NCBI GenBank assembly: GCA_001442925.1
Contig: LDXX01000004.1
Location: 189,001 to 253,000, forward strand
Length of the DNA stretch: 64,000 nucleotides
Direction of reading: 5' to 3'
Source of the DNA: Candidatus Kryptonium thompsonii
Lineage (GTDB): Bacteria > Bacteroidota > Ignavibacteria > Kryptoniales > Kryptoniaceae
The position numbers were made by a program, and so were the translations under genes. Positions 1 to 64,000 of the stretch are shown here, in pieces (within the stretch, counting starts at the first letter, position 1; every line of letters begins with the position of its first letter). The notes under the pieces are model-generated. The model was not told the DNA's origin. It saw nothing but the letters and a program-made list of their open reading frames with translations, and ran no database searches.

Positions 1-95
1 GCGATATTTTCAGCAATTGCTGTCATCCTTTTTCTTTGAGCGCTCAACCCCATAGCACTTATGTTAAATGACGCGAAAAGCCTTTCCAACTTCAT
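1..95 (-). CDS. flgC: Flagellar basal-body rod protein FlgC (N-terminal fragment)
   Basis: Only the first 31 codons lie in the window; the gene runs off the left edge. The visible N-terminus reads MKLERLFASFNISAMGLSAQ and continues with RKRMTAIAENIA. This is the rod/hook-family signature, an amphipathic helix followed by an A-x-N-I-A motif that polymerises axial flagellar proteins. FlgC is a proximal rod subunit exported by the flagellar type III apparatus and assembled in the periplasm. The ATG overlaps the flgB stop (ATGA), so the two are translationally coupled, and GGAGG lies just upstream. FlgC rather than another rod protein is inferred from its place after flgB. Confidence 0.85.
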   Translation of the reverse strand, partial: MKLERLFASFNISAMGLSAQRKRMTAIAENI

Positions 96-523
96 ACGCC
101 TCCTCCTTTTATACTTTTTTGAATTCCCCTGAACGACTCCGCTATCAACCTTGACGCAAGTTTATATCTTATTTGATTCTTCGCAAGTTCAGCCATCTCA
201 TAATCAATATCCACATTATTTACACCACTTGAAAGCGGATCAGGATTATATTCCGATGGTTCCATCACAGTTTCAGGTTGAACCGCATCAAAATCTTTCA
301 CACCAATTGAGAAATGCTTTTCATGCGTTTTCGCACCTTTTATAAATTCATTCCCCAAACTCTTCCTAAGCTCCTCCTCAAACTTCACATCAACTCGTTT
401 GTATCCTATAGTTGTTATGTTCGCAATATTAGATGCAATCGCCCTCTGCCTCAAAGAATATGCATCCAATGCTTTTTCAAGAAGCGGTATTTTCGTTCGA
501 GCGAAAAGAAAAAACTTTAACAT
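92..523 (-). CDS. flgB: Flagellar basal-body rod protein FlgB
   Basis: A 143-residue protein, about the usual size for FlgB (130-140). It is a proximal rod subunit next to the MS ring, exported through the flagellar type III system. Residues 17-43 hold the conserved N-terminal rod motif (LEKALDAYSLRQRAIASNIA, then NITTIGYKR). The C-terminal part, with VDIDYEMAELAKNQIRYKLA, is the matching C-terminal coiled-coil rod segment. The start has a clear ribosome binding site (GGGAGGA). The gene lies 13 bases after a small membrane-protein gene and overlaps flgC by four bases. The sigma-54-type promoter at 722-737 probably drives all three. Confidence 0.93.
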   Translation of the reverse strand: MLKFFLFARTKIPLLEKALDAYSLRQRAIASNIANITTIGYKRVDVKFEEELRKSLGNEFIKGAKTHEKHFSIGVKDFDAVQPETVMEPSEYNPDPLSSGVNNVDIDYEMAELAKNQIRYKLASRLIAESFRGIQKSIKGGGV

Positions 524-536
524 TTCTTATCCTCCC

Positions 537-674
537 TTATTGTGCATAAAGTTCAAATTGAATTTCATCCGTTTCCGTTTCAAAACTCTTGACAAACCTT
601 TTCCTTCTCCGCATAAGAACGAAGATAGAGATCAAAATTCCAACGAATCCGAGCGATAAAATCAACGCTCTCAT
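537..674 (-). CDS. Small single-pass membrane protein heading the flgBC operon
   Basis: A 45-residue gene on the minus strand, directly upstream of flgB. Residues 1-21 form a hydrophobic membrane helix, followed by an RRRKR stop-transfer cluster (residues 22-26) and an acidic tail ending DEIQFELYAQ. An AGAAGG sequence upstream of the ATG could serve as ribosome binding site. It is the first gene after the probable sigma-54 promoter and its stop lies 13 bases before the flgB start, so it should be co-transcribed with the rod genes. I do not recognise the family. A role in flagellar assembly is a guess from position only. Confidence 0.6.
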   Translation of the reverse strand: MRALILSLGFVGILISIFVLMRRRKRFVKSFETETDEIQFELYAQ

Positions 675-721
675 TTCTTAACCTTCTTTTATTTTGTTCA
701 AACCTTCTCAAAAGGATTTAA

Positions 722-737
722 TGCAAAATAAATGCCA
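722..737 (-). promoter_or_regulatory. Sigma-54 (RpoN) -24/-12 promoter for the flgBC operon
   Basis: On the minus strand the site reads TGGCATTTATTTTGCA. It matches the RpoN consensus TGGCACGnnnnTTGCA at both the GG (-24) and GC (-12) elements with exact spacing; only the non-critical CG after TGGCA differs. It lies 48 bases upstream of the small membrane-protein start that precedes flgB. Sigma-54 control of rod genes is well known in other flagellated bacteria. An enhancer-binding activator would be required; none is encoded in the window. The rest of the 675-898 intergenic stretch shows no gene I can support. Confidence 0.72.
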
Positions 738-898
738 CACCCAAAAATTGATTTTTACACTAAATTTAAAGCCACTGCCTATCCAACCCATGCAGAATAT
801 TATACAGATGCTGGATAATATTAAGCACGGATTTTGCTAAAAAGAGCCAGAATTAATAAATTTTTTAAAAAATCACTCAATGTTGAAGCTGACTTACT

Positions 899-1942
899 AT
901 GAAAACAGTTCAGAAAACATCGCTTAAAGGCTTAACCTTGTCTGAACTTGAAAAGTTTGTGCTTGAGCTTGGGTGGGAAAAATTCCGCGCAAAACAAATC
1001 TTTAAATGGCTATACAACAAACAAGTTGATAGCTTCTCTAAAATGAGCGACCTACCAAAGCACTATAGAGATGAACTTCAGGAGATAGCCGAAATAGACG
1101 AATTGAAACTTTTATCATTTGAAAGATCAAACTGCGATGGCACGATAAAGTTTCTATTTGAATTAAAAGACGGAGAAAAAATTGAAAGTGTTTTAATACC
1201 AGACGAATCCCGCCTTACACTTTGCATTTCAACACAAGTTGGATGTCCGATCGATTGTAAATTTTGCGCAACGGGAGCGATGGGATTTAGAAGAAATTTG
1301 ACAGCAGGTGAAATCGTTGACCAGTTAATACAGACACAAAAGCACACCGACAGAAGAATTACCAATATCGTCTTTATGGGAATGGGGGAGCCGCTTCTAA
1401 ACTTAAAAAATCTTCTCAAGGCAATCGATATAATAACAAGTGATGACGGTATAAGAATTGGGGCAAGAAAAATAACTGTCTCAACAGTTGGGATTCCTGA
1501 TAAAATTATAGAACTCGCAAACGCAGGGAAAAAAGTTAAAATTGCGCTCTCACTTCACACACTTGATGAAAACCTTCGCTCAAAACTCATACCAATAGCA
1601 AGTAAATATCCGATTTCATCTCTCATTGACGCACTAAAATACTACTACAACAAAATCGGCTTAAGAGTGACCTATGAATACATCGTTTTCGATGGTTTAA
1701 ACGATAGAGATGAAGATATCGAGAAACTTGTCGAGCTTGCCAAAATTATCCCATGCAAAATAAATCTCTTGAAATTTCACCCGGTTGACTTCATACGAAA
1801 GGAACCATATTTGAAACCTTCCACAAGGCTTGAAGAATTTGCCCAAAAACTTCGCGAACATAATCTTACCGTCTTTGTAAGAAGCAACGCCGGCGAAGAT
1901 ATAAAAGCAGCTTGTGGACAACTTGCAATTTTAAACCAATAA
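899..1942 (+). CDS. rlmN: Dual-specificity 23S rRNA/tRNA adenine-C2 methyltransferase RlmN
   Basis: A 347-residue radical-SAM enzyme that methylates C2 of A2503 in 23S rRNA and of A37 in some tRNAs, supporting translational fidelity. The N-terminal accessory domain (about 10-90) is followed by the radical-SAM CxxxCxxC motif at C116, C120 and C123, which binds a 4Fe-4S cluster. The SAM-binding GMGEPLLN motif is present. The C-terminal GEDIKAACGQL segment carries the catalytic cysteine (C339) that forms the covalent RNA adduct. Length and all key residues are normal. It starts at ATG without a strong ribosome binding site and is followed after 22 bases by adk. Confidence 0.97.
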   Translation: MKTVQKTSLKGLTLSELEKFVLELGWEKFRAKQIFKWLYNKQVDSFSKMSDLPKHYRDELQEIAEIDELKLLSFERSNCDGTIKFLFELKDGEKIESVLIPDESRLTLCISTQVGCPIDCKFCATGAMGFRRNLTAGEIVDQLIQTQKHTDRRITNIVFMGMGEPLLNLKNLLKAIDIITSDDGIRIGARKITVSTVGIPDKIIELANAGKKVKIALSLHTLDENLRSKLIPIASKYPISSLIDALKYYYNKIGLRVTYEYIVFDGLNDRDEDIEKLVELAKIIPCKINLLKFHPVDFIRKEPYLKPSTRLEEFAQKLREHNLTVFVRSNAGEDIKAACGQLAILNQ

Positions 1943-1964
1943 AAATATAAAAGGAGAACCTCTG

Positions 1965-2615
1965 ATGAGACTGATAATTTTCGGTCCCCCTGGCGTCGGA
2001 AAAGGAACCCAAGCCCAAATTTTATCCCAAAAATTGAACATTCCACATATCTCAACGGGGGATATGTTGAGAGAAGCAGTTAAAAACCAAACCGAACTCG
2101 GCTTGAAAGCCAAATCTTTTATGGATAAAGGTGAACTCGTTCCGGACGATGTGATGATCGGAATAATAAAAGAAGTTTTATCCTCCGAAAGATGCAAAAA
2201 TGGCTTCATACTTGATGGATTTCCAAGGACGATAGCACAGGCAGAAGCTCTTGATAAAATTTTTGAAGAACTTAACATAAAACTGGATTATGTGATAAGT
2301 TTGGAAGTTGATGACGATGAAATAATTAAACGATTGACAAATCGGCGTGTCTGCAAAAATTGCGGAGCGGTCTTTAACCTTTTGATAGATAAAATTCCAG
2401 AGGATAATAAATGCCCAAGATGCGGTGGAGAACTCTATCAAAGAAGCGACGACAACCCGGAAGTCATAAAGAATAGACTAAAAGTTTATAGAGAATCAAC
2501 CCAAATTCTTCTTGAATATTACGCAAAAAAGGGAATTCTAAAATCAATAAATGGGGTTGGGGAAATAAGTGATATAACGGAAAAAATTTATAAAAGCATA
2601 GGAGTAAGAAGTTAA
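1965..2615 (+). CDS. adk: Adenylate kinase, zinc-binding LID type
   Basis: A 216-residue cytoplasmic enzyme that interconverts ATP + AMP and 2 ADP. The P-loop GPPGVGKGTQ is at residues 7-16 and the AMP-binding DGFPRT motif at about 84-89. The long LID domain carries four cysteines (C130, C133, C150, C153) in the C-x2-C...C-x2-C arrangement that binds structural zinc, as in Gram-positive and many thermophilic adenylate kinases. A zinc-stabilised lid fits a thermophilic host, though it is not proof. AGGAGAA precedes the ATG. It lies 22 bases after rlmN and is probably co-transcribed with it. Confidence 0.97.
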   Translation: MRLIIFGPPGVGKGTQAQILSQKLNIPHISTGDMLREAVKNQTELGLKAKSFMDKGELVPDDVMIGIIKEVLSSERCKNGFILDGFPRTIAQAEALDKIFEELNIKLDYVISLEVDDDEIIKRLTNRRVCKNCGAVFNLLIDKIPEDNKCPRCGGELYQRSDDNPEVIKNRLKVYRESTQILLEYYAKKGILKSINGVGEISDITEKIYKSIGVRS

Positions 2616-2691
2616 ACAAGAAAATAATTTTGAATTTTCAACAAAAAACTTATAACTTACCTCCAGAGGGAAAATAAATGTTTTTTGTAGT

Positions 2692-4497
2692 ATGGAAAAC
2701 TCGGAGCTTGATATTTGGAGTAGGTACGAAAGGTTAAAGAGAAGTTTTAATGTTTTGACGCAAATCACCGCAAATATGGTGAGCACGCTTGAACTCGATG
2801 AACTTCTCCAGACTCTATTGGATCGATTGACCGAAGTTACAAATGCTGATGCTGGGATAATAGCAGTGTTTGAGAATGGGGAACTCGTGATAAAAAGCGT
2901 CGCTGGAATTTTTCCAAAAGATTTTGTCAACATAGAATTAACATTTGAGGAAGGCAGTTTTTCGTGGAGGGTTATAAACGAAGGCAATTTAATTTATCAG
3001 GAATCCGCACACTTACATTCCAAGATTTTGGATACAGCATACAAGCTTGGGATTTCAGCAAGTTTAGGCGTTCCACTTAAGAGGTTTAATAAAACCGTTG
3101 GGGTTATAAGCATTCATTGGGTTAAGCCGCATCCTCCGGATGATGAGGAGGTTCGTCTTCTTGAGATCACGGCAGAAAGGGCAGCTATGGCAATTATAAA
3201 TGCAAATCTTTTTAAACAAGTGAAGATACAAGCCGAACTTATAGAACTTTCACCCGACGCTGTTATTGTGAGGGATTTAAATGATGTCATCAAGTTTTGG
3301 AATAAGTCGGCTGAAGAAATTTATGGTTGGAAGAAGGAAGAAGCGATAGGTAAAAAGATCACTGGGTTAATTTATGACCAAAATGAGCTTGAGACTTACT
3401 TTAAAGCAAAGGATTTTACGCTAAAAGAGGGAAAATGGCAGGGAGAGTTGAAGCAAGTGACAAAGGATGGAAAAAAGTTAACGGTTTTGTCAAGATTTAA
3501 AGTTTTATATGATAACTCTGGAAATCCATACCAAATTATCTCCGTAGATAGTGATATAACAGAGATGAAGAAAATTGAAACCCTTTTAAACCGTACTCAA
3601 CGGCTTGAATCAATTGGGCGACTTGCATCAGGAATTGCTCACGATTTAAACAACATTTTACAACCTATCGCAATATTAACCCATGTTTTTAAAAGAAAGC
3701 TTCAAGATGAATCCGACTTAAAATATATCGAAATTATTCAATCATCCATTCAAAGAGCTACCAATATCATAAATCAAATTTTATCTTTCTCAAAAGGTAT
3801 AGCTGGGGAAAAGGGGATAGTCCAAGTAAAACACCTGATAAGAGAGCTTGAGGTAATTTTAAAGGAAACATTTCCAAAAAATATAAAAATTGAGATTGAG
3901 GTGCAGAAAGACTTATGGCCAATAGTGGCTGAACCAAATCAGATGATGCAAGTGCTTCTCAACTTATGTGTTAACGCAAGGGACGCGATGCCAAATGGCG
4001 GGACATTAAAAATAAAGGCGCAAAATTCAATACTTGATAAACACTATATAACCCAGCTTCCAAATTTAAAACCAGGCCCATATGTTATCATATCAGTAGA
4101 AGATACGGGAACCGGAATACCTCCCGAAATAATTGATAAAATTTTTGATCCATTTTTTACTACAAAAGAACTAGAAAAGGGAACTGGATTAGGGCTTGCA
4201 CAAGTGAACAGCATTATAAAAGAGCATAATGGAGTTATAAATGTGTATAGTGAGCCTGGAAAGGGAACTATATTTAGAATTTACCTGCAAGCAGCTGAAG
4301 AGGAATTTAAAGAAAAGGGCGTCGAAAAATTAAAAGAAGAAATACCAATTGGAAACGGGGAACTCATACTTGTTGCAGAGGATGAACCTGCCGTTCTCGA
4401 AATGATAAAATTAGCTTTGGAAGAAAACAACTATAGAACTATAACTGTGAATAACGGTGCGGAGGGAATTGTAAAGTACTCACAAAATAAGAATTAA
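2692..4497 (+). CDS. GAF-PAS hybrid sensor histidine kinase, cut inside its receiver domain
   Basis: The 601-residue product has a GAF domain (about 15-175), a PAS domain (about 180-295), a HisKA dimerisation domain with the H-box GIAHDLNN (phospho-accepting H317), a HATPase domain (about 400-520, with DTGTGIPPEI and GTGLGLAQV) and the first half of a receiver domain (from about 558). No membrane segment is seen, so it should be cytoplasmic. Translation stops at an in-frame TAA at 4495-4497. The same frame then continues with the rest of the receiver (4498-4713). The truncated product keeps the kinase but lacks the receiver's phospho-accepting aspartate. The input signal is unknown. Confidence 0.85.
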   Translation: MENSELDIWSRYERLKRSFNVLTQITANMVSTLELDELLQTLLDRLTEVTNADAGIIAVFENGELVIKSVAGIFPKDFVNIELTFEEGSFSWRVINEGNLIYQESAHLHSKILDTAYKLGISASLGVPLKRFNKTVGVISIHWVKPHPPDDEEVRLLEITAERAAMAIINANLFKQVKIQAELIELSPDAVIVRDLNDVIKFWNKSAEEIYGWKKEEAIGKKITGLIYDQNELETYFKAKDFTLKEGKWQGELKQVTKDGKKLTVLSRFKVLYDNSGNPYQIISVDSDITEMKKIETLLNRTQRLESIGRLASGIAHDLNNILQPIAILTHVFKRKLQDESDLKYIEIIQSSIQRATNIINQILSFSKGIAGEKGIVQVKHLIRELEVILKETFPKNIKIEIEVQKDLWPIVAEPNQMMQVLLNLCVNARDAMPNGGTLKIKAQNSILDKHYITQLPNLKPGPYVIISVEDTGTGIPPEIIDKIFDPFFTTKELEKGTGLGLAQVNSIIKEHNGVINVYSEPGKGTIFRIYLQAAEEEFKEKGVEKLKEEIPIGNGELILVAEDEPAVLEMIKLALEENNYRTITVNNGAEGIVKYSQNKN

Positions 4498-4713
4498 ATT
4501 AAGCTCATCATTACTGATCTTTGGATGCCCATTTTAGATGGAGTAGAAATGATAAAAATCATAAGAAAGATAGATCCGAATGTGAAGATTCTATTGACAA
4601 GTGGTTTAGATAGCCCAATCGAGGTATTGCCCCCCAATATTTCCTTTCACCTCAAAAAACCCTTTGATGCGGTAACCCTGCTCAAAAAAGTTAGCGAATT
4701 GTTAAAAGATTAA
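4498..4713 (+). pseudogene. Detached C-terminal half of the hybrid kinase receiver domain
   Basis: After the TAA the upstream frame resumes with IKLIITDLWMPILDGVEM. This is the phosphorylation-site strand of a receiver domain (Asp codon at 4516-4518), followed by the switch Thr/Ser region and the Lys loop (HLKKPFD). One substitution in the TAA, for example from GAA, would restore a complete receiver. The ATG at 4525 could start a 62-residue peptide, but it would lack the aspartate and the first half of the fold, so it is unlikely to work alone. Either a recent nonsense mutation or a sequencing error. Confidence 0.75.
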
Positions 4714-4822
4714 CCCTAAAATATGCATCTCTTGATTTCCTAAGTTAGCCCTATAACCCTAAAAACCCCTTGCGTTTAACAAAAACTTTGCTTATAAATA
4801 ATTAGGCACAGACCAATTTGTG

Positions 4823-5066
4823 TGTTGATAACTTGTGGATAACTTGTTTATTTTGTGCATAAATTTTTTGTCTTTAATTCGCCAAACTGTTCTTTTTCAA
4901 GGAGTTGTGAATAACTTCAGATTAAAGACCAAAAAATAATTGAATTCCAAGCAAAATTTTTGATACCAACATGTGGATAACTATGTGAATAAATGTTGAT
5001 AACTTTGCTAACTGACTTGGCGACTTATCCACAGGTTATCCACAATTTTTATAAAAATGTTGATAA
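4823..5066. other. oriC: Origin of replication, left DnaA-box cluster
   Basis: The 380-base gap before dnaA holds at least ten DnaA-box-like 9-mers. TGTGGATAA or its complement TTATCCACA occurs at 4834-4842, 4972-4980, 5025-5033 and 5036-5044. The TTATnCACA variants TGTGCATAA (4854-4862) and TGTGAATAA (4906-4914, 4984-4992) are present. The weaker TGTTGATAA occurs at 4823-4831, 4994-5002 and 5058-5066. Density is greatest at 4972-5066, directly upstream of dnaA, which also allows DnaA autoregulation of its own promoter. The part before 4823 is AT-rich and shows nothing I can name. Confidence 0.88.
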
Positions 5067-5093
5067 GTTTTAAAACTAAAATTTATTTTGCCT

Positions 5094-6608
5094 ATGGATA
5101 AAGAATCAAAGATTTCCGAAAAAAGCGTCAAGCAAAACCAATTTGAGCTTACCCCCGATAATAATAACGCCTATACCGACGCTGAACTAGAGTCATTAAA
5201 AGCCGCAACAGATGGCAAAGATGTGAAAGCAATATGGAATGAATGTCTTGAAATCATCCGAGACAATGTCAATCCCCTAAGTTTTAAAACATGGTTTGAG
5301 CCAATTGTCCCCCTTAAAATTGAGGGAAAGCAGCTAACGATCCAAGTTCCAAGCCAATTTTTTTACGAATGGCTCGAAGAACACTATTATAGTTTAATTA
5401 AAAAAACGCTTACCAAAGTTCTAGGGGAAGGAGCTAAACTTGTTTACTCCGTTGTCATGGAAAATTCATCCTCGGACGAAACAAAGACAACGATAAATCT
5501 TCCTCCTGCTTCGAAGCCAGCTCCAAAACCGTCTTATCCAATCCAGGTCAAAACCTCTTATGACTTTCAACCTTTTGATAGCAACTTAAACCCGAAGTAC
5601 ACATTTGATAATTTCGTAAAGGGCGACTGTAATCAGTTAGCGACGGCTGCTGCTCTTGCAGTTGCGAATAACCCAGGGGGTACATCCTTTAATCCGCTTG
5701 TGATCTACGGTGGCGTTGGGCTTGGTAAAACTCACTTAATTCAAGCGATTGGAAACTATGTCGTCGCAAATAAGAAAGCAGCAAGAGTTTATTATGTTTC
5801 AAGCGAGAAATTCACAATTGACTTCGTTGAGGCTATTCAAAAAGATAAAGTTAATGATTTTTCAAACTTCTACAGAAGTGTCGATGTTTTAATTGTCGAT
5901 GATATACAATTCTTTGCGGGGAAAGAAAAAACGCAGGATAACTTTTTCCATACATTTAACGCCCTTCATCAAGCAAGAAAACAAATTGTTCTATCTTCCG
6001 ATAGACCACCAAAGGAATTAAAAGGGCTTGATGATAGGTTAATTTCAAGGTTTCAATGGGGTCTGATTGCTGATATCCAACCGCCAGATCTTGAAACAAG
6101 AATCGCAATCCTGAAGAAAAAGGCTGAGGATGCTGGGGTGGAGCTTCCACAGGAGGTCATTGAATATATCGCTGTCCATATAACATCAAACATAAGAGAA
6201 CTTGAGGGTTGTCTTATAAGTTTACTTGCGAAGTCTTCACTTGAAAATAAAAAAATCGATATAGAGCTTGCAAAGGAAGTTGTGAGAACAATAGTTAAGG
6301 ATACATCTGTAAAGGTTTCAATTGAGGAAATTCAAAGAATTGTATGCGAACATTTTGGAATTCCACCAGATATGTTAAAAGCAAAAACGAGAAAGCAGGA
6401 AGTTGTGATAGCAAGACAAATCGCAATGTATCTATGTAAAGAACTTACGGATTCATCTCTTAAAACGATTGGATTACATTTCGGTGGCAGGGACCATAGC
6501 ACAGTAATTCACGCTTGCCAATCCGTTGAAGAAGATATGAGAAAAAGTGAAAAGTTTAGAAACCTTGTTGAATCCCTACGCCGAAAAATTGAGTTCAGCT
6601 CAAAATAA
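5094..6608 (+). CDS. dnaA: Chromosomal replication initiator protein DnaA
   Basis: A protein of about 504 residues that binds DnaA boxes, melts the origin and loads the DnaB helicase. Domain I follows a non-conserved leader of about 45 residues (KAIWNECLEIIRDNVNP onward). A Pro-rich linker comes next. The AAA+ core has Walker A GGVGLGKTH (about 206-214), Walker B LIVDDIQFF and sensor/arginine motifs. The C-terminal domain IV carries the GGRDHSTVIHA DNA-recognition signature. The first ATG at 5094 is used here; an in-frame TTG six bases earlier is also possible. The gene is flanked on both sides by DnaA-box clusters. Confidence 0.98.
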   Translation: MDKESKISEKSVKQNQFELTPDNNNAYTDAELESLKAATDGKDVKAIWNECLEIIRDNVNPLSFKTWFEPIVPLKIEGKQLTIQVPSQFFYEWLEEHYYSLIKKTLTKVLGEGAKLVYSVVMENSSSDETKTTINLPPASKPAPKPSYPIQVKTSYDFQPFDSNLNPKYTFDNFVKGDCNQLATAAALAVANNPGGTSFNPLVIYGGVGLGKTHLIQAIGNYVVANKKAARVYYVSSEKFTIDFVEAIQKDKVNDFSNFYRSVDVLIVDDIQFFAGKEKTQDNFFHTFNALHQARKQIVLSSDRPPKELKGLDDRLISRFQWGLIADIQPPDLETRIAILKKKAEDAGVELPQEVIEYIAVHITSNIRELEGCLISLLAKSSLENKKIDIELAKEVVRTIVKDTSVKVSIEEIQRIVCEHFGIPPDMLKAKTRKQEVVIARQIAMYLCKELTDSSLKTIGLHFGGRDHSTVIHACQSVEEDMRKSEKFRNLVESLRRKIEFSSK

Positions 6609-6614
6609 TAACAG

Positions 6615-6861
6615 TGTTGATAAGTATGTGGATAAGTTGTTAATTTGTGTGGGTTGTATGTTAACAAATCAAAAAGTTATCAACATTCACATTGTGGATA
6701 ACTTCAAAATGTGGATAAAATTAAAGTTATCAACACCAGATTAACACTCGTTATTGTTTAAGTTTTTCACACACCCCATAAAAAAGAATTGATGGACAAG
6801 GCTTTTTTAACCAATTAAAGCATTGTGTTTTTTTCTTAAAAGAGTTATCCACATATCCACA
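6615..6861. other. oriC: Origin of replication, right DnaA-box cluster
   Basis: The 296-base gap after dnaA holds a second cluster. Perfect TGTGGATAA occurs at 6627-6635, 6693-6701 and 6710-6718, and TTATCCACA at 6845-6853, followed at once by a one-mismatch copy (6853-6861). TGTTGATAA-type boxes are at 6615-6623, 6677-6685 and 6727-6735. An AT-rich stretch without boxes (about 6780-6844) is a possible unwinding region. With the left cluster this makes a bipartite origin with dnaA between the halves, an arrangement known from Bacillus and Helicobacter. No gene is supported in this gap. Confidence 0.85.
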
Positions 6862-6904
6862 GCCCTTATTAATAATCTTAACAAACTTTTTAAAGAATAA
6901 CTAC

Positions 6905-7231
6905 TTATTTAACGGATTCCATTGCTTGCACAATTAGCGGGAAATATCTATCAAGTGCACATTCAACTGAATTTCTTAACTCGCAAACTCCGTCTGGTGT
7001 TTCTCTGCACTCTTTGCAAATATTTTCTCTTAAAGCAATTATGTAATCGTTCATATTATCACTTTTAATGCGAAGAACAATATTTACAATCTTAGGAAAA
7101 TATTCTTTCACCCCGCACATTGACATTTCTGAAATTCTGCAAATTCCATCTCCATACGGATCACTGTCTATACAAACCTTACATACAGTGTTTTGAACCG
7201 CATGCCAGTATTTTTCAAGTTCTGGTGTCAT
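6905..7231 (-). CDS. Tandem four-cysteine repeat protein, function unknown
   Basis: A 108-residue protein made of two similar halves. The first has C17-x2-C20-x10-C31-x7-C39 followed by KEYFPKIV. The second has C72-x2-C75-x7-C83-x7-C91 followed by DRYFPLIV. The repeated four-Cys pattern suggests two metal or iron-sulfur sites, or a redox protein. No signal peptide or membrane helix is visible, so it is probably cytoplasmic. The start has CGGAGA upstream. It stands alone, convergent with dnaA and divergent from folB. I cannot name its family. Confidence 0.8.
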   Translation of the reverse strand: MTPELEKYWHAVQNTVCKVCIDSDPYGDGICRISEMSMCGVKEYFPKIVNIVLRIKSDNMNDYIIALRENICKECRETPDGVCELRNSVECALDRYFPLIVQAMESVK

Positions 7232-7325
7232 ATCAAATCTCCGATTTTGTTTTACAAGTATATTTTGAAAACTTTTTAGGAAAAAGTCAAGATAAGTTCA
7301 TGTGCGAGATTGTTTAGGTTTGAAA

Positions 7326-7352
7326 TTGCAAATTTTATTTGATATATTTTTG
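7326..7352 (+). promoter_or_regulatory. Possible Bacteroidota-type promoter for folB
   Basis: A TTG at 7326-7328 is followed by TATTTTTG at 7345-7352, which fits the TAnnTTTG -7 element of Bacteroidota promoters at roughly the expected spacing. It lies about 40 bases before the folB start and no other obvious promoter is present. In AT-rich DNA such matches can arise by chance, so this is tentative. Confidence 0.3.
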
Positions 7353-7391
7353 ACAAAAATTTTCCTGATGCGAAAACGAAAATAAAAAGCA

Positions 7392-7763
7392 ATGAGCAAA
7401 ACTGGAATTATAAGAATCAAAAACGCAATCTTTTACGGTTACCACGGGGTTCATACATCTGAACAAAATTCAGGTGGAAGATTTGAGGTAGACGTTGATC
7501 TCTACTGTGATATTTCAGATGCTATGCAGACCGACTCTCTTAAAAGTACGGTTGACTATGAACAGGTTTATAATTTTTTAAAGGATTTGATAACCGAAAA
7601 AAGATTTTACCTAATTGAATCTCTTGCTTCCAGAATCGCCGAAGGTTTAATTAAAAAATTTGACAGGGTTCAAAAGGTTGTGGTTAAGGTTCGCAAGCCA
7701 TCGCCACCTGTTGGTGGGGTTGTTGATTGTGTTGAGGTTGAGGTCGAAATGAAAAGAGATTGA
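7392..7763 (+). CDS. folB: Dihydroneopterin aldolase
   Basis: A 123-residue enzyme of the folate pathway that cleaves 7,8-dihydroneopterin to 6-hydroxymethyl-dihydropterin and glycolaldehyde. The N-terminal FYGYHGVH segment and the central TVDYEQVYN, ESLASRIAE and VRKPSPPV motifs are family signatures. The conserved Glu (in HTSEQN), Tyr and Lys positions for substrate binding are present. Length is typical. The next gene, ten bases downstream, begins with the following enzyme of the pathway (FolK), so product and substrate are handled in one operon. Confidence 0.95.
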   Translation: MSKTGIIRIKNAIFYGYHGVHTSEQNSGGRFEVDVDLYCDISDAMQTDSLKSTVDYEQVYNFLKDLITEKRFYLIESLASRIAEGLIKKFDRVQKVVVKVRKPSPPVGGVVDCVEVEVEMKRD

Positions 7764-7773
7764 ACTGGTATCA

Positions 7774-8937
7774 ATGTCATTTGTGTATCTTAGTATAGGT
7801 TCAAATATAGGCGATAGAATTGGGTATATAAAGAAAGCCCTTGTTGCTTTATCAAAACTTCCAAAGACAAAGATAACCAAAATTTCTTCACTTTATGAAA
7901 CTGAGCCATATGGGAGAAAGGAACAGCCGTGGTTTGTAAACATTGTGGTTGAGATGTTTACAGAGTTAAGCCCTGTTGAACTTTTTAAAAAGTGCAAGTC
8001 AATAGAAGCAAAACTTGGGCGTCAGGTCCGTGAGAGATGGGCTGAGCGTGAAATTGACATTGATATTCTTTTATATGATGACCTTGTGATTTCAAGCGAA
8101 GGGTTCAAAATTCCACATCCAGATATGCACAACCGTCGTTTTGTCCTGATACCGCTTAGCGAGATTGCCCCAAGGGTTATTCATCCGCTTTTTAAAAAAA
8201 GCATTTCCGAGCTTTTAATTGAATGCAAGGACACAGCAAAGGTAATCCACATCCCGGAGAAAATAGATCTTAAAAAAACAATAGAGCCGGAGGTGAAAGA
8301 AATAAAATATATAGCAATTGAAGGGGTAATCGGAGCGGGTAAAACTTCACTCGCAAAAATGTTAGGTGAACGCCTTAACGCAAAAGTTGTCCTTGAACAA
8401 TACTACGAGAATCCATTTCTTGAAAAATTTTATCAAAATAGAGAAAGATACGCTTTTCAAACGCAGATATTTTTTCTTTTGAGCAGATACCGACAGCAGT
8501 TGGAACTTTTGCAGAGGGATTTATTTCATGAGTATTTGATAACAGATTATATCTTTGACAAAGATAAAATCTTTGCTCATATTAATTTGAAAGGTGATGA
8601 ACTTAAACTCTACGAGATGCTCGTTAGTTTGCTTGAGAAAAATGTACCGACTCCGGATTTGGTTATTTATCTTCAATCGAGCGTCGAAAGGTTGATGTTC
8701 AACATTAGAAAGCGTGGGCGACCATACGAGAAAAACATAAGCGAGGACTACATTCGTGAACTATTCGAAGCGTATAACGAATTTTTCTTTAATCAGTACA
8801 AAAAATCCCCTGTCCTTGTGATAAATGCAACCGAAATTGATTTTGTCAACAACAAGGAAGATTTTGAGGATTTGATAAATAAAATTTTAAGCCCAAGAAA
8901 ATCCTACTTCGAATATTACAATCCCGGAAAAAGGTGA
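7774..8937 (+). CDS. folK: FolK pyrophosphokinase fused to a deoxynucleoside kinase
   Basis: A 387-residue two-domain protein. Residues 1-165 are 6-hydroxymethyl-7,8-dihydropterin pyrophosphokinase, with LSIGSNIGDR at the start and EREIDIDILLYDD containing the magnesium-binding D95 and D97. Residues 176-387 form a deoxynucleoside kinase of the dCK/dGK type: P-loop EGVIGAGKT (about 183-191), an LEQYYENPFLEKFY substrate-binding segment, and an IRKRGRPYE lid motif. The protein would join folate synthesis to deoxynucleotide salvage, both feeding DNA precursors. I recall similar fusions in the Bacteroidota/Chlorobi group. The frame is open throughout, so this is a real fusion. Confidence 0.93.
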   Translation: MSFVYLSIGSNIGDRIGYIKKALVALSKLPKTKITKISSLYETEPYGRKEQPWFVNIVVEMFTELSPVELFKKCKSIEAKLGRQVRERWAEREIDIDILLYDDLVISSEGFKIPHPDMHNRRFVLIPLSEIAPRVIHPLFKKSISELLIECKDTAKVIHIPEKIDLKKTIEPEVKEIKYIAIEGVIGAGKTSLAKMLGERLNAKVVLEQYYENPFLEKFYQNRERYAFQTQIFFLLSRYRQQLELLQRDLFHEYLITDYIFDKDKIFAHINLKGDELKLYEMLVSLLEKNVPTPDLVIYLQSSVERLMFNIRKRGRPYEKNISEDYIRELFEAYNEFFFNQYKKSPVLVINATEIDFVNNKEDFEDLINKILSPRKSYFEYYNPGKR

Positions 8938-8945
8938 GGTGAAAT

Positions 8946-9104
8946 ATGATCAGATTACTAATTTTGCTTTTGCTTATCTACATAGCCTACAAATTTTACA
9001 AGCTTTTCATCTACTATAAGAACAAAGTCAATGAGCTTGAGCGTGAACTGAAAAAGAGGAAGATAAACGAGCTAAAAGATACTGATTACGAAGAAATAAA
9101 ATGA
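8946..9104 (+). CDS. Small single-pass membrane protein
   Basis: A 52-residue gene that starts eight bases after folK-dNK. The start is preceded by AAAAGGTGAGG, and the TGA overlaps the next gene's ATG (ATGA). Residues 2-24 are hydrophobic and aromatic (IRLLILLLLIYIAYKFY and on), forming one membrane helix. A Lys/Glu-rich helix (KVNELERELKKRK) and an acidic end follow, so the tail is probably cytoplasmic and coiled. The topology resembles short FCB-group proteins such as DUF4834, but no family can be fixed. Good ribosome site and overlap coupling support translation. Confidence 0.7.
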   Translation: MIRLLILLLLIYIAYKFYKLFIYYKNKVNELERELKKRKINELKDTDYEEIK

Positions 9105-10267
9105 GAGGAATTGGGAAATTTCTTTCCAAAATCGACCCGTTCAGAAATAAAAAGCTTAAAAACTTTTTTATTAAGCTCTTAAGCCAATTTTTTAAAAATC
9201 AAGTTTTTATAAGGGTTGATAAATCCGAGAGAATAGATGTTGATTTCGGTGATGTAAAGAAAATTTTAATTGTAAGACAGCATAATCAACTCGGGGATAT
9301 GCTTTGTGCTGTTCCTTTATTTAGAGCACTCCGTCAAAGGTTCCCAAGTGCAAAGATTACGCTTATCGCAAGTCCTGTGAATTATGAAGTTGTGAAAGAT
9401 AATCCTTTTGTTGATGAAATTTTAAACTTTGATAAAGTTAAATTTCTAAAATCACCATCGAACTTTTTTAAATTTGTAAGGAGTGTAAAGGTAGGCTTTG
9501 ATATTGCCATTGTTCCTGTGACAGTTTCAATCTCAACAACAAGCAATTTGCTCGCTTATATTTCAAAAGCAAGAATTCGCATAGGTCCAGCTTCGCTTAA
9601 TGGAAAAGAAAATCCAACCGCATTTCTTTTCAATTATCAAGTTGATCTTGACTGGCGAGATGAAGAAGAAAAACATCAAACGAAGCGAAACCTTGACATC
9701 GTAAAACCATTTGGAATTGATGCGGAAGATTTAAGTTATGTTATACCGTATTTTGATGAAGATAGGGAATTTGCGAAGAATTTTTTAAGCAAAGCTAAAG
9801 ATTTTAAATTTTTAATTGGCTATCATCCGGGCGCTGGGAAAGTAAAAAACAGGTGGGATGCGGGTAATTTTGCCGAGTTAGCTTTAAAACTTGCGGATGA
9901 ATTTAATGCTTTGACATTGATAACAGCAGGGCCAATGGATGATGAGCCTGTTGAAAAGATGAGGAAACAAATCGATGGGAAGATAGATTACCTTATTTTG
10001 AAAAATGAAAAGATTAGTAGAATAGTTGCAGTGATTGACTCGGTTGATCTTTTTATAACGAATGACACTGGGATAATGCATGTCGCTGGGGCTACGAAAA
10101 CACCAGTGATATCTCTTTTTGGTCCAACTAATCCGTATCAATGGTCACCCCTTAACGAAAATAAATTTTTCATTTGGTCGAAAACTGGAGATATAAACGA
10201 TATAAAAGTTGATGAGGTTTATAAACTTGCGGTTGAAATTTTAAGTAGAAAAGGGGCACGGGATTAA
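9101..10267 (+). CDS. Glycosyltransferase family 9 (heptosyltransferase-like)
   Basis: A 388-residue GT-B fold enzyme of the lipopolysaccharide core heptosyltransferase family. The N-terminal Rossmann half contains ILIVRQHNQLGDMLCAVPLF. The C-terminal half contains the nucleotide-sugar motif FITNDTGIMHVAGA with LFGPTNPYQWSP. It should transfer a heptose or other sugar to the lipid A core at the inner face of the cytoplasmic membrane. The basic N-terminal segment could be a membrane-surface anchor. It is coupled to the upstream small membrane protein. Its stop overlaps that of the convergent reverse gyrase gene. Sugar specificity cannot be read from sequence. Confidence 0.9.
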   Translation: MRGIGKFLSKIDPFRNKKLKNFFIKLLSQFFKNQVFIRVDKSERIDVDFGDVKKILIVRQHNQLGDMLCAVPLFRALRQRFPSAKITLIASPVNYEVVKDNPFVDEILNFDKVKFLKSPSNFFKFVRSVKVGFDIAIVPVTVSISTTSNLLAYISKARIRIGPASLNGKENPTAFLFNYQVDLDWRDEEEKHQTKRNLDIVKPFGIDAEDLSYVIPYFDEDREFAKNFLSKAKDFKFLIGYHPGAGKVKNRWDAGNFAELALKLADEFNALTLITAGPMDDEPVEKMRKQIDGKIDYLILKNEKISRIVAVIDSVDLFITNDTGIMHVAGATKTPVISLFGPTNPYQWSPLNENKFFIWSKTGDINDIKVDEVYKLAVEILSRKGARD

Positions 10268-13200
10268 AATTTTTTCCTCTTTATGAAACTTTCAATTTCC
10301 TTTCTGAATTCAATAACTTTGTCTATAAAGTTTTCTTCTCCGCTCTCAATTTTATCAACAGCTTCAAGAACAATCCTTGTTCTTTCCTCGTTTATAAGTT
10401 GTTCATAGTTTGATTTTAAAAATTTAAAAACATCGAACCCAAGCCGTGTTCCGGATAATCTGCCGTTAAAGCTTTGTACATAGCCTCTGTCTTTAAGTTT
10501 TTGAACAATTGGGGCGTAGGTGCTCGGTCGCCCGATCCTTTTTTCACGCATCAATTGAATTAAGTTCGCCTCCGTAAAAAGTGGTTTTTCGCTGACCAAG
10601 CGAACCTGAATTTGAGATATGTTATACTCTCCGGAATCAATCGATCCAACTGTTTTGATAGGGGAGATCAAGTTGAAACCATTTTCAACGATACTTCCGT
10701 TAAATTGGAAATCTTGAATCAGGTCTCCGAGCTGTGCTTTAAATTTGAAAACTTTTAACTTTGCTGGGATCATTTGGCTTGAGATGAAGCGTTTAAAAAT
10801 CAGCTCATAAAGCTTGAGATGTTTTTTGCTTAATTTTATTTGGAGAAGTAAAAGCTTTGTTTCGATGTCCGTTTCAAGTTCAAAAGAGTTTAAAGGTCTT
10901 GTTGGTCTTATACATTCATGAGCTCCTTCTTCGGTTCCCCAAGTTCGTGCTTTGAAATAAGAACCAAGTTTCTCTTTCTCAAGGTATTGTCGTGCTATGT
11001 TTATTCCGAAACTGCTAACACGAGTTGAGTCAGTTCTATGATATGTGATCAAACCGCTCTCGAAAAGTTCCTGTGCTATTTCCATAACATCGCTTGCTGG
11101 TAGGTTGAGCGTGTGAATTCCATCTTGAAGAAGTGAATCGGTTGTGTAGGGTGGAAGAGGATTTTGCTCTATTATTTCTTCGGTTAAATCAAAGATTTTA
11201 ACTTTTTGAGTTGATTTTATTTTTTCAATTTCTTCCGGTTTGGCTGTGAAGTTTAAGCGTAGATTATTTTCAAGGAGAACATTTACTTGGGCTATCTTCT
11301 TTTTGCTTTCTATCGTTCTGTTGCAAACCCATCCAAGCACGGGCGTTTGAACTCTTCCAGCGCTTAAATCTTCACGGTTGAATTTTTTCTGAACTATTTT
11401 TGACAGTTCAAGTCCTATCCATGCATCTTCAACTTTTCTTAAGATTTGAGCCTTCAAGAGATTGAGATCAAATTGATCGGGATTTTTGAGTCCTTCAATG
11501 ATAGCCCGCTTTGTAATTTCATGCCACTTTAATCGTTTTATGTTCTGATTGAATGGGTAAAGCAAGCATTTCAAATCCCAGGCTATTTTCTCACCTTCGG
11601 CGTCTGGGTCGGTTGCGATCAGGACTTCATCAACATTTTCGGCAAGTTTTTGAAGAGCAGAAGCGATTTCAGGTTTTACAATTTCAAATTTTACTTCAAG
11701 TTTTGAATCAACAAGCCTTGCACCAAATCCCGGTTGTTTTATTGCAAGGTCTGTTATATGTCCGCGCGATGCGGTTACAAGCAAAAGCATACCGGGTGCC
11801 ATAACTTCAAAAACTTGTAAGGCTTCAGTTCTACTTTTCAGCGGTTTCCCGAAGAAATAAGCTATTGTTCTTGATTTGGTTGGTGATTCAACTATTAAAA
11901 GCTGTGAATTAAATTCTATATCAACTCCAATTTTCAATTCTCTTGTAGCGTTTATCTCTTCCATTACTTTTTCAATATCAAGGTCTTTAAAGTTTACGAA
12001 ATTAACATCTAACGGTTCGAGTTGTTCTTTCATAAACTCAAAAGCGGATGGATTATCGATCATCAAAATTGATAATCCTTTTGTCAATCCTCCAATGGTT
12101 AATCTACTTGCTCTACCCGATGCTTGAATGTAAACAAATGGATCTGGGATTATAAGTGAATTTCCAGAGGCTCCTATTTTAGTAGCTATTTCTTGCCTTG
12201 ACGAAATTTGGTTGGAAAATTCAAGCGACCTATTCATAACATCATAAGCGAACTTAACGAAATCTGATGTCCCGCTTGATTCTGGATCAAAATCTTTTGA
12301 TCTTATCTTATTAAGATTTGCCTGACTTAATTCGACTATTTTTGAGAGGTCTTCAATTATATCAATAGCTTTTTGTCTTTCCTCACCTTCGAGATATTTT
12401 GCTATTCGACTTATTACCATTATCATTTTTCTTGGTGAGAATGTTTCACGATCAACCGTGATTTCCATTCGTGGAATTTCAAAGAATATTGTATATCTTA
12501 GCGCTGTCGGTAGGTCGATTCCTCGGACAAGTGATGAACGCCTTGATGATGTTCCGACGAGGACATCTATTTCATTATTTTCAAAGGCTTGGAATATCTT
12601 TTTTGAAGCTTTGATATATGCACTTGCTTTTATTCCGTTTTGATTTAAAAATTCCGCGATTTGTTCTGCCTTTTCGCTGCCCCTGACATATACAATTGCA
12701 CCGCTTCCAAGTCTTTTTAGTAATTTTACCAGTTCTTCTTTAGGATCTCCTTCGGGGTAAAAATATGAATCGATTATGTTTCTTGTGAAAGAGTAGGTTT
12801 GACCAATATCAAATCCAAAGATTTCTTTTAAAATTTTAACTCGTAGAGTTCTCTTGGCAGTTTGGGTGGCTCCAGATACAATAATTTGCCCCTTGTTTGT
12901 TTTTATTTTTGAGCGTAGTTCGTTTAAATCTTCTGATTCAACCTTTTTCGCGATGATTTTTTTAGCATATTCAATTTGTTCATTAGTTATTCCAAGAATT
13001 TTTAGGACCGTGTCAATTGCTTGGGAACGGCGGAGGAAGCCATCGACATCGTCAATAAATACGGCTTCGGTTTTTAAAGATTCGAAAATTTTTTTATTTC
13101 TAACTATCGAAGCAGATGTTGTTACGATAATATCTGCGTTGTCAACTTCGCTTTGTTTTGGTTTTGGTGCGAGAGAATGAATTTGGGCGATCTTTTTGTG

Positions 13201-13530
13201 CGGGGCAACGCTTTGAATTTTTTTAGAGACTTGAAATGCAAGTGTTGAATTGGGGAGAAGTATAAGGGATTTTTTCAGAAGCGATAGCGCTATTGTTGTG
13301 GTTGTTTTGCCACTTCCCGTTGGAGCAAGCATCGCGAAACTTTCTCCCTTTAGAAATCTTCTCGCCCATAATCTTTGAGCACCCCAAGGTTTGAAATTGA
13401 ACGGTTCAAAAATTTTATTTATATCTTCGGTTGTGATCGTGTTAAGTTTAATTTCACCACTTAAAAGCTCATCAAGCGACGCCTTTTGTGAACCGTGAAA
13501 GTTTAGGTAAATTATCTCAAGATCCTGCAT
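10264..13530 (-). CDS. rgy: Reverse gyrase lacking both zinc fingers
   Basis: A 1088-residue fusion of a helicase-like domain and a type IA topoisomerase that introduces positive supercoils; the hallmark enzyme of hyperthermophiles and some thermophiles. Helicase half (about 1-535): Walker A APTGSGKTT (69-77) and the reverse-gyrase IDDVD box (159-163). Topoisomerase half (about 540-1088): TOPRIM glutamate in IVESPTKS (E547), DPDAEGE (641-647) and active-site Y830 in LITYHRTDS. Only three cysteines occur (C654, C736, C873), so the usual N-terminal zinc finger and the one before DPDxEGE are both absent. It stands alone, pointing against its neighbours, which suggests separate acquisition. Confidence 0.96.
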   Translation of the reverse strand: MQDLEIIYLNFHGSQKASLDELLSGEIKLNTITTEDINKIFEPFNFKPWGAQRLWARRFLKGESFAMLAPTGSGKTTTTIALSLLKKSLILLPNSTLAFQVSKKIQSVAPHKKIAQIHSLAPKPKQSEVDNADIIVTTSASIVRNKKIFESLKTEAVFIDDVDGFLRRSQAIDTVLKILGITNEQIEYAKKIIAKKVESEDLNELRSKIKTNKGQIIVSGATQTAKRTLRVKILKEIFGFDIGQTYSFTRNIIDSYFYPEGDPKEELVKLLKRLGSGAIVYVRGSEKAEQIAEFLNQNGIKASAYIKASKKIFQAFENNEIDVLVGTSSRRSSLVRGIDLPTALRYTIFFEIPRMEITVDRETFSPRKMIMVISRIAKYLEGEERQKAIDIIEDLSKIVELSQANLNKIRSKDFDPESSGTSDFVKFAYDVMNRSLEFSNQISSRQEIATKIGASGNSLIIPDPFVYIQASGRASRLTIGGLTKGLSILMIDNPSAFEFMKEQLEPLDVNFVNFKDLDIEKVMEEINATRELKIGVDIEFNSQLLIVESPTKSRTIAYFFGKPLKSRTEALQVFEVMAPGMLLLVTASRGHITDLAIKQPGFGARLVDSKLEVKFEIVKPEIASALQKLAENVDEVLIATDPDAEGEKIAWDLKCLLYPFNQNIKRLKWHEITKRAIIEGLKNPDQFDLNLLKAQILRKVEDAWIGLELSKIVQKKFNREDLSAGRVQTPVLGWVCNRTIESKKKIAQVNVLLENNLRLNFTAKPEEIEKIKSTQKVKIFDLTEEIIEQNPLPPYTTDSLLQDGIHTLNLPASDVMEIAQELFESGLITYHRTDSTRVSSFGINIARQYLEKEKLGSYFKARTWGTEEGAHECIRPTRPLNSFELETDIETKLLLLQIKLSKKHLKLYELIFKRFISSQMIPAKLKVFKFKAQLGDLIQDFQFNGSIVENGFNLISPIKTVGSIDSGEYNISQIQVRLVSEKPLFTEANLIQLMREKRIGRPSTYAPIVQKLKDRGYVQSFNGRLSGTRLGFDVFKFLKSNYEQLINEERTRIVLEAVDKIESGEENFIDKVIEFRKEIESFIKRKKF

Positions 13531-13635
13531 TTGCTTTTTTAGTTTGTTTTTGGAAAAATTTTTATAAATTTGGATTACAAACGGTTCAGTATATTTTTAA
13601 TTTGGCAAACAAATTTTAAACTTTCAATTTTTAAA

Positions 13636-14868
13636 GTGCTTGAGGGCAGAAAAATAATTGTTGGAGTAACTGGAGGGATTTCCGCGTATAAAACCTGTTA
13701 TGTTGTTCGGGGTTTAAAAAAACTTGGTGCAGATGTAAAAGTCATTATGACTCCATCAGCAACTCAATTTGTAACTCCCTTGACATTTTCAACCCTTTCG
13801 GGGAATGAAGTGATCGTTGAAATGTTTCCAGCATCAACTCGCGAGGGAACAGATATAGGGACAAAGCACATTAACCTTGCTCTTTGGGCTGATCTTATGC
13901 TCATAGCTCCAGCGTCAGCGAACACGATAGCGAAAATTGCCCATGGAATTGCCGACAACTTTTTAACTTCGCTTGTCCTAGCTATAAGATGTCCGCTTAT
14001 TCTTGCTCCTGCAATGGATGTTGATATGTATTTAAACGAAGTCACCCAAAGGAATTTAAAAATTTTGAAAGAGCTTGGTTACTTGATTATAGAGCCAGAG
14101 GAAGGAGAACTTGCAAGCGGTCTTGTTGGGGTTGGAAGAATGGCTGAGCCTGAGAGGATAATTGAGTTTGTTAAAGATTTCTTTGCAGGCGTGAAATTTG
14201 ACTTAAAGGGGAAGAAAATACTTGTCACAGCTGGACCAACTTATGAACCAATTGATCCTGTTCGTTTCATAGGAAATTGGTCGTCTGGGAAGATGGGATT
14301 TGAAATCGCAAAGGCATCTGCTCACCGCGGTGCTGAAGTGATTTTAGTTACGGGTCCGACAAATCTTGGGACACCGAAAAATGTCAGAAGAATTGATGTT
14401 GTAACATCGGATCAAATGTTTAATGTTGTGGTTGAGTTTTATGATCAAGTTGATGTGGTTATAATGTCAGCTGCTGTTGCTGATTACACCCCAATTCAAA
14501 AATTTGAGAAAAAATTGAAAAAGGAAGATTTACCTGATGAAACAGTCGAATTAAAGTTGAAAAAAACAAAAGATATTCTTAAATATCTTGGAGAGCGTAA
14601 GAAGAGTCAAATACTTGTTGGATTTGCGCTTGAAACCGATAATGTTCTTGAAAATGCAATTCAAAAGTTAAAAGATAAAAATCTCGATCTCATCGTTCTT
14701 AACACAATAGGCGAAGGTTCTGGGTTCGGATATGATACTAATATCGTGACTATAATTTCAAAGGATGGGGAAATGGAAAGTTTACCTAAGATGACAAAAT
14801 ATGAAGTTGCACATAAGATTCTCGATAAAGTTTCATTGATTTTTAAAAAAGGTGAAATGAAAAAATGA
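13636..14868 (+). CDS. coaBC: Bifunctional phosphopantothenoylcysteine synthetase/decarboxylase
   Basis: A 410-residue CoA-biosynthesis enzyme. The CoaC half (about 1-185) is an FMN-dependent decarboxylase with VGVTGGISAYK, TKHINLALWAD (active-site His) and APAMDVDMY. The CoaB half (about 190-410) couples cysteine to 4'-phosphopantothenate and shows KKILVTAGPTYEPIDPVRFIGN and SAAVADY. I chose the GTG at 13636 because it gives the family start (LEGRKIIVGVTGG). A TTG at 13570 would add 22 poorly conserved residues. It diverges from the reverse gyrase gene and overlaps the next gene by ATGA. Confidence 0.93.
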   Translation: MLEGRKIIVGVTGGISAYKTCYVVRGLKKLGADVKVIMTPSATQFVTPLTFSTLSGNEVIVEMFPASTREGTDIGTKHINLALWADLMLIAPASANTIAKIAHGIADNFLTSLVLAIRCPLILAPAMDVDMYLNEVTQRNLKILKELGYLIIEPEEGELASGLVGVGRMAEPERIIEFVKDFFAGVKFDLKGKKILVTAGPTYEPIDPVRFIGNWSSGKMGFEIAKASAHRGAEVILVTGPTNLGTPKNVRRIDVVTSDQMFNVVVEFYDQVDVVIMSAAVADYTPIQKFEKKLKKEDLPDETVELKLKKTKDILKYLGERKKSQILVGFALETDNVLENAIQKLKDKNLDLIVLNTIGEGSGFGYDTNIVTIISKDGEMESLPKMTKYEVAHKILDKVSLIFKKGEMKK

Positions 14869-15593
14869 AAAAGGAAATAAAAAAGGTTTTGGATGATGCG
14901 AAGCGTTATTTGGTTCAGCAGGAGAGTTTATTTGGGGATGAAATAATTTTGCCGAAACAATCGTCTGACGAACCAAAGCAATCACCTGTTGAAAAAAATG
15001 TTGGCGATGAACAGTTTGGAGTTGATCCGAGCTGGGTTGAGTCAAAAACGCTTAATGAGCTTGAAACGAAAATAAGAAACTGTGTTAAATGTCCCCTTGG
15101 TAAAACAAGAACAAATTTTGTTTTCGGCGTTGGGAATCCAAACTCGGAAATTGTTTTTGTCGGCGAAGCTCCAGGGATGGATGAAGATTTGCAAGGGGAA
15201 CCTTTCGTTGGTAGAGCGGGACAGCTTTTAAATCAGCTTCTTGCGAGTGTTGGTTTCAGAAGAGACGAGGTTTATATTTGTAATGTTTTAAAATGTCGCC
15301 CGCCTGGAAACCGCGATCCACTTCCATCCGAAATAGAAGCTTGCAGTCCGTATTTGGTGAAGCAACTTGAAATAATAAAACCCAAATTGATTGTTTCGCT
15401 TGGTCGTTTTCCTATACAAACGCTTTTAAAGACGAACGCACCTTTAAGTTCCCTTCGTGGTCAGATTTTTGAATGGCATGGGATAAAATTGATAGCGACA
15501 TATCATCCAGCAGCGGCTTTGCGAAATCAACAATGGAAGCGACCACTTTTTGAAGATTTGCGCAAGGCTCGGGAAATTCTTTACCAAAAATAA
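14865..15593 (+). CDS. Family 4 uracil-DNA glycosylase (iron-sulfur type)
   Basis: A 242-residue DNA-repair enzyme that excises uracil produced by cytosine deamination, which is faster at high temperature. After an acidic leader of about 65 residues the core has C73-x2-C76 and later cysteines at C143 and C160, the four iron-sulfur ligands of this family. The catalytic motif [17 protein letters not shown] and the C-terminal THP-like motif TYHPAAALR are present. Family 4 enzymes are typical of thermophiles. It starts within the coaBC stop (ATGA) and precedes dnaB, so repair and replication genes share an operon. Confidence 0.95.
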
Positions 15594-15607
15594 AAAATTT
15601 TTAAGCC

Positions 15608-17086
15608 ATGGGAATTGAAAAGGGATTAAGGCAGGAGTTTCCACTTGAGAAAATAACTAAGGATTATAAATTAACTTCCATACCTGAGCCAAAGGAAGCT
15701 GTCCCAAAAGTTTTACCGCAGGCTCCTGAGCTTGAAGTTGCAGTTCTTTCTGCGATGATAATTGATCCTGAGTGCATCCCAAATGTTTTTGAGATTTTAA
15801 AACCCGAATGTTTTTACAAAGAAGAGCATCGAATAATTTTTGAAACAATCGTTGATCTTTTTGAGGCTGGAAAATCTGTTGATCTTTTCATCCTGAATCA
15901 GGAGTTAAAGAAAAAAGGGTTGCTTGAGAAAGTCGGTGGCGCTACATATCTGACGGAAATTTCGAACGCAGTTGCAACATCTGCAAATGTTGAAGAGTAT
16001 GCCAAGGTTATCCACGATAAGTATATTTTGCGCGAGATTATAAAAATGTCAAATATGCTGGCAAATTCTGCTTTTAAAGAAGATGCCGATGCGTTTGAGT
16101 TGCTTGATTTTGCAGAGAAAAAATTGTTTGAAATCTCGGCTGAGAAATTCAAATCCGATACCATTGATTTTAAAAAAGCAGTTAAGCAGGTGCTTGAAAA
16201 ATATGAGAAGGTGAATAGGGAAAAGATACTCCTTACTGGTGTTACTAGTGGATTTCCAGAGATTGATGCTTTGACTGGAGGGTTTCAGAAGTCAGATTTG
16301 ATAATAATTGCGGGAAGACCTGGGATGGGTAAGACAGCATTTGCTCTTTCGATCGCAAGAAATGCAGCTGTTAGAGATCAAGTGCCTGTGGCTATATTCT
16401 CACTTGAGATGTCCTTGGAACAAATTGCATTAAGGCTAATTTCAATGGAGGCAAATGTTGACATGCACGCTTTAAGAACAGGGAGGTTATCCGCTGATCA
16501 ATGGCAGAGGATTGCTGGATTTGTGGGTAGGATAAGTGAGGCGCCAATTTTCATTGATGATACTCCAGCGTTAAGTACGCTTGAACTTAGAGCAAAGGCG
16601 AGGCGTTTGAAGGCTGAGCATAACATTGGTCTTATAATTGTAGATTATCTTCAGCTTATGCAACCGCCAAAAGCTGAATCTAGAGAGCGTGAAATTTCGA
16701 TGATTTCAAGGGCATTGAAAAGCCTTGCGAAAGAGCTTGAAATTCCTGTGATCGCACTTTCACAGTTGAGAAGGGCAGTGGAGGAAAGAGGTGATAAAAG
16801 ACCATTCCTTTCTGATTTACGTGAGAGCGGTTCACTGGAACAGGATGCTGATGTTGTTATCTTTGTTCACAGACCTGAGTATTATGGCATAACCGTTTAT
16901 GAAGACGGGACTCCAACCGAGGGAACTGCAGAAATAATTATAAGCAAGCAAAGGAATGGACCACTTGGAACTATAAGGCTTAGCTTCCTGAAACATTCAA
17001 CAAAATTTGCACAACTTGAAGTAAGAAGAACATCGGAAGGTGAATATGGTTTAGGTGAACCTGAACCCCCTAAACCGCCATTTTAA
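15608..17086 (+). CDS. dnaB: Replicative DNA helicase DnaB
   Basis: A 492-residue hexameric 5'-3' helicase that unwinds the replication fork. The N-terminal domain (about 40-180), which binds primase and the loader, is followed by a RecA-like core. Walker A is GRPGMGKTA (about 235-243), Walker B is [10 protein letters not shown], and the arginine-finger and sensor segments ([32 protein letters not shown]) are intact. No intein is present. The N-terminal extension and Pro-rich tail are not conserved features. It lies 14 bases after the glycosylase gene and about 10 kb from oriC and dnaA. Confidence 0.97.
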
Positions 17087-17103
17087 AACAAAATCAGGTT
17101 GAA

Positions 17104-18654
17104 ATGGCGCTTTCTCAAGTTCTAAGTGCGTCAACTTACGGGATAGATGCATTCACTGTAAAAGTCGAAACTCATATTGAACAAGGATTATTTGCTTTTA
17201 CGATCGTTGGTTTGCCAGATAGTTCGGTGAAGGAAAGCAGGGAAAGGGTTAACGCTGCGATTAAAAATTCCGGTTTTAAATTCCCAAACAAAAAGATAAC
17301 TGTAAATCTAGCTCCAGCCGATATAAAGAAAGAGGGTTCACAGTTTGATTTGCCGATAGCGATTGGAATTTTATCAGCAACTGAACAAATTCAATCGGAT
17401 ATACTTGACAAATTTATAATTCTTGGGGAGCTTGCTCTTGATGGAACCTTAAGACCAATTCACGGTGCTCTTCCAATTGCAATTTCTGCAAAAAATTCTG
17501 GATTAAAAGGAGTAATTCTTCCAAAGGAGAATGCGAAAGAGGCAGCGATAGTTTCGGAAATCGAGGTTTATCCAATGGGCTCACTTGCAGAGGTTGTTAA
17601 TTTTTTAAACGGTGAACATCAACTTTTAAACCCATTTAAAATTGACATAGATGAAATTTTCAATCAAGAGAGCAAGTATACAATTGATTTTGCAGATGTA
17701 AAGGGGCAAGAAAATGTTAAGCGGGCTCTTGAAATAGCTGCAGCGGGTGGGCATAATGTCATAATGATTGGTCCACCTGGAAGTGGTAAAACAATGCTTG
17801 CGAAACGACTTCCAACGATACTACCACCTATGACACTTGAAGAAGCCCTTGAGACAACGAAAATTCATTCGGTAGCTGGACTTTTACCGCCAAACACAGC
17901 TCTTATTGCGACCCGTCCATTTAGAGCGCCACATCATACAATTTCTGACTCGGCACTCGTTGGTGGCGGAACAATTCCACGGCCTGGGGAAATTTCACTT
18001 GCACACCACGGAGTTTTATTTCTGGATGAACTTCCAGAATTTAATCGCAATGTTCTTGAGGTTTTAAGACAACCCCTTGAAGATAAAAAGGTTACAATAA
18101 GTAGAACGAAAATGACGGTTGAATATCCAGCTAACTTTATGCTTGTTTGCGCGATGAATCCTTGTCCATGTGGAAATCTTGGAAATCCACATCAGCAGTG
18201 CACATGCTCCCCAGCTCAAATTCAAAAATATATGGGAAAAATATCGGGTCCACTTCTTGATAGAATTGATATCCACATAGAAGTTCCCGCTGTTAAATAT
18301 TCAGAACTTGCAAGCAAAGCAATAGGTGAAACATCTGCGCAGATAAGGGAAAGAGTTATTAAAGCAAGAGAGATACAGCTGAAAAGATTTAGGGGTAGAA
18401 AAAACCTTTTCAAAAACGCTGATATGCAAACGAGAGAAATTAGAGAATTTTGTAAAATTGATTCGGATGGGGAAGCAATTTTGAAAAACGCTATAACGAA
18501 GCTTGGTCTTTCCGCTCGCGCTTATGATAAAATACTAAAGGTTGCAAGAACTATCGCTGACCTTTCGGGGAGTGAAAGTATAAAGCCTGAACATTTGAGC
18601 GAGGCAATTCAGTATCGTAGCCTTGATAGAAATCTATGGGGGATTATGACCTGA
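17104..18654 (+). CDS. comM: YifB/ComM-family Mg-chelatase-like AAA+ ATPase
   Basis: A 516-residue protein. It has an N-terminal Lon-protease-like domain (about 1-170), an AAA+ core with Walker [10 protein letters not shown] (about 223-231) and Walker B FLDELPEF, and a cysteine cluster ([10 protein letters not shown]...CTCSP) typical of the family. ComM in Proteobacteria is a hexameric helicase that extends branch migration when transformed DNA is integrated. The same role is plausible but not shown here. The gene follows dnaB by 17 bases. Its end overlaps the convergent gene at 18644 by 11 bases. Confidence 0.94.
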
Positions 18655-19141
18655 GGTAATCAATTAATCTTTGTTTTTTAAATTTATCTCTCATTGTTTT
18701 AAGGTCGATATTTGCATCTTTCAGAATTTTGCGAACTGTGCCAACCGAAATTTTAATATTATAAATTTTTCGCATTGCCCTCACAATTGTTCTCAATGTC
18801 CAATATCTTTTCTGAATGCCAAACTCAAACGGAGCAAATTGATTAACAAGATCTATAATTTTTCGTCTGTCTTCCTCTGAAAATTTTTCTTTTTTCCCTC
18901 TTTTCTTCGGAATAATACCAGCCAAGCCTTTCTTTTTGAATAGTTTAACGATATAAGCAACAGCTTGCTTGGTAAAACCAATTTCCTTAGCTATCTCATC
19001 AAGTGATTTTCCCTCCGCTTTTAACAAAACAATTTTTGCCCTGCGGTAAAGCGTAGAGTTTGGATCGATTGAATTTTCCAAAAACTTTATAAGCTTGTTT
19101 TTGTCATCATCACTCAAGAATAATGCATATCTTCTCACCAT
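18644..19141 (-). CDS. Stand-alone helix-turn-helix protein related to IS630 transposase N-termini
   Basis: A 165-residue basic protein with two winged helix-turn-helix modules. The first (about 35-75) contains [21 protein letters not shown]. The second (about 90-155) contains [20 protein letters not shown]. This is the DNA-binding half of IS630-type transposases, but the DDE catalytic domain is missing: the frame stops at 18644 inside the end of comM. No terminal repeats are visible. It may be a relic or a domesticated regulator; the intact frame favours selection. No target can be inferred. Confidence 0.8.
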
Positions 19142-19152
19142 TATTCACGGTG

Positions 19153-20049
19153 TTAAATTTCTATTTCCATCCCCTCAGCTGCAACCAGAAGGTTAAAATT
19201 ATATTTTTTCTTTTTCATCTCGTTTTTACAGTGTTCAAAGATTTCATCCACCATATTGTCCGTGTGAGTGTGATCGTGATGAAATAGTAAAAGTCGCTTT
19301 ACATTACCCTCATGTGCGACTCTTAATGTGAAAAGATAGTGTGAATGTCCCCAGCCAACTTTTTCAACATATTCCTCAGGTGTGTAAGTCGTATCATGGA
19401 TTAAAAGATCAGCGCCTTTAACGAATTCAAAAATTCTACTATTCGGATCCCCAGGAATCTTATCAAACCTTTCAACAACTTCTTTTTCCCAATTAAAAAG
19501 ATATGGTGTGATCTCTCTATCGAACGGTTCATTGTCGCTTATGTAGACAACAGTCTTATTATTGAAACTTATCCTGTAACCAAGTGTAAATCCTGGATGG
19601 TTAACATAAATTGTCTGGACCGTGGCATCATAAACTTTAAATTCTTCCTCGCCAACTTGCAAAAATTTTATACTTGCTTTTAGTTCGCTTAACCTTACGG
19701 GGAAATAAACCCTATCCATTTGATCTGCAACAATTTGCTCAAGGGTTTTGGTCTTTGCCCCTGATCCAACTATTGTAAATTCATTCCCTGAAATAAAGAG
19801 CGGTTTAAAAAATGGAAAGCCCTGAATATGATCCCAGTGTGGGTGAGTTATCATTATATAAGCCCTTGTAGATTCACCTTTATGAATCAGATAATTGCCA
19901 AGATTCTTTATTCCCGTTCCAGAGTCAAGAATTATCAAATTATTATCATCAAGTTTAAGTTCAACGCAGGGTGTATTCCCCCCGTAGCGAACTGTATCCT
20001 TCCCTGGTGTGGGAATTGAACCTCTACAGCCCCAAATTTTTAATTTCAT
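19153..20049 (-). CDS. Metallo-beta-lactamase-fold hydrolase
   Basis: A 298-residue cytoplasmic protein. MKLKIWGCRGSIPTPG and RYGGNTPCVEL are typical of the phosphodiesterase-like MBL group (PhnP and cyclic-nucleotide phosphodiesterase relatives). The metal motif THPHWDHIQG (about 88-97) gives the HxHxDH ligands. Further metal ligands are in SDNEPFD, DTTY and the HHDHTHTD segment near the C-terminus. The substrate is probably a phosphodiester but cannot be stated. The start overlaps the end of the carbonic-anhydrase-like gene by 26 bases, so the two are coupled. Confidence 0.85.
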   Translation of the reverse strand: MKLKIWGCRGSIPTPGKDTVRYGGNTPCVELKLDDNNLIILDSGTGIKNLGNYLIHKGESTRAYIMITHPHWDHIQGFPFFKPLFISGNEFTIVGSGAKTKTLEQIVADQMDRVYFPVRLSELKASIKFLQVGEEEFKVYDATVQTIYVNHPGFTLGYRISFNNKTVVYISDNEPFDREITPYLFNWEKEVVERFDKIPGDPNSRIFEFVKGADLLIHDTTYTPEEYVEKVGWGHSHYLFTLRVAHEGNVKRLLLFHHDHTHTDNMVDEIFEHCKNEMKKKKYNFNLLVAAEGMEIEI

Positions 20050-20572
20050 AGTTTACCCCCTTTAAATTCTTATATTCCTTTGAAAGTTCAACATAATGAA
20101 TGGCGGATTCCTCGAGCATCTTTTTTTCTTCGTTTGTCAGCTCTCTTACAACCCTTGCAGGAACGCCAGCAACGAGCGTACCTTCGGGCACAACAAATCC
20201 TTGCCTTACAAGTGATCCAGCGGCTACAAGTGAGTAAGGTTGGACTTCAGCGCCATCAAGAACAATAGCCCCCATTCCAATTAAACATTTATCTTTAATC
20301 ACTGCCCCATGTAAAATTGCGCCATGCCCAACCGTAACATCATTGCCAACAATCAGTGGATATCTTTCCGTTGTCACGTGAAGAATGCAACCATCTTGAA
20401 TGTTTGTTCTTTCACCAATTCTTATATAATTGACATCACCGCGTATCACTGCATTAAACCATATATTTGAATCTTTTCCAATCACAACATCCCCAATTAT
20501 AACTGCTCCTTCAGCTATGAAAACTGATTCGTCAATCTCCGGAAATTTACCCCTGTAGGGTAATATTTTCAT
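20024..20572 (-). CDS. Gamma-carbonic-anhydrase-like hexapeptide-repeat protein
   Basis: A 182-residue left-handed beta-helix protein with repeated [LIV]-G-x-x-x-x hexapeptides (VIIGDVVIGKDSNIW, NYIRIGERTNIQDG and others). The metal-ligand histidines of the gamma-carbonic anhydrase/YrdA/PaaY group are present (H65 in CILHV, H83 and H88 in GHGAILHG). It should form a trimer with zinc or iron at subunit interfaces. Whether it hydrates CO2 or acts on acyl-CoA thioesters cannot be told. It sits four bases after the DUF3108 gene's stop and overlaps the MBL gene. Confidence 0.88.
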   Translation of the reverse strand: MKILPYRGKFPEIDESVFIAEGAVIIGDVVIGKDSNIWFNAVIRGDVNYIRIGERTNIQDGCILHVTTERYPLIVGNDVTVGHGAILHGAVIKDKCLIGMGAIVLDGAEVQPYSLVAAGSLVRQGFVVPEGTLVAGVPARVVRELTNEEKKMLEESAIHYVELSKEYKNLKGVNYEIKNLGL

Positions 20573-20575
20573 GTT

Positions 20576-21388
20576 TTAATTCCCCTTTGTTTCTTTTATA
20601 TTGTTCCAGCTTTTTAACTCGACTATAACACTGCCAACTAAAACTTTTACCTTACCTTTCAACGGGATAGCTCTTTCATCTGCGCTTATCCAACCAGTGA
20701 AGTCCCCGGTCAATCCGAAAAATCCAATATAGCTTGCTTTCCCATCGATTTCATAAGCATCAATCGGTTTGTCCAGTGCATCTATTTTTATTTTTGTTTT
20801 CTTTTTGCCAAAGTTTATGATTGTAATTCCTTTTACTCCTTCAACAAATGTCGGCACTACCATCGTTTTAGATTGCTTAAAATTCGCTCGCGCATAATAA
20901 AAAAGAGATGGACCATCACAATACATGGTTAAAACTTTAACCGTATCTATCCTTTGCCCTTTCGTATTATACTCGAAGTTTTGATAATTTTTCTCAACAA
21001 TATAAGCTGATAGATTTTTAGAAAACCAATACTTAACACTTTGGTAATACTTTCGCTCGTTAAGCTCACTGTAATATCTTCTTGCCACAAATCTCGAATC
21101 AAAAATCGCCTCAAAGCTAGCATGGATATCAATAAATGGAACAGAATAAGAATCAACATTTACTCTAACCTTATAAAACTCAATTCCGTTTTCAATGAAC
21201 TTATCAACAACCTTGAACCTTATTTGACCAAGCTTAAAGAAAAGATACTTGACCTCATAAATTAGTTCCTCGCCTACTTGAATGAACGATGTATTAAATG
21301 ACTTATCGAATTTTTCAAATTCCTGTTGAGAAACTAATTGCGTAGTTATAAATGATATTGTGAAAATTAGGATAAAACTAAAACGCAT
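20576..21388 (-). CDS. Secreted DUF3108-family protein
   Basis: A 270-residue protein with a signal peptide (about 1-20). It is mostly beta-strand, with the DUF3108 layout: EELIYEVKYLFFKLGQIRFKV at the start, a middle YYSELNERKYY segment, and a C-terminal GWISADERAIPLKGKVKVLVG segment. The family is periplasmic, widespread in Bacteroidota and Proteobacteria, and of unknown function. A paralogue with the same layout lies at 60835-61614. It follows the coiled-coil gene by only three bases, so it is co-translated with it. Confidence 0.82.
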   Translation of the reverse strand: MRFSFILIFTISFITTQLVSQQEFEKFDKSFNTSFIQVGEELIYEVKYLFFKLGQIRFKVVDKFIENGIEFYKVRVNVDSYSVPFIDIHASFEAIFDSRFVARRYYSELNERKYYQSVKYWFSKNLSAYIVEKNYQNFEYNTKGQRIDTVKVLTMYCDGPSLFYYARANFKQSKTMVVPTFVEGVKGITIINFGKKKTKIKIDALDKPIDAYEIDGKASYIGFFGLTGDFTGWISADERAIPLKGKVKVLVGSVIVELKSWNNIKETKGN

Positions 21389-21391
21389 GCT

Positions 21392-22204
21392 CTATTCACT
21401 AGAACCAGATGCTTTTCTTTGCGCTCTTCTTCTCGCTGCTAACTTCTCCTCAAGTTTTTCTTCAATTCGTTGCTGTGCTGAAATTATTCTCTCTTCAAGT
21501 ATTTTTTGATACGCTATTACTTCACTGGTTTGTTGTTTGAGAACATCAATTATTGTTTTTAAATCATTTGCAGTTACATCAATTTTTCCAGTAGCGGTTT
21601 CAAAGCTATCAATTATATTTTTCTCAGCTGATTTTGTTAACTTTGAAAGATTTATCATTCCAAAGGCCACGCCAGCTGAAAGGATTATAACGATAATAAA
21701 CCCAACCACGAGCGTTGCTTTGTTTGAACCAAGCTTTGAGATAATTTCATCAAATTTTGAACTGCTTTCATCAATTTTAGTGGAAACTTCCCTTACGCCC
21801 TGGTTTACTTCACCAATGGAGCGTTTTACATCGCTGATTTCGGTTCCAACGCTTGAAACTTTCTCATCAACTTTGGAAATGCGATTTCTTAAATCATAAC
21901 TTTGCGTCTCAACTCTACTGACCCTTTTAGAGAGTTGCTCTGTCTCGGATGAAATTGTTGATATTTTTGAATCAATTTTTTCAATTTTTGATGACAGTTC
22001 TTCTCTTATTTGATTCACACTTTGATTTAACTTTTGTTCAAACTCTCCACGAATTTCGTCAACCTTTCCCTTAAATGAGTTATCCATAGCTTCGAGTTTT
22101 TTCATTACATCATCGACGGAATATTTCGTTGTCTGCTGTTGAGCCTGTGCGAAGATATTCATGGCAAGTGCAAAAATTAAAAATAGCGCTTGTAACAATT
22201 TCAT
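21392..22204 (-). CDS. Signal-peptide coiled-coil protein with one membrane segment, function unknown
   Basis: A 270-residue protein. Signal peptide at 1-20, then a long heptad-rich coiled coil (about 28-158, rich in Ser, Glu, Lys and regularly spaced Ile/Val), a membrane helix (about 163-185, LVVGFIIVIILSAGVAFGMI) and a second, C-terminal helical region ending in a basic cluster (KLAARRRAQRKAS). If the signal peptide is cleaved, the first coiled coil is periplasmic and the basic tail cytoplasmic. I do not recognise a family. It lies between a terminator (22232-22261) and the DUF3108 gene, so it starts its own unit. Confidence 0.72.
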   Translation of the reverse strand: MKLLQALFLIFALAMNIFAQAQQQTTKYSVDDVMKKLEAMDNSFKGKVDEIRGEFEQKLNQSVNQIREELSSKIEKIDSKISTISSETEQLSKRVSRVETQSYDLRNRISKVDEKVSSVGTEISDVKRSIGEVNQGVREVSTKIDESSSKFDEIISKLGSNKATLVVGFIIVIILSAGVAFGMINLSKLTKSAEKNIIDSFETATGKIDVTANDLKTIIDVLKQQTSEVIAYQKILEERIISAQQRIEEKLEEKLAARRRAQRKASGSSE

Positions 22205-22231
22205 TTTCTCACCGAAATTTATTTTTAAATA

Positions 22232-22261
22232 AACAGCTTCCGCCTAAAAGCGGAAGCTGTT
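22232..22261 (-). terminator. Rho-independent terminator after ctpA
   Basis: A perfect 12-bp stem (AACAGCTTCCGC with GCGGAAGCTGTT) and a six-base loop. It begins five bases after the ctpA stop in the direction of transcription and is followed on the minus strand by a T-rich stretch. It separates the GT2-Wzi-ctpA unit from the coiled-coil gene. Confidence 0.85.
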
Positions 22262-22265
22262 AAAC

Positions 22266-23843
22266 CTATTTACTGCTCGCTAAAAGTTTCTCCGCCTGCG
22301 GCATCAACTCAAGGGCTTTTTGAAATTGTTCATCAACTTCAAGCATTATCGGATACCAACCCTCATTCCTCCAAATGAATCTTGCTATATGCGCCTTTAA
22401 AATGGCTTTGATATATGCCATGTCTTTTTGATATTGCTCCTCATCCCATTTTATTCCTTTGGAAACGACGAAGTTTTTGAATTCATTGAGCATTTCATCC
22501 GTTATCTGGAAGTTTTTTCTAAAATATTCAAAGTTATTCGCATATTTAGCCCTTATTTCATTCCCTTTATTGTCCATGAAGTTTGAAATAAAGATGTAGA
22601 ATAAATTTTGCCTTCTTATGTTGACAGAAAGATCAGTCAAAGTCTGAGTTTTCACGAAAAAGTCTGGTGCAATTCCGCCACCCCCATAAACAGGTCGGGA
22701 TAAAATTTTTGTGTTGTAAGCTATTTTCACTGAATCTTTACCTTTGCCGGGATGTTCGGCTAATGCTGTATATTTCTTTCCTTCATATGGTTTCTGAATC
22801 AATCTTCCACTTGGGGTATAGTATCTCGCTGTCGTTAATCTGATTGCAGAACCATCGTTTAATGGAAATTGTCTTTGCACAAGCCCCTTACCAAATGTAG
22901 TATCACCAACCACAAGTCCTCTGTCCCAATCCTGTATCGCACCCGCAACGATTTCGCTTCCCGATGCTGAACCTTGATTAACAAGCACAATGACAGGGAC
23001 ATCTTCAAGAACTCCTTCTGATGTTGCATAAAATTCTTCATTGTATTCAGGAAGGCGTCCCTTTGTGTAAACTATCAATTTCCCCTTGGGGAGAAACTCA
23101 TCCGCAAGCCTCACAGCTTCGGAAAGAAGTCCGCCGGGGTTATTCCTCAAGTCAAGGATAAGTTTCTTCATACCTTGAGACTTCAACTTTTGAACAGCCT
23201 CTTTAAACTCACGATCTGTCGTCTCAGAAAATCTATTTACGCTTATATAACCGACATCTTTTGATACCATCACAGCAACATCAACACTATAGATTGAAAT
23301 TTTATCCCTTGTTATAACAAAATCAAGCAATTCCTTAACCCCGGGTCTTAGGATTGTAACCTTTACCTTCGTTCCCTTTGGACCACGAAGTTTCTTTATA
23401 ACATCTTCATTTTTCAATCCTATCGCCGGTTCATCATCTATCTTGATTATTTTATCCCCAGCCATTATGCCAAGTTGTTCGCTCGGACCCCCAGCAATCG
23501 GTGAAACAACATTTATAGTATCATTAATGATCGTGAATTCAATGCCAATTCCTTCAAAGCTACCCCTTATATCTTCATTCACCCTTTCCATTGCTTTAGC
23601 GGGAATATATACCGAGTGCGGGTCAAGGACACCAAGCATTCCTTCTATGGCAGCTTCTACAAGTGTTTGCGTATCAACTTTATCGACATAATTTTTTCTC
23701 GTCAGATTCAAGACATCGTTAAGTTTCATTATCTGTATATAAACATCATCGGTTGAAAGCAAACTGTTTAGATTTGCCCCAATTACCACTCCAACAATAA
23801 GAGTAATTATTATAGTCAACGGCGAAAATTTTTGCCTAAACAT
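22266..23843 (-). CDS. ctpA: C-terminal processing protease CtpA (S41 family)
   Basis: A 525-residue periplasmic serine protease that trims or degrades proteins from their C-termini. It has an N-terminal membrane anchor (about 8-28), a PDZ domain (about 95-180) and an S41 core with the DLRNNPGG motif. The Ser-Lys dyad sits in NQGSASGSE (S294 by alignment) and TTFGKG (K319), 25 residues apart as in known Tsp/CtpA enzymes. The C-terminal 130 residues are the DUF3340-like extension of the family. AAAGGAGG precedes the start. It follows the Wzi-like gene by 16 bases and ends at a strong terminator. Confidence 0.95.
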   Translation of the reverse strand: MFRQKFSPLTIIITLIVGVVIGANLNSLLSTDDVYIQIMKLNDVLNLTRKNYVDKVDTQTLVEAAIEGMLGVLDPHSVYIPAKAMERVNEDIRGSFEGIGIEFTIINDTINVVSPIAGGPSEQLGIMAGDKIIKIDDEPAIGLKNEDVIKKLRGPKGTKVKVTILRPGVKELLDFVITRDKISIYSVDVAVMVSKDVGYISVNRFSETTDREFKEAVQKLKSQGMKKLILDLRNNPGGLLSEAVRLADEFLPKGKLIVYTKGRLPEYNEEFYATSEGVLEDVPVIVLVNQGSASGSEIVAGAIQDWDRGLVVGDTTFGKGLVQRQFPLNDGSAIRLTTARYYTPSGRLIQKPYEGKKYTALAEHPGKGKDSVKIAYNTKILSRPVYGGGGIAPDFFVKTQTLTDLSVNIRRQNLFYIFISNFMDNKGNEIRAKYANNFEYFRKNFQITDEMLNEFKNFVVSKGIKWDEEQYQKDMAYIKAILKAHIARFIWRNEGWYPIMLEVDEQFQKALELMPQAEKLLASSK

Positions 23844-23859
23844 TTTTTCTTTACCTCCT

Positions 23860-25464
23860 TTAATAATCTACTTTTATTTTGAGGTAAGTTAAAAAATTTT
23901 TTTCATTTTTTCCAATACCTAATCCAAGCACAATATCTTTCTTTATCTCCCAAATCAAATCGAAGCCGAATCTGAAGTTATTTTCAACGATTCCATCAAG
24001 AAATTTCACTTTTTCAGCGTCCCATATTCGATGTCCGAGATTGAAATCACCTCCAACATTTATTGTGTCAGAACCAGCTACAGGGTTTTTCCCATGCCTT
24101 ATTTTTTCTCCAAAAATCGTCAATATCGCTCTTTTTGAGAGAAGATAAACAATTTTAATGAAAAAATCATCTGAATTTGGCCCAATTTGGTGTCCTAATA
24201 AAAAACCATTGTGCGTGTAATTGTTTTCATTAAACTTGTGAGAGTAAACATATGGCTCAATCCTTGTGTATTCAAATATAAGATCAGCGTCTTTTACAAA
24301 ATCGGCGAAATAAAATCCAACTTGATAACCAAGTTCGTTGCCATACCAGCCAGTGCCAATAGTTGGAAAGTTTATATCGTCAATTAAAACTGTTCCGTAA
24401 ATTTGAAAATTTTTAAAAATGTTTGATTTGAAATCAAAACCAAGAAGTGTATTATCTCTATCTTGGAGCGAATGTTCGGCAGATTTGTAAAAGTTGATTG
24501 GATTAAGATAGGCAAGTTCTGGGAAACGCTTCGTGTAGATAACACCTTCCCAAACTCCGAAGTTGAACTTGTCCCAAAAGTTAAAATTTAACCTATGGGT
24601 TGCAAGATATTTTGAATTTATAACTGTCATATTACCTGCGATGGTGTCTGGAATTATAAACTTTGCACCGAGAAGCCATGAGTGGAGAAAATCGTAAGAT
24701 ACACCTTTGTATTTAAATCGAATTTTTAAGAAATCGAAAACTGGTGAAGTTTGCGAGACGAAAAGCTTGCCAGAAAATCCATAGCCCTGCGTTATCAATT
24801 CTCTGCCAAGTTGAAAACTCAAATGGTTTGTTTGATACTTTATGTATGCTTCGGTAAAGTCAAAGTTAACCGAGCCTTGCTCGTTAAATTTATAATTTTG
24901 CTTTAATCTTAAATCTTCAAGCGCCAGTTCTTTACTCCCAAAGGATTGTCCGTCTGTTGATTGAATGTAAAATCCAAGTTTACCACCGTATGTTCCCCTT
25001 AATCTTCCGCCAATTTCAGCTAAAGCGACCTTTGAATTTTTCGCAAACCTTACATCAAGGTTAAAAAGTAAATCGGCGAAGAAATTAATGTTTGAATCTC
25101 TATAAGCGTAAAGATATTTCGCTTTGTCCGAAAAAATTCCATCTTTGAATTTAAATCCATCGTTCAAGATCGATGTTTCAAAAAAATTTTCACTTTTCAA
25201 TTCATTTTCAAACTCGATCATCAAGAGTTCAAGATATCCTTGTTCCTTTGTGCTTAACTTGTCACGCTTTGAGTAAATCTCTTTTAGAAAATTTGCAACC
25301 TCGCTTCTTGAGATCGGCAGGGAAGCGTCATCAAAATTTTTAATTATGCCCCTTACCTCCATTCTTTTTAAAAAGGCGTATACGCTGTGCGAGACAGGAA
25401 CATTTTCAACTTGTGAGAAGATATTGGCTGAAAAAATAAAAAGAATTAAAAAAAACTTTTTCAT
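23860..25464 (-). CDS. Wzi-family (capsule assembly-like) outer-membrane beta-barrel protein
   Basis: A protein of about 534 residues with signal peptide MKKFFLILFIFSANIFSQ. An N-terminal helical domain (about 25-110, VYAFLKRMEVRGII, with SRSEVANFLKEI) is followed by about 400 residues of alternating beta-strands typical of an outer-membrane barrel. It ends in an aromatic residue (KIKVDY), a common barrel signature. Wzi anchors capsular polysaccharide at the surface in E. coli; FCB relatives are annotated by similarity only. I chose the ATG at 25464, which overlaps the GT2 stop (ATGA), over a start 15 bases upstream. Co-transcription with a glycosyltransferase supports a surface-polysaccharide role. 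Confidence 0.8.
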   Translation of the reverse strand: MKKFFLILFIFSANIFSQVENVPVSHSVYAFLKRMEVRGIIKNFDDASLPISRSEVANFLKEIYSKRDKLSTKEQGYLELLMIEFENELKSENFFETSILNDGFKFKDGIFSDKAKYLYAYRDSNINFFADLLFNLDVRFAKNSKVALAEIGGRLRGTYGGKLGFYIQSTDGQSFGSKELALEDLRLKQNYKFNEQGSVNFDFTEAYIKYQTNHLSFQLGRELITQGYGFSGKLFVSQTSPVFDFLKIRFKYKGVSYDFLHSWLLGAKFIIPDTIAGNMTVINSKYLATHRLNFNFWDKFNFGVWEGVIYTKRFPELAYLNPINFYKSAEHSLQDRDNTLLGFDFKSNIFKNFQIYGTVLIDDINFPTIGTGWYGNELGYQVGFYFADFVKDADLIFEYTRIEPYVYSHKFNENNYTHNGFLLGHQIGPNSDDFFIKIVYLLSKRAILTIFGEKIRHGKNPVAGSDTINVGGDFNLGHRIWDAEKVKFLDGIVENNFRFGFDLIWEIKKDIVLGLGIGKNEKNFLTYLKIKVDY

Positions 25465-26189
25465 CTTACCATATCCCACTTGCTTGAGATCGACTTTTTA
25501 AATAAGATAATTGAAACGGAGTTAAAAAACCACAAAGCAATGGTTCGCAGGTAGCCGTATTTTCTATATCTTCTCGGCGATTCATAGATTTTAACTCCGT
25601 AAACATTTATTATCTTCCCAAGGCGACGAAGTCGCACATACAGTTCGAAATCTTCACCAGCCACGAGTTTATCATTGTATCCATTTATGCTGAAGAAAAC
25701 TTCTCTTTTTACAACATTACATTCACCTCTTCCCATTCCAAGCCCTATGACATTTAAAAGCGCAAAAAATTTATTTAGAAACCAGTGAAATATTTTGTCT
25801 TTAAATGTTTCCTCTTCGGGGTAAACTTCAACTTCAAAAGAGAGAGCAACCACTTGTGGCATTTTCATCAGATTATTGCATAATTTGAAAAATGTATCAA
25901 TATCACTTATTCTTGCATCTGCATTTAAAAAAACAAGTATCTCTCCATTTGAGTTTAAAGCCCCAAGATTTCTTCCACTTGCAATGGTTTGTTTTTCCCC
26001 TAATTCATTTAAAACAATTTTATCGGCGAATCTTTTAGCTATTTCAATTGTATTATCTGTGCTTCCCCCGTCGCTTATTATAACTTCAACATCGTAATTT
26101 TGTTTCACTTCATTTGTGAATGTTTTTTCTGCCCAAAGGAGTGTTCTTTCTTCGTTTAGGGTTGGGATTATAACGGAAAATCGTTTCAT
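25461..26189 (-). CDS. Family 2 glycosyltransferase
   Basis: A 242-residue GT-A enzyme. VIIPTLNEERTL at the start and VIISDGGSTDNT form the nucleotide-sugar site. LNADARISD is the DxD-like metal motif, and GGxxE/ED-type residues lie near VAGEDFELYVRLRR. The C-terminal hydrophobic segment (about 215-235) may touch the membrane. It resembles the short GT2 enzymes involved in cell-surface glycan or carotenoid glycoside synthesis. It is translationally coupled to the Wzi-like gene. It starts just past the terminator of the gcv-acc-efp operon. Confidence 0.88.
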   Translation of the reverse strand: MKRFSVIIPTLNEERTLLWAEKTFTNEVKQNYDVEVIISDGGSTDNTIEIAKRFADKIVLNELGEKQTIASGRNLGALNSNGEILVFLNADARISDIDTFFKLCNNLMKMPQVVALSFEVEVYPEEETFKDKIFHWFLNKFFALLNVIGLGMGRGECNVVKREVFFSINGYNDKLVAGEDFELYVRLRRLGKIINVYGVKIYESPRRYRKYGYLRTIALWFFNSVSIILFKKSISSKWDMVR

Positions 26190-26221
26190 TAGGGGCTTGG
26201 GATGTTTAACTTTTTGGCACT

Positions 26222-26253
26222 TCTATAAAAAATAGGGGGCGAAAGTCGCCCCC
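26222..26253 (-). terminator. Rho-independent terminator after gcvPA
   Basis: A GC-rich 8-bp stem (GGGGGCGA with TCGCCCCC, 26235-26253) and a three-base loop, followed on the minus strand by TATTTTTTATAG. It lies ten bases after the gcvPA stop and ends the efp-accB-accC-gcvH-gcvPA operon. Confidence 0.9.
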
Positions 26254-26263
26254 AAAGAATTAA

Positions 26264-27598
26264 TTACAAGCTTTTTAACTCTTCAACGAATAAATCCATT
26301 TCTTTCTTTGTTCTTTTCTCGGTCACAGCAATTAACAAGCCGTCCCCATAGCCAGAAAACTTTGATAAGTCAATTCCAGGTAGAATTTTTTTAGCCTGTA
26401 ACTTTTCTTTGATCTTGGATGCAGGAATAGGAGTTTGAACGACAAATTCCTTGAAGAACGGTTGATTATATTTCAGTTTAAAGCCATCGATTTTTGAAAT
26501 TTGTTCAGCAAGATAATGACTCTTTTGGAGACAAAGGGTTGCAACTTCCCTCAATCCTTGTTTTCCCATCAAAGCCATATAAACTGTCGCAGCGAGCATC
26601 ATCAAGCCTTGGTTTGTGCAGATATTTGAAGTTGCCTTTTCTCTTCTTATATGCTGTTCTCTAGTTTGAAGTGTAAGGGTAAAACCACGCTCACCATTTC
26701 TATCGATTGTAACTCCAGAAAGTCGTCCTGGAATTTTTCTGATTAAAAACTCTTTTGTAGCGAAAATACCAAGATATGGGCCACCGAAACTTAGTGGAAT
26801 TCCAAGCGATTGTCCCTCGCCAATGACTATATCTGCACCATATTCGCCTGGTGGAACTAAAATTCCAAGCGAAATTGGATCAATCGCAACTATGAACAAA
26901 GCTCCCTTGCTATGTGTGAGTTTTTCAATCTCAAACACATCTTCAATATTTCCAAAGAAATTTGGCTGCTGAACAACAACGCAAGCTGTTTGATCTGTTA
27001 TTTTAGCTTTTAAATCATCAATATCGCAAACGCCTGAATCAAATTTAGTTAGTTTAACATTTGCTCTTCTTGGGTGTGTATAGGTTCGAACTACAGTTAA
27101 ATAATTTGGGTTAACTGGTCCAGCGATGACAACCTCATTTCTTCCAGTATAACCAAGCGCAAGTAAAACTGCTTCCGCAAGTGCACTTCCACCATCATAC
27201 ATAGAGGCGTTTGCAACATCCATTCCAGTCAACCTGCAGATCATGCTTTGATATTCATAGATCGCTTGAAGCGTTCCCTGACTTACTTCGGCTTGATACG
27301 GAGTATAAGCGGTGTAAAATTCAGATCTACTTATTATTGTGAAAACAGCAGATGGTATGAAGTGATCATATGCTCCACCGCCAAGAAATGAAATTGCGTG
27401 ATTTAAGTCAAGATTTTTTTCGGATATGCTTTGAAGTTCTTTTAAAACTTCATATTCAGAGAGAGGCTCGGGAAGTTTTAAATCTTCCTTTAATCTTATC
27501 TCTTCAGGTATATCTGAGATCAATTCCTCAAATGATGAAACGCCGATTGCCTTTAGCATTTCTTGCCTATCTTCATCGGTATTTGGAACGAAGCCCAT
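26264..27598 (-). CDS. gcvPA: Glycine dehydrogenase (decarboxylating) subunit 1
   Basis: A 444-residue alpha subunit of the split P-protein of the glycine cleavage system. It has the FLGGGAYDHFIPSAV, ASMYDGGSALAEA and TREQHIRREKATSNICTNQ signatures. In two-subunit P-proteins the PLP lysine is on GcvPB, which is not in this window, so the partner must be encoded elsewhere. The complex decarboxylates glycine and passes the aminomethyl group to lipoylated GcvH, whose gene is 30 bases upstream in the operon. Length and motifs are normal. Confidence 0.95.
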   Translation of the reverse strand: MGFVPNTDEDRQEMLKAIGVSSFEELISDIPEEIRLKEDLKLPEPLSEYEVLKELQSISEKNLDLNHAISFLGGGAYDHFIPSAVFTIISRSEFYTAYTPYQAEVSQGTLQAIYEYQSMICRLTGMDVANASMYDGGSALAEAVLLALGYTGRNEVVIAGPVNPNYLTVVRTYTHPRRANVKLTKFDSGVCDIDDLKAKITDQTACVVVQQPNFFGNIEDVFEIEKLTHSKGALFIVAIDPISLGILVPPGEYGADIVIGEGQSLGIPLSFGGPYLGIFATKEFLIRKIPGRLSGVTIDRNGERGFTLTLQTREQHIRREKATSNICTNQGLMMLAATVYMALMGKQGLREVATLCLQKSHYLAEQISKIDGFKLKYNQPFFKEFVVQTPIPASKIKEKLQAKKILPGIDLSKFSGYGDGLLIAVTEKRTKKEMDLFVEELKSL

Positions 27599-27627
27599 TT
27601 TATGTGCTCCCTTAAATTTTAAAGTTT

Positions 27628-28011
27628 TTACTTGCCTATAAGTTTTCGGTAATCTTCCGCAGAGAGAAGATTGTTAAGTTCGTTTAGATCCTTGATTTTA
27701 ATTTTGATTATCCAGCCTTCACCATAAGGATCCTTGTTAATTAGTTCGGGTGAGCTTTTCAGCTTTTCATTTACTTCAATTATTTCGCCTGAAACAGGTG
27801 CAAAAAGATCAGCAACTGTTTTTACAGCTTCGATTGTTCCAAATGATTCAAGTTGTTTTACAACTTTTCCAATTTGTGGAAGTTCAACATATACAATATC
27901 ACCAAGTTCACTTTGAGCATACTCTGTTATCCCAACAACGCCAATGGAGTTATCTTCAACCCTTATCCATTCATGTTCTTTTGTGTACTTTAGGTTTTCT
28001 GGGAATTGCAT
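27628..28011 (-). CDS. gcvH: Glycine cleavage system H protein
   Basis: A 127-residue lipoyl carrier. It begins MQFPENLKYTKEHEWI, and the lipoylation lysine K64 lies in ESFGTIEAVKTVADL. It shuttles the aminomethyl group between the P and T proteins and is reoxidised by the L protein. It sits between accC and gcvPA. The T protein, P subunit 2 and L protein genes are not present here. Confidence 0.97.
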   Translation of the reverse strand: MQFPENLKYTKEHEWIRVEDNSIGVVGITEYAQSELGDIVYVELPQIGKVVKQLESFGTIEAVKTVADLFAPVSGEIIEVNEKLKSSPELINKDPYGEGWIIKIKIKDLNELNNLLSAEDYRKLIGK

Positions 28012-28031
28012 GGCTTTCTCCTTTTTAGGTT

Positions 28032-29384
28032 TTAATCATTCATATTAAATTTAAGGTCGACAAATTTTGTATCGTAGTCAACCCCACTTCTAAATTCGGG
28101 TGAATTTAAAAGTTTTATATGAAATGGAATTGTCGTATGTATACCCTCGATTACGAACTCTTCAAGTGCCCTCAACATTCTTGCAATCGCTTCGTCCCTT
28201 GTTCTCCCATGGGCAATTAATTTTGCTATCAACGAGTCATAGTAAGGTGGGACAACATAATCCTGATAGATATGTGAATCTACTCTAATGCCAAAACCGC
28301 CGGGGAAGTGAAGTCCAGTTATTTTTCCAGGCGAGGGCCTGAATCCGTTGTACGAGTCTTCCGCATTTATTCTGCATTCGATGGCGTGCCCGTTGGGTTT
28401 TAATTGCCTTTGTTTTATGTTAAGTTTTTCACCTGCTGCAATTCTAATTTGTTCTCTTACTATATCTATACCATAGACCATTTCTGTCACCGGATGCTCA
28501 ACTTGAATTCGGGTGTTCATTTCCATGAAGTAAAAGTTTCCATTCTTGTCGACAAGAAATTCAATTGTTCCAGCGTTTCTATATTTAACGCTTTTTGCTC
28601 CTTTTACAGCTGCCTGGCCCATCGCTTCGCGAAGCCCAGGAGTTACAATCGGAGATGGTGATTCCTCTACTAATTTTTGATGCCTTCTTTGAATTGAGCA
28701 GTCCCTTTCCCCAAGATGTATTACATTGCCGTATTCATCCGCAAGGATTTGAATTTCGATATGCCTCGGTCTTTCAATGAATTTTTCAATATAAACTGCT
28801 GGATTTCCAAAAGCAGCTTCCGCTTCTGCTCTTGCTGTTTGCCATGCGTTTTCAAGTTCGCTTTCATCGTTTACCATTCTCATACCTTTTCCACCGCCAC
28901 CTGCAGCAGCTTTCAGCATTATTGGATAGCCGATCTCATTTGCAATTTCTCTCGCTTCTTCTAATGTTTCAACAACACCATCACTTCCAGGAATCACAGG
29001 AACCCCTGCCTTTCTCATTGTTTCTTTCGCCAATGCCTTATCACCCATCGCTTCAATTGCATCTGGCGTCGGACCGATGAACTTTATCCCCGATGATTCG
29101 CAAATTTCAGCAAACATCGCATTTTCAGCTAAAAAACCATAACCTGGGTGAATTGCCTCGGCGTTTGTTATCTCAGCTGCTGCAATTATCCTTGGAATGT
29201 TAAGATAACTATCCTTGCTTGGTCCTGGACCTATACAAACTGCTTCATCTGCAAATCTAACGTGGAGGGAGTATCTATCTGCTTCGGAATAAACCGCAAC
29301 TGTCTTTATGCCAAGCTCTTTGCAGGTTCTGATGATCCTTAAAGCTATTTCACCTCTATTGGCGATTAAAATCTTTTTAAACAA
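28032..29384 (-). CDS. accC: Acetyl-CoA carboxylase, biotin carboxylase subunit
   Basis: A 450-residue ATP-grasp enzyme that carboxylates biotin on AccB with bicarbonate and ATP, the first step of fatty-acid synthesis. [16 protein letters not shown] at the start, the glycine-rich ATP lid [24 protein letters not shown] and the catalytic [13 protein letters not shown] are all intact. Standard length. It follows accB by 23 bases. AccA and AccD are not in the window. Confidence 0.97.
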
Positions 29385-29407
29385 TTTTTCCCATAAAATT
29401 TTTTTCT

Positions 29408-29962
29408 TTAATCGAGAAGCTCGATGAGGAAGAGAGGCTGGCCATATTCAACGGGTTGAGCGTTCTCAACAAGGATTTTGGCAACTATGCCGTGGACATC
29501 AGATTCAATTTCATTCATAAGTTTCATCGCTTCAACTATACAGAGAACTGTTCCAGGGAAAACCTCATCGCCAACTTTAACATACGGCTCTGCATCTGGA
29601 GCGGGCGCTCGGTAAAATGTTCCAACTATTGGAGATTTTATCTCATGATATTTTTTACCTTTTTCAACAACTGGAACCTCCGTTGCACCAGCGCCTTTTT
29701 CTTCTTTTGGAGCTTCAACTTTGGTTTCAGGGGTTTGAACTTGAGGTATAGTCATAGGTTGCTGAACTGCTCCAATCGGTGGATAAAATGGAAACGGAAT
29801 TGGAATAAAGTTCGGGAATGAGTTCGTGCTGGATTGTGCAACGGTCTCACCCTTACGGTTTTTGCTTATCCTTAGCCTTGAACCCTCGATCTCTATTTCA
29901 ACTTCTTCAACACCGCTTTCGTCAACCGCTTTAATGAGTTCTTTAATATAATTTAAATCCAT
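29408..29962 (-). CDS. accB: Acetyl-CoA carboxylase, biotin carboxyl carrier protein
   Basis: A 184-residue carrier with an N-terminal dimerisation helix ([16 protein letters not shown]), a Pro/Gln-rich flexible linker (about 50-100) and a C-terminal biotinyl domain. The biotinylated K147 lies in VEAMKLMNE. It carries carboxybiotin from AccC to the carboxyltransferase. It lies between efp and accC; efp-accB-accC is a common bacterial gene order. Confidence 0.97.
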
Positions 29963-29980
29963 CTTTGTTTAGTTCTCCTT

Positions 29981-30541
29981 TTATTTTACTCTTTCAACAT
30001 ATTCGCCTGTTCTTGTGTCAACCCTAATTTTTTCGCCCTGCTCAATGAACAATGGAACATTTATAACAGCACCAGTTTCAAGCTTCGCTGGCTTCATTAC
30101 ATTTGTTACAGTGTCCCCCTTAATTCCAGGCTCTGTTTCAACAACTTCAAGTTCAACAAAGGTTGGAAGCTGAATTCCAAGGATTTGGTCACCGTCGAAT
30201 AAAATATCAACAGTTTCATTTTCCTTCATGAACAAAGCGTTATCCCCAACAAGATCAGACGGAACATGGATTTGATCAAATGTTTCAAGATCCATAAAAA
30301 CAAATTCATCCCCATCTTTATACAAAAATTGAAATTTTCTAAAATCGAGCCTCACTATTTCAATTTCTTCACCTGAATCAAAAGTTTCCTCTAAAATCCT
30401 TCCTGTCTTGACATCTTTAAGTTTAACCCTTACAAATGCACCACCACGACCTCTCTTGACGTGCTGAAAATCAATAATTGTGTAGACTTTACCGTTATAT
30501 CTTATGTTCAAACCATTCCTAATATCAGCAGTTGTAGCCAT
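29981..30541 (-). CDS. efp: Translation elongation factor P
   Basis: A 186-residue three-domain, tRNA-shaped protein that rescues ribosomes stalled at polyproline. Domain I begins ATTADIRNGLNIRY. The loop that enters the peptidyl-transferase centre is HVKRGRGGAF, with R32 near the tip rather than the K34 seen in the E. coli loop. The domain III signature GDTVTNVMKPAKLETG is present. Which modification, if any, R32 receives cannot be told; no earP or epmA is in the window. First gene of the operon, with a candidate promoter at 30576-30604. Confidence 0.97.
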   Translation of the reverse strand: MATTADIRNGLNIRYNGKVYTIIDFQHVKRGRGGAFVRVKLKDVKTGRILEETFDSGEEIEIVRLDFRKFQFLYKDGDEFVFMDLETFDQIHVPSDLVGDNALFMKENETVDILFDGDQILGIQLPTFVELEVVETEPGIKGDTVTNVMKPAKLETGAVINVPLFIEQGEKIRVDTRTGEYVERVK

Positions 30542-30575
30542 AATTTCTTAAGTTTTGTTTCGGATATGCTTTGAA

Positions 30576-30604
30576 AATATAAATAAAACCCCTAACAAAA
30601 GCAA
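30576..30604 (-). promoter_or_regulatory. Probable housekeeping promoter for the efp-acc-gcv operon
   Basis: On the minus strand TTGCTT (-35) and TATATT (-10) are separated by 17 bases and lie about 35 bases upstream of the efp ATG. Spacing is ideal, with five of six matches at -10 and three or four of six at -35. It is back to back with the hypA promoter candidate. Confidence 0.45.
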
Positions 30605-30646
30605 GAATCAAGGCTTTAAAGCGCAAAACAGCTAAAATTTCGTTGA

Positions 30647-30675
30647 TTGTTTTCAGAAAATTCTTAAATTATATT
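30647..30675 (+). promoter_or_regulatory. Probable housekeeping promoter for the hypABF operon
   Basis: TTGTTT and TATATT are spaced by exactly 17 bases, with the predicted transcript start about 17 bases before the hypA ATG. The leader is very short and has no clear ribosome binding site. Tentative because the region is AT-rich. Confidence 0.4.
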
Positions 30676-30698
30676 AAAATTTTGGCTGTCGATTTTAA

Positions 30699-31040
30699 AT
30701 GCACGAACTTTCCATTGCACAAAGTATTATTGAAATTGCTGAGAATATCGCAAGGGAAAATGATTCAAAAGCAGTTAAAAAAATTAAAGTTCAAATCGGA
30801 GAGTTTTCTGGTGTGGTAAAAGAAGCATTGGAGTTTTCTTTTGATATAGCGAAAGTTGGGACAATTGCTGAAAACGCTGAACTTGAGATTGAAATAGTTA
30901 AGTTTAAGTCAATCTGCAATTTCTGTGGATTTGTTCTTGAAACAATGAATGATTTTAATTTATTTTGTCCCAATTGCTCCGAACCGATGAGCATTATCTC
31001 GGGCAGGGAGATGAGAGTTGAATATATCGAAATTGAGTAG
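30699..31040 (+). CDS. hypA: Hydrogenase nickel-insertion protein HypA
   Basis: A 113-residue metallochaperone that helps insert nickel into [NiFe]-hydrogenase. The MHEL start supplies the nickel-binding His2. Four cysteines in CNFCG and CPNCS form the structural zinc site. It works with HypB, encoded next. No hydrogenase structural gene is in the window. Confidence 0.96.
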   Translation: MHELSIAQSIIEIAENIARENDSKAVKKIKVQIGEFSGVVKEALEFSFDIAKVGTIAENAELEIEIVKFKSICNFCGFVLETMNDFNLFCPNCSEPMSIISGREMRVEYIEIE

Positions 31041-31064
31041 ATAAAAATAAATTTGGGGCTTGCA

Positions 31065-31751
31065 ATGCACAAAATTGATGTCGGCACGAAAATTCTTCAA
31101 GCGAATGAGGAAATAGCCTTGGAGAACAAAGAACTATTTAGAAAATGGGGAGTTTTCACGGTAAATTTGATGTCAGCCCCTGGTGCTGGGAAAACATCTG
31201 TTCTTGAAGTGATGATCAAACATCTTAAGGATGATCTTGCTATTGCAGTAATTGAGGGGGACTTGCAAACGACGGTTGATGCCGATAGGATAAAAGCATT
31301 GGGTGTTCCTGCGTATCAGATAACAACTGGTAATGTCTGCCATCTTGATGCTCGTATGGTTCATAACGTGCTTCATGAGTTTAAAGTTGATGGATTTGAC
31401 ATACTTTTTATTGAAAATGTTGGAAATCTCGTTTGTCCAGCCGAGTTTTACCTTGGTGAGGATTTGAGGGTTATGGTTTATAGCGTTGTTGAAGGGGCAG
31501 AAAAACCTAAAAAATATCCGCTTATGTTTCATGAAGTTGAGGTTGTCCTGTTAAATAAAATTGATCTTTTACCATACGCTGGGGTTGAATTAAAAGAACT
31601 TGAAAAAAATGTTCTTGAAGTGAATCCAAATGCAAAGATTTTCCCAATTTCATGTAAAACTGGCGAAGGGATTGAAAGTTGGATAAATTGGTTTAAAAAC
31701 AGGGTTGAAAAATTCAAGGAAAATGTTAAAAGCTCAAAAGATTTACATTGA
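31065..31751 (+). CDS. hypB: Hydrogenase nickel-insertion GTPase HypB
   Basis: A 228-residue GTPase that drives nickel delivery with HypA. The P-loop SAPGAGKTS is at about 36-44. The metal-site segment GNVCHLDARMV and the guanine-specificity LLNKIDLLPY are present. It lacks the N-terminal histidine-rich or CCxxC nickel-storage region of some HypBs. ATG at 31065 is chosen over an in-frame TTG at 31053. The 3' end overlaps hypF by 29 bases. Confidence 0.95.
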   Translation: MHKIDVGTKILQANEEIALENKELFRKWGVFTVNLMSAPGAGKTSVLEVMIKHLKDDLAIAVIEGDLQTTVDADRIKALGVPAYQITTGNVCHLDARMVHNVLHEFKVDGFDILFIENVGNLVCPAEFYLGEDLRVMVYSVVEGAEKPKKYPLMFHEVEVVLLNKIDLLPYAGVELKELEKNVLEVNPNAKIFPISCKTGEGIESWINWFKNRVEKFKENVKSSKDLH

Positions 31752-34005
31752 GGGAATTGTCCAAGGAGTTGGATTTAGGCCATTTATTTTTAAGCTTGCG
31801 AATGAGTTTAATTTGAAGGGTTATATTTATAACGATACGAATGGTGTCTATATTGAGGTTGAAGGCGAAGAGGAAGCAGTAAATGAGTTTATAAAGGAAA
31901 TCCCTAAAAAAGCCCCGCCACTTTCGTTAATCGAAAAAATAGTTTGTGAGCCTTCTGAGGTAAAGGGTTATAAAGAGTTCTTCATCGAGAAGAGCAAAGA
32001 AGGTGAGGAAAAGTTCGTTTTAATTTCGCCCGATGTCTCAACATGCGAGGATTGTCTTAGAGAACTTTTTGATCCCGCCGATAGAAGGTTTAGATATCCG
32101 TTTATAAACTGCACAAATTGTGGTCCAAGATTTACTATTATAATCGATGTGCCTTACGATAGACCGAAGACGACGATGTCAGTTTTTAAGATGTGCGATA
32201 AATGTGAACACGAATATCATGATCCTTCAAACCGAAGGTTTCATGCCCAGCCCAATGCCTGTCCTGTTTGTGGTCCCCAAATTAAACTTCTTGACAAAAA
32301 TCTGGATGAGGTAAATTGTGATGATGTTATAAAAGAAACTTCGAAAATTTTACGCGATGGTTTTATAGTCGCAATAAAAGGACTTGGCGGTTATCACCTG
32401 GCTTGCGACGCTTTGAATAATGAAGTGGTCGCTGAATTAAGAAAAAGAAAATTGAGGATCGAAAAACCGTTTGCAATTATGATCCCAAGCGTTGAATGGC
32501 TTGATAAAATTTGTGAATACGACGAAAGCGAGATAAAACTTTTAACATCAATTCAACGCCCAATCGTTTTGATGAAAAAGAAGAAAAATTGCCCCATAGC
32601 TTATGAAGTAGCACCGCGAAATTCTTATCTTGGGGTTATGTTGCCATATACTCCGCTTCATCATCTTCTTTTGAAGGAGGTAAATATTCCCCTTGTCATG
32701 ACAAGTGGAAATTTGACCGAAGAACCGATAGCGTATAAAGATGATGATGCTTTTGAAAGGTTGCGAAATATAGCTGACTTTTTCCTTGTTCATAATAGGG
32801 AGATCCACATACGCTGTGATGATTCGGTTGCAGCTGTGATTTCTGGGAAGCCGACGATGATAAGGCGTTCGCGTGGATATGTACCTTATCCAATTAGAAT
32901 ACCGTTTGAAGCAAAGGAACATGTTTTGGCTGTGGGCGGGCATCTAAAAAATACTTTTTGTTTTTTGAAGAGAAGGTATGCTTTTTTAAGCCATCATATA
33001 GGTGACCTTGAGAATTGGGCTACCTTAAAATCATTAATTGAGGGAGTTGAACATTTTAAAAAACTTTTTGATTTAAATCCCAAAATCCTTGCGTACGATA
33101 TGCATCCGGAGTATCTCTCCACTAAATACGCTCTTGAGCTTGACATCCCGATTAAAGTCCCAGTTCAACATCATCATGCACATGTCGTTAGCTGTATGGC
33201 AGAGAATAATTTATCTGAACCTGTGATTGGGGTTGCATTTGATGGAACAGGCTTTGGAATTGATGGCAAGATATGGGGTGGAGAGTTTTTAATTGCTGAA
33301 CTTTCAAAGTTTGAGAGATTTGCTCACTTTGAATATGTCCCACTTCCGGGAGGCGAAGTTTCAATAAAAGAGCCATGGAGGATGGCGGTTTCATATCTTT
33401 ATCACACATTTGGGCATGATTTTGTAAACATTGAAATTCCATTTGTTAAAAATTTATTTGAGGAAAGAGAAAACAAACTTAAGATTCTTTTGCAAATCAT
33501 AGATAAAAAAATCAACTCACCTTTTACTTCCGCTGTTGGAAGGTTGTTTGATGCGATTTCTGCGCTTTGTCAGGTTAGATTAAATGTTAACTATGAAGCT
33601 CAAGCAGCGATGGAATTTCAAATGCTTGCCGATGAAAATGAAGACGGATATTACTGGTTTGAAATTAATGATGGTTCAAAGCCATTAGTGGTGAACTTTA
33701 AACCGTGCGTTGAACAAATTGTTGAAGACCTTGCCAATGGTGTGCCAATTCCCAAAATCTCTGGAAAATTTCACAACACAATTGCGAACACAATTTGTGA
33801 AGTTTCACGCAGAGCAAGGGTTGAAACGGGGTTAAATAAGGTCGTCTTAAGTGGTGGGGTTTTCCAAAATTCTCTGCTTGTGGAAAAGACAGTTTTAAAA
33901 CTCACCAAACTTGGTTTTGAAGTTTACACCCATTCAAAGGTTCCGCCGAACGATGGGGGGTTATCGCTTGGACAAGCAGTGGTAGCTTTGTTCAGTGTCG
34001 TTTAG
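31723..34005 (+). CDS. hypF: Carbamoyltransferase HypF
   Basis: A 760-residue enzyme that makes the carbamoyl precursor of the CN ligands of [NiFe]-hydrogenase. In order: an acylphosphatase domain (1-90, EGIVQGVGFRPF), a double zinc-finger region (CEDC, CTNC, CDKC, CPVC), a YrdC-like domain (about 195-375) and a Kae1-like carbamoyltransferase domain (about 385-760) with HHHAHVVSC and VALSGGVFQN-type motifs (here KVVLSGGVFQNS). All parts are intact. ATG 31723 has AAGGA upstream. The usual next genes hypC, hypD and hypE are missing; a cytochrome gene converges instead, and the two stop codons overlap. Confidence 0.96.
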   Translation: MLKAQKIYIEGIVQGVGFRPFIFKLANEFNLKGYIYNDTNGVYIEVEGEEEAVNEFIKEIPKKAPPLSLIEKIVCEPSEVKGYKEFFIEKSKEGEEKFVLISPDVSTCEDCLRELFDPADRRFRYPFINCTNCGPRFTIIIDVPYDRPKTTMSVFKMCDKCEHEYHDPSNRRFHAQPNACPVCGPQIKLLDKNLDEVNCDDVIKETSKILRDGFIVAIKGLGGYHLACDALNNEVVAELRKRKLRIEKPFAIMIPSVEWLDKICEYDESEIKLLTSIQRPIVLMKKKKNCPIAYEVAPRNSYLGVMLPYTPLHHLLLKEVNIPLVMTSGNLTEEPIAYKDDDAFERLRNIADFFLVHNREIHIRCDDSVAAVISGKPTMIRRSRGYVPYPIRIPFEAKEHVLAVGGHLKNTFCFLKRRYAFLSHHIGDLENWATLKSLIEGVEHFKKLFDLNPKILAYDMHPEYLSTKYALELDIPIKVPVQHHHAHVVSCMAENNLSEPVIGVAFDGTGFGIDGKIWGGEFLIAELSKFERFAHFEYVPLPGGEVSIKEPWRMAVSYLYHTFGHDFVNIEIPFVKNLFEERENKLKILLQIIDKKINSPFTSAVGRLFDAISALCQVRLNVNYEAQAAMEFQMLADENEDGYYWFEINDGSKPLVVNFKPCVEQIVEDLANGVPIPKISGKFHNTIANTICEVSRRARVETGLNKVVLSGGVFQNSLLVEKTVLKLTKLGFEVYTHSKVPPNDGGLSLGQAVVALFSVV

Positions 34006-34748
34006 AAATTTTCTTTCCTTAACCATTCGATGTAGGAAATCAAGTAATTTATTTCATTTTCGCTTAAAACATTTTTATAAGCGGGCATTTTGACAATCTG
34101 ATTTTTAAGAAATATATTTGCAATTGGATTCTTTTCAAGTCGTTTTATCTTTCCGTCCAATATCCACTCTTTAAGTTCATTTTCATCTTTGACGAGGTCT
34201 TTGAAGTCCTTCCCATCCCACCCAGGTATATAACCTTTGAATGAACCTTTATTTGGCATACCGCCCATACCGTAGGGACCGTGGCAGCCGAAGCAACCCA
34301 AATTTTTCGCTATCTCATAGCCAACCTTTGCGCTGTCGTTATCTATCTCGATCAATTCCATAACCGCATTAAGGTAGGAAATCAAATAGTTTAGTTCCTT
34401 TTCAGAAATAATTTTTTCGTATGCTGGCATTTTTATAATCCCGCCGTGCTCGGTGTTTTGCAATCTTTTAGGCTTTCCGTAGAGAATCCATTCTTTTAAC
34501 TCATCTTCACTTAGAATAAACATCATCGCTGTTCCACCTTGCCATGATGGGATTTCGTGATAGCGATATTTAGGGTTCTGTATGCCTCCTTGTCCTTCAA
34601 AACCGTGACAATTGAAACAACCATATTTGAGGGCAACTTCTCTACCTTTCCATACCGATGTATGATTAGGGGAAGTTATGATGAGCCAGGAAATGATCAG
34701 TATAAATACAATGGCGAATATAATCAGCAACCAAATGCTTCGTTTCAT
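34002..34748 (-). CDS. Membrane-anchored diheme cytochrome c
   Basis: A 248-residue protein with an uncleaved N-terminal membrane helix (about 4-25) and two similar class I cytochrome c domains facing the periplasm. Heme sites are C44-x2-C47-H48 and C152-x2-C155-H156. The probable sixth ligands are methionines in IKMPAY (M107) and VKMPAY (M221). The halves share a GQGG or GMGG turn after the heme, an SW/GW..GG segment and an ELNYLISY or EINYLISY helix, so the gene arose by internal duplication. It probably carries electrons in a respiratory chain; partners are not encoded nearby. Confidence 0.92.
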   Translation of the reverse strand: MKRSIWLLIIFAIVFILIISWLIITSPNHTSVWKGREVALKYGCFNCHGFEGQGGIQNPKYRYHEIPSWQGGTAMMFILSEDELKEWILYGKPKRLQNTEHGGIIKMPAYEKIISEKELNYLISYLNAVMELIEIDNDSAKVGYEIAKNLGCFGCHGPYGMGGMPNKGSFKGYIPGWDGKDFKDLVKDENELKEWILDGKIKRLEKNPIANIFLKNQIVKMPAYKNVLSENEINYLISYIEWLRKENF

Positions 34749-34764
34749 CCTCCATTTTATTTTA

Positions 34765-34795
34765 TTATTAAAAAGGGCAGGCTGAAAACCTGCCC
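34765..34795 (-). terminator. Rho-independent terminator after the secreted Cys/His protein gene
   Basis: On the minus strand GGGCAGG, a seven-base loop and CCTGCCC are followed by TTTTTAATAATAAAA. It lies eleven bases beyond the stop of the gene at 34806 and just before the cytochrome gene, so the cytochrome needs its own promoter or read-through. Confidence 0.88.
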
Positions 34796-34805
34796 GTTAT
34801 AAGAA

Positions 34806-35189
34806 TTACTTTGCTGGTTCAACAGATTCAATTACAACCCCAGGCAAACCACCACGCTGATATAAGACACCTGTTATCGTCACTTTTTCAGCTGCATAAT
34901 TTTTTAACTTTTCATACGGCTCTGACTTTGAATGGTTTTCAACTATGAGATATACTTTCCCATCATCTGTTAAAATTCCAATCGGTGCACCCCCTTTAAT
35001 GCACATGTCCGCACATTTTTTATGCTCAGCCCCTTTTTTTTCTCCAGCAATATAGCAAGCAAGATCGAGAACCTCACCTTTAAAGGTTACCTTCTTAGTC
35101 TCAGTTTTCTGCTGGGCTGGAAGAGATGAAAAGAAAAAGATGGTGATCAAAGGAATAAGAAGACTAAAAAAGAATTTCGCTAACCGCAT
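34806..35189 (-). CDS. Small secreted protein with a Cys/His cluster, function unknown
   Basis: A 127-residue protein with a signal peptide (about 1-25, FFFSLLIPLITIFFFSSLPA). The mature part has C45-x10-H56-x2-C59-x3-C63 (LACYIAGEKKG and AEHKKCADMC) followed by a small beta-rich domain (GILTDDGKVYLIVEN, VTITGVLYQRGG) like an OB fold. The cluster could bind a metal or heme in the periplasm. I chose the ATG at 35189, preceded by GGAGGTGC; a start at 35285 would put 32 non-signal residues before the signal peptide. I recall similar proteins in other phyla, without a known function. Confidence 0.75.
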   Translation of the reverse strand: MRLAKFFFSLLIPLITIFFFSSLPAQQKTETKKVTFKGEVLDLACYIAGEKKGAEHKKCADMCIKGGAPIGILTDDGKVYLIVENHSKSEPYEKLKNYAAEKVTITGVLYQRGGLPGVVIESVEPAK

Positions 35190-35318
35190 CGTAGCACCTC
35201 CAAGTTTTGTTGTTAAATTCGGCTTACAATTTCTAACAAATTGATGCGGTTTAGAGTTTCTTGAATTTTTGAAAATCAGCTCCACAGCATGTAAATTTAA
35301 TAAAAAATTCAGTTTTCA

Positions 35319-36518
35319 ATGGCACGCAAACTTTACTATAGCGACAGTTATACCACGCAATTTAGAGCAAGGGTGATAGATGTTAAAAATCATAATGGAC
35401 AAACCGCTGTCATACTTGATGAGACTTATTTTTATCCAACATCAGGGGGACAAGAGCATGACACTGGACTAATTGATAACGCAAGGGTTATTGATGTTAT
35501 AGAGTCAGAAGATGGTGAAATTTTACACATAATTGACGGAAACTTGTCCCATGGTGAAGTCGAGTGTCAAATTGATTGGGATAGAAGATTCTCAAATATG
35601 CAACAACATACAGGTCAGCATATACTCTCAAGGGCTTTTGAGGTTTTGCTAAATTGCGAAACTATATCATCAAGACTTGGGGACGATGTTGGAACGATTG
35701 ATCTTGACATTGAAAAGTTAGATTATGATAAAGTTCACGAAGTTGAATTTCTGGCTAATCAAATTGTTTGGGAAAACAGAGAGGTTAAAATTCATTTTGT
35801 CAATGATTCAGAAATTACAAAATTTCCGTTGAGAAAACCGCCAAAGGTATCTGGCACGATTAGAATTATTGAGGTAAGCGATTTTGATTACTCCCCTTGT
35901 GGTGGAACGCATGTTTCAAGGACTGGCGAAATAGGGTTGATAAAAGTTAAAAGGTGGGAAAGAGTCAAGGGCGGATTAACAAGGGTTGAATTTGTCTGTG
36001 GTGTAAGGGCGTTAAGGGATTATCAGATAAAAAATAAAGTTTCAAATGAGCTTGTCGCACTTTTAAGTGTTCGTGATTTGGAACTCGTCGAGCAAGTAAA
36101 TAAAATTCTTGAGGCGCAGAAGGAAAAACAAAGGTTGATAAATTTCCTGACTGAAAAATTAATTGAGTTCGAAGCTGAGAGATTGATTCGGGATTCGGAA
36201 AAGGTGAACGGGGTAAATTTTGTCAGCGTAAGTTTTGAAAATAGAAACATTGATGAGTTAAAAATTTTGGCTCGCAAGTTAATCCAAAATCCCAAAACCA
36301 TTTCTGTTCTTGCTTCCAAATTTGGCGGTGCAAATTTTATAATGGCAAGGTCAAGCGATGTTGAAATAAATTTAAGAGAGATTTTGAACGAGATTTTAAA
36401 CTCGACTGGCGGTAGAGGTGGTGGGAAAGATGATTTTGTTCAATTTGGTGGATCTTTAGAAAAGTTTGAAGAGATGTTCAAAATTAGCGTTGATAGATTG
36501 AAAACAAAAATTTCTTGA
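35319..36518 (+). CDS. Alanyl-tRNA editing protein AlaX (long form)
   Basis: A 399-residue free-standing homologue of the AlaRS editing domain that hydrolyses mischarged Ser- or Gly-tRNA(Ala). The zinc motifs HxxxH (H97, H101 in QQHTGQHILS) and CxxxH (C194, H198 in SPCGGTHVS) are intact. An N-terminal OB-like region (1-85, YPTSGGQEHDTG) and a C-terminal DHHA1-like domain (about 260-399, STGGRGGGKDDFVQFGG) make it the long type. It heads the run of close-packed plus-strand genes to 46007. A housekeeping alaS is presumed elsewhere. Confidence 0.93.
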   Translation: MARKLYYSDSYTTQFRARVIDVKNHNGQTAVILDETYFYPTSGGQEHDTGLIDNARVIDVIESEDGEILHIIDGNLSHGEVECQIDWDRRFSNMQQHTGQHILSRAFEVLLNCETISSRLGDDVGTIDLDIEKLDYDKVHEVEFLANQIVWENREVKIHFVNDSEITKFPLRKPPKVSGTIRIIEVSDFDYSPCGGTHVSRTGEIGLIKVKRWERVKGGLTRVEFVCGVRALRDYQIKNKVSNELVALLSVRDLELVEQVNKILEAQKEKQRLINFLTEKLIEFEAERLIRDSEKVNGVNFVSVSFENRNIDELKILARKLIQNPKTISVLASKFGGANFIMARSSDVEINLREILNEILNSTGGRGGGKDDFVQFGGSLEKFEEMFKISVDRLKTKIS

Positions 36519-36524
36519 AGAGCC

Positions 36525-36815
36525 ATGTCTGGGGATTATGTTTGCGCACATATAATCGTTAAAGGTCTTGTTCAAGGTGTCGGGTTTAGATGGTTCGTCC
36601 AAAAGCACGCTAATCATCTCGGACTAAAAGGATGGACAAGAAATCTAAGCAATGGAGATGTCGAGATTGAAGTTGAGGGTGAACGCTCGCTTGTTGAAGA
36701 GCTGATAAAACTTGTAAAAGTTGGACCAAGGTATGCGCAGGTTGAAGATGTCCAAATAACTTGGAAACCTTACGAGGCTAAATATAAATCTTTTGAAATA
36801 AAGGGTTGGCTTTGA
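36525..36815 (+). CDS. acyP: Acylphosphatase
   Basis: A 96-residue enzyme that hydrolyses the acyl-phosphate bond of carboxyl phosphates. The VKGLVQGVGFRWF motif gives the phosphate-binding loop and R22; the catalytic Asn (N40) is in WTRNLSNGDVEI. It is single-domain and cytoplasmic, of usual length. It lies seven bases after the alaX-like gene and overlaps ispF at the stop. Confidence 0.95.
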   Translation: MSGDYVCAHIIVKGLVQGVGFRWFVQKHANHLGLKGWTRNLSNGDVEIEVEGERSLVEELIKLVKVGPRYAQVEDVQITWKPYEAKYKSFEIKGWL

Positions 36816-37300
36816 TCTTGAGGATTGGAATTGGTTATGACATACATCCGCTCGTTGAAGGTCGAAAACTTTACATTGGTGGAGTTGAAATTCCATCTAA
36901 CAAGGGCTCACTTGGACATTCCGATGGCGATGTGTTGATCCATGCAATTTGCGATGCTTTGCTCGGTGCTTTGGGGTTTGGAAACATTGGGGAGTTATTT
37001 CCAGATACAGATGAAAAATATAAAAATGCGAGAAGCGAGATTTTTCTTAAAGATGTTAAAAAAATACTTGATGAAAAAAATTTTGAAATAGTAAACATCG
37101 ACTCAACCGTGATACTTGAGGAGGTCAAACTTTCTCCATTCGTTGGAGAGATGAAAAAGAAAATATCTTCGATTTTGGAGATCCCTTTTGATAAGATTTC
37201 CATCAAACCGAAGAGAAACGAGAAGTTTGATGCGATAGGGAAGGGAGACGCTCTTGCGTGTTTTGCTGTTGTTCTAATAAAATCAAAAGTAAGCGAGTAA
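36812..37300 (+). CDS. ispF: 2-C-methyl-D-erythritol 2,4-cyclodiphosphate synthase
   Basis: A protein of about 162 residues, the fifth enzyme of the MEP isoprenoid pathway; it cyclises CDP-ME 2-phosphate with release of CMP. GIGYDIHPL (metal Asp/His), LGHSDGDVLIHAICDALLGA and DIGxxFPDTD-like GELFPDTD are intact. No ATG is available. TTG codons at 36806, 36812 and 36818 are possible. I chose 36812, which overlaps the acyP stop (TTGA) and has AAAGGG six bases upstream. Confidence 0.93.
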   Translation: MILRIGIGYDIHPLVEGRKLYIGGVEIPSNKGSLGHSDGDVLIHAICDALLGALGFGNIGELFPDTDEKYKNARSEIFLKDVKKILDEKNFEIVNIDSTVILEEVKLSPFVGEMKKKISSILEIPFDKISIKPKRNEKFDAIGKGDALACFAVVLIKSKVSE

Positions 37301-37914
37301 TGGAGACAAAACAGATTCTGGATTTCATTTTAAGCGTTGACAATGTATGGATTTATCTTGTGATTTTTTTCTTCGCTTATGTTGAAAATGTCTTTCCGCC
37401 TTCGCCGAGCGATGTTATCGTTGTTTTTTGCGCTTCTTTGTCAGGGCTTGGAAAAACTGATTTTACTCTCACTCTTATTTCCGCTGTTTTGGGTAGCACG
37501 CTTGGATTCATAACTATGTACTTCATCGGCGATAAATTTGGTGATGAGATAATCGAAAAGGGGAAAATCAAGTTCATAAATCCTGAAAATGTGAAGAAGG
37601 TGGAGGTACTTTTTTCAAAATATGGATACTTTCTCATTGTTATAAACAGGTTTCTCGCGGGGACGAGGGCTTTCGTTGCGTTTTTTGCTGGACTTGGGGA
37701 ATATGATTTGAAAAAATCAATTTTGCTTTCTTTTATCAGCGCTTCTCTATGGTATCTAATCCTTGTGACAAGTGGCAAAATTTTAGGAGAGAATTGGCAT
37801 TTGATAGCTGATGTAATTTCAGGTTATAGTAAGGTTGTAACTGCAATACTTACGCTTGTTGTGATCGTTTTTGTCTTGAGAAGTTTTTTGAAAAGTAAAA
37901 AAAGAAAACCTTGA
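37300..37914 (+). CDS. DedA-family membrane protein
   Basis: A 204-residue inner-membrane protein with about four to five hydrophobic segments. The DedA signatures are ENVFPPSPSDVIVVF near the N-terminus and a conserved NRFLAGTRAFVAFFAGLG with charged residues inside the membrane region. DedA proteins are flippases for undecaprenyl phosphate or phospholipids. Start ATG 37300 overlaps the ispF stop (TAATG). The next gene is a PAP2 phosphatase, which could dephosphorylate the undecaprenyl pyrophosphate pool, so the pair fits lipid-carrier recycling. Confidence 0.9.
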   Translation: METKQILDFILSVDNVWIYLVIFFFAYVENVFPPSPSDVIVVFCASLSGLGKTDFTLTLISAVLGSTLGFITMYFIGDKFGDEIIEKGKIKFINPENVKKVEVLFSKYGYFLIVINRFLAGTRAFVAFFAGLGEYDLKKSILLSFISASLWYLILVTSGKILGENWHLIADVISGYSKVVTAILTLVVIVFVLRSFLKSKKRKP

Positions 37915-38495
37915 TTCAAGAACTTTTGCAAATCGATAAAGCACTTTTCTATTTTTTCAATGTTAAAATTGCGAATCCTGTTTTCGACATTTTAATGCCA
38001 TTTATAACTAAAGATGTAAACTTGAGAATTTTCCTTGTTCTTATCTGGATTGGACTTTTAATTTTCGGGGGCAAGAACGGAAGAATAGTTGCAATTCTTT
38101 TAATCCCAGCAATTGCGATAAGCGACCAATTGAGCAGTCATATCATAAAACCATTGGTCAGCAGGATAAGACCATGTCATGAGCTTGAAGGTGTGAGGTT
38201 GCTTGTTGGGTGTGGAAGTGGTTTGTCTTTTCCATCAAGTCATGCGGTTAATAGTTTCACTGTTGCAACTTTAATATCAAGATTTTACAAAAAACACGCT
38301 GTATACCTTTTCTCTTTTTCTTTTCTTGTTTCGTTTTCAAGAATTTATGTCGGGGTTCATTATCCAGCCGATGTCGTTGCTGGGATGGTAATTGGCTTAA
38401 TTGTTGGATTTAGTGTGGTTTATCTTTGGATTTATGGAAGCGAACTTTACAAAAATAAATTCAGCGCTGGAGTTGAAAAAGGAAAAAATTTTTAA
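37911..38495 (+). CDS. PAP2-family membrane phosphatase
   Basis: A 194-residue membrane protein with about five hydrophobic segments and the three phosphatase motifs: KPLVSRIRP, FPSSHAVNS and SRIYVGVHYPADV. It probably dephosphorylates undecaprenyl pyrophosphate or a phospholipid on the periplasmic side. The TTG start forms a TTGA overlap with the DedA stop. The next in-frame ATG is about 28 codons in, past the first conserved region, so TTG is well supported. Confidence 0.9.
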   Translation: MIQELLQIDKALFYFFNVKIANPVFDILMPFITKDVNLRIFLVLIWIGLLIFGGKNGRIVAILLIPAIAISDQLSSHIIKPLVSRIRPCHELEGVRLLVGCGSGLSFPSSHAVNSFTVATLISRFYKKHAVYLFSFSFLVSFSRIYVGVHYPADVVAGMVIGLIVGFSVVYLWIYGSELYKNKFSAGVEKGKNF

Positions 38496-40110
38496 CGAGA
38501 AATTTTGGCTCTCATTTGCAACTGGAATTTTGCTTTCACTTTCATTTCCACCGTTAAAGACAGGTTTTTTTGCGATGGTTGGATTTGTCCCACTTTTGTT
38601 TTTGATCGATAAGATTGAGAATTACAAGCAACTTTTTATCTACTCTTATTTTTCCTTTTTCTTTTTCAACCTGTTCACTCTTTATTGGGTTGGTGGATGG
38701 TCGAAGGAAGCAGATCCATTTTTGATGGTTGGATGTGTGCTTTTAATTTTGTTTCATCCAATCCTTTTCTTTCTCCCGATATGGTTTTATATGTTCGTTA
38801 AAAGAAAAATCGGCGGTAAAGTTCATCTTTTCATTTTCCCATTTGTCTATGTTCTTTTTGAATATTTTCGCTCGATAACTGAATTAGCCTTTCCATGGTT
38901 AACGCTTGGGAACACACAAACATATTTTATCGAAAAGATTCAATTTATCGAATTTACGGGCGTTTATGGGCTATCTTTTTTAATTCTTGTTGTGAATGTT
39001 TTCTTTTATCTTGCGATTAAGGAAATTTTCGCTTGCAGAAAAATTCTTTCTAAAAATGTTTTGATCTATCTACTTTCGGGCATTTTGATTTACATCGCAC
39101 CTGATTTCTATGGGATGTTTGTTTTGAAGAATTCCGAAAAATCTTCTTCTAAAATACTTAAAGTTGGTTTGATTCAACCAGACTTAAATCCGTGGTTGAA
39201 GTGGGAGGGGACGCTCGGTGAACAGCTTGAGCTTTACATGGGCATGACAAGAGAAATAATTAAAGCTGATCCAGATGTTGAATTAGTTGTCTATCCAGAG
39301 ACGGCGATAACTTATTATTTTCTTCTTTCGCCGTATCGTTATTACTTTAACTGGTTTAAAAGTTGGATCGACAGTCTAAATGTGGCTATATTGACGGGTT
39401 TTCCAGATGCTAAGTTTTATGAGAATCCTTCAGATGCCCCACCGAGCAGTCATCTCATAAAAGAAACGGGTCAAAGATACGATGCGTTTAATGCGATGGG
39501 TTTATTTCTACCAAACTCGAATAGAATTCAAAAATATGCAAAAATGATACTTGTCCCATTTGGGGAGCGTTTACCTTATGCGGATACATTTCATTTTTTG
39601 ATTGAGCCGTTACAGTGGGGCGTTGGGATAAGCAATTGGGCGAAGGGGAAGGATACAACAGTTTTTGAAATGAGAAGAAGAAACGGTGAACTTGTTAAAT
39701 TTTCAGGTGTGGTTTGTTATGAATCAATTTATCCATCGCTTGTCCGTGAGTTTGTGAAAAGAGATGCACAATTTCTCGTCGTCATCACAAATGACAGTTG
39801 GTATGGAAATACATCTGGACCGTATCAGCACTTTCAATATTCAATTTTGAGGGCGGTTGAGAATAGAAGAAGCATAGTAAGGTGTGCAAATGGTGGGATA
39901 TCGGGCTTTATCGACCCATATGGTAGAGTTCAAAAGAAAACAAAATTTCATGAGAGAACACAAATCGCTGATGCGATAAAGTTAAACGACGAAAAGACTT
40001 TTTACACGAAACATGGGGATATAATAGTTTACATTTCGTTCTATTTAACAATTTTTGTTTTTGCCTTCGCTATATTCAAAAACTTTAAACAAAGGAGGGT
40101 GGCAAAATGA
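38434..40110 (+). CDS. lnt: Apolipoprotein N-acyltransferase
   Basis: A 558-residue inner-membrane enzyme that adds the third acyl chain to lipoproteins. Six to eight hydrophobic helices (about 20-240 and one near the C-terminus) flank a periplasmic nitrilase-like domain. Its catalytic triad is seen in VYPETAITY (Glu), in the segment around GERLPYAD (Lys nearby) and in VVCYESIYP (Cys). TNDSWYGNTSGPYQH and NGGISGFIDPYG are family signatures. The ATG at 38434 gives a 62-base overlap with the PAP2 gene; a TTG at 38473 is an alternative. The next gene encodes a lipoprotein. Confidence 0.94.
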   Translation: MEANFTKINSALELKKEKIFNEKFWLSFATGILLSLSFPPLKTGFFAMVGFVPLLFLIDKIENYKQLFIYSYFSFFFFNLFTLYWVGGWSKEADPFLMVGCVLLILFHPILFFLPIWFYMFVKRKIGGKVHLFIFPFVYVLFEYFRSITELAFPWLTLGNTQTYFIEKIQFIEFTGVYGLSFLILVVNVFFYLAIKEIFACRKILSKNVLIYLLSGILIYIAPDFYGMFVLKNSEKSSSKILKVGLIQPDLNPWLKWEGTLGEQLELYMGMTREIIKADPDVELVVYPETAITYYFLLSPYRYYFNWFKSWIDSLNVAILTGFPDAKFYENPSDAPPSSHLIKETGQRYDAFNAMGLFLPNSNRIQKYAKMILVPFGERLPYADTFHFLIEPLQWGVGISNWAKGKDTTVFEMRRRNGELVKFSGVVCYESIYPSLVREFVKRDAQFLVVITNDSWYGNTSGPYQHFQYSILRAVENRRSIVRCANGGISGFIDPYGRVQKKTKFHERTQIADAIKLNDEKTFYTKHGDIIVYISFYLTIFVFAFAIFKNFKQRRVAK

Positions 40111-41843
40111 AGTTAAAACTAATCTTCACTTTTATGATGCTAATTTTCATTTTAGGTTGTGCAAGGCAAACTGAAGATGAAAAGTTTTCAAGGCTCGTGG
40201 ATAAGTTCATGGATGAATATTTCAAGCATCATCCTGTCAGTGCAACTTGGGTTGGGTATCATAAATATGATAATTTGCTCGACGATTTTTCTGAGAGAAC
40301 GTTGAAGGAAAGACTTGAATGGTTAAAAAGCTATAGGGAGAAATTTTCAAAATTTGACCTGAAAAAACTTTCAAAAGATAATAGTATTGACTGCCGTATT
40401 TTATTGGAAGAGATTGATGAGAGAATTTTTAATCTTGAGGAGTTGAAAGAATACGAGTGGAATCCGTTGATTTATAACTCGGTGATAGGTGATGGTTTGA
40501 TGTATTTAATAACTCAGGATTTCGCACCAGCGGAGGAGAGATTGAAAAACGCCCTTGAGAGGGTGAAACAAATTCCAAACTTTATTGAGCAAGCGAAGAA
40601 AAATTTGAAAGATGCGCCACAAATTCACATTGAAACAGCGATAAGACAAAATAAAGGGAACATCAACATCTTAAAAAATGATTTGATGAAATTTGCTGAT
40701 ACTTTGAAGATATCTGATGAATTGAGGTCAGAGCTAAAGAAAGCGGTTGAAGCTGGAGTTAAATCGCTTGAAGAATATGGAAGGTGGCTCGAAAATGAGT
40801 TGAAGCCAAAGTCGAAGCGTGATTTTAGGCTTGGCAAGGAACTTTACTATAAAAAGATGAAATATTATTTGAAATCGAACTTAACCCCAGATGAAATCCT
40901 TGATCTCGCCGAAAGGGAGAAGGAAAAAACTCATAACGAGATGTATCAAATCGCATTGCCACTTTACAAGTATTACTACGGCAGAGAACCAAAGGGAATG
41001 GATAAATTATCGGTTATAAAAGCGGTGCTTGATAAAATTGTCCTTGAGCATCCGAGACCATCAGAGATTATGGATAGGATAAAATCTGATTTAAATTATT
41101 TAACGCAATTTATCAAAGAGAAAAATCTCTTAACACTTGACGAAAGCAAGCCACTTGTTGTTAGAGAAACACCCGAATATCAGCGTGGTGTTTCGGTTGC
41201 GTCGCTTGAGGCACCAGGACCGTTAGAGAAAAATATGAAAACATTTTATAATGTCTCTCCTATTCCAGAGGATTGGACTCCTGAACAGGTTGAATCATAT
41301 CTTCGTGAGTATAATTACTACTCACTTTTGGAGCTGAGCATCCATGAGGCGATCCCAGGGCATTATGTCCAGCTTTACTATTCAAACCGTTGTCCATCAA
41401 TTGTGAGAAGTGTTTTTTGGAGTGGTCCAATGGTTGAGGGTTGGGCTGTTTATGCAGAAAGATTGATGATTGAAAACGGAATTTTAAACAATGATCCGAA
41501 GATGAAATTAATTCACTTGAAGTGGTATATCAGGGTTATAATAAATGCGATACTTGATCACAAAATTCACGCTGGAAATATGACTCAGGAGGAAGCGTTG
41601 TCCCTTATGATGAAAGAAGGATTTCAAGAGAGAGCCGAGGCTGAAGGAAAATGGAGGAGGGCGTGTCTTACTTCGGCTCAGCTTTCAAGCTACTTCACAG
41701 GATTTCAAGAGATAATGGCGTTGAGAGATGAGTATATGAAGTTGAAAGGGGATAAGTTTAACATCAAAGAATTTAACGAAAACCTGCTCTCGCACGGTTC
41801 ACCCCCTGTAAAATATCTGCGTGAAATTTTGCTTCAATTGTAA
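40107..41843 (+). CDS. DUF885-family lipoprotein, putative metallopeptidase
   Basis: A 578-residue protein with a lipoprotein signal (FMMLIFILGCARQ; lipidated Cys about residue 18) and a helical DUF885 domain. HEAIPGHYVQ gives a zinc-binding HExxxH-type motif, and a glutamate farther on in GWAVYAERLM completes the set seen in DUF885 proteins, which are remote relatives of carboxypeptidases. It should sit on the outer or inner membrane facing the periplasm. Substrate unknown. It overlaps lnt by ATGA. Confidence 0.9.
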   Translation: MKLKLIFTFMMLIFILGCARQTEDEKFSRLVDKFMDEYFKHHPVSATWVGYHKYDNLLDDFSERTLKERLEWLKSYREKFSKFDLKKLSKDNSIDCRILLEEIDERIFNLEELKEYEWNPLIYNSVIGDGLMYLITQDFAPAEERLKNALERVKQIPNFIEQAKKNLKDAPQIHIETAIRQNKGNINILKNDLMKFADTLKISDELRSELKKAVEAGVKSLEEYGRWLENELKPKSKRDFRLGKELYYKKMKYYLKSNLTPDEILDLAEREKEKTHNEMYQIALPLYKYYYGREPKGMDKLSVIKAVLDKIVLEHPRPSEIMDRIKSDLNYLTQFIKEKNLLTLDESKPLVVRETPEYQRGVSVASLEAPGPLEKNMKTFYNVSPIPEDWTPEQVESYLREYNYYSLLELSIHEAIPGHYVQLYYSNRCPSIVRSVFWSGPMVEGWAVYAERLMIENGILNNDPKMKLIHLKWYIRVIINAILDHKIHAGNMTQEEALSLMMKEGFQERAEAEGKWRRACLTSAQLSSYFTGFQEIMALRDEYMKLKGDKFNIKEFNENLLSHGSPPVKYLREILLQL

Positions 41844-41865
41844 AAACAAATAATAAAATTTTGAT

Positions 41866-42507
41866 TTGCTGACATTTGAAATTTTAGATAAAAAAATTTT
41901 CATCGAATCACCTATTGATCCAATTGACAGTGGTAAAGCGATAGACGATGTTGTAGAGAAATATTCTGTTGATGACAATATTCCTTTTTGGATTGAGGTT
42001 TGGCCTTCAGCGGTTGTTCTTGCGGAGTTCATTCTTGGAAGGGATGAGTTTACGAATAAAAAAGTTCTCGAACTTGGGTGTGGGCTTGGGTTGACGAGCG
42101 TAGCCCTTGGGCTCAAAGATGCTATTATTACTGCAACTGACTATGAAATGATGGCTTTGCAGTATGCAAGAAGAAATTACATAAGAAACATCGGCGATGA
42201 AAAAAATGCAAAATTTATTTATCTTGATTGGAGACATCCATTTATTTCTGAAAAATTTGACTTTGTAATTGGTGCGGACATAATTTATGAACGCAGCTTG
42301 TTTGGCGATTTGGTAAATGTTTTAAAAGCTACGATGATGCCACAATCCATTTGCTATTTGGCTGATCCAAATAGAATAACTTCGCGTGAGTTCTTTGAAA
42401 TTTTAAAGGATGAAAATTTCAGTTTTGAGACAGTGTTGAAAAAAGAAATCATGTATAAGGGAACGAAGGCAGTTGTATTAATTTACAGGATAAAAAAATT
42501 GGATTGA
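41866..42507 (+). CDS. Class I SAM methyltransferase, METTL21/lysine-type
   Basis: A 213-residue cytoplasmic methyltransferase. The SAM-binding motif VLELGCGLGLTSVAL (about 67-81) is followed by ATDYEMMALQYA. The family-specific GADIIYERSL motif resembles the D-x-x-Y of protein lysine methyltransferases of the METTL21/ETFKMT group. It therefore may methylate a protein lysine, but the target is unknown. No ATG exists near the start: TTG at 41866, or the CTG next to it, is used. The stop overlaps a possible TTG start of aroK. Confidence 0.82.
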   Translation: MLTFEILDKKIFIESPIDPIDSGKAIDDVVEKYSVDDNIPFWIEVWPSAVVLAEFILGRDEFTNKKVLELGCGLGLTSVALGLKDAIITATDYEMMALQYARRNYIRNIGDEKNAKFIYLDWRHPFISEKFDFVIGADIIYERSLFGDLVNVLKATMMPQSICYLADPNRITSREFFEILKDENFSFETVLKKEIMYKGTKAVVLIYRIKKLD

Positions 42508-42512
42508 ATTGT

Positions 42513-43055
42513 ATGCGTAAATCGCTTGTTTTTTTAACTGGATTTATGGGAAGCGGAAAAAGTACGATTGGACCATTGCTTGCGCAGCATCTTGGATATG
42601 ATTTTCTTGATGTCGATGACCTAATTGAAGATATTGAAGGCAAAAAGATAGTCGATATATTTCGCGAAAAGGGCGAGATTTATTTTAGAAACATTGAGCG
42701 AAAAATTTTAATCGAAACGGTGTTAAAACTGTCAAGATTTGTTGTAGCTCTCGGTGGTGGAACCATCACATTTGCTGATAATCTTTATCTTGTAAAGGAG
42801 TCAGGCATTTTAATTTATTTGATGGCAAACCCCGAAGTCTTGCTTCAAAGAATAAAATATAAAACGGATCGACCCCTTTTACTCGACCATCAGGGAAATA
42901 TTTTACCGGAGAAATTGCTCTTTGAGAGAATTTTATCATTGCTGAAAATGAGGGAACCGTTTTATTTACAAGCTGATATTTTAGTTTCGACGGAAAAAAG
43001 CATTGAGGAAACCATCGATGAAATTTTAAATAAACTTGAAGGCAAAATTGCATAA
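42513..43055 (+). CDS. aroK: Shikimate kinase
   Basis: A 180-residue enzyme that phosphorylates shikimate at the 3-hydroxyl in aromatic amino acid synthesis. P-loop LTGFMGSGKSTIG (about 9-21), DVDDLIED, the FRNIERKIL shikimate-binding Arg, LGGGTI and the lid arginine in YKTDRPLL are all present. ATG 42513 is used; TTG at 42504, forming TTGA with the upstream stop, is an alternative. It overlaps aroB by a few bases and the two enzymes are in one pathway. Confidence 0.95.
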   Translation: MRKSLVFLTGFMGSGKSTIGPLLAQHLGYDFLDVDDLIEDIEGKKIVDIFREKGEIYFRNIERKILIETVLKLSRFVVALGGGTITFADNLYLVKESGILIYLMANPEVLLQRIKYKTDRPLLLDHQGNILPEKLLFERILSLLKMREPFYLQADILVSTEKSIEETIDEILNKLEGKIA

Positions 43056-44160
43056 AATCATTTTGAGTTTGAAAAATACAAGATACCCGATCTACATCGG
43101 GAATGAAATTTTTAGTAAATTTCCATCTCTTTGCAAGAAACATGGAATAAAACCACACCTGGCTGTTATAACTGATAAAATTGTTTCTGAATTGTACTTA
43201 GATGAACTTTTAAGCATTTTAAAAAGGGGTGGATTTAGCCCGGAGGTTATAATTGTAAATCCTGGGGAGACGAGCAAAAGTTTATCTGTCCTTTCGAAAA
43301 TTATCACACAATTGATTCAGATGAAATTGCGTCGTGATGAAACTATAGTTGCTTTTGGTGGTGGAGTTATCGGAGACCTTGCTGGATTTGCTTCAGCGAT
43401 TTATCTTCGTGGTGTGAATTTAATTCAATTTCCAACCACTCTTCTTGCGATGGTTGATAGTTCAATAGGTGGAAAAGTTGGGATTGATCATAAGCTTGGG
43501 AAAAATTTAATAGGTGCTTTTCATCATCCTGTTTTTGTTTTTTCAGATATAAGTTTTTTAAAAACCTTGCCGAAGCGTGAGATTATTTGTGGACTTGGTG
43601 AGGTGGTTAAGTGTGGAATAATAATGGATGCGGAAATTTTTAAAATGATTGAGACAAATTTTGAAAGCGTGTTAAATCTTAATCCTAAAATCGTTCAAAA
43701 TCTCGTGTTAAGGTCGGCTATGGTTAAATCTCGCATTGTTAGTAAAGATGAAAAGGAGAAAAGATTGAGGATGGTTTTAAATTTCGGGCATACGATTGGC
43801 CATGGCATAGAGGCATCGCTTAATTATAAAAGATTGAAACATGGTGAAGCTGTTATGTTTGGGATGCTTGGGGAAAGTTTTATTTCTTTAAACAGGGGCA
43901 TTTTAAGTTTGGATGAATTTGAAAGAATAAAAAGGGTCATTTTTAAAATTGGGGTTGTTTTTCCGCAAAAACTTCTTGAAAGAAACTTGATTTTGAAATA
44001 TATTGGCTACGACAAGAAAATTTTATCAGAGCGATTAAATATGTATCTGCCCATCAAGATCGGTAAGATGAAATTTTTTGACGATATCAATTTTGATGAA
44101 ATTGAAAGAGCTGTGGATTTTCTATTTGAGCAAAACAAAATTAAACTAACTTCTACATGA
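43048..44160 (+). CDS. aroB: 3-dehydroquinate synthase
   Basis: A protein of about 370 residues, NAD- and zinc-dependent, that converts DAHP to 3-dehydroquinate, the second step of the shikimate pathway. VNPGETSKSL, AFGGGVIGDLAGFASAIYLRG (NAD loop), TTLLAMVDSSIGGKVG and the metal ligands in GEVVKCG (Glu), NFGHTIGHGIE (His) and KHGEAV (His) are intact. TTG 43048 is chosen because GAAGG lies six bases upstream; TTG 43036 is an alternative. Its TGA overlaps the ATG of the next gene. Confidence 0.95.
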   Translation: MHKIILSLKNTRYPIYIGNEIFSKFPSLCKKHGIKPHLAVITDKIVSELYLDELLSILKRGGFSPEVIIVNPGETSKSLSVLSKIITQLIQMKLRRDETIVAFGGGVIGDLAGFASAIYLRGVNLIQFPTTLLAMVDSSIGGKVGIDHKLGKNLIGAFHHPVFVFSDISFLKTLPKREIICGLGEVVKCGIIMDAEIFKMIETNFESVLNLNPKIVQNLVLRSAMVKSRIVSKDEKEKRLRMVLNFGHTIGHGIEASLNYKRLKHGEAVMFGMLGESFISLNRGILSLDEFERIKRVIFKIGVVFPQKLLERNLILKYIGYDKKILSERLNMYLPIKIGKMKFFDDINFDEIERAVDFLFEQNKIKLTST

Positions 44161-46007
44161 GAAAACTTTACAGCTTTATTTTATCCATCCTTTTAATTTC
44201 AAATCTTTTCTCGCAAGTTTATCCAAAGAGGGAAACTCGGGCAGTGTGGCTCACAACGGTTTATGGGCTTGACTGGCCAACTGCAAAAGCAACAAGTTCA
44301 AGCGGAATTCAACAACAAAAGAATGAATTAATTCAAATCCTTGACAATTTGAAATCCGCAAATTTTAACACGGTTATAATGCAAGTTCGTGCCCGTGGTG
44401 ATTTAATTTATCCAAGCCAATATGAGCCGTGGGCAACTTCTTTAACTGGAACACTTGGTCGAAACCCTGGATATGATCCATTAAAGTTTGCAATTGAGGA
44501 AACTCACAAACGTGGGATGGAATTCCATGCATGGTGGAATGTTGTTAAAGTTAAAGATGATTCAACGCTTCCACCTAATACAAATCCACCGCATATAGTC
44601 TTGCGTCATCCTGAATATGTTAAGTATTACAAACCTAATAACGAATGGTGGATTGATATGGGAAAACCCGAGGCAAGAAATTATTTGATAAATGTTGTTA
44701 TGGAACTCGTGCGAAATTACGATATTGATGGAATACATTTTGATTTTATAAGGTACCCAAATCCTGATTTTCCAGATAGCGATACATATGCGCTTTACGC
44801 AAATGAGTATCCAGATATAAACGAGTGGAGGAGAGAGAACATAAATAAGTTTGTAAGGGCTGTGTATGATAGCATAAAGCGAGTGAAACCGTGGGTTAAG
44901 GTTGGCTCAGCACCCATTGGAATTTACAGAAATATATGCGATTCAAGCGGTGTTTATATCTATTCTCGAAATTGTGGTTCATGTCCAAGTGGTACAACGC
45001 CAGTTGCAACGGGATGGCAAGCGTATTGCTCTATTTATCAGGATTCAAGAAGATGGTTGATGGAGGGTAAACATGATTATCATTCACCCCAAATTTATTG
45101 GAATATAGCTGACAATCCTAAATTTAATGTTCTTGCTCGAGATTGGAGAAATAACAGCTATGGCAGGCATATTTACGCTGGCTCCGCTGCATATAGAATG
45201 GACTCAAATTCAGGAAATTGGGAAGTTTCTGAGATACTTTCACAAATAGATACAACCAGGGCGGTTGGAGCTGAAGGTAATACTTTTTTCAGATACAAAT
45301 CTTTGCTTTTGAAAGGGTTGATTGATAGTTTGAAAAGTTCAAGGTATAAATATTTTGCTTTTATTCCGACGATGCCGTGGATTGATGCGGTGCCTCCAAA
45401 TTCGCCATTTAATTTAATCACTCGAAAGACTTCAGATAGGGTGTTTGAGCTTATTTGGAGTAATCCCGGCTTAGCGTCGGATGGAGATAGTGTCAAGTAC
45501 TATGCAATTTACAAATCTGAAACATCACCAGTTGATGTGGGTGATATAAAAAATCTTGTTGCCGTAGTTGAAGGTTCAAGGGTAAGCTATTCTGTGCAAA
45601 TTGAAGATCCCAGTAAAAGATACTATTTTGTTGTAACTGCTTTTGATAAACTTCATAATGAAAGCTTACCTTCAAATGAGGTTTCGACGATCCCGGTTTT
45701 CGTTGCTGAATTTGGGGAGGGAATGCCGAATAAATTTGAATTGTACCAAAATTATCCGAATCCATTTAACAGTGAAACTATCATTGAGTTTGATTTACCC
45801 TTTGATTCATGGGTTAGTTTGAAGATTTATAATGTTCTTGGCCAGGAAGTAAAAACCCTCGTTGATGAATTAAAAAGAGCGGGGAAGCATAAAGTCGTTT
45901 GGGATGGACGGAATGAAGAAGGTAGCCCCGTCACATCTGGAATTTATTTCTGTAAGATGGTTGCTGGAACCTTCGCAAAAAGCATCAAGGTAGTTTTGGT
46001 GAAGTAG
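44157..46007 (+). CDS. Secreted family-10-like glycosidase (GHL10/DUF187) with T9SS sorting domain
   Basis: A 616-residue exported protein: signal peptide (about 1-20), a GHL10 TIM barrel (about 25-420, ETRAVWLTTVYGLDWP, VIMQVRARGDLIYPS, GIHFDFIRYP), a fibronectin-like region (about 425-525) and a type A T9SS C-terminal domain (about 535-616) with NYPNPFNSETIIEFDLP and a GIYFCKMVAG end. The T9SS would carry it across the outer membrane and anchor or release it. GHL10 enzymes are thought to cleave glycans, some of them peptidoglycan; substrate unknown. The start is inside the aroB stop (ATGA). Confidence 0.92.
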   Translation: MRKLYSFILSILLISNLFSQVYPKRETRAVWLTTVYGLDWPTAKATSSSGIQQQKNELIQILDNLKSANFNTVIMQVRARGDLIYPSQYEPWATSLTGTLGRNPGYDPLKFAIEETHKRGMEFHAWWNVVKVKDDSTLPPNTNPPHIVLRHPEYVKYYKPNNEWWIDMGKPEARNYLINVVMELVRNYDIDGIHFDFIRYPNPDFPDSDTYALYANEYPDINEWRRENINKFVRAVYDSIKRVKPWVKVGSAPIGIYRNICDSSGVYIYSRNCGSCPSGTTPVATGWQAYCSIYQDSRRWLMEGKHDYHSPQIYWNIADNPKFNVLARDWRNNSYGRHIYAGSAAYRMDSNSGNWEVSEILSQIDTTRAVGAEGNTFFRYKSLLLKGLIDSLKSSRYKYFAFIPTMPWIDAVPPNSPFNLITRKTSDRVFELIWSNPGLASDGDSVKYYAIYKSETSPVDVGDIKNLVAVVEGSRVSYSVQIEDPSKRYYFVVTAFDKLHNESLPSNEVSTIPVFVAEFGEGMPNKFELYQNYPNPFNSETIIEFDLPFDSWVSLKIYNVLGQEVKTLVDELKRAGKHKVVWDGRNEEGSPVTSGIYFCKMVAGTFAKSIKVVLVK

Positions 46008-46019
46008 TTAAGGCATTTA

Positions 46020-47792
46020 TTAGTCTTCCCTTTTAATCTGAATGTGAAGCTCCTCAAGTTGTTTTGGATCGACTTCAGAAGGTGCCTCATCCATAAGTGA
46101 GATGGCGCTGCTTGTCTTTGGGAACGCTATGACATCGCGAATTGATTTCATACCTGTGAAAAGCATAACAAGTCGGTCAAAGCCGAATGCAATTCCACCG
46201 TGCGGAGGCGCTCCATATTTAAATGCTTCGATGAGAAAACCAAATTTTCTTTTCGCTTCTTCTTCTGAAATACCAAGAAGTTTGAAAATTTTCTGTTGAA
46301 GTTCAGCATCATGTATTCTTATACTTCCACCTGCTATTTCATTGCCGTTTAAAACAAGATCATAGGCTCTTGCACGAACTTTTCCAGGGTCAACGTCAAG
46401 TAGCTCAATATCTTCGATTTTCGGTGCTGTAAATGGATGATGTACGGAGACCCAACGATTTTCTTCGTCATCCCATTCAAGCAGTGGGAAATCGACGATC
46501 CAGGCAAGTTTAAAATCATCTTCATCGATTAAGTTTAATTTTCTCCCAAGCTCAAGCCGTATATTTCCGAGGATTGAGTAAATTTTCTCCGGTTTATCTG
46601 AAATTAAAATTATCAAATCACCATCTTTTGAATTCATTTGTTGTTTTAATTTTTGAAGTGAAAATTTGGACATATATTTTGCAACTGGAGATTCAAGTTC
46701 ACCATTTTCAACTTTGAAATGGATAAGTCCACCAGCACCGTAATTTTTTGCAAGGGTTGTTATTTCATCAATTTGCTTTCTTGAATAATTTCCACACCCC
46801 TGCAAATTTAATCCGCAAATTAAGTTCCCATTTTCTATGGCTTCTCTGAATACTTTAAATTCAGTGCCTTTAAAAATATCTGTGACATTTACAATCTTTA
46901 GGTCAAATCTTAAATCGGGTTTATCCGTCCCATAAGTTTGAATTGCTTCGGTGTAAGGTATCCTTGGGAATGGCGTTGGGATTTCAATGTTTTTAATTTC
47001 CTTAAATAATCTAACCATCAAACCTTCAACGATGTTGAAAACATCTTCTTCCGTTACAAATGACATTTCAACATCGATTTGTGTAAATTCGGGTTGTCTA
47101 TCTGCTCTTAGGTCTTCATCTCTGAAACATTTGACAATTTGAAAATATCTGTCAAATCCAGCAACCATCAAGATTTGTTTATAAAGCTGGGGTGATTGTG
47201 GAAGAGCATAAAATTTTCCAGGATGAATTCTGCTTGGGACGAGAAAATCTCTTGCCCCTTCGGGTGTGCTTTTAACAAGGAAAGATGTCTCTATTTCAAG
47301 AAAATTATTTTCATCAAAGTATTTTCTGACGATTTGGGCCATTTTATGTCTTATCAGGAAATTTGCTTGCATCGAAGGTCTTCTGAGGTCGAGGTATCTA
47401 TATTTAAGGCGAAGCTCTTCGGAGACATTTATATCATCTTCGATTAAAAAAGGTGGATTTTCAGATTTGCTTAAAATTTGGACTTCATCTACTAGCACAT
47501 CAATTTCACCCGTTGGAAGCGATGGGTTTTCAGCTCCCTTGGGCCTACGCTCGACTTTTCCAGTTACTGAAATTACATATTCGGATTTTAATTCCTTTGC
47601 GATTTGATATGCTTCTAAGTTATGCTGGGGGGAGAAGACAATTTGTGTTTTTCCGTAGCGATCTCTAAGGTCGATGAAAATTAAGCCCCCAAGATCCCTT
47701 CTTCTGTCCACCCAACCGTTTAATGTAACTGTTTTTCCGACATCAGTTGCTCTTAATTCTCCACAAGTATGGGTTCTTTTCTTAAAAATCAT
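46020..47792 (-). CDS. aspS: Aspartyl-tRNA synthetase, bacterial type
   Basis: A 590-residue class II synthetase that charges tRNA(Asp). N-terminal OB anticodon-binding domain (about 1-110, VTLNGWVDRRRDLGGLIFIDLRDRYG), catalytic core with motif 2 (FRDEDLRADRQPEFTQID), the bacterial GAD insertion (about 280-420) and motif 3 (GIAFGFDRLVML). Typical length. Whether it also charges tRNA(Asn) is not decidable here. It is convergent with the GHL10 gene, 12 bases apart, and divergent from the chemotaxis operon. Confidence 0.97.
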   Translation of the reverse strand: MIFKKRTHTCGELRATDVGKTVTLNGWVDRRRDLGGLIFIDLRDRYGKTQIVFSPQHNLEAYQIAKELKSEYVISVTGKVERRPKGAENPSLPTGEIDVLVDEVQILSKSENPPFLIEDDINVSEELRLKYRYLDLRRPSMQANFLIRHKMAQIVRKYFDENNFLEIETSFLVKSTPEGARDFLVPSRIHPGKFYALPQSPQLYKQILMVAGFDRYFQIVKCFRDEDLRADRQPEFTQIDVEMSFVTEEDVFNIVEGLMVRLFKEIKNIEIPTPFPRIPYTEAIQTYGTDKPDLRFDLKIVNVTDIFKGTEFKVFREAIENGNLICGLNLQGCGNYSRKQIDEITTLAKNYGAGGLIHFKVENGELESPVAKYMSKFSLQKLKQQMNSKDGDLIILISDKPEKIYSILGNIRLELGRKLNLIDEDDFKLAWIVDFPLLEWDDEENRWVSVHHPFTAPKIEDIELLDVDPGKVRARAYDLVLNGNEIAGGSIRIHDAELQQKIFKLLGISEEEAKRKFGFLIEAFKYGAPPHGGIAFGFDRLVMLFTGMKSIRDVIAFPKTSSAISLMDEAPSEVDPKQLEELHIQIKRED

Positions 47793-47933
47793 TATCTTCG
47801 CCGTTTCATTTTTTTTTTCAAAAATATATTAAATCCACGCCTCATTATCAAGCAATTGAAGAATGATGTTTAACTTTGTTCAACTTATCTGTGCAAGTGT
47901 TTAATATTAGCCATCAACTTTGAAATATATACT

Positions 47934-47961
47934 CAAAATTTGCGAAAAATTAAAACGATAA
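47934..47961 (+). promoter_or_regulatory. Possible sigma-28 (FliA) promoter for the chemotaxis operon
   Basis: CAAA (47934-47937) and AACGATAA (47954-47961) resemble the flagellar sigma-28 elements TAAA and GCCGATAA (6 of 8 at -10). The gap is 16 bases instead of the usual 15. It lies about 35 bases before the proposed start of the first chemotaxis gene, a fitting place for flagellar control. The match is imperfect and so tentative. Confidence 0.35.
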
Positions 47962-47996
47962 AGGGTGGCATAAATTTTGAACTGAGGAAAGGTGAT

Positions 47997-48419
47997 TTGA
48001 AAGAACGATGGAGATTTAGACAAGTGCAAAAGATCATTTTGCTTGTTGACGACAATGAGGTTGTGAGAATAACTTTGAAGGAATTTTTGACGCTGCTGGG
48101 CTTGGTGGTTATTGAAGCCAGCAATGGTAAAGAAGGACTTGAAAAAGCTCTCAGCAGTGAATTTCACATTTTGATCACTGACTACAAAATGCCTGATATG
48201 ACAGGAATTGAAATGTTAAAAGAGATTCTAAAGTTTAAGCAAAATTTTAAGGTTGTTATTTTAACTGGTTTTGCAAATGAGATTGACAACGAGGTTATTA
48301 AAAAGTTGGGTGTTGTCGCAGTTTTGGAAAAGCCCGTTGCTCTTGGGGTACTTGAAAAGTTGATAACTCAACTTTTAGCAAATTCAAACCATAATAATCA
48401 TAATAATAAAGAGGGATGA
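47997..48419 (+). CDS. Single-domain response regulator
   Basis: A protein of about 140 residues that is only a receiver domain: acidic pair in LLVDDNEVV, phospho-accepting D62 in ILITDYKMPDM, Thr in VVILTGFAN and Lys in VLEKPVAL. No output domain. The TTG at 47997 is chosen because AGGAAAGGTG precedes it; a GTG at 48024 also gives a complete domain. First gene of the chemotaxis operon, with its stop overlapping a possible start of the next gene. It may be a further CheY or a phosphate sink. Confidence 0.85.
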   Translation: MKERWRFRQVQKIILLVDDNEVVRITLKEFLTLLGLVVIEASNGKEGLEKALSSEFHILITDYKMPDMTGIEMLKEILKFKQNFKVVILTGFANEIDNEVIKKLGVVAVLEKPVALGVLEKLITQLLANSNHNNHNNKEG

Positions 48420-48424
48420 CAAAA

Positions 48425-48946
48425 ATGAAGAAGGCAATTTTTCTTCTGATATTTTTTCAATCCCTTGTCTTTGCTCAAAAGGGTACGCCACTGCAATATC
48501 TCTATTTGATGAAGTCTTTCAAGCCGGAGATTCAAAAGGTTGGAGTGATTTGTGATTTGAGTAGGAATCGGGGAATTGTAGAAAAGCTTCAACGTCCTGC
48601 TTTTTCGATCGGGGTTAAAATTATTGTGGTAGATGTAAGAGAATTGAAAGATGTATCACGAGGGTTTGAGGAGTTGGTGAATAATAGTGTTGATTTCATT
48701 TGGATTTTTAGTGAGGACGATGTATCCACGCAACCGGTAGCAAGGGAATATATTTTTAAGAATGCCCTTTTGAAGAAAATTCCGGTTGCGGTTTCAAATT
48801 TGGAACTCGTTAAAGAAGGCGCCCTTTTCTCACTTGAAGTTTCGGGGGAAGAGATTAAAGTTTATGTGAATAACAAAGTTGCAAGTGCGCTTCAACTAAC
48901 AGTTCCAGAAAACTATAAGGAGAGGGTTCAATATGTGGCTAATTAG
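48425..48946 (+). CDS. Periplasmic single-lobe binding-protein-like component
   Basis: A 173-residue exported protein with signal peptide [18 protein letters not shown]. The mature part ([17 protein letters not shown], then [28 protein letters not shown] and [21 protein letters not shown]) resembles one lobe of the ABC substrate-binding family PF04392 (DUF534/TrpX-like). No transporter genes are nearby. Instead it lies directly upstream of, and overlaps, the MCP gene, so it may present a ligand to that receptor. GAGGG nine bases before ATG 48425 supports this start over 48416. Function is inferred from context. Confidence 0.75.
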
Positions 48947-50804
48947 GAAATTCAACAATCTTAAATGGCGTTATAAAACTTTCATTGGGATTGAATTAAT
49001 TGTTATTGTTATCGCTTTGGTAGTTTCTGTTATTTATTCGATAATTCTTGGCAGGGAGATGGAAAGACAATTTTTAAAAAGAGCTGAATCTATAGTTAAA
49101 GGATTTTCATCTAATTCTATTTATGGAATCTTGCTGCAAGATACAAATCAGTTAAATCAGTTAATCGAAAGTTTTTACGAAGATGGTTTTACAAGATATA
49201 TCGCTGTGTATAGTTCTGATGGCAAGGTGCTTGTTGAGAAAAACCTTAAGATTTTACCTGATGAAAGAAAGAAGTTAAGGGATTTTAAGGGGGATATGGA
49301 TTACACAGAATTTTCGATAGAAGTTGGTCATACACTTGACCTTCAAGCTAAAGTTTACCGTGAAGCTAATCTCGTGGGGTATGTGAGATTTGGCTTTGCG
49401 AAGGATGAAATAAACGCGGTTATATCGAAGGCGCATTTTATAAATTTTGCTTTTATTGCGTTTGCAATTTTGCTTGGTTTAGCTTTTGGATATCTTGTAG
49501 TAGTATTATTTGTGAAGCCCGTTGAGAAAATTCGTCATGCGGCTGAATTAGTCGCACAAGGCGATATCAATGTTGCGATTGCTGATAAATCTGCTGAGGG
49601 GAATGATGAGATTGGATCCTTAATGAAATCATTTAATAAAATGGTTGAAAATATCAAAAACGCAATTGAGGAGGTAACTTCTCAACGAGAGGTAGCGGAA
49701 AAATTGCGAGTTGAAGCAGATGAAGCCAGAAAAAGAGCGCAGGAGCAGCAAAGATATTTAGAGGATCAATTCAGGAAAATCTCTGATGTGGTTGAATCTG
49801 TTGCAAATGGGGATTTAACGAAGGAGGCAGTTGCTGAAAAGGATGACGAAGTTGGGATGCTTGTTAAAAAACTTAACAAAATGATAAATGATTTAAGAGT
49901 TTTGATAAAAGAAATCATTGATTCGAGCAATGCGGTTGCTAATTCGACATCGCAGATAAGTAGCTCAGCCGAGGAAATGTCGGCAGCGGTCCAGGATCAA
50001 GCGAGGCAAATTTCGGAGGTTGTTTCAGCGATTGAGGAGATGTCAAAGACAATAATTGAAAACGCACATCAAGCGGAAAGGGTAGCAGAACTTGCCCGCG
50101 AGAATAGTTCATCTGCGACTGAGGGAAGCAAAGCGGTAATGTCAACAATTGAGCAGATGCATCGGCTTGCTGAGGTTGTGAGAAATTCAGCCCAAAGCGT
50201 TCAAATCCTTGGTAAAAGCAGCACCCAAATTGGCGAAATAATTGATGTGATTGAAGATATCGCAGATCAAACAAATCTGCTTGCACTTAACGCAGCGATT
50301 GAAGCAGCTCGAGCTGGCGAGCAAGGACGCGGATTTGCAGTTGTTGCCGACGAAGTTAGAAAACTGGCTGAAAGAACAATGAAGGCTACCAAGGAAATAA
50401 GCGATATGATAAAGAAAATACAAAACGATACGAATGAGGTTGTACAAATAATGAAATCGGGGTTGGAAGTTGCTGAAACAGGAATTCGGCTTGCGGATAA
50501 GGCAAATCTTGCGCTTAAACAAATTGTTCAAAATGCGGAAGATGTTGCAAGTTTAATTTCCGAGATATCGCGAGCAAATAAAGAACAATCAAGAGTTAGT
50601 GAGGACATAAGCAAGGCAGTTGAATCGATAAGTTCAATTGCAGAGCAGACATCAGCAGGGGTTCATCAAATTGCAAAAGCAGTTGATGATTTAAGCAAAC
50701 TTACGGAGAAATTGAGGCAAATAGTTATGCGATTTAACATTGGCGAGACAATCGATAGAGGAAGATATGAAAAGTTCGCAAGGGTTGGTGGGAATGGTTT
50801 ATAA
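48933..50804 (+). CDS. Methyl-accepting chemotaxis protein with two HAMP domains
   Basis: A 623-residue receptor: TM1 (about 18-38), a periplasmic sensor of about 130 residues (40-168, probably single-Cache-like), TM2 (169-193), HAMP 1 (194-246), a helical linker, HAMP 2 (about 283-336) and the methyl-accepting signalling domain. The tip sequence [20 protein letters not shown] binds CheA and CheW. No C-terminal CheR-tether pentapeptide is present. A strong AAGGAG site precedes the ATG. It overlaps the upstream periplasmic-protein gene by 14 bases, which suggests the two products act together. Confidence 0.94.
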
Positions 50805-50826
50805 AAAATAAAATTTGTGTTCAACA

Positions 50827-51336
50827 ATGAGCCTTCAAGATCTTGTAAACATAGGAAATTACGAAGAAGGGCTTCAGCTGGTAAGCTTTAAAATTGGGAA
50901 CGAGGAATTCGGTGTGAATATCCTCCAAGTTCAAGAAATAAATCGCCCAACTCAGATAACCCATGTTCCAAATATACCTGATTTCATTGAGGGTGTGATA
51001 AATTTAAGAGGGAAAATTGTTCCTGTTGTGAATTTGAGAAAGAAATTCGGACTCGGAGAGAAAGAATATGATAAAAATACCAGAGTTATTGTAGTTGAGC
51101 TAAATAACAAGATAGTTGGTTTTATAGTTGACAGTGTAAGTGAAGTTTTAAGGATTTCAAAAAAGGTGGTTGAGCCACCGCCAGAACTTATTTCTTCAGG
51201 AATTGATTCCGAATACATAACTGGAATAGCGAAGCTAGATGATCGACTTTTGATTTTGCTTGACCTTGAAAAAGTTTTAAGCGCTGAAGAAAAAGAATCT
51301 TTAAAAGAAGTTCCCGTTAAAACAGATGAAAATTAA
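50827..51336 (+). CDS. cheW: Chemotaxis adaptor protein CheW
   Basis: A 169-residue coupling protein that links receptors to CheA. QLVSFKIGNEEFGVNIL, VPNIPDFIEGVINLRGKIVPV (the core CheW signature) and VGFIVDSVSEVLRI are present. The C-terminal tail past about 155 is Glu/Lys-rich and not conserved. ATG 50827 is preferred over the TTG at 50815. It overlaps the FapA-like gene by 11 bases. Confidence 0.96.
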   Translation: MSLQDLVNIGNYEEGLQLVSFKIGNEEFGVNILQVQEINRPTQITHVPNIPDFIEGVINLRGKIVPVVNLRKKFGLGEKEYDKNTRVIVVELNNKIVGFIVDSVSEVLRISKKVVEPPPELISSGIDSEYITGIAKLDDRLLILLDLEKVLSAEEKESLKEVPVKTDEN

Positions 51337-52648
51337 AATTTCACCCGACAAACTCAGAGCTTATTTAATCGTTGAATCAAGAAATGAGATTGAAAATTTA
51401 TGTGTTGACGATATTTTAAATTTTGTTAATTCAAATGGCGTCGTTCAAGGAGTTAAAATTAGCGAAATCCAAGCTTTGCTTAACGATCCCAAGGAAGGAG
51501 AATTTTTAATAGCTGAGGGTAGCCCAGCTGTAAATGGGAAAGATGGATATATTTCTTTCGAATTTGATGTGAGCCGAAAGACCCTTGTTAGAAATGTCAA
51601 GGCTGGGGAGAAGATAGCGACAGTTTATCCGCCAACGCTTGGTGTTGATGGGTTTACAGTGACAGGCGAGATTTTAAAAGCTAAATCGGGAAAACCCGCT
51701 GATGTCTTTCTCGGTCAAAATGTGTCCATTTCGGAATCGGATAGTTCTGTTATAACTGCTACATCTGATGGAAATCTCGTCGTCAATGAAGATGGAACGA
51801 TCGAGGTTTCACCTGTTTTAAGCATTGAGGGTAATGTTGATGTAACCTTTGGGCCACTCAATTTTGTTGGAACATTGATAGTTAAGGGTGATATAAAATC
51901 GGGTGCTAAAGTTGATGTTGGCAAAAATCTTGAAGTTTATGGAAACATTGAGGATGCTGATGTTGAAGTTAAAGGTAATGCTCTCATAGGAGGTGGGTTT
52001 ATTGGCTATGGTAAGGGGCGACTTTATGTTCATGGTAATGTTTCGCTGAGATATATAACAAATCAGAATCTTGTTGCTGACGGGGATGTAACTATAAAAC
52101 GTGAGGCGGTTAACGCAAATATCACATGCGGTGGTAGGGTCATAGCAAAAGATGCGGTAATAATTGGTGGGACGATAATGTGTAAAGGTGGAATTGAGGC
52201 AAAAAGTATTGGGGGTGCGGAATATTCAAAAACGGTGATAATCATTGGGAGAAGAGATAAACAGGCGGAAAAATTAAAGAAGATAACGGCTGAAATAAGA
52301 CGGCTTGAGTCATATCTTGAGGGAGTTAAATCAGAGATATATGCACTTGCACGATTAAAGATTGATTGGGGAGAGCTTCCCGAAGATCAAGAAAGGCAAC
52401 TTCAAAATCTTATAAAATGGCGTGACGAGATACCAAGGCGACTTCAACACCTTGAAAAGTTGCGTAAGAATTTGCTTGATGATATGAGAAAGACGGAGAA
52501 AGCAAAATTGATTGTCTATGGCACAATATATAAAAACACTTACGTTGAAATAAATGGTGCAAAGGAAGAGATAAGTTTTGATATGAAAAACTCTGTCTTT
52601 GAGGAAGACATGGGAATAATTGTAAGAAGTAAATTACAAGAGGTATGA
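51326..52648 (+). CDS. FapA-family (DUF342) beta-helix protein
   Basis: A 440-residue cytoplasmic protein. N-terminal region (about 1-140), then a polymer-like right-handed beta-helix (about 145-310; VEGNVDVTFG, GTLIVKGDIKSGAKVDVG, NALIGGGFIG) and a long C-terminal coiled coil (about 310-390). FapA/DUF342 proteins in Vibrio and others affect flagellar assembly or polar location; the exact role is unsettled. Its position between cheW and cheR suggests a link to the receptor array or flagellum. It shares four bases with the next gene (ATGA). Confidence 0.85.
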   Translation: MKIKISPDKLRAYLIVESRNEIENLCVDDILNFVNSNGVVQGVKISEIQALLNDPKEGEFLIAEGSPAVNGKDGYISFEFDVSRKTLVRNVKAGEKIATVYPPTLGVDGFTVTGEILKAKSGKPADVFLGQNVSISESDSSVITATSDGNLVVNEDGTIEVSPVLSIEGNVDVTFGPLNFVGTLIVKGDIKSGAKVDVGKNLEVYGNIEDADVEVKGNALIGGGFIGYGKGRLYVHGNVSLRYITNQNLVADGDVTIKREAVNANITCGGRVIAKDAVIIGGTIMCKGGIEAKSIGGAEYSKTVIIIGRRDKQAEKLKKITAEIRRLESYLEGVKSEIYALARLKIDWGELPEDQERQLQNLIKWRDEIPRRLQHLEKLRKNLLDDMRKTEKAKLIVYGTIYKNTYVEINGAKEEISFDMKNSVFEEDMGIIVRSKLQEV

Positions 52649-53934
52649 GTAGGGCTTATGAGACAATAATTTCGGGTTTAAGCTCGTTTGACCCTGATGA
52701 GAGAAGGTTGTCGGTTGAAGCGAGCGTTAATTTTGGTGACAGAGAAGAAGTGCTTGGGAAATTGCTTGACCTTTTAAAAGACGAGGACAAAGGAGTTCGT
52801 GATGCAGTTGCAACTGCGCTTGTTTTAATCGCTAACAGGTTTGAGAAATCAAAAAAGAAAATCGTCGAGGGAATTTGTAACCTTATTTATTGCAAGGATA
52901 TTGGGGTGAGGAATTTAGCATCTGAACTGCTTTTAAAAATTGGTGAAGACGCATTTGATCAAGTTTCAAAGCTTGCAACTCATGAAGATAAAGATGTTCG
53001 AAAGATAGCTATTGATATAATTGGTTTAATGAAGGCTAAATTTGCTGTTGATTTTTTGGTGGAGAAATTAAACGATCCAGATCCAAATGTTGTAACATCA
53101 GTAATTGAAGCACTTAGAAATATTGGTGATGATAGGGTGACCAAGCATCTGATTGATATGTTTTCTAAATCGGAATTTGCCCGACTTCAAATAGTCGAAG
53201 CTCTTGGGGAAATTGGCAAAAGAGCAAAGGATAAAAAAGTTGTATGCAATTTTTTAGTTGAGGCATTTGAAATCAGCGATGATCCAATTTTGAAGGGCGC
53301 AATCGTTGAGGCACTGGGCAAGGCTGGCGATGAAAAATACATTGATTTTTTAATTGGTTTGATCCATGATGAGAATGTCGCCGTTAGGAAAATGGCAACT
53401 GTTGCAGTTGTCGAATTATGTGCTCAATTGGGGTATAAATTTGGAATGAGGGAGGATCTTTTCAAATTATTTTTTGAACAGGGCAAGGAAATTTTTGAGA
53501 GAACAGATGACTTAAACTTTAAAGTTTGCTTTTTGAAATTTGCTTCAGAACGGATCGAGCTTGACGAAGTCAAAAGCTTCATCATCCAACTTTTGGATGG
53601 AAATGGCGAGATATCTGAGAAGGCATTTGAAATTGTAAATGAGAGAGCGAAGGAGTTTATTTTGTTTTCGCTTAAAAATAGTGTTGATGATGAAAGCTTT
53701 ATCAATTTAGTGGAGTTAGCGCTGTATAATTCTAAAGAAATTTTTGAGGATTCCGTGTTGAAAAACTTGGTTCTTGAAAAGCTGTTGGAGATATTTAATA
53801 GGGTCGGGGCGGAGAAAAAAATCGCTGTTTTAAACCTTATTTCATCACTTGACAAAGTTATATTTGAGGAGATTTTGCAGAAGGTTAAAATGGATTCCGA
53901 TCCAATTTTAAAAGCTTATTTGATGTCAATTTGA
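52645..53934 (+). CDS. HEAT-repeat protein in the chemotaxis operon
   Basis: A 429-residue all-helical protein built of tandem HEAT/PBS-type repeats (about ten), with motifs such as LLDLLKDEDKGVRDAVATALV and FLIGLIHDENVAVRKMATVAVV. No enzymatic motif, signal peptide or membrane helix. HEAT repeats form curved protein-binding scaffolds. It starts inside the stop of the FapA-like gene, so both products are made together and may form a complex. The specific partner is unknown. Confidence 0.85.
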   Translation: MSRAYETIISGLSSFDPDERRLSVEASVNFGDREEVLGKLLDLLKDEDKGVRDAVATALVLIANRFEKSKKKIVEGICNLIYCKDIGVRNLASELLLKIGEDAFDQVSKLATHEDKDVRKIAIDIIGLMKAKFAVDFLVEKLNDPDPNVVTSVIEALRNIGDDRVTKHLIDMFSKSEFARLQIVEALGEIGKRAKDKKVVCNFLVEAFEISDDPILKGAIVEALGKAGDEKYIDFLIGLIHDENVAVRKMATVAVVELCAQLGYKFGMREDLFKLFFEQGKEIFERTDDLNFKVCFLKFASERIELDEVKSFIIQLLDGNGEISEKAFEIVNERAKEFILFSLKNSVDDESFINLVELALYNSKEIFEDSVLKNLVLEKLLEIFNRVGAEKKIAVLNLISSLDKVIFEEILQKVKMDSDPILKAYLMSI

Positions 53935-53961
53935 GATGGGTTAAAATTAAAGACCTTAACA

Positions 53962-54837
53962 ATGTTTATTATGTTGATTCAGAGAAAAAATACGGATGTT
54001 TTAGCATTAACTGATGAAGAATTTTTGGAGTTGAGAAATTTTATTGTGAGGATCACGGGTATATATTTTCCAGAGAGCAAGAAGTATTTCATCGAATCAA
54101 AACTTCGGCCAAGGGTTGAGACGCTCGGTTTGAAAACATACGGTGATTATTTGAATTATCTAAGATATTCGCCATTTCGGGGAAGCGAACTTGATGTTTT
54201 GTTCAAGTTAATCACGATAAATGAAACATATTTCTTCCGTGATGAAGCGCAGTTTGATACAATTGAGAAAGAAATTCTGCCCAAGATTATAGAATCGAAG
54301 CCACGGAACGGTTTTAGAACTTTGCGAATTTGGAGCGCGGGATGTTCAACGGGGGATGAGGCGTATACAGTTGCGATGATTTTTCTTGAAAAGATAAAGC
54401 CAAAGTATCCAGATGTTAATGTTGAAATAATCGGCACGGATATCAACAGCGCAGTGCTTGATGTGGCGAGAAGAGGGATTTACAAACGATATTCGGTGCG
54501 ATATGTCCCTGAAAATTATATGAGAAAATATTTCACGATTTTAAACGATGAGGAGTTTCATTTAATTGAGGATGTTAAGAGGCTTGTTAAGTTTAAACAG
54601 CTTAATTTGATGGATAAGTTTCAAATGGTGACGATGAGAAATTTTGATCTTATTTTGCTAAGAAATGTTTTGATCTACTTTGATGAAAATTCGAGGCGTG
54701 AAGTTGTTTCGTGGATTTATGATTCGCTGAACAGGGGTGGTTATCTTATAGTTGGGTATTCGGAAAGTTTAAGAAATCTTACAAAGGCATTTAAAGTAGT
54801 TTATTTTGATAAAACGATCGGGTATAAAAAAGAGTGA
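53962..54837 (+). CDS. cheR: Chemotaxis receptor methyltransferase CheR
   Basis: A 291-residue SAM-dependent enzyme that methylates glutamates on the receptor signalling domain, giving adaptation. The N-terminal helical domain (about 15-85) is followed by NETYFFRD, the SAM motif RIWSAGCSTGDEAYT and LILLRNVLIYFDENSRREV. Without a receptor pentapeptide it should bind the methylation helices directly. ATG 53962; a second ATG three codons later is possible. It pairs with CheB at the end of the operon. Confidence 0.96.
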   Translation: MFIMLIQRKNTDVLALTDEEFLELRNFIVRITGIYFPESKKYFIESKLRPRVETLGLKTYGDYLNYLRYSPFRGSELDVLFKLITINETYFFRDEAQFDTIEKEILPKIIESKPRNGFRTLRIWSAGCSTGDEAYTVAMIFLEKIKPKYPDVNVEIIGTDINSAVLDVARRGIYKRYSVRYVPENYMRKYFTILNDEEFHLIEDVKRLVKFKQLNLMDKFQMVTMRNFDLILLRNVLIYFDENSRREVVSWIYDSLNRGGYLIVGYSESLRNLTKAFKVVYFDKTIGYKKE

Positions 54838-54848
54838 GGTGAGAGATT

Positions 54849-55217
54849 ATGACAAGAACAATACTTATTGTTGATGATTCGCCAACGATAAGAAAATTTG
54901 TCTCACTTGCTCTTGAAAACATGGGTTATAAAGTTTTGACCGCTTCGGATGGCATGGAGGTGTTTGAGGTTCTTTCACGGGCTGGATTTGTTGATCTTAT
55001 AATCACGGATATAAACATGCCAAATCTTGATGGATTTGAACTTATAAAATCATTGCGCTCCGATGAAAGATTCAAGAATATCCCGATAATAATATTGTCA
55101 TCCCTTTCCGATGCGGAAAGTATTGACACTGGATTAAAACTTGGGGCTAACTCTTATATCATCAAGCCCCTTAATGTTAAGAGAATTCAATATGAAGTTT
55201 CAAAATATCTAAACTAA
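54849..55217 (+). CDS. CheY-type response regulator (first copy)
   Basis: A 122-residue receiver-only protein: LIVDDSPTIRKF, phospho-accepting D54 in LIITDINMPNL, Ser/Thr in IIILSSLSDAES and Lys in YIIKPLN. It is a PilG/CheY relative. The switch region uses SS where the second copy uses TT. It is followed after 15 bases by a second CheY. Which of the two binds the motor cannot be told from sequence alone, but the second is closer to classical CheY. Confidence 0.9.
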   Translation: MTRTILIVDDSPTIRKFVSLALENMGYKVLTASDGMEVFEVLSRAGFVDLIITDINMPNLDGFELIKSLRSDERFKNIPIIILSSLSDAESIDTGLKLGANSYIIKPLNVKRIQYEVSKYLN

Positions 55218-55232
55218 AAGAGGTGAGGCTTC

Positions 55233-55616
55233 ATGGAAGATGGGAAGATCAGATTTCTTGTTGTTGATGATTCACCAACGATGAGAAGAATTGTAATAAA
55301 TGCTTTAAAAAACATTGGGTATACGGATATAGTTGAAGCAGAGGATGGAAAAGATGCGCTTGCTAAACTTTATGCTGAAAGAATTGATTTCATAATAACC
55401 GATTGGAACATGCCGAATATGGGTGGGCTTGAGCTCACAAAGGCGGTTCGCTCAGATCCAAATTTTGCAAACATACCGATTTTAATGGTCACAACCCGCG
55501 CGATGAAAGAAGATGTCCTTGAGGCGCTTCAAGCAAGGGTTAATAATTATATTGTTAAACCTTTTACACCACAGATTTTAAAAGAGAAGATTGAGCAAAT
55601 TTTAAAAACACTTTAA
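55233..55616 (+). CDS. cheY: Chemotaxis response regulator CheY (classical)
   Basis: A 127-residue receiver-only protein close to classical CheY: FLVVDDSPTMRRIV, D57 in FIITDWNMPNMGG, T in LMVTTRAMKED and K in YIVKPFTP. CheY-P binds the flagellar switch protein FliM and changes rotation. GAGGTGAGG precedes the start. Directly followed by CheZ, its likely phosphatase. Confidence 0.95.
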   Translation: MEDGKIRFLVVDDSPTMRRIVINALKNIGYTDIVEAEDGKDALAKLYAERIDFIITDWNMPNMGGLELTKAVRSDPNFANIPILMVTTRAMKEDVLEALQARVNNYIVKPFTPQILKEKIEQILKTL

Positions 55617-55631
55617 GGGGGAGGTAGAGCA

Positions 55632-56417
55632 ATGAGCTCAGGTGGGATGGGAGTTATAAAACAGATTGATTCACTTTTGAAAGAAATAGAGGAATTAAAG
55701 GCAATTTTCGTACTTGGTCAAAGGGTGATACCATTCCTCGAGGAATTATTTCATTTCATTAGAGAAGTTGGACCAATGCTTGAGGAAATAAATAAATCGC
55801 TTGAGGAAAGCTCAAGTAAAATTCCAAAGGCTTCAAATCAACTTGACACAGTTACAAGGACGACAGAAATGGCGACGACGGAAATACTGGATACGCTTGA
55901 TGAGATGAGTTTAAATTTCGGTGAGGTAAAAGGATTGATATCCACGATGAAACGTTGTTATGAAAAACAGGGGAGGCTGGCTAAAAGAATTAATAGACAT
56001 ATTGAAAACGGGGAATTTGAAAAAGTAAAGGAGTTATGGAGAAAGTTTTATGGGGTGTTGGAAAATTGCGGTGGTTTTGAGGAAGCGCTTGACAAATTAA
56101 CATATATAAAGCAAAGCGCAGACAATATAATGATCGCTTTGCAATTTCAAGATATAACGGCACAGCAAATTTCAGCTATTAACCATTTGATTGGCTCCGT
56201 TCAGGAGAAATTAACGGACCTTCTTGGGAAGTTAACAAATCTTGAGGTGAAGAGTTCAGAGCAAAAGTTTTCCGAAGTTAAAGATGAATCGTTCAACCCA
56301 ATGGCACAGTATGATAGATCAGGACTTAAGCAAAAAGCTATTGATGAAATTATTAAAGATAACGGGCTTACTTCTCAAAAAGAGATAGATAGACTGTTTG
56401 ATGGCGAGGAAAAATAA
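55632..56417 (+). CDS. cheZ: CheZ-type CheY-phosphate phosphatase
   Basis: A 261-residue, almost wholly helical protein with a coiled-coil character. ALQFQDITAQQISA holds the CheZ catalytic pair, D174 and Q178 (D-x-T-x-Q). The C-terminal tail TSQKEIDRLFDGEE resembles the CheY-P-binding peptide of FliM and of many CheZs (consensus S-Q-x-E-I/V-D-x-L). It lies between cheY and cheA. Its centre is divergent from proteobacterial CheZ, so the name rests on these two motifs and on position. Confidence 0.87.
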   Translation: MSSGGMGVIKQIDSLLKEIEELKAIFVLGQRVIPFLEELFHFIREVGPMLEEINKSLEESSSKIPKASNQLDTVTRTTEMATTEILDTLDEMSLNFGEVKGLISTMKRCYEKQGRLAKRINRHIENGEFEKVKELWRKFYGVLENCGGFEEALDKLTYIKQSADNIMIALQFQDITAQQISAINHLIGSVQEKLTDLLGKLTNLEVKSSEQKFSEVKDESFNPMAQYDRSGLKQKAIDEIIKDNGLTSQKEIDRLFDGEEK

Positions 56418-56450
56418 TTGGCATAACTCAAAATTAACAATATTTCGCAT

Positions 56451-58163
56451 ATGAATATACCGGCAATTTTTGATGATGAGATGAAAGAAATAGTCGAAAG
56501 CTTCATAGTTGAAACGAAGGAATTGCTTGAAAAACTTGACAATGATCTTGTTGAACTTGAAAAAAGACCCGAAGATTTGGAGATTTTAAACGCTATCTTC
56601 AGGTATGTTCATACAATTAAGGGGACATCGTCTTTTATTGGATTTGAACAGATGAGTGAACTCGCGCATAGATTTGAAGATGTTCTCAACAAACTTCGCA
56701 AAGGTGAGCTTAAGGTTAGATCAGATATAATGGATGTAATGCTTGAGGCGCATGATTTGCTTAAGGTTTTACTTTCGAAACTTGAAAAGAAAGATTTAAC
56801 GCCGATCGAGATAGAAAATGTTATTTTGAAGCTTGAGAAGATAGCCCGCGGTGAAGTTATAAATAGGGATGAAGAAGCCACAGTTGAGGGCGAAAAATTT
56901 TCAACGGTCAACGATGGAGCAGATGTTTTACAAAAGGTGGGGTCAAAAGTGATTGATAAGACGATAAGAATCGATGTTGAACGGCTTGATGAGTTGATAA
57001 ATCTTGTTGGTGAGCTTGTGCTTGGGCGAAATAGATTGATGCAGATAATTTCGGGCGTCGTTGAGAAATTTGAGGGTGAAGCGGCAACTCGTGAGTTAAT
57101 TGACACAGTTTCGCAAATTGAGTATTTAACTTCCGAATTACAAACCGTTGTGATGCGCGCAAGGATGTTGCCGATCGCAAGAGTTTTCAACAAATTCCCG
57201 AGAATGGTCAGAGATCTTGCAAGGGAAATGAATAAAAAGGTTGAGCTTTTGATATACGGTGAGGAAACCGAGGTTGATAAATCAGTTATTGAGTATATCT
57301 ATGATCCACTCGTTCATATAATAAGAAATGCAATTGACCATGGGATTGAATCGCCAGAGGAAAGAATTAAAGTTGGAAAACCAGAAAAGGGCAAGATAAT
57401 TCTAAAAGCTGAGCATGAGGGAAATTATATTGTTATAACCGTTGAGGACGATGGCCGTGGGATCGATCCGGATAAAATCAGAAAAAGGGCGATCGAAAAA
57501 AATCTCATCACTGAACAAGAGGCGATGTCAATAAGCGATAAGGACATTTTGAATTTCATTTTTATCCCGGGTTTCAGCACTGCAAGCAAAGTCACGAATG
57601 TATCAGGGCGTGGCGTTGGACTTGATGTTGTGAAGGCAAATATAATGAAATTAAACGGTATAATTGATCTTCAATCGACCCCAGGGGTTGGGACCAAATT
57701 TATATTGAAGTTGCCTTTAACCCTTGCTATAATTCAAGGGTTGCTCGTTGGTGTGGCTGGTGAAATTTTCATAATTCCATTATCATCAGTGGTTGAGGTT
57801 GTTAGAGTAAAACCTGATCAAGTTCATTCGATTAAAGGCAGGGAAATAATACGCCTTAGGGATTCGATCTTACCACTTGTAAGGTTAGAGGAAATTTTTA
57901 ATTTGAAATCAAATGATCATAGAGAGAAGAGAAATTTTTACATTGTTGTTTTAGGGCTTGCTGAAAAGAAAATCGGTTTAGTTGTCGACGCCTTGATCGG
58001 TCAAAAGGAAGTTGTGATAAAATCGCTTGGTTCATATTTAAAAAATGTCAAGGGGATTGCAGGCGCTACAATTCTTGGGGATGGGACGGTAAGGTTGATA
58101 ATTGATGTAGCTCAAGTTTTTAAAATGTCAGCGAAAAACTCTTTGGATTTTATAAAGCTTTAA
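56451..58163 (+). CDS. cheA: Chemotaxis sensor histidine kinase CheA
   Basis: A 570-residue kinase: Hpt/P1 domain (about 1-115, phosphorylated H54 in RYVHTIKGTSS), a short linker with no P2 CheY-docking domain, P3 dimerisation (about 170-235, ERLDELINLVGELVLGRNRL), P4 HATPase (HIIRNAIDHGIESP, EDDGRGIDPDKI, GRGVGLDVV) and a C-terminal CheW-like P5 (about 430-565). It transfers phosphate to CheY and CheB. The absence of P2 makes it shorter than E. coli CheA. Confidence 0.97.
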   Translation: MNIPAIFDDEMKEIVESFIVETKELLEKLDNDLVELEKRPEDLEILNAIFRYVHTIKGTSSFIGFEQMSELAHRFEDVLNKLRKGELKVRSDIMDVMLEAHDLLKVLLSKLEKKDLTPIEIENVILKLEKIARGEVINRDEEATVEGEKFSTVNDGADVLQKVGSKVIDKTIRIDVERLDELINLVGELVLGRNRLMQIISGVVEKFEGEAATRELIDTVSQIEYLTSELQTVVMRARMLPIARVFNKFPRMVRDLAREMNKKVELLIYGEETEVDKSVIEYIYDPLVHIIRNAIDHGIESPEERIKVGKPEKGKIILKAEHEGNYIVITVEDDGRGIDPDKIRKRAIEKNLITEQEAMSISDKDILNFIFIPGFSTASKVTNVSGRGVGLDVVKANIMKLNGIIDLQSTPGVGTKFILKLPLTLAIIQGLLVGVAGEIFIIPLSSVVEVVRVKPDQVHSIKGREIIRLRDSILPLVRLEEIFNLKSNDHREKRNFYIVVLGLAEKKIGLVVDALIGQKEVVIKSLGSYLKNVKGIAGATILGDGTVRLIIDVAQVFKMSAKNSLDFIKL

Positions 58164-58174
58164 CGGGTATACTT

Positions 58175-59239
58175 ATGAACATAAATGGTGAAATAAAAGT
58201 TTTGGTTGTTGATGATTCCGCATTTATGAGGAAATCAATCACAATGATGCTTGAATCGGATCCACAGATAAAAGTTGTTGCAACCGCAAGGGATGGGCTT
58301 GAGGCAATTGAGAAGATAAAAACATTTAAACCCGATATCGTTACGCTTGATGTTGAGATGCCAAGGATGGATGGATTGACCACCTTGAAAATTATAATGA
58401 ACGAATGCCCTGTTCCAGTTTTAATGGTGAGCTCTTTGACAACCGAAGGGGCTGAAGCAACGCTTGAAGCTTTAAAACTTGGGGCGGTTGATTTTATACC
58501 GAAGCAACTTTCTTATGTCTCGCTTGACATAATAAAAATCAAAGATGAATTAATTCAGAAAGTAAAGTCAATTGTAAATAGCAAATATATCCGCAGGAAA
58601 ATTTACAGACATGAGGTTAAATCAAGCAAGGATGTAAAATTTAAACATGTTAAGAAAAATTTTGAGGTTGTCGCCATAGGTGTTTCAACAGGAGGTCCAG
58701 TTGCGCTTCAGGAAGTTTTATCAAGGATACCCGAAAATTTTCCCGCTGGAATTGTCATAGCTCAACATATGCCCCCAAACTTTACAAGATTACTTGCGGA
58801 AAGGTTAAACTCAATAAGTAAAATTGAGGTCAGAGAAGCTCAAACTGGCGATAAGGTTCGAGCGGGGCTCGCATTGATAGCGCAGGGTGGGAAAAACTTA
58901 ATTTTTGAGAAGGTTTTCGGTGAGAAAATAGTTAAGATAGCTGATAAACCAGACACACTTTACAAACCGTCGGTTGATGTTATGATGGAATCTGCTTCAG
59001 AAGTTTTCGGGGATAAAGTTCTCGGTGTGATAATGACAGGAATGGGAAGAGATGGTGTTGAAGGATTGAAAAAAGTAAAAGAAAAGGGTGGGTATATAAT
59101 TGCGCAAAATGAGGAAACATGTGTGGTTTACGGCATGCCTAAAGCGGTCATTGATGTTGGGCTTGCTGATAGTATTCTTCCACTTGAAAAAATTGGCGAG
59201 GCAATTGTAGAGATAGTGAGAGAAAGAAAAGAAATTTAA
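58175..59239 (+). CDS. cheB: Chemotaxis methylesterase/response regulator CheB
   Basis: A 354-residue two-domain protein. Receiver (1-125): VVDDSAFMRKS with D59 in IVTLDVEMPRM. Methylesterase/deamidase (about 165-354): catalytic Ser in GVSTGGP, His in AQHMPPNFT and Asp in MTGMGRDGVEG. It removes receptor methyl groups when phosphorylated by CheA, balancing CheR. Last gene of the chemotaxis operon. The TAA overlaps the stop of the convergent methyltransferase gene. Confidence 0.97.
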   Translation: MNINGEIKVLVVDDSAFMRKSITMMLESDPQIKVVATARDGLEAIEKIKTFKPDIVTLDVEMPRMDGLTTLKIIMNECPVPVLMVSSLTTEGAEATLEALKLGAVDFIPKQLSYVSLDIIKIKDELIQKVKSIVNSKYIRRKIYRHEVKSSKDVKFKHVKKNFEVVAIGVSTGGPVALQEVLSRIPENFPAGIVIAQHMPPNFTRLLAERLNSISKIEVREAQTGDKVRAGLALIAQGGKNLIFEKVFGEKIVKIADKPDTLYKPSVDVMMESASEVFGDKVLGVIMTGMGRDGVEGLKKVKEKGGYIIAQNEETCVVYGMPKAVIDVGLADSILPLEKIGEAIVEIVRERKEI

Positions 59240-59859
59240 GAGCGAAGAACTTTATCTGGCTTTGTTCCAATTATTAATTTAACTATCCCATCGTAAATTT
59301 TTTCAACTCTTTCAACTTTGAACCCAGCTTCAAGCACAGTTTCCGCAGTCGTGCGGTTGATATTTTCTCCCAGGATTGAAGTAAATTTATTGCCCAAATC
59401 AAAAATTTTGGATAAAAATTTTCCCTCAGGTCTTACATGTTCAAGTAAAACTAATCTTCCACCAGGTTTTAAAACTCTGATTATCTCATCGAACCCTTTC
59501 TTCGGATTTTTAACCTCGCAAAAGACAAAGGTCGCAAAAACCGTATCAAATTGTTCATCTTTAAAGGGCAACATTTCCACATTACCACAGAGCATAGCGA
59601 CATCCTTTTTAAATCTTTGCGTTTTTTTGATCGCCCTTTCTATCATTTCAAATTTCCGTTCAATTCCAATAATTTTAATTTCATTTGGATAAGCAAATGC
59701 GTTAAGACCCGTTCCAACGCCGAGCTCAAGTATTGTCTCACCTTTTATAAACTTTAGAGCCTTTTTTCTTAATTTTTTCAACCCAAGTTTTTCAAGCGGA
59801 AACATGAAGATGTCGTAAGCAAGGGCGAAAGATTTTTTATATAAACTTTTCAAAGCCAT
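59236..59859 (-). CDS. UbiE/PmtA-like class I SAM methyltransferase
   Basis: A 207-residue methyltransferase with SAM motif ILELGVGTGLNAFAY, acidic residue in GIERKFEMIERA, and FDTVFATFVFCEVKNPKKG, VLKPGGRLVLLEHV. Layout and the N-terminal Tyr/Phe-rich helix (FALAYDIFMFPLEKL) resemble enzymes acting on phosphatidylethanolamine or quinone rings, so a membrane-lipid substrate is plausible. Not resolved further. It overlaps the epimerase gene by ten bases. Confidence 0.85.
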   Translation of the reverse strand: MALKSLYKKSFALAYDIFMFPLEKLGLKKLRKKALKFIKGETILELGVGTGLNAFAYPNEIKIIGIERKFEMIERAIKKTQRFKKDVAMLCGNVEMLPFKDEQFDTVFATFVFCEVKNPKKGFDEIIRVLKPGGRLVLLEHVRPEGKFLSKIFDLGNKFTSILGENINRTTAETVLEAGFKVERVEKIYDGIVKLIIGTKPDKVLRS

Positions 59860-60827
59860 TTGTTTTCAACATACCAATTTATTGTGATGCGCATTCCTTC
59901 TTCAAGCGAGACCTTCGGGGTATAACCAAGTTCTTTCTTTGCCTTTTCAATTGAGCAAGCCCAATTTTTTTGTCTCACATCTTTTATTTTTTCAAGGTTC
60001 AAGGGCGAAGCTTTCTTTTGAAGTTTAAAAATTAATTCAGAGATAAACGAAACGGAATAAAGAATTGGTGCTGGAATTTTTATCCGAAAAACTTTTTTAT
60101 CAAGCGCTTTCAAAACCGCTTCCTCAATTTCTTTCCATGTGTAAATTTTTTCGCTTGAGATAAAATAAATCTCACCTGTCGCTTGTTCGTTTTCTCCAGC
60201 AAGTATAAATCCATCCACAAGGTCGGAGACATAAACCAAGCTTAAAATTTGATCATCGGATAAAACGACGGGAAGGAAGCCGAATTTAACATATTTGAAG
60301 AGTTCAAATGTATATGTATCACGGGGACCATACACAGATGGCGGACGAACTATTGTGATCGGCAATTTATCTTTAAATGAAAGCGTCACTTTTTCAGCTT
60401 CAGCTTTGCTCTTTCCATAGGAAGTTATCGGATTATATTGCCTTGTTTCATCAACAGGAATGGCATCATCACCTGGGCCAACTGCTGCTAAACTGCTTGC
60501 GAGAACGAATTTTTTTAATTTTTGATTCTCTAAACAAGCTTCCAGCAAATTCTGCGTTGTTTCAACATTGCCTCGATAATAATCTTGATAGTTTTTCCCC
60601 TTCGTCACGCCAGCGATGTGATAGACATAGTCAACATCTTCGACTGCTTTTTTCAAGAAATCAATGTCAAATAAACTGCCCTTAAAAATTTCAACATCTT
60701 TTCCATTAAGCCATTTTAAATTGCTCGTATCCCTGACGATGCACCTAACTTCATAACCGCGGTTTAAAAGTTCATCAACAAGATGGCTTCCAATGAACCC
60801 AGTTCCTCCAGTTACAAGTGCCTTCAT
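59850..60827 (-). CDS. NAD-dependent epimerase/dehydratase (extended SDR)
   Basis: A 325-residue Rossmann enzyme. GGTGFIGSHLV (7-17) binds NAD(P), DVDYVYHIAGVTK marks the fourth strand, SYGKSKAEAEK gives the catalytic Tyr-x3-Lys, and RPPSVYGPRDT follows. It resembles dihydroflavonol reductase-like and sugar-nucleotide epimerases, including hopanoid-associated sugar epimerase. The substrate is unclear. It begins seven bases after the DUF3108 gene's stop and overlaps the methyltransferase gene, forming a small minus-strand operon. Confidence 0.87.
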   Translation of the reverse strand: MKALVTGGTGFIGSHLVDELLNRGYEVRCIVRDTSNLKWLNGKDVEIFKGSLFDIDFLKKAVEDVDYVYHIAGVTKGKNYQDYYRGNVETTQNLLEACLENQKLKKFVLASSLAAVGPGDDAIPVDETRQYNPITSYGKSKAEAEKVTLSFKDKLPITIVRPPSVYGPRDTYTFELFKYVKFGFLPVVLSDDQILSLVYVSDLVDGFILAGENEQATGEIYFISSEKIYTWKEIEEAVLKALDKKVFRIKIPAPILYSVSFISELIFKLQKKASPLNLEKIKDVRQKNWACSIEKAKKELGYTPKVSLEEGMRITINWYVENKWL

Positions 60828-60834
60828 TATAAAA

Positions 60835-61614
60835 TCATTTTTGTTTGACAGCTAAATGTATGGGATGCCAGTTGTCCCGTTTCCATTTAACAAGTTCAAC
60901 TTTGACATTGCCTAGCGATGTTTTAAAGTATGCTCTAATTGGGATTCTTGCTGAATCATCTGAATAATATGCAATAAAATCACCCGTGACCCCAGCAATA
61001 TCCTCGGCAATAAATGGAATTAAACCTTTTACCGTTTTCACTTTTATGTACGAATTTAGAAACTTAATGCTTGCATTTTCAGGTGGGAAACTTATTTCGA
61101 CATCTTTAACATCAAGTTGAATTAAAACTGGAATTGTGAAATTTAAATTTGTTCCAAGAAGCTGTCTTGTCAAGAAAAAAGCAGCGATCCCATTGTAAAA
61201 TTTTCTCGTGTTTTTTTCGGTAACTTCAAGAATTTCTCCCGTTTTGACATCTTTTTGCGTTGCAACTATTTTGTCGTTCTTTTTCTCAAAGATCGTTACA
61301 ATTTTCCTGCCCTTTTTTGTCTCGTAAATTAGAAACTTGGCATTAAACAGCGAATCAATTTTAAATTCACTTTCAAATCCATAGTGAAGGTTTATGAAGA
61401 AAAGCCATGGGTTTGAATCCATCTGAAATCGTGACCTGATGTATCCGTTGTTCGTCTCATTCCAAATTTTTATACTGCCAAGATTTATAAATCCCCAGAA
61501 AGCGTGGTATTCAAGGTATTCATCTTTAAGCTCGAAATTGTTCTCTGGAGTTGCTCTTTCGACAAGGTAGAAAATTAAAAGCAATGCCAACGAAATCAAG
61601 AAAACTCGTTTCAT
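60835..61614 (-). CDS. Secreted DUF3108-family protein (second copy)
   Basis: A 259-residue exported protein with a signal peptide or N-terminal anchor (about 1-20, FLISLALLLIFYLVE). Beta-rich body with LEYHAFWGFINLGSIKIW, FESEFKIDSLFNAKFLIYET, FYNGIAAFFLTRQLL and AYFKTSLGNVKVELVKW, matching the order of elements in the copy at 20576-21388. It starts one base before the end of the M1 peptidase gene. Function unknown; probably periplasmic. Confidence 0.8.
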   Translation of the reverse strand: MKRVFLISLALLLIFYLVERATPENNFELKDEYLEYHAFWGFINLGSIKIWNETNNGYIRSRFQMDSNPWLFFINLHYGFESEFKIDSLFNAKFLIYETKKGRKIVTIFEKKNDKIVATQKDVKTGEILEVTEKNTRKFYNGIAAFFLTRQLLGTNLNFTIPVLIQLDVKDVEISFPPENASIKFLNSYIKVKTVKGLIPFIAEDIAGVTGDFIAYYSDDSARIPIRAYFKTSLGNVKVELVKWKRDNWHPIHLAVKQK

Positions 61615-64000
61615 TTATCTTTCAACTTTTATTTCAATAGCCCATCTCAATCTCGGTTTTTCATAAGTTAAGCCAATCGGAAATACCATACTTATGCTCA
61701 ATCTGTTAAAACCTGCGATTAAGTTTTCGGCAATGGATGGAATAAATGTAAAAGGTTGAAATTTAATTTCAAAACCATAGTCATATCTAAGACCATAATC
61801 ATACAAAATTACATAACCTTTTGTTGTGTCTTCCGGGAATGGCATAACCAAAGATGGTAACAATTCTCCCGTTTTCATAATACCCACATCTCCGAAGGCG
61901 GAAAAATTTATCTGCCTGAAAAATGTAAAATCTCTCAGTGTTAGAAATGTTAAGTCAAAGCTTAAACTTCCTCCCTTTTCAATCCATGTATTAGCTCTGT
62001 CAAAATAGCCTCTTAAATTCAAACCACCTTTTAGAAATAGCCTTGCTTTTTCGGAAAATTTTTCATTGATAAGATAAATCATCCTGAAGGATTGATTCAA
62101 GAATTGCTCATATGGATTTGCGGTGAAATAAAATTTTTCTTGTGTGGGCGTTTGACCGTAAGAATTTGCGAGATAAAATCTTGTTGTGAATTCAAATTTG
62201 CTTAAAGTTGTGTTTTGTTTTATCTCAATTGAAAACTTGGTGAAATTTTTAGTGCTATTTGATGATGTCGTTTTTAGGGAAAAAGTTCCATATAAAGTTG
62301 TGTTACCAATTATGTGAGTTATTCCCGCCGTGAAACCAAGCGTATTGAACTTCCCAGCATCCCATTTTAGATTTACAAAAGGAATTTTATTTTCAACAAG
62401 CATAGTGTGTTCAAAAAATAGCGAAATATTGTAAAACGGTGGAACTGTCAAATAAAGTGGTCTTATGTCTTTGAAGATTTCAAAATAAAGTCTTCTCAAA
62501 CCATGAAGTTTAAAAATTTCAACTTGAAAACCGCTTAATCTTTCAAGTATGGGGAAGGTATTGTTGCGATAGTTTATAAAATAATCAAAATTTTTTGTCC
62601 TTGTGTTAAGCCACAATCCAAATTTTGTTTCGTTATAATCAAAAAGATAAGCTCCGTTTGTAAAGATTCCAGGTCTTGCTCCATCTCTTTGTGCAAACCA
62701 AATTGATGGTCTTACGCTAAACCAATATCTTTCAAGTGGCGGGTTTAGTTGCGTTTGTTCAAGTAGTTTTATCTGAACCTTATTGAAAACGCCTGTTCTG
62801 TTGTTTAACCTGTTAACATCCCTTAATTTTAATCTGCTATCAATTTCAACCATCTTCACCTTTTTGTCAAATGAAAGCTCAAACTCATAAACTGGGTTAA
62901 CCCAAAACCAGTGGGGAAGTATTATCGCATTAGCTTCTTTCTTTGGTTTAAGTTGAAGGTCAAGCGGTATTATGACTTTTTGATATGTACCATCTTCAAA
63001 ATAAATGTAAAAGTCAATCGGCATAACAATTTGCCCATGATTGCGCAATTTAACTTTGATGCTGTATTTTCTTAAGCCATTTTCAGATATCCATTTACCA
63101 GAAAAGCTTTCAATTCCATAATCACATTTTCTTGTAGTTTTAAGCCATTGATCGAAAAACCAATCAAGTTCCATTCCACTTACTCTTTCGGCAACCCTTT
63201 CAAAATCTTTTGTTGTCGGGTGCTTGAAGCTCCATTCTTTGAAAAATTCCTTCATAATAAGATCAAACACGCTGTCTCCAACGACATATTCAAGCATTTC
63301 AAAAACGGATGCGCCCTTACCGTAAACAGCATTTGTGTAAGCGACCGACTCACGGAAGAAATCTGAGTGTAGGAGGGTTGGTTCCTCATAACCAAATTGT
63401 GAAAATCTTATGTAGTTTTTATAACCGCCGAAGATGTCAAATTCAGGCCTTAACAGTCTATCGAACAAAGAAGAATCATTTCTCCATTTCTCGCCCAATA
63501 ATTTTCTAAAGACCCTTGGAGTTACAAAACTTGCTCCGCCTTCATCTATCCAGGCCTCTTTTGATTCATTGTTTCCAATTAAACCATAGAACCAATTATG
63601 CCCGATCTCATGTGCGAGAATTCCGATCATGCTTGTTCTTCCGCGGTATCCAGTTATCATTATAAGCATTGGATATTCCATCCCACCATCCCCTGCTTGC
63701 GCAACTGTGAAACTTTTATAGGGATATTTATAAAACCATTCGCTGTAAAGTTTTATTATCTCTTTTGTAAATTTTCCCGTCTCCCGCCACAACATATAAA
63801 CATCGGGTTGGTAAAGGAGATGAATTATTACGGTATCATTGTCAAGCGTCATCCATGTTATCTCGTGGATGTAATCTCTATCTGCAACCCATGCGAAATC
63901 GTGGACATTTTCAGCCTTGAAGTGCCAGGTTTTTAGTTGTGTTTTTAACTCTTTTTTCCACTGTTGGGGAAATATCACCGTATCAACTGGACCGAGTTCA
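61615..64000 (-). CDS. M1-family metallopeptidase with C-terminal outer-membrane barrel (N-terminus outside window)
   Basis: The frame is open to the right edge, so the N-terminus is missing; about 794 residues are visible. The M1 zinc motif HEIGHNW with a downstream glutamate in ESKEAWIDEGGASF is intact, as is the preceding aminopeptidase segment (GDGGMEYPML, variant of GxMEN). After the peptidase domain and a beta-sandwich, about the last 390 residues (from QLNPPLERYWFSVRPS) alternate aromatic and polar residues in repeated strands, as in an outer-membrane barrel. It ends RWAIEIKVER. It would be a peptidase tied to the outer membrane. Confidence 0.85.
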   Translation of the reverse strand, partial: ELGPVDTVIFPQQWKKELKTQLKTWHFKAENVHDFAWVADRDYIHEITWMTLDNDTVIIHLLYQPDVYMLWRETGKFTKEIIKLYSEWFYKYPYKSFTVAQAGDGGMEYPMLIMITGYRGRTSMIGILAHEIGHNWFYGLIGNNESKEAWIDEGGASFVTPRVFRKLLGEKWRNDSSLFDRLLRPEFDIFGGYKNYIRFSQFGYEEPTLLHSDFFRESVAYTNAVYGKGASVFEMLEYVVGDSVFDLIMKEFFKEWSFKHPTTKDFERVAERVSGMELDWFFDQWLKTTRKCDYGIESFSGKWISENGLRKYSIKVKLRNHGQIVMPIDFYIYFEDGTYQKVIIPLDLQLKPKKEANAIILPHWFWVNPVYEFELSFDKKVKMVEIDSRLKLRDVNRLNNRTGVFNKVQIKLLEQTQLNPPLERYWFSVRPSIWFAQRDGARPGIFTNGAYLFDYNETKFGLWLNTRTKNFDYFINYRNNTFPILERLSGFQVEIFKLHGLRRLYFEIFKDIRPLYLTVPPFYNISLFFEHTMLVENKIPFVNLKWDAGKFNTLGFTAGITHIIGNTTLYGTFSLKTTSSNSTKNFTKFSIEIKQNTTLSKFEFTTRFYLANSYGQTPTQEKFYFTANPYEQFLNQSFRMIYLINEKFSEKARLFLKGGLNLRGYFDRANTWIEKGGSLSFDLTFLTLRDFTFFRQINFSAFGDVGIMKTGELLPSLVMPFPEDTTKGYVILYDYGLRYDYGFEIKFQPFTFIPSIAENLIAGFNRLSISMVFPIGLTYEKPRLRWAIEIKVER

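Follow-up and report, generated by a model that had tools for sequence, protein, structure and literature searches.

What is the small cysteine-rich protein encoded beside the putative replication origin of Candidatus Kryptonium thompsonii, and does its position next to dnaA say anything about its role? We studied the gene in its surroundings of 64,000 nucleotides (the whole stretch of DNA analysed, here called the window), in the genus and in more distant relatives. A first-pass annotation of the same DNA had described two halves with a shared four-cysteine pattern, and had proposed two metal or Fe-S sites in a family that it could not name.

A conserved gene with two four-cysteine repeats

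The open reading frame encodes 108 residues between an ATG start, with GGAG just upstream, and a TAA stop; its coordinates and those of its surroundings are given in Table 1. Each of the seven genus genomes searched contains one copy, and the six relatives carry the protein at 83-92% identity. Two named relatives, a Candidatus Kryptonia bacterium (87% identity) and a Candidatus Thermokryptus (86%), place the genome with Candidatus Kryptonia. Within the genus dN/dS is 0.03-0.07 in the 10 out of 21 pairs where it is estimable, synonymous change among the seven genomes being so near saturation that 11 pairs give no estimate. The low ratio indicates a real protein under strong selection, and we conclude that the reading frame is a genuine gene. 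Judged by eye, no signal peptide is evident in the family, whose members are proteins of about 100 amino acids.

Table 1. Positions in the window of the gene, its two repeats and its neighbours.
Feature	Positions	Strand	Basis
dnaA, facing the four-cysteine gene	5088..6608	+	recognised from sequence; present in all six genus loci examined
DnaA-box cluster, four exact TTATCCACA, between dnaA and the four-cysteine gene	6627..6853	.	
Gene of the duplicated four-cysteine protein	6905..7231	-	sequence and family alignments A1 and A2
Repeat 2, about residues 60-108 (Cys72, Cys75, Cys83, Cys91)	6908..7054	-	sequence, hhalign of the halves, cysteine table
Repeat 1, about residues 5-54 (Cys17, Cys20, Cys31, Cys39)	7070..7219	-	sequence, hhalign of the halves, cysteine table
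folB-like gene, divergent from the four-cysteine gene	7392..7763	+	recognised from sequence

The gene was correctly placed beside the right DnaA-box cluster, as its 3' end lies 51 bases from the last box. The box TTATCCACA occurs eight times between 4834 and 6853, and the pattern TTWTCCACA nine times in the window against 2.34 expected, a number reached in 0 of 100 shuffles; GC skew is not decisive for an origin at the putative oriC. In all six genus loci read (f1; the short contig of the seventh genome was left out) dnaA faces the four-cysteine gene. However, among the 80 other loci and the window, dnaA is a neighbour only within the genus, and elsewhere redox genes or ubiE, PAP2 and ksgA genes take its place. 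For this reason we reject an origin-linked role, and the meaning in replication that the location had suggested is unsupported.

The comparison of cysteines uses two alignments, A1 with 26 rows and A2 with 77. From A2, rows more than 85% identical were removed, and it also omits the first tandem copy of locus L118, where the gene caller preferred a longer overlapping reading frame. In the window protein site 1 reads C-x2-C-x10-C-x7-C and site 2 C-x2-C-x7-C-x7-C. Across A2, 73 out of 76 intact copies of site 1 have x8 as their middle gap and three have x10, the window protein among them; for site 2 (n = 72) the gap is x8 in 53, x7 in 17 and x6 in two. The residue following the second cysteine is mostly I or V in site 1 and K or R in site 2. 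Both halves share the family consensus Y-x2-A-(I/L)-R-x2-(V/I)-C before the cysteines and (E/D)-x-Y-(F/L)-P-x-I-V after them. With profiles built from the 71 rows that have eight cysteines, hhalign aligns half with half over 50 columns (probability 99.3%, E 4e-20). The halves are a true internal duplication, which bears out the pattern first seen in the single sequence.

Retention of the cysteines in homologues, on which the first-pass annotation had staked its proposal, is high: all eight are invariant in A1 (26/26) and retained in 71 of the 77 rows of A2. Three A2 rows have an intact site 1 and no cysteine left in site 2, two others retain a complete site 1 with a single site 2 cysteine, and one lacks two of the site 1 cysteines although its site 2 is complete. 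The second half is still alignable in all five rows short of three or four site 2 cysteines, and therefore the site was probably lost from a pre-existing repeat. This joint loss supports two separable four-cysteine units, each a putative metal site. The earlier claim of two metal or Fe-S sites thus holds as far as separate sites are concerned, and the identity of the metal stays putative.

Known families and predicted fold

No Pfam or NCBIfam match above cut-off was seen for the family, where the multi-row scans gave mostly E-values and not bits. Four members compared with PHROGs gave nothing below E 0.02, and literature searches listed no title on this family. The protein belongs to an undescribed family, absent from the Pfam and NCBIfam models searched, and the annotation was right to leave it unnamed.

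The commonest weak Pfam match in the 77-row scan is LRV_FeS (PF05484; 17 out of 77 members, best E 0.011), the [4Fe-4S] module of leucine-rich-variant proteins, which has a four-cysteine module in common with our family. In LRV_FeS proteins the module is followed by LRV repeats, whereas here two modules stand without LRV repeats and the window protein ends after repeat 2. The repeat 1 cysteines of one member (L075) and the repeat 2 cysteines of another (L144) fall on LRV_FeS columns 11, 14, 23 and 31, an agreement of profile positions in one repeat each of two members that leaves aside the model's own residues. The match appears in only 2 of 10 members in another scan, is not listed for the window protein, and, where bits are given, scores 10.5 and 10.2 in two members, far under the cut-off of 27. 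In the phylum, LRV_FeS matches 7 of 296 genomes at E<=0.01, none above cut-off. We reject it as a true relative on the scores given, which lie below the cut-off; its search of the organism's own genome gave 0 matches, but the control genomes were silent too.

Bacterial 2[4Fe-4S] ferredoxins (Fer4) are likewise small proteins with two four-cysteine sites, and the four-cysteine family is also found with pyruvate- and 2-oxoacid:ferredoxin oxidoreductases (PFOR/KOR). The two ferredoxin sites come from an internal duplication, follow the motif C-x2-C-x2-C-x3-C-P and form clusters that share cysteines between the repeats. The family differs in its spacing, C-x2-C-x6..10-C-x7-C, which does not fit that motif, and in a predicted structure that is mostly helical. 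That the site 2 cysteines are lost together also suggests one repeat per site, in contrast to ferredoxin clusters that use both. The window protein has no Fer4 Pfam match up to E 10, and none was found among the 24 families of the 26-row scan (one member matched Fer2_3 at E 0.1), nor among the 25 of 56 families listed for the 77-row scan.

Two further weak matches concern the window protein itself. SapB_2 (PF03489, saposin-like) scores 14.9 bits against a cut-off of 21 and covers only 13 residues; it is matched by 8 of 26 rows of A1, slightly more often than LRV_FeS (7), and by 5 of 77 rows of A2. DUF6171 (PF19668) scores 14.2 bits, below its cut-off of 27, with matches at E<=1 in 6 of the 26 rows of A1 and 3 of the 77 of A2.

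A first AlphaFold2 model from 26 sequences had a pLDDT of 72 and gave no fold match. The second, from 77 sequences, reaches pLDDT 85.5 and pTM 0.81, with helices at 3-17, 40-43, 45-55, 60-75, 84-87 and 92-105. In this model the C-x2-C pairs lie at or shortly past the point where each of the two long first helices ends, Cys39 and Cys91 directly precede helices, and the loop of site 1 is least certain (block means 61-65). Each unit of 50 residues is thus predicted as a helix ending about C-x2-C, a loop with the third cysteine and a helix just after the fourth. The second model gave no clear fold match (Foldseek best E 1.5); the best VIA match, the GIPC2 GH2 domain 5v6h (Z 5.7, rmsd 3.4, 70 aligned), is within the helical background. 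By sequence, the PDB gave no convincing relative of the family. The designed repeat 5cwf (E 2.6e-4 and 4.2e-4) was rejected as a match of helix composition, in which no single stretch passes.

Distribution and gene neighbours

At E<=0.01 the A1 profile matches 116 out of 391 genomes of the class (about 30%) and none of the other 275; in the phylum it matches 26 of 296, all 26 in the same class. Chance probably accounts for the weakest few class matches (E about 1e-3, with internal stops). Two to four copies occur in several genomes, and L118, L119 and L120 carry tandem pairs. A tblastn search of plasmids with one relative gave no match.

We examined 81 loci, 80 chosen from the matches and the window, which do not include every copy in the 116 genomes. 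Singleton reading frames shorter than 110 amino acids were removed before counting; some neighbours were named from Pfam representatives and others from sequence, and some cytochrome c labels are CXXCH motifs. A same-strand neighbour within 150 bases is present in 41 loci. The other 40 include all six genus loci, the loci with opposite-strand ubiE, PAP2 and ksgA genes, and two gene-calling misses (L127, L130) where the caller chose an opposite-strand frame over hypA and which the counts keep as neighbourless.

A same-strand run with PFOR/KOR, CcmF, Rieske, cytochrome b or c, multihaem cytochrome or hemerythrin genes is found in 31 out of 81 loci. At three of them (L067, L123, L124) a NifJ-type PFOR is preceded by a two-site copy and directly followed by a one-site copy, and these following copies are three of the five site 2-deficient members; Pfam finds POR_N and EKR domains in three neighbours. 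Kor-type genes precede the four-cysteine gene in L118, L119, L120 and L134, and the L080 homologues have POR domains by Pfam. In L119 (7106-7378), L120 (8080-8337) and L134 (7489-7878) small proteins that all belong to a single sequence cluster are encoded between the korC-like and the two-site gene, and the L119 protein has only a sub-threshold Pfam match to DUF4320. Elsewhere the gene is flanked by Rieske and cytochrome b genes (L121, L135), comes directly behind cytochrome b (L122), or follows multihaem cytochromes (L071, L140, L141, L154, L156) or hemerythrin (L129, L131, L147). The closest associations are those with NifJ, with the ccmF gene that overlaps it in the f2 loci, and with the Rieske and cytochrome b pair. 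Beyond the 31 loci, L127 and L130 have hypAB-hox-like operons.

Outside these runs, families f10, f12 and f21 have a typical site among opposite-strand ubiE-, PAP2-, mgtE- and ksgA-like genes (PAP2 by Pfam). Five loci carry acetyl-CoA hydrolase/transferase without a labelled redox gene, four of them with alanine dehydrogenase/PNT; two (L136, L068) have unlabelled ferredoxin-like or bd-oxidase-like genes by sequence. A further five loci have neither redox nor acetyl-CoA hydrolase/transferase genes.

To control for regional effects, immediate same-strand neighbours were compared with distant genes, taken four or more places away in the 41 loci that have such a neighbour. Redox genes make up 28/63 of the former and 52/245 of the latter (odds ratio 3.0, Fisher p 3e-4, indicative only because the loci and genomes are related). 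The redox labels come from clusters first seen near the four-cysteine gene plus any CXXCH, by the same rule in both sets; over all 81 loci, 64 of 566 distant genes carry them. When these 63 neighbours were compared by Pfam with 63 distant genes drawn at random, CcmF was found in seven neighbours and cytochrome b in three, against none among the 25 of 94 families listed for the distant genes. POR_N (4 versus 3) and cytochrome C7 (4 versus 4) are as frequent in distant genes, therefore the redox association is partly regional, with the immediate operon adding to it.

Possible functions of the protein

Our preferred reading, to which we give close to even chances, is a two-site cytoplasmic Fe-S carrier or docking subunit for redox enzymes. 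We favour it because the two-site protein recurs by unlike redox enzymes and the one-site form occurs with PFOR. Here we infer the Fe-S metal, the cluster type, electron transfer and the partners from cysteine pattern and gene order. Each unit would bind one iron-sulfur cluster, and four cysteines would suit [4Fe-4S]. The protein would serve low-potential oxidoreductases, namely 2-oxoacid:ferredoxin oxidoreductases and hox-like modules, as well as quinone/cytochrome modules. Because the Kryptonia gene is solitary next to dnaA, its product would act in trans there. The weak LRV_FeS matches and the lack of a CPxCG knuckle are in line with a carrier. Against it count the different partners in different clades, LRV_FeS scores far under the cut-off, the 40 loci lacking a close same-strand neighbour, the two sets of five loci whose runs have no labelled redox gene, and the 275 class genomes in which the profile has no match.

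A more far-reaching version is doubtful. It proposes a new, mainly helical two-cluster carrier, built from a duplicated non-ferredoxin four-cysteine unit, that would connect 2-oxoacid:ferredoxin oxidoreductases as well as hox-like modules with Rieske-cytochrome b and multihaem cytochrome systems in Kryptonia and relatives, with a derived one-cluster form for PFOR. Ca. Kryptonia are predicted in the cited report to be heterotrophs with aerobic and iron respiration (PMC4737851). If the proposal is true, a non-ferredoxin carrier would supply a missing link from ferredoxin-type oxidoreductases to respiratory chains, and the one-site relatives beside PFOR are a natural experiment on the role of each site. 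The redox role in general gives a testable function to a family for which the scans found no Pfam or NCBIfam model above cut-off and which occurs in about 30% of the sampled class genomes.

Four-cysteine sites with C-x2-C often bind zinc, and with two structural zinc sites the protein could be a small, helical adaptor or regulator that keeps redox complexes assembled or governs their operons and transfers no electrons. Three of the five loci without redox or acetyl-CoA hydrolase/transferase genes agree with this, having DksA-like and response-regulator genes beside the four-cysteine gene (L126, L128, L146), as does a weak zf-AD match in 4 of 77 members. However, zinc-ribbon and DksA-type zinc proteins have knuckles of the CPxCG type, which the family does not show: in the 77 rows, proline does not rank among the six residues most often found after the first cysteine. 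The bias toward redox operons and LRV_FeS as the commonest weak match also speak against zinc, and we consider it unlikely.

Less probable still is a maturation or repair factor that would deliver Fe-S, haem or nickel to the enzymes of adjacent genes. The ccmF gene overlaps the four-cysteine gene in 7 out of 7 f2 loci read. In L127 (3965-8303) the four-cysteine gene heads a same-strand run of hypA, hypB, NuoE-, NuoF- and HoxU-like genes, and in L130 (6264-8207) a run of hypA, hypB and a NuoE-like gene as far as listed; hypA starts 6 bases past the four-cysteine gene in these runs, where HypB (a CobW/HypB domain) and NuoF were assigned by Pfam and the others recognised from sequence. These gene orders would fit a maturase, but the NuoE-like genes in the hypAB runs suit a carrier equally, and the cofactors of the partners (TPP/Fe-S, haem, di-iron, Ni) are too different to suit one dedicated maturase well.

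We hold similarly low expectations for a redox or O2/NO sensor, in which the cysteine sites would be oxidised or lose their cluster and then act on partners or regulators. Such a role is suggested by L117, where a Usp domain (Pfam) is fused in frame with the two-site protein (6629-7615) in a gene that follows a CRP/FNR-type gene and precedes a protein with 13 CXXCH motifs. In L147 the four-cysteine gene is flanked by the hemerythrin gene and an Rrf2-type gene, the latter recognised from sequence, and the DksA-like and response-regulator loci suit a sensor as well as zinc. Against this, the family itself has no DNA-binding or enzymatic domain, and the examples are single. A spurious reading frame or replication-origin feature, for which only the nearby DnaA boxes speak, is hardly credible for a gene that is conserved across many families far from dnaA and has such low dN/dS in the 10 of 21 unsaturated pairs.

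Three other genes of the window deserve mention. At 2692-4713 (+) the reading frame of a sensor kinase stops at 4497 and the same frame restarts with an ATG at 4525, apparently inside the receiver domain of the kinase, which may be an in-frame stop, a split gene or a sequence error. The gene at 7774-8937 (+) appears from its sequence to fuse an HPPK (folK) domain with a deoxynucleoside-kinase-like domain. A reverse gyrase-like protein of 1088 amino acids, recognised from sequence, is encoded at 10264-13530 (-), and every Ca. Kryptonia genome is reported to have reverse gyrase (PMC4737851).

Follow-up and report, generated by a model that had tools for sequence, protein, structure and literature searches.

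A single-lobe PF04392 protein as a candidate periplasmic subunit of its neighboring chemoreceptor in Candidatus Kryptonium thompsonii

Some membrane receptors get their information from a separate periplasmic protein, as Tar does from MBP and LuxQ from LuxP. In the YfiR-YfiN system of Pseudomonas and E. coli (YfiN is also called TpbB or DgcN), a small exported protein is encoded just upstream of a Cache/PAS-HAMP sensor, in an overlapping gene, and the output is c-di-GMP. YfiR binds the periplasmic PAS domain of YfiN and so represses it, with the YfiR C-terminus contacting a hydrophobic motif on the PAS surface (AAVVF), and many divergent Yfi systems do without the outer-membrane protein YfiB (PMC3375315). 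MCP domains were mentioned among the outputs of divergent Yfi homologs by Malone et al. 2012. YfiR belongs to family PF13689 and has disulphides, and its crystallographers reported that the nearest structures were 3LFT and 3LKV, which are Trp/Phe-binding PF04392 proteins (PMC4655355; PMC4887326). Pairs consisting of a YfiR-like protein and a CHASE8 histidine kinase are represented by the NCBIfam models NF053591/NF053592.

Single-domain SBPs are a further point of comparison, represented by RmSBP of Rhodothermus marinus (PDB 5z6v, 6k1w, 8wgk and 8wxm). According to the author of the 2023 RmSBP paper, genes for single-domain SBPs are often found near an MCP gene, and RmSBP may require partner molecules; when its crystals were soaked with a mixture of amino acids and with metals, no physiological ligand was seen, and the surface at the amino-acid site is unlike that of two-lobe proteins (PMC10805632). 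That paper proposes no mechanism, and the type of the partner sensor, co-inheritance and a link to YfiR are not described there.

We analyzed a window of 64,000 nucleotides from Candidatus Kryptonium thompsonii, in which a gene for a small protein of this kind lies in a chemotaxis operon. The features concerned, numbered from the first letter of the window, are as follows.

47940-48419, plus strand: response-regulator receiver (REC) protein directly upstream of the small protein, start codon uncertain (ORF, Pfam)
48425-48946, plus strand: exported single-lobe ABC_sub_bind (PF04392) protein, 173 aa (ORF, Pfam, predicted structure, RmSBP match)
48425-48478, plus strand: probable signal peptide of 18 residues, no lipobox (read from sequence, not program-predicted)
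48933-48946, plus strand: 14-base overlap between the small-protein gene and the MCP gene (ORF coordinates)
48933-50804, plus strand: methyl-accepting chemotaxis protein (MCP), 623 aa, two HAMP stretches (ORF, Pfam)
49044-49430, plus strand: periplasmic single-Cache sensor domain (sCache_4/CHASE8-like), about residues 38-166 of the MCP (Pfam, predicted structure, profile comparison)
49122-49142, plus strand: hydrophobic motif YGILL-QD, at the position of YfiN's YfiR-binding AAVVF (alignment)
50088-50639, plus strand: MCP signalling domain, PF00015 (Pfam, strong MCPsignal match)
50815-51336, plus strand: CheW, the next operon gene after the MCP (Pfam)
53962-59239, plus strand: CheR, two REC proteins (read as CheY), CheZ, CheA and CheB (ORF, Pfam)

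The gene order in the operon is thus REC, SBP, MCP, CheW, FapA, HEAT protein, CheR, two REC proteins, CheZ, CheA, CheB. The FapA-family gene (51326-52648) and the HEAT-repeat gene (52645-53934) that separate cheW from cheR have no obvious role in chemotaxis. A sequence-only reading of this DNA had described an exported protein resembling one lobe of PF04392 proteins, overlapping a double-HAMP MCP gene by 14 bases within a full chemotaxis operon that has no ABC transporter genes nearby, and all of these points stand: the coordinates and Pfam agree on the overlap, the Che proteins were identified as listed, and we found no ABC transporter gene in the che operon. The overlap is retained in all seven genomes of the genus, suggesting translational coupling of the two proteins; for comparison, the E. 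coli yfiR and dgcN (yfiN) genes overlap by 11 bases. A second in-frame ATG for the small-protein ORF lies at 48416, and several homologs of the small protein are preceded by receiver-like genes, either degenerate or intact.

The only Pfam family matched by the small protein is PF04392, which it hits at 40.4 bits (cut-off 25.9). The match spans profile positions 122-258 of 293, which is the C-terminal lobe only, so this is not a complete two-lobe binding protein. The NCBIfam model for the tryptophan-binding protein TrpX is likewise matched over its C-terminal lobe, far under the cut-off. Its start resembles a signal peptide when read by eye, and the protein is probably exported. Its predicted structure (pLDDT 90.6) aligns to the C-terminal lobes of the Trp/Phe-type proteins 3lkv, 3lft and 6hni at Z of about 20, and more closely to RmSBP (Z 24, rmsd 1.4 over 151 residues), which it also matches in sequence (phmmer, 4.8e-25). 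It therefore shares both family and fold with RmSBP and has the features of the single-domain SBPs, namely a single alpha/beta domain, apparent export and a location near an MCP gene. Since single-domain SBP genes near MCP genes are already published (PMC10805632), the arrangement itself is not new; the statement in the sequence-only reading that it is not a standard one does not survive, also because a small periplasmic protein with a dedicated Cache/PAS sensor is the arrangement of YfiR-YfiN (PMC3375315).

The MCP sensor is predicted to form one Cache/PAS domain flanked by two membrane helices (pLDDT 80), and its structural matches include WalK, CitA, DctB and LuxQ. The sensor fragment scores 22.9 with sCache_4 (cut-off 22.1), and the homologous loci L070, L076 and L131 also exceed this cut-off, as L071 does for CHASE8. 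By profile-profile comparison, the periplasmic part of the MCP matches the CHASE8 sensors of YfiR-partnered kinases with a probability of 96, an E-value of 2.2e-9 and a score of 55, compared with a maximum of 15.6 among 30 column-shuffled decoys. On these profile comparisons we identify the sensor as a single-Cache domain and as a homolog of the YfiR-partnered CHASE8 domains. The small-protein gene thus adjoins a Cache-HAMP sensor gene of the kind found in Yfi systems, and in the same phylum genes for PF13689 (YfiR) proteins lie directly upstream of CHASE8-HAMP kinases, in the same order as in our window. Four genomes (G063, G067, G100 and G200) contain both a PF13689/CHASE8-kinase pair and a single-lobe/MCP pair. 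The two kinds of pair differ in output (a kinase rather than an MCP) and in the family of the small partner.

We also considered the YGILL-QD stretch, which aligns with AAVVF of YfiN, as a marker of a YfiR-type site. Most partner MCPs are likewise hydrophobic at this position, but so is a control, E. coli BarA, which carries a similar stretch (YGMSL-QN) and for which we know of no YfiR-like partner. We therefore rejected the motif as proof and regard it as compatible with a YfiR-type contact, not as diagnostic of one.

Some weaker homologs of the sensor have other neighbors. At four loci a different small exported protein is encoded 12-20 bases upstream (L211:1363-1869, L212:2839-3408, L216:3741-4286 and L219:3369-3968); three of these are weak matches to the YfiR profile (13-24 bits), the fourth matches neither profile, and all may represent further partner families. 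At another locus (L221:1677-2558) the sensor homolog overlaps an exported lipoprotein of full size, apparently a PhnD-like binding protein, making another binding-protein/sensor pair.

The small protein and YfiR belong to different Pfam families: PF13689 has no match to the small protein at E-values up to 1, and none in the whole genome at 1e-5. Structural comparison gives YfiR a Z of 10.5 over 133 residues, spanning residues 1-151 of 155, but lobes of ordinary type-I binding proteins score equally high. A profile of the small protein scores 25.8 against YfiR (E = 0.0017; the best of 60 decoys reached 20.3), and an alignment that includes E. coli YfiR has an invariant glycine and asparagine near the C-terminus (G132 and N149). 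The hhalign probability is only 10-15, so we did not accept the direct profile match as firm evidence and kept it as weak support. Taken with the structures, we consider common ancestry of the small protein and YfiR probable.

To ask how constant the gene pair is, we pooled three surveys, giving 52 single-lobe genes in 51 genomes. An MCP of the same type is directly downstream of 49 of them: 48 by computation, with spacings of -47 to +204 bases to the same-strand sensor gene, and one by reading (L129, where an ATG lies ~45 bases past the stop codon). Another single-lobe gene, in G789, is cut by the end of its contig, and the 5' end of an MCP gene is at the edge of another contig of that genome. 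This leaves two true exceptions: L072 in G285, where the MCP is on another contig, and L128, which is a second copy in G816. Both of these genes without an MCP downstream (L072:5913-6473 and L128:1991-2710) are followed 168-248 bases further on by a similar exported protein that looks carbohydrate-binding. Within the order, all 20 homologs (seven in the genus and 13 in a second family) have an MCP of the same N-terminal architecture as the next gene. The contig-wide genome scan covered Kryptoniota-type genomes. Reading frames are intact across all 52 single-lobe genes. Chance adjacency is not an option: in a 2.6-Mb genome that has two MCP genes it would be rare, yet of the 52 homologous genes 49 show it. 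Conserved adjacency in relatives without a permease had been named beforehand as one of the tests on which the idea could fail, and it proved to be strongly conserved.

The two components are also inherited together. We searched 391 genomes of the class twice, with a profile of the small protein and then with one restricted to the periplasmic part of the MCP sensor. Hits to the small protein (131 bits or more) and to the sensor (58 bits or more) occur in an identical set of 34 of the 391 genomes and nowhere else, distributed patchily across seven families (f1, f2, f4, f6, f13, f17 and f20) within which genomes are not independent; the next best sensor match scores 39 bits. Having been built from partners, the sensor profile favors them, but this leaves unexplained the absence of a close sensor from every genome that lacks the small protein. 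We tried a mirror-tree comparison of 47 pairs as a pointer to contact with the sensor and rejected it: distances among the small proteins correlate equally with those of the sensor (0.893) and of the cytoplasmic half of the MCP (0.895), so the result says nothing about the contact site.

From these observations, with roughly a 70% probability, we suggest that the small protein is a dedicated periplasmic subunit of the adjoining MCP, the two forming a two-part chemoreceptor that is built like YfiR-YfiN but has an MCP as its output. The suggestion rests on the adjacency, the co-inheritance, the homology of the sensor to CHASE8, a possible likeness of the fold to YfiR and a gene overlap like that of yfiR/dgcN; the physical contact, the direction of its effect and the stimulus are inferred. 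By this scheme the overlapping genes would cause the small protein to be made together with the MCP; after export it would dock on the single-Cache domain; docking or release would be set by a periplasmic condition or ligand, and would shift the signal passing through the two helices and HAMP to CheA, so steering swimming. It would resemble MBP-Tar and LuxP-LuxQ in having a separate periplasmic informant, and LuxQ has the fold of the MCP sensor, but the small protein has one lobe where MBP and LuxP have two, and MBP also serves a transporter. The idea of a two-part receptor in the sequence-only reading is therefore upheld in part, as regards conserved adjacency without a permease and the lack of a PF04392 transporter protein elsewhere, and the claim that the arrangement is unusual falls away.

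Other explanations have to be set against this one. The family name ABC_sub_bind invites the idea that the small protein is a part or a leftover of some ABC transporter whose genes lie elsewhere, and that it is beside an MCP gene by chance. A whole-genome search, however, found no second PF04392 protein, so there is no PF04392 transporter elsewhere in the genome for the small protein to serve. Permeases adjoin the two-lobe homologs, not the single-lobe ones: at 14 two-lobe loci inspected by eye, six are followed by an apparent permease gene, three are fused to a permease with an ATPase next, and none is followed by an MCP, and at the one locus inspected in a plasmid search the two-lobe gene is annotated in an SBP-permease-ATPase series. 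With adjacency conserved and frames intact in the single-lobe genes, the transporter explanation is already contradicted and we regard it as hardly credible. It is also improbable, if less extremely so, that the small protein is a helper with no role in signalling, acting in MCP folding or stability or sharing the operon for expression only. Co-inheritance and coupled translation, taken alone, would fit a helper equally well, but the sensor type with which the protein travels is the one for which control by a periplasmic protein is known, and the weaker sensor homologs have their own small exported proteins just upstream, some of them distantly YfiR-like.

A more serious rival, though still an unlikely one, is that the half-protein carries a ligand, binding a small molecule on its open face and docking on the MCP in the liganded form as MBP does on Tar and LuxP on LuxQ, with the sensor perhaps supplying the second lobe. 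In proteins of the TrpX type the C-terminal lobe does contribute to the ligand site, the structural matches of the sensor include LuxQ, and YfiR itself binds L-Trp and vitamin B6 weakly (Kd 35-77 mM; PMC4887326). Yet a single lobe cannot close round a ligand alone, and both the RmSBP soaks and its altered amino-acid site speak against this role (PMC10805632).

We found no paper that brings RmSBP and YfiR together in the literature searched. MCP neighbors were already known from the RmSBP work and MCP outputs of Yfi systems from Malone et al. 2012; what is added here is a PF04392 half-protein as the partner in the YfiR position, the homology of the sensors, and co-inheritance. A wider proposal, on which we are evenly divided, is that single-lobe PF04392 proteins and YfiR form one superfamily of half binding proteins that regulate single-Cache sensors, the pair serving as a general-purpose input module, coupled in different systems to chemotaxis, histidine-kinase or c-di-GMP outputs, so that half-size SBPs would be regulators and not degenerate transporters.

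For the organism, the receptor could matter considerably. The genome has two flagellins and only two MCPs, so the stimulus of the MCP described here may dominate its chemotaxis. The other MCP (L025:1-2730; G000, contig C3, about 207026) appears from its sequence to carry a hemerythrin-like domain at the C-terminus and is a possible oxygen receptor. More broadly, our reading would carry the YfiR-YfiN idea over into the chemotaxis of Kryptoniota and Rhodothermia, and it offers a testable function for a family that is represented by several crystal structures but has had no role assigned to it.
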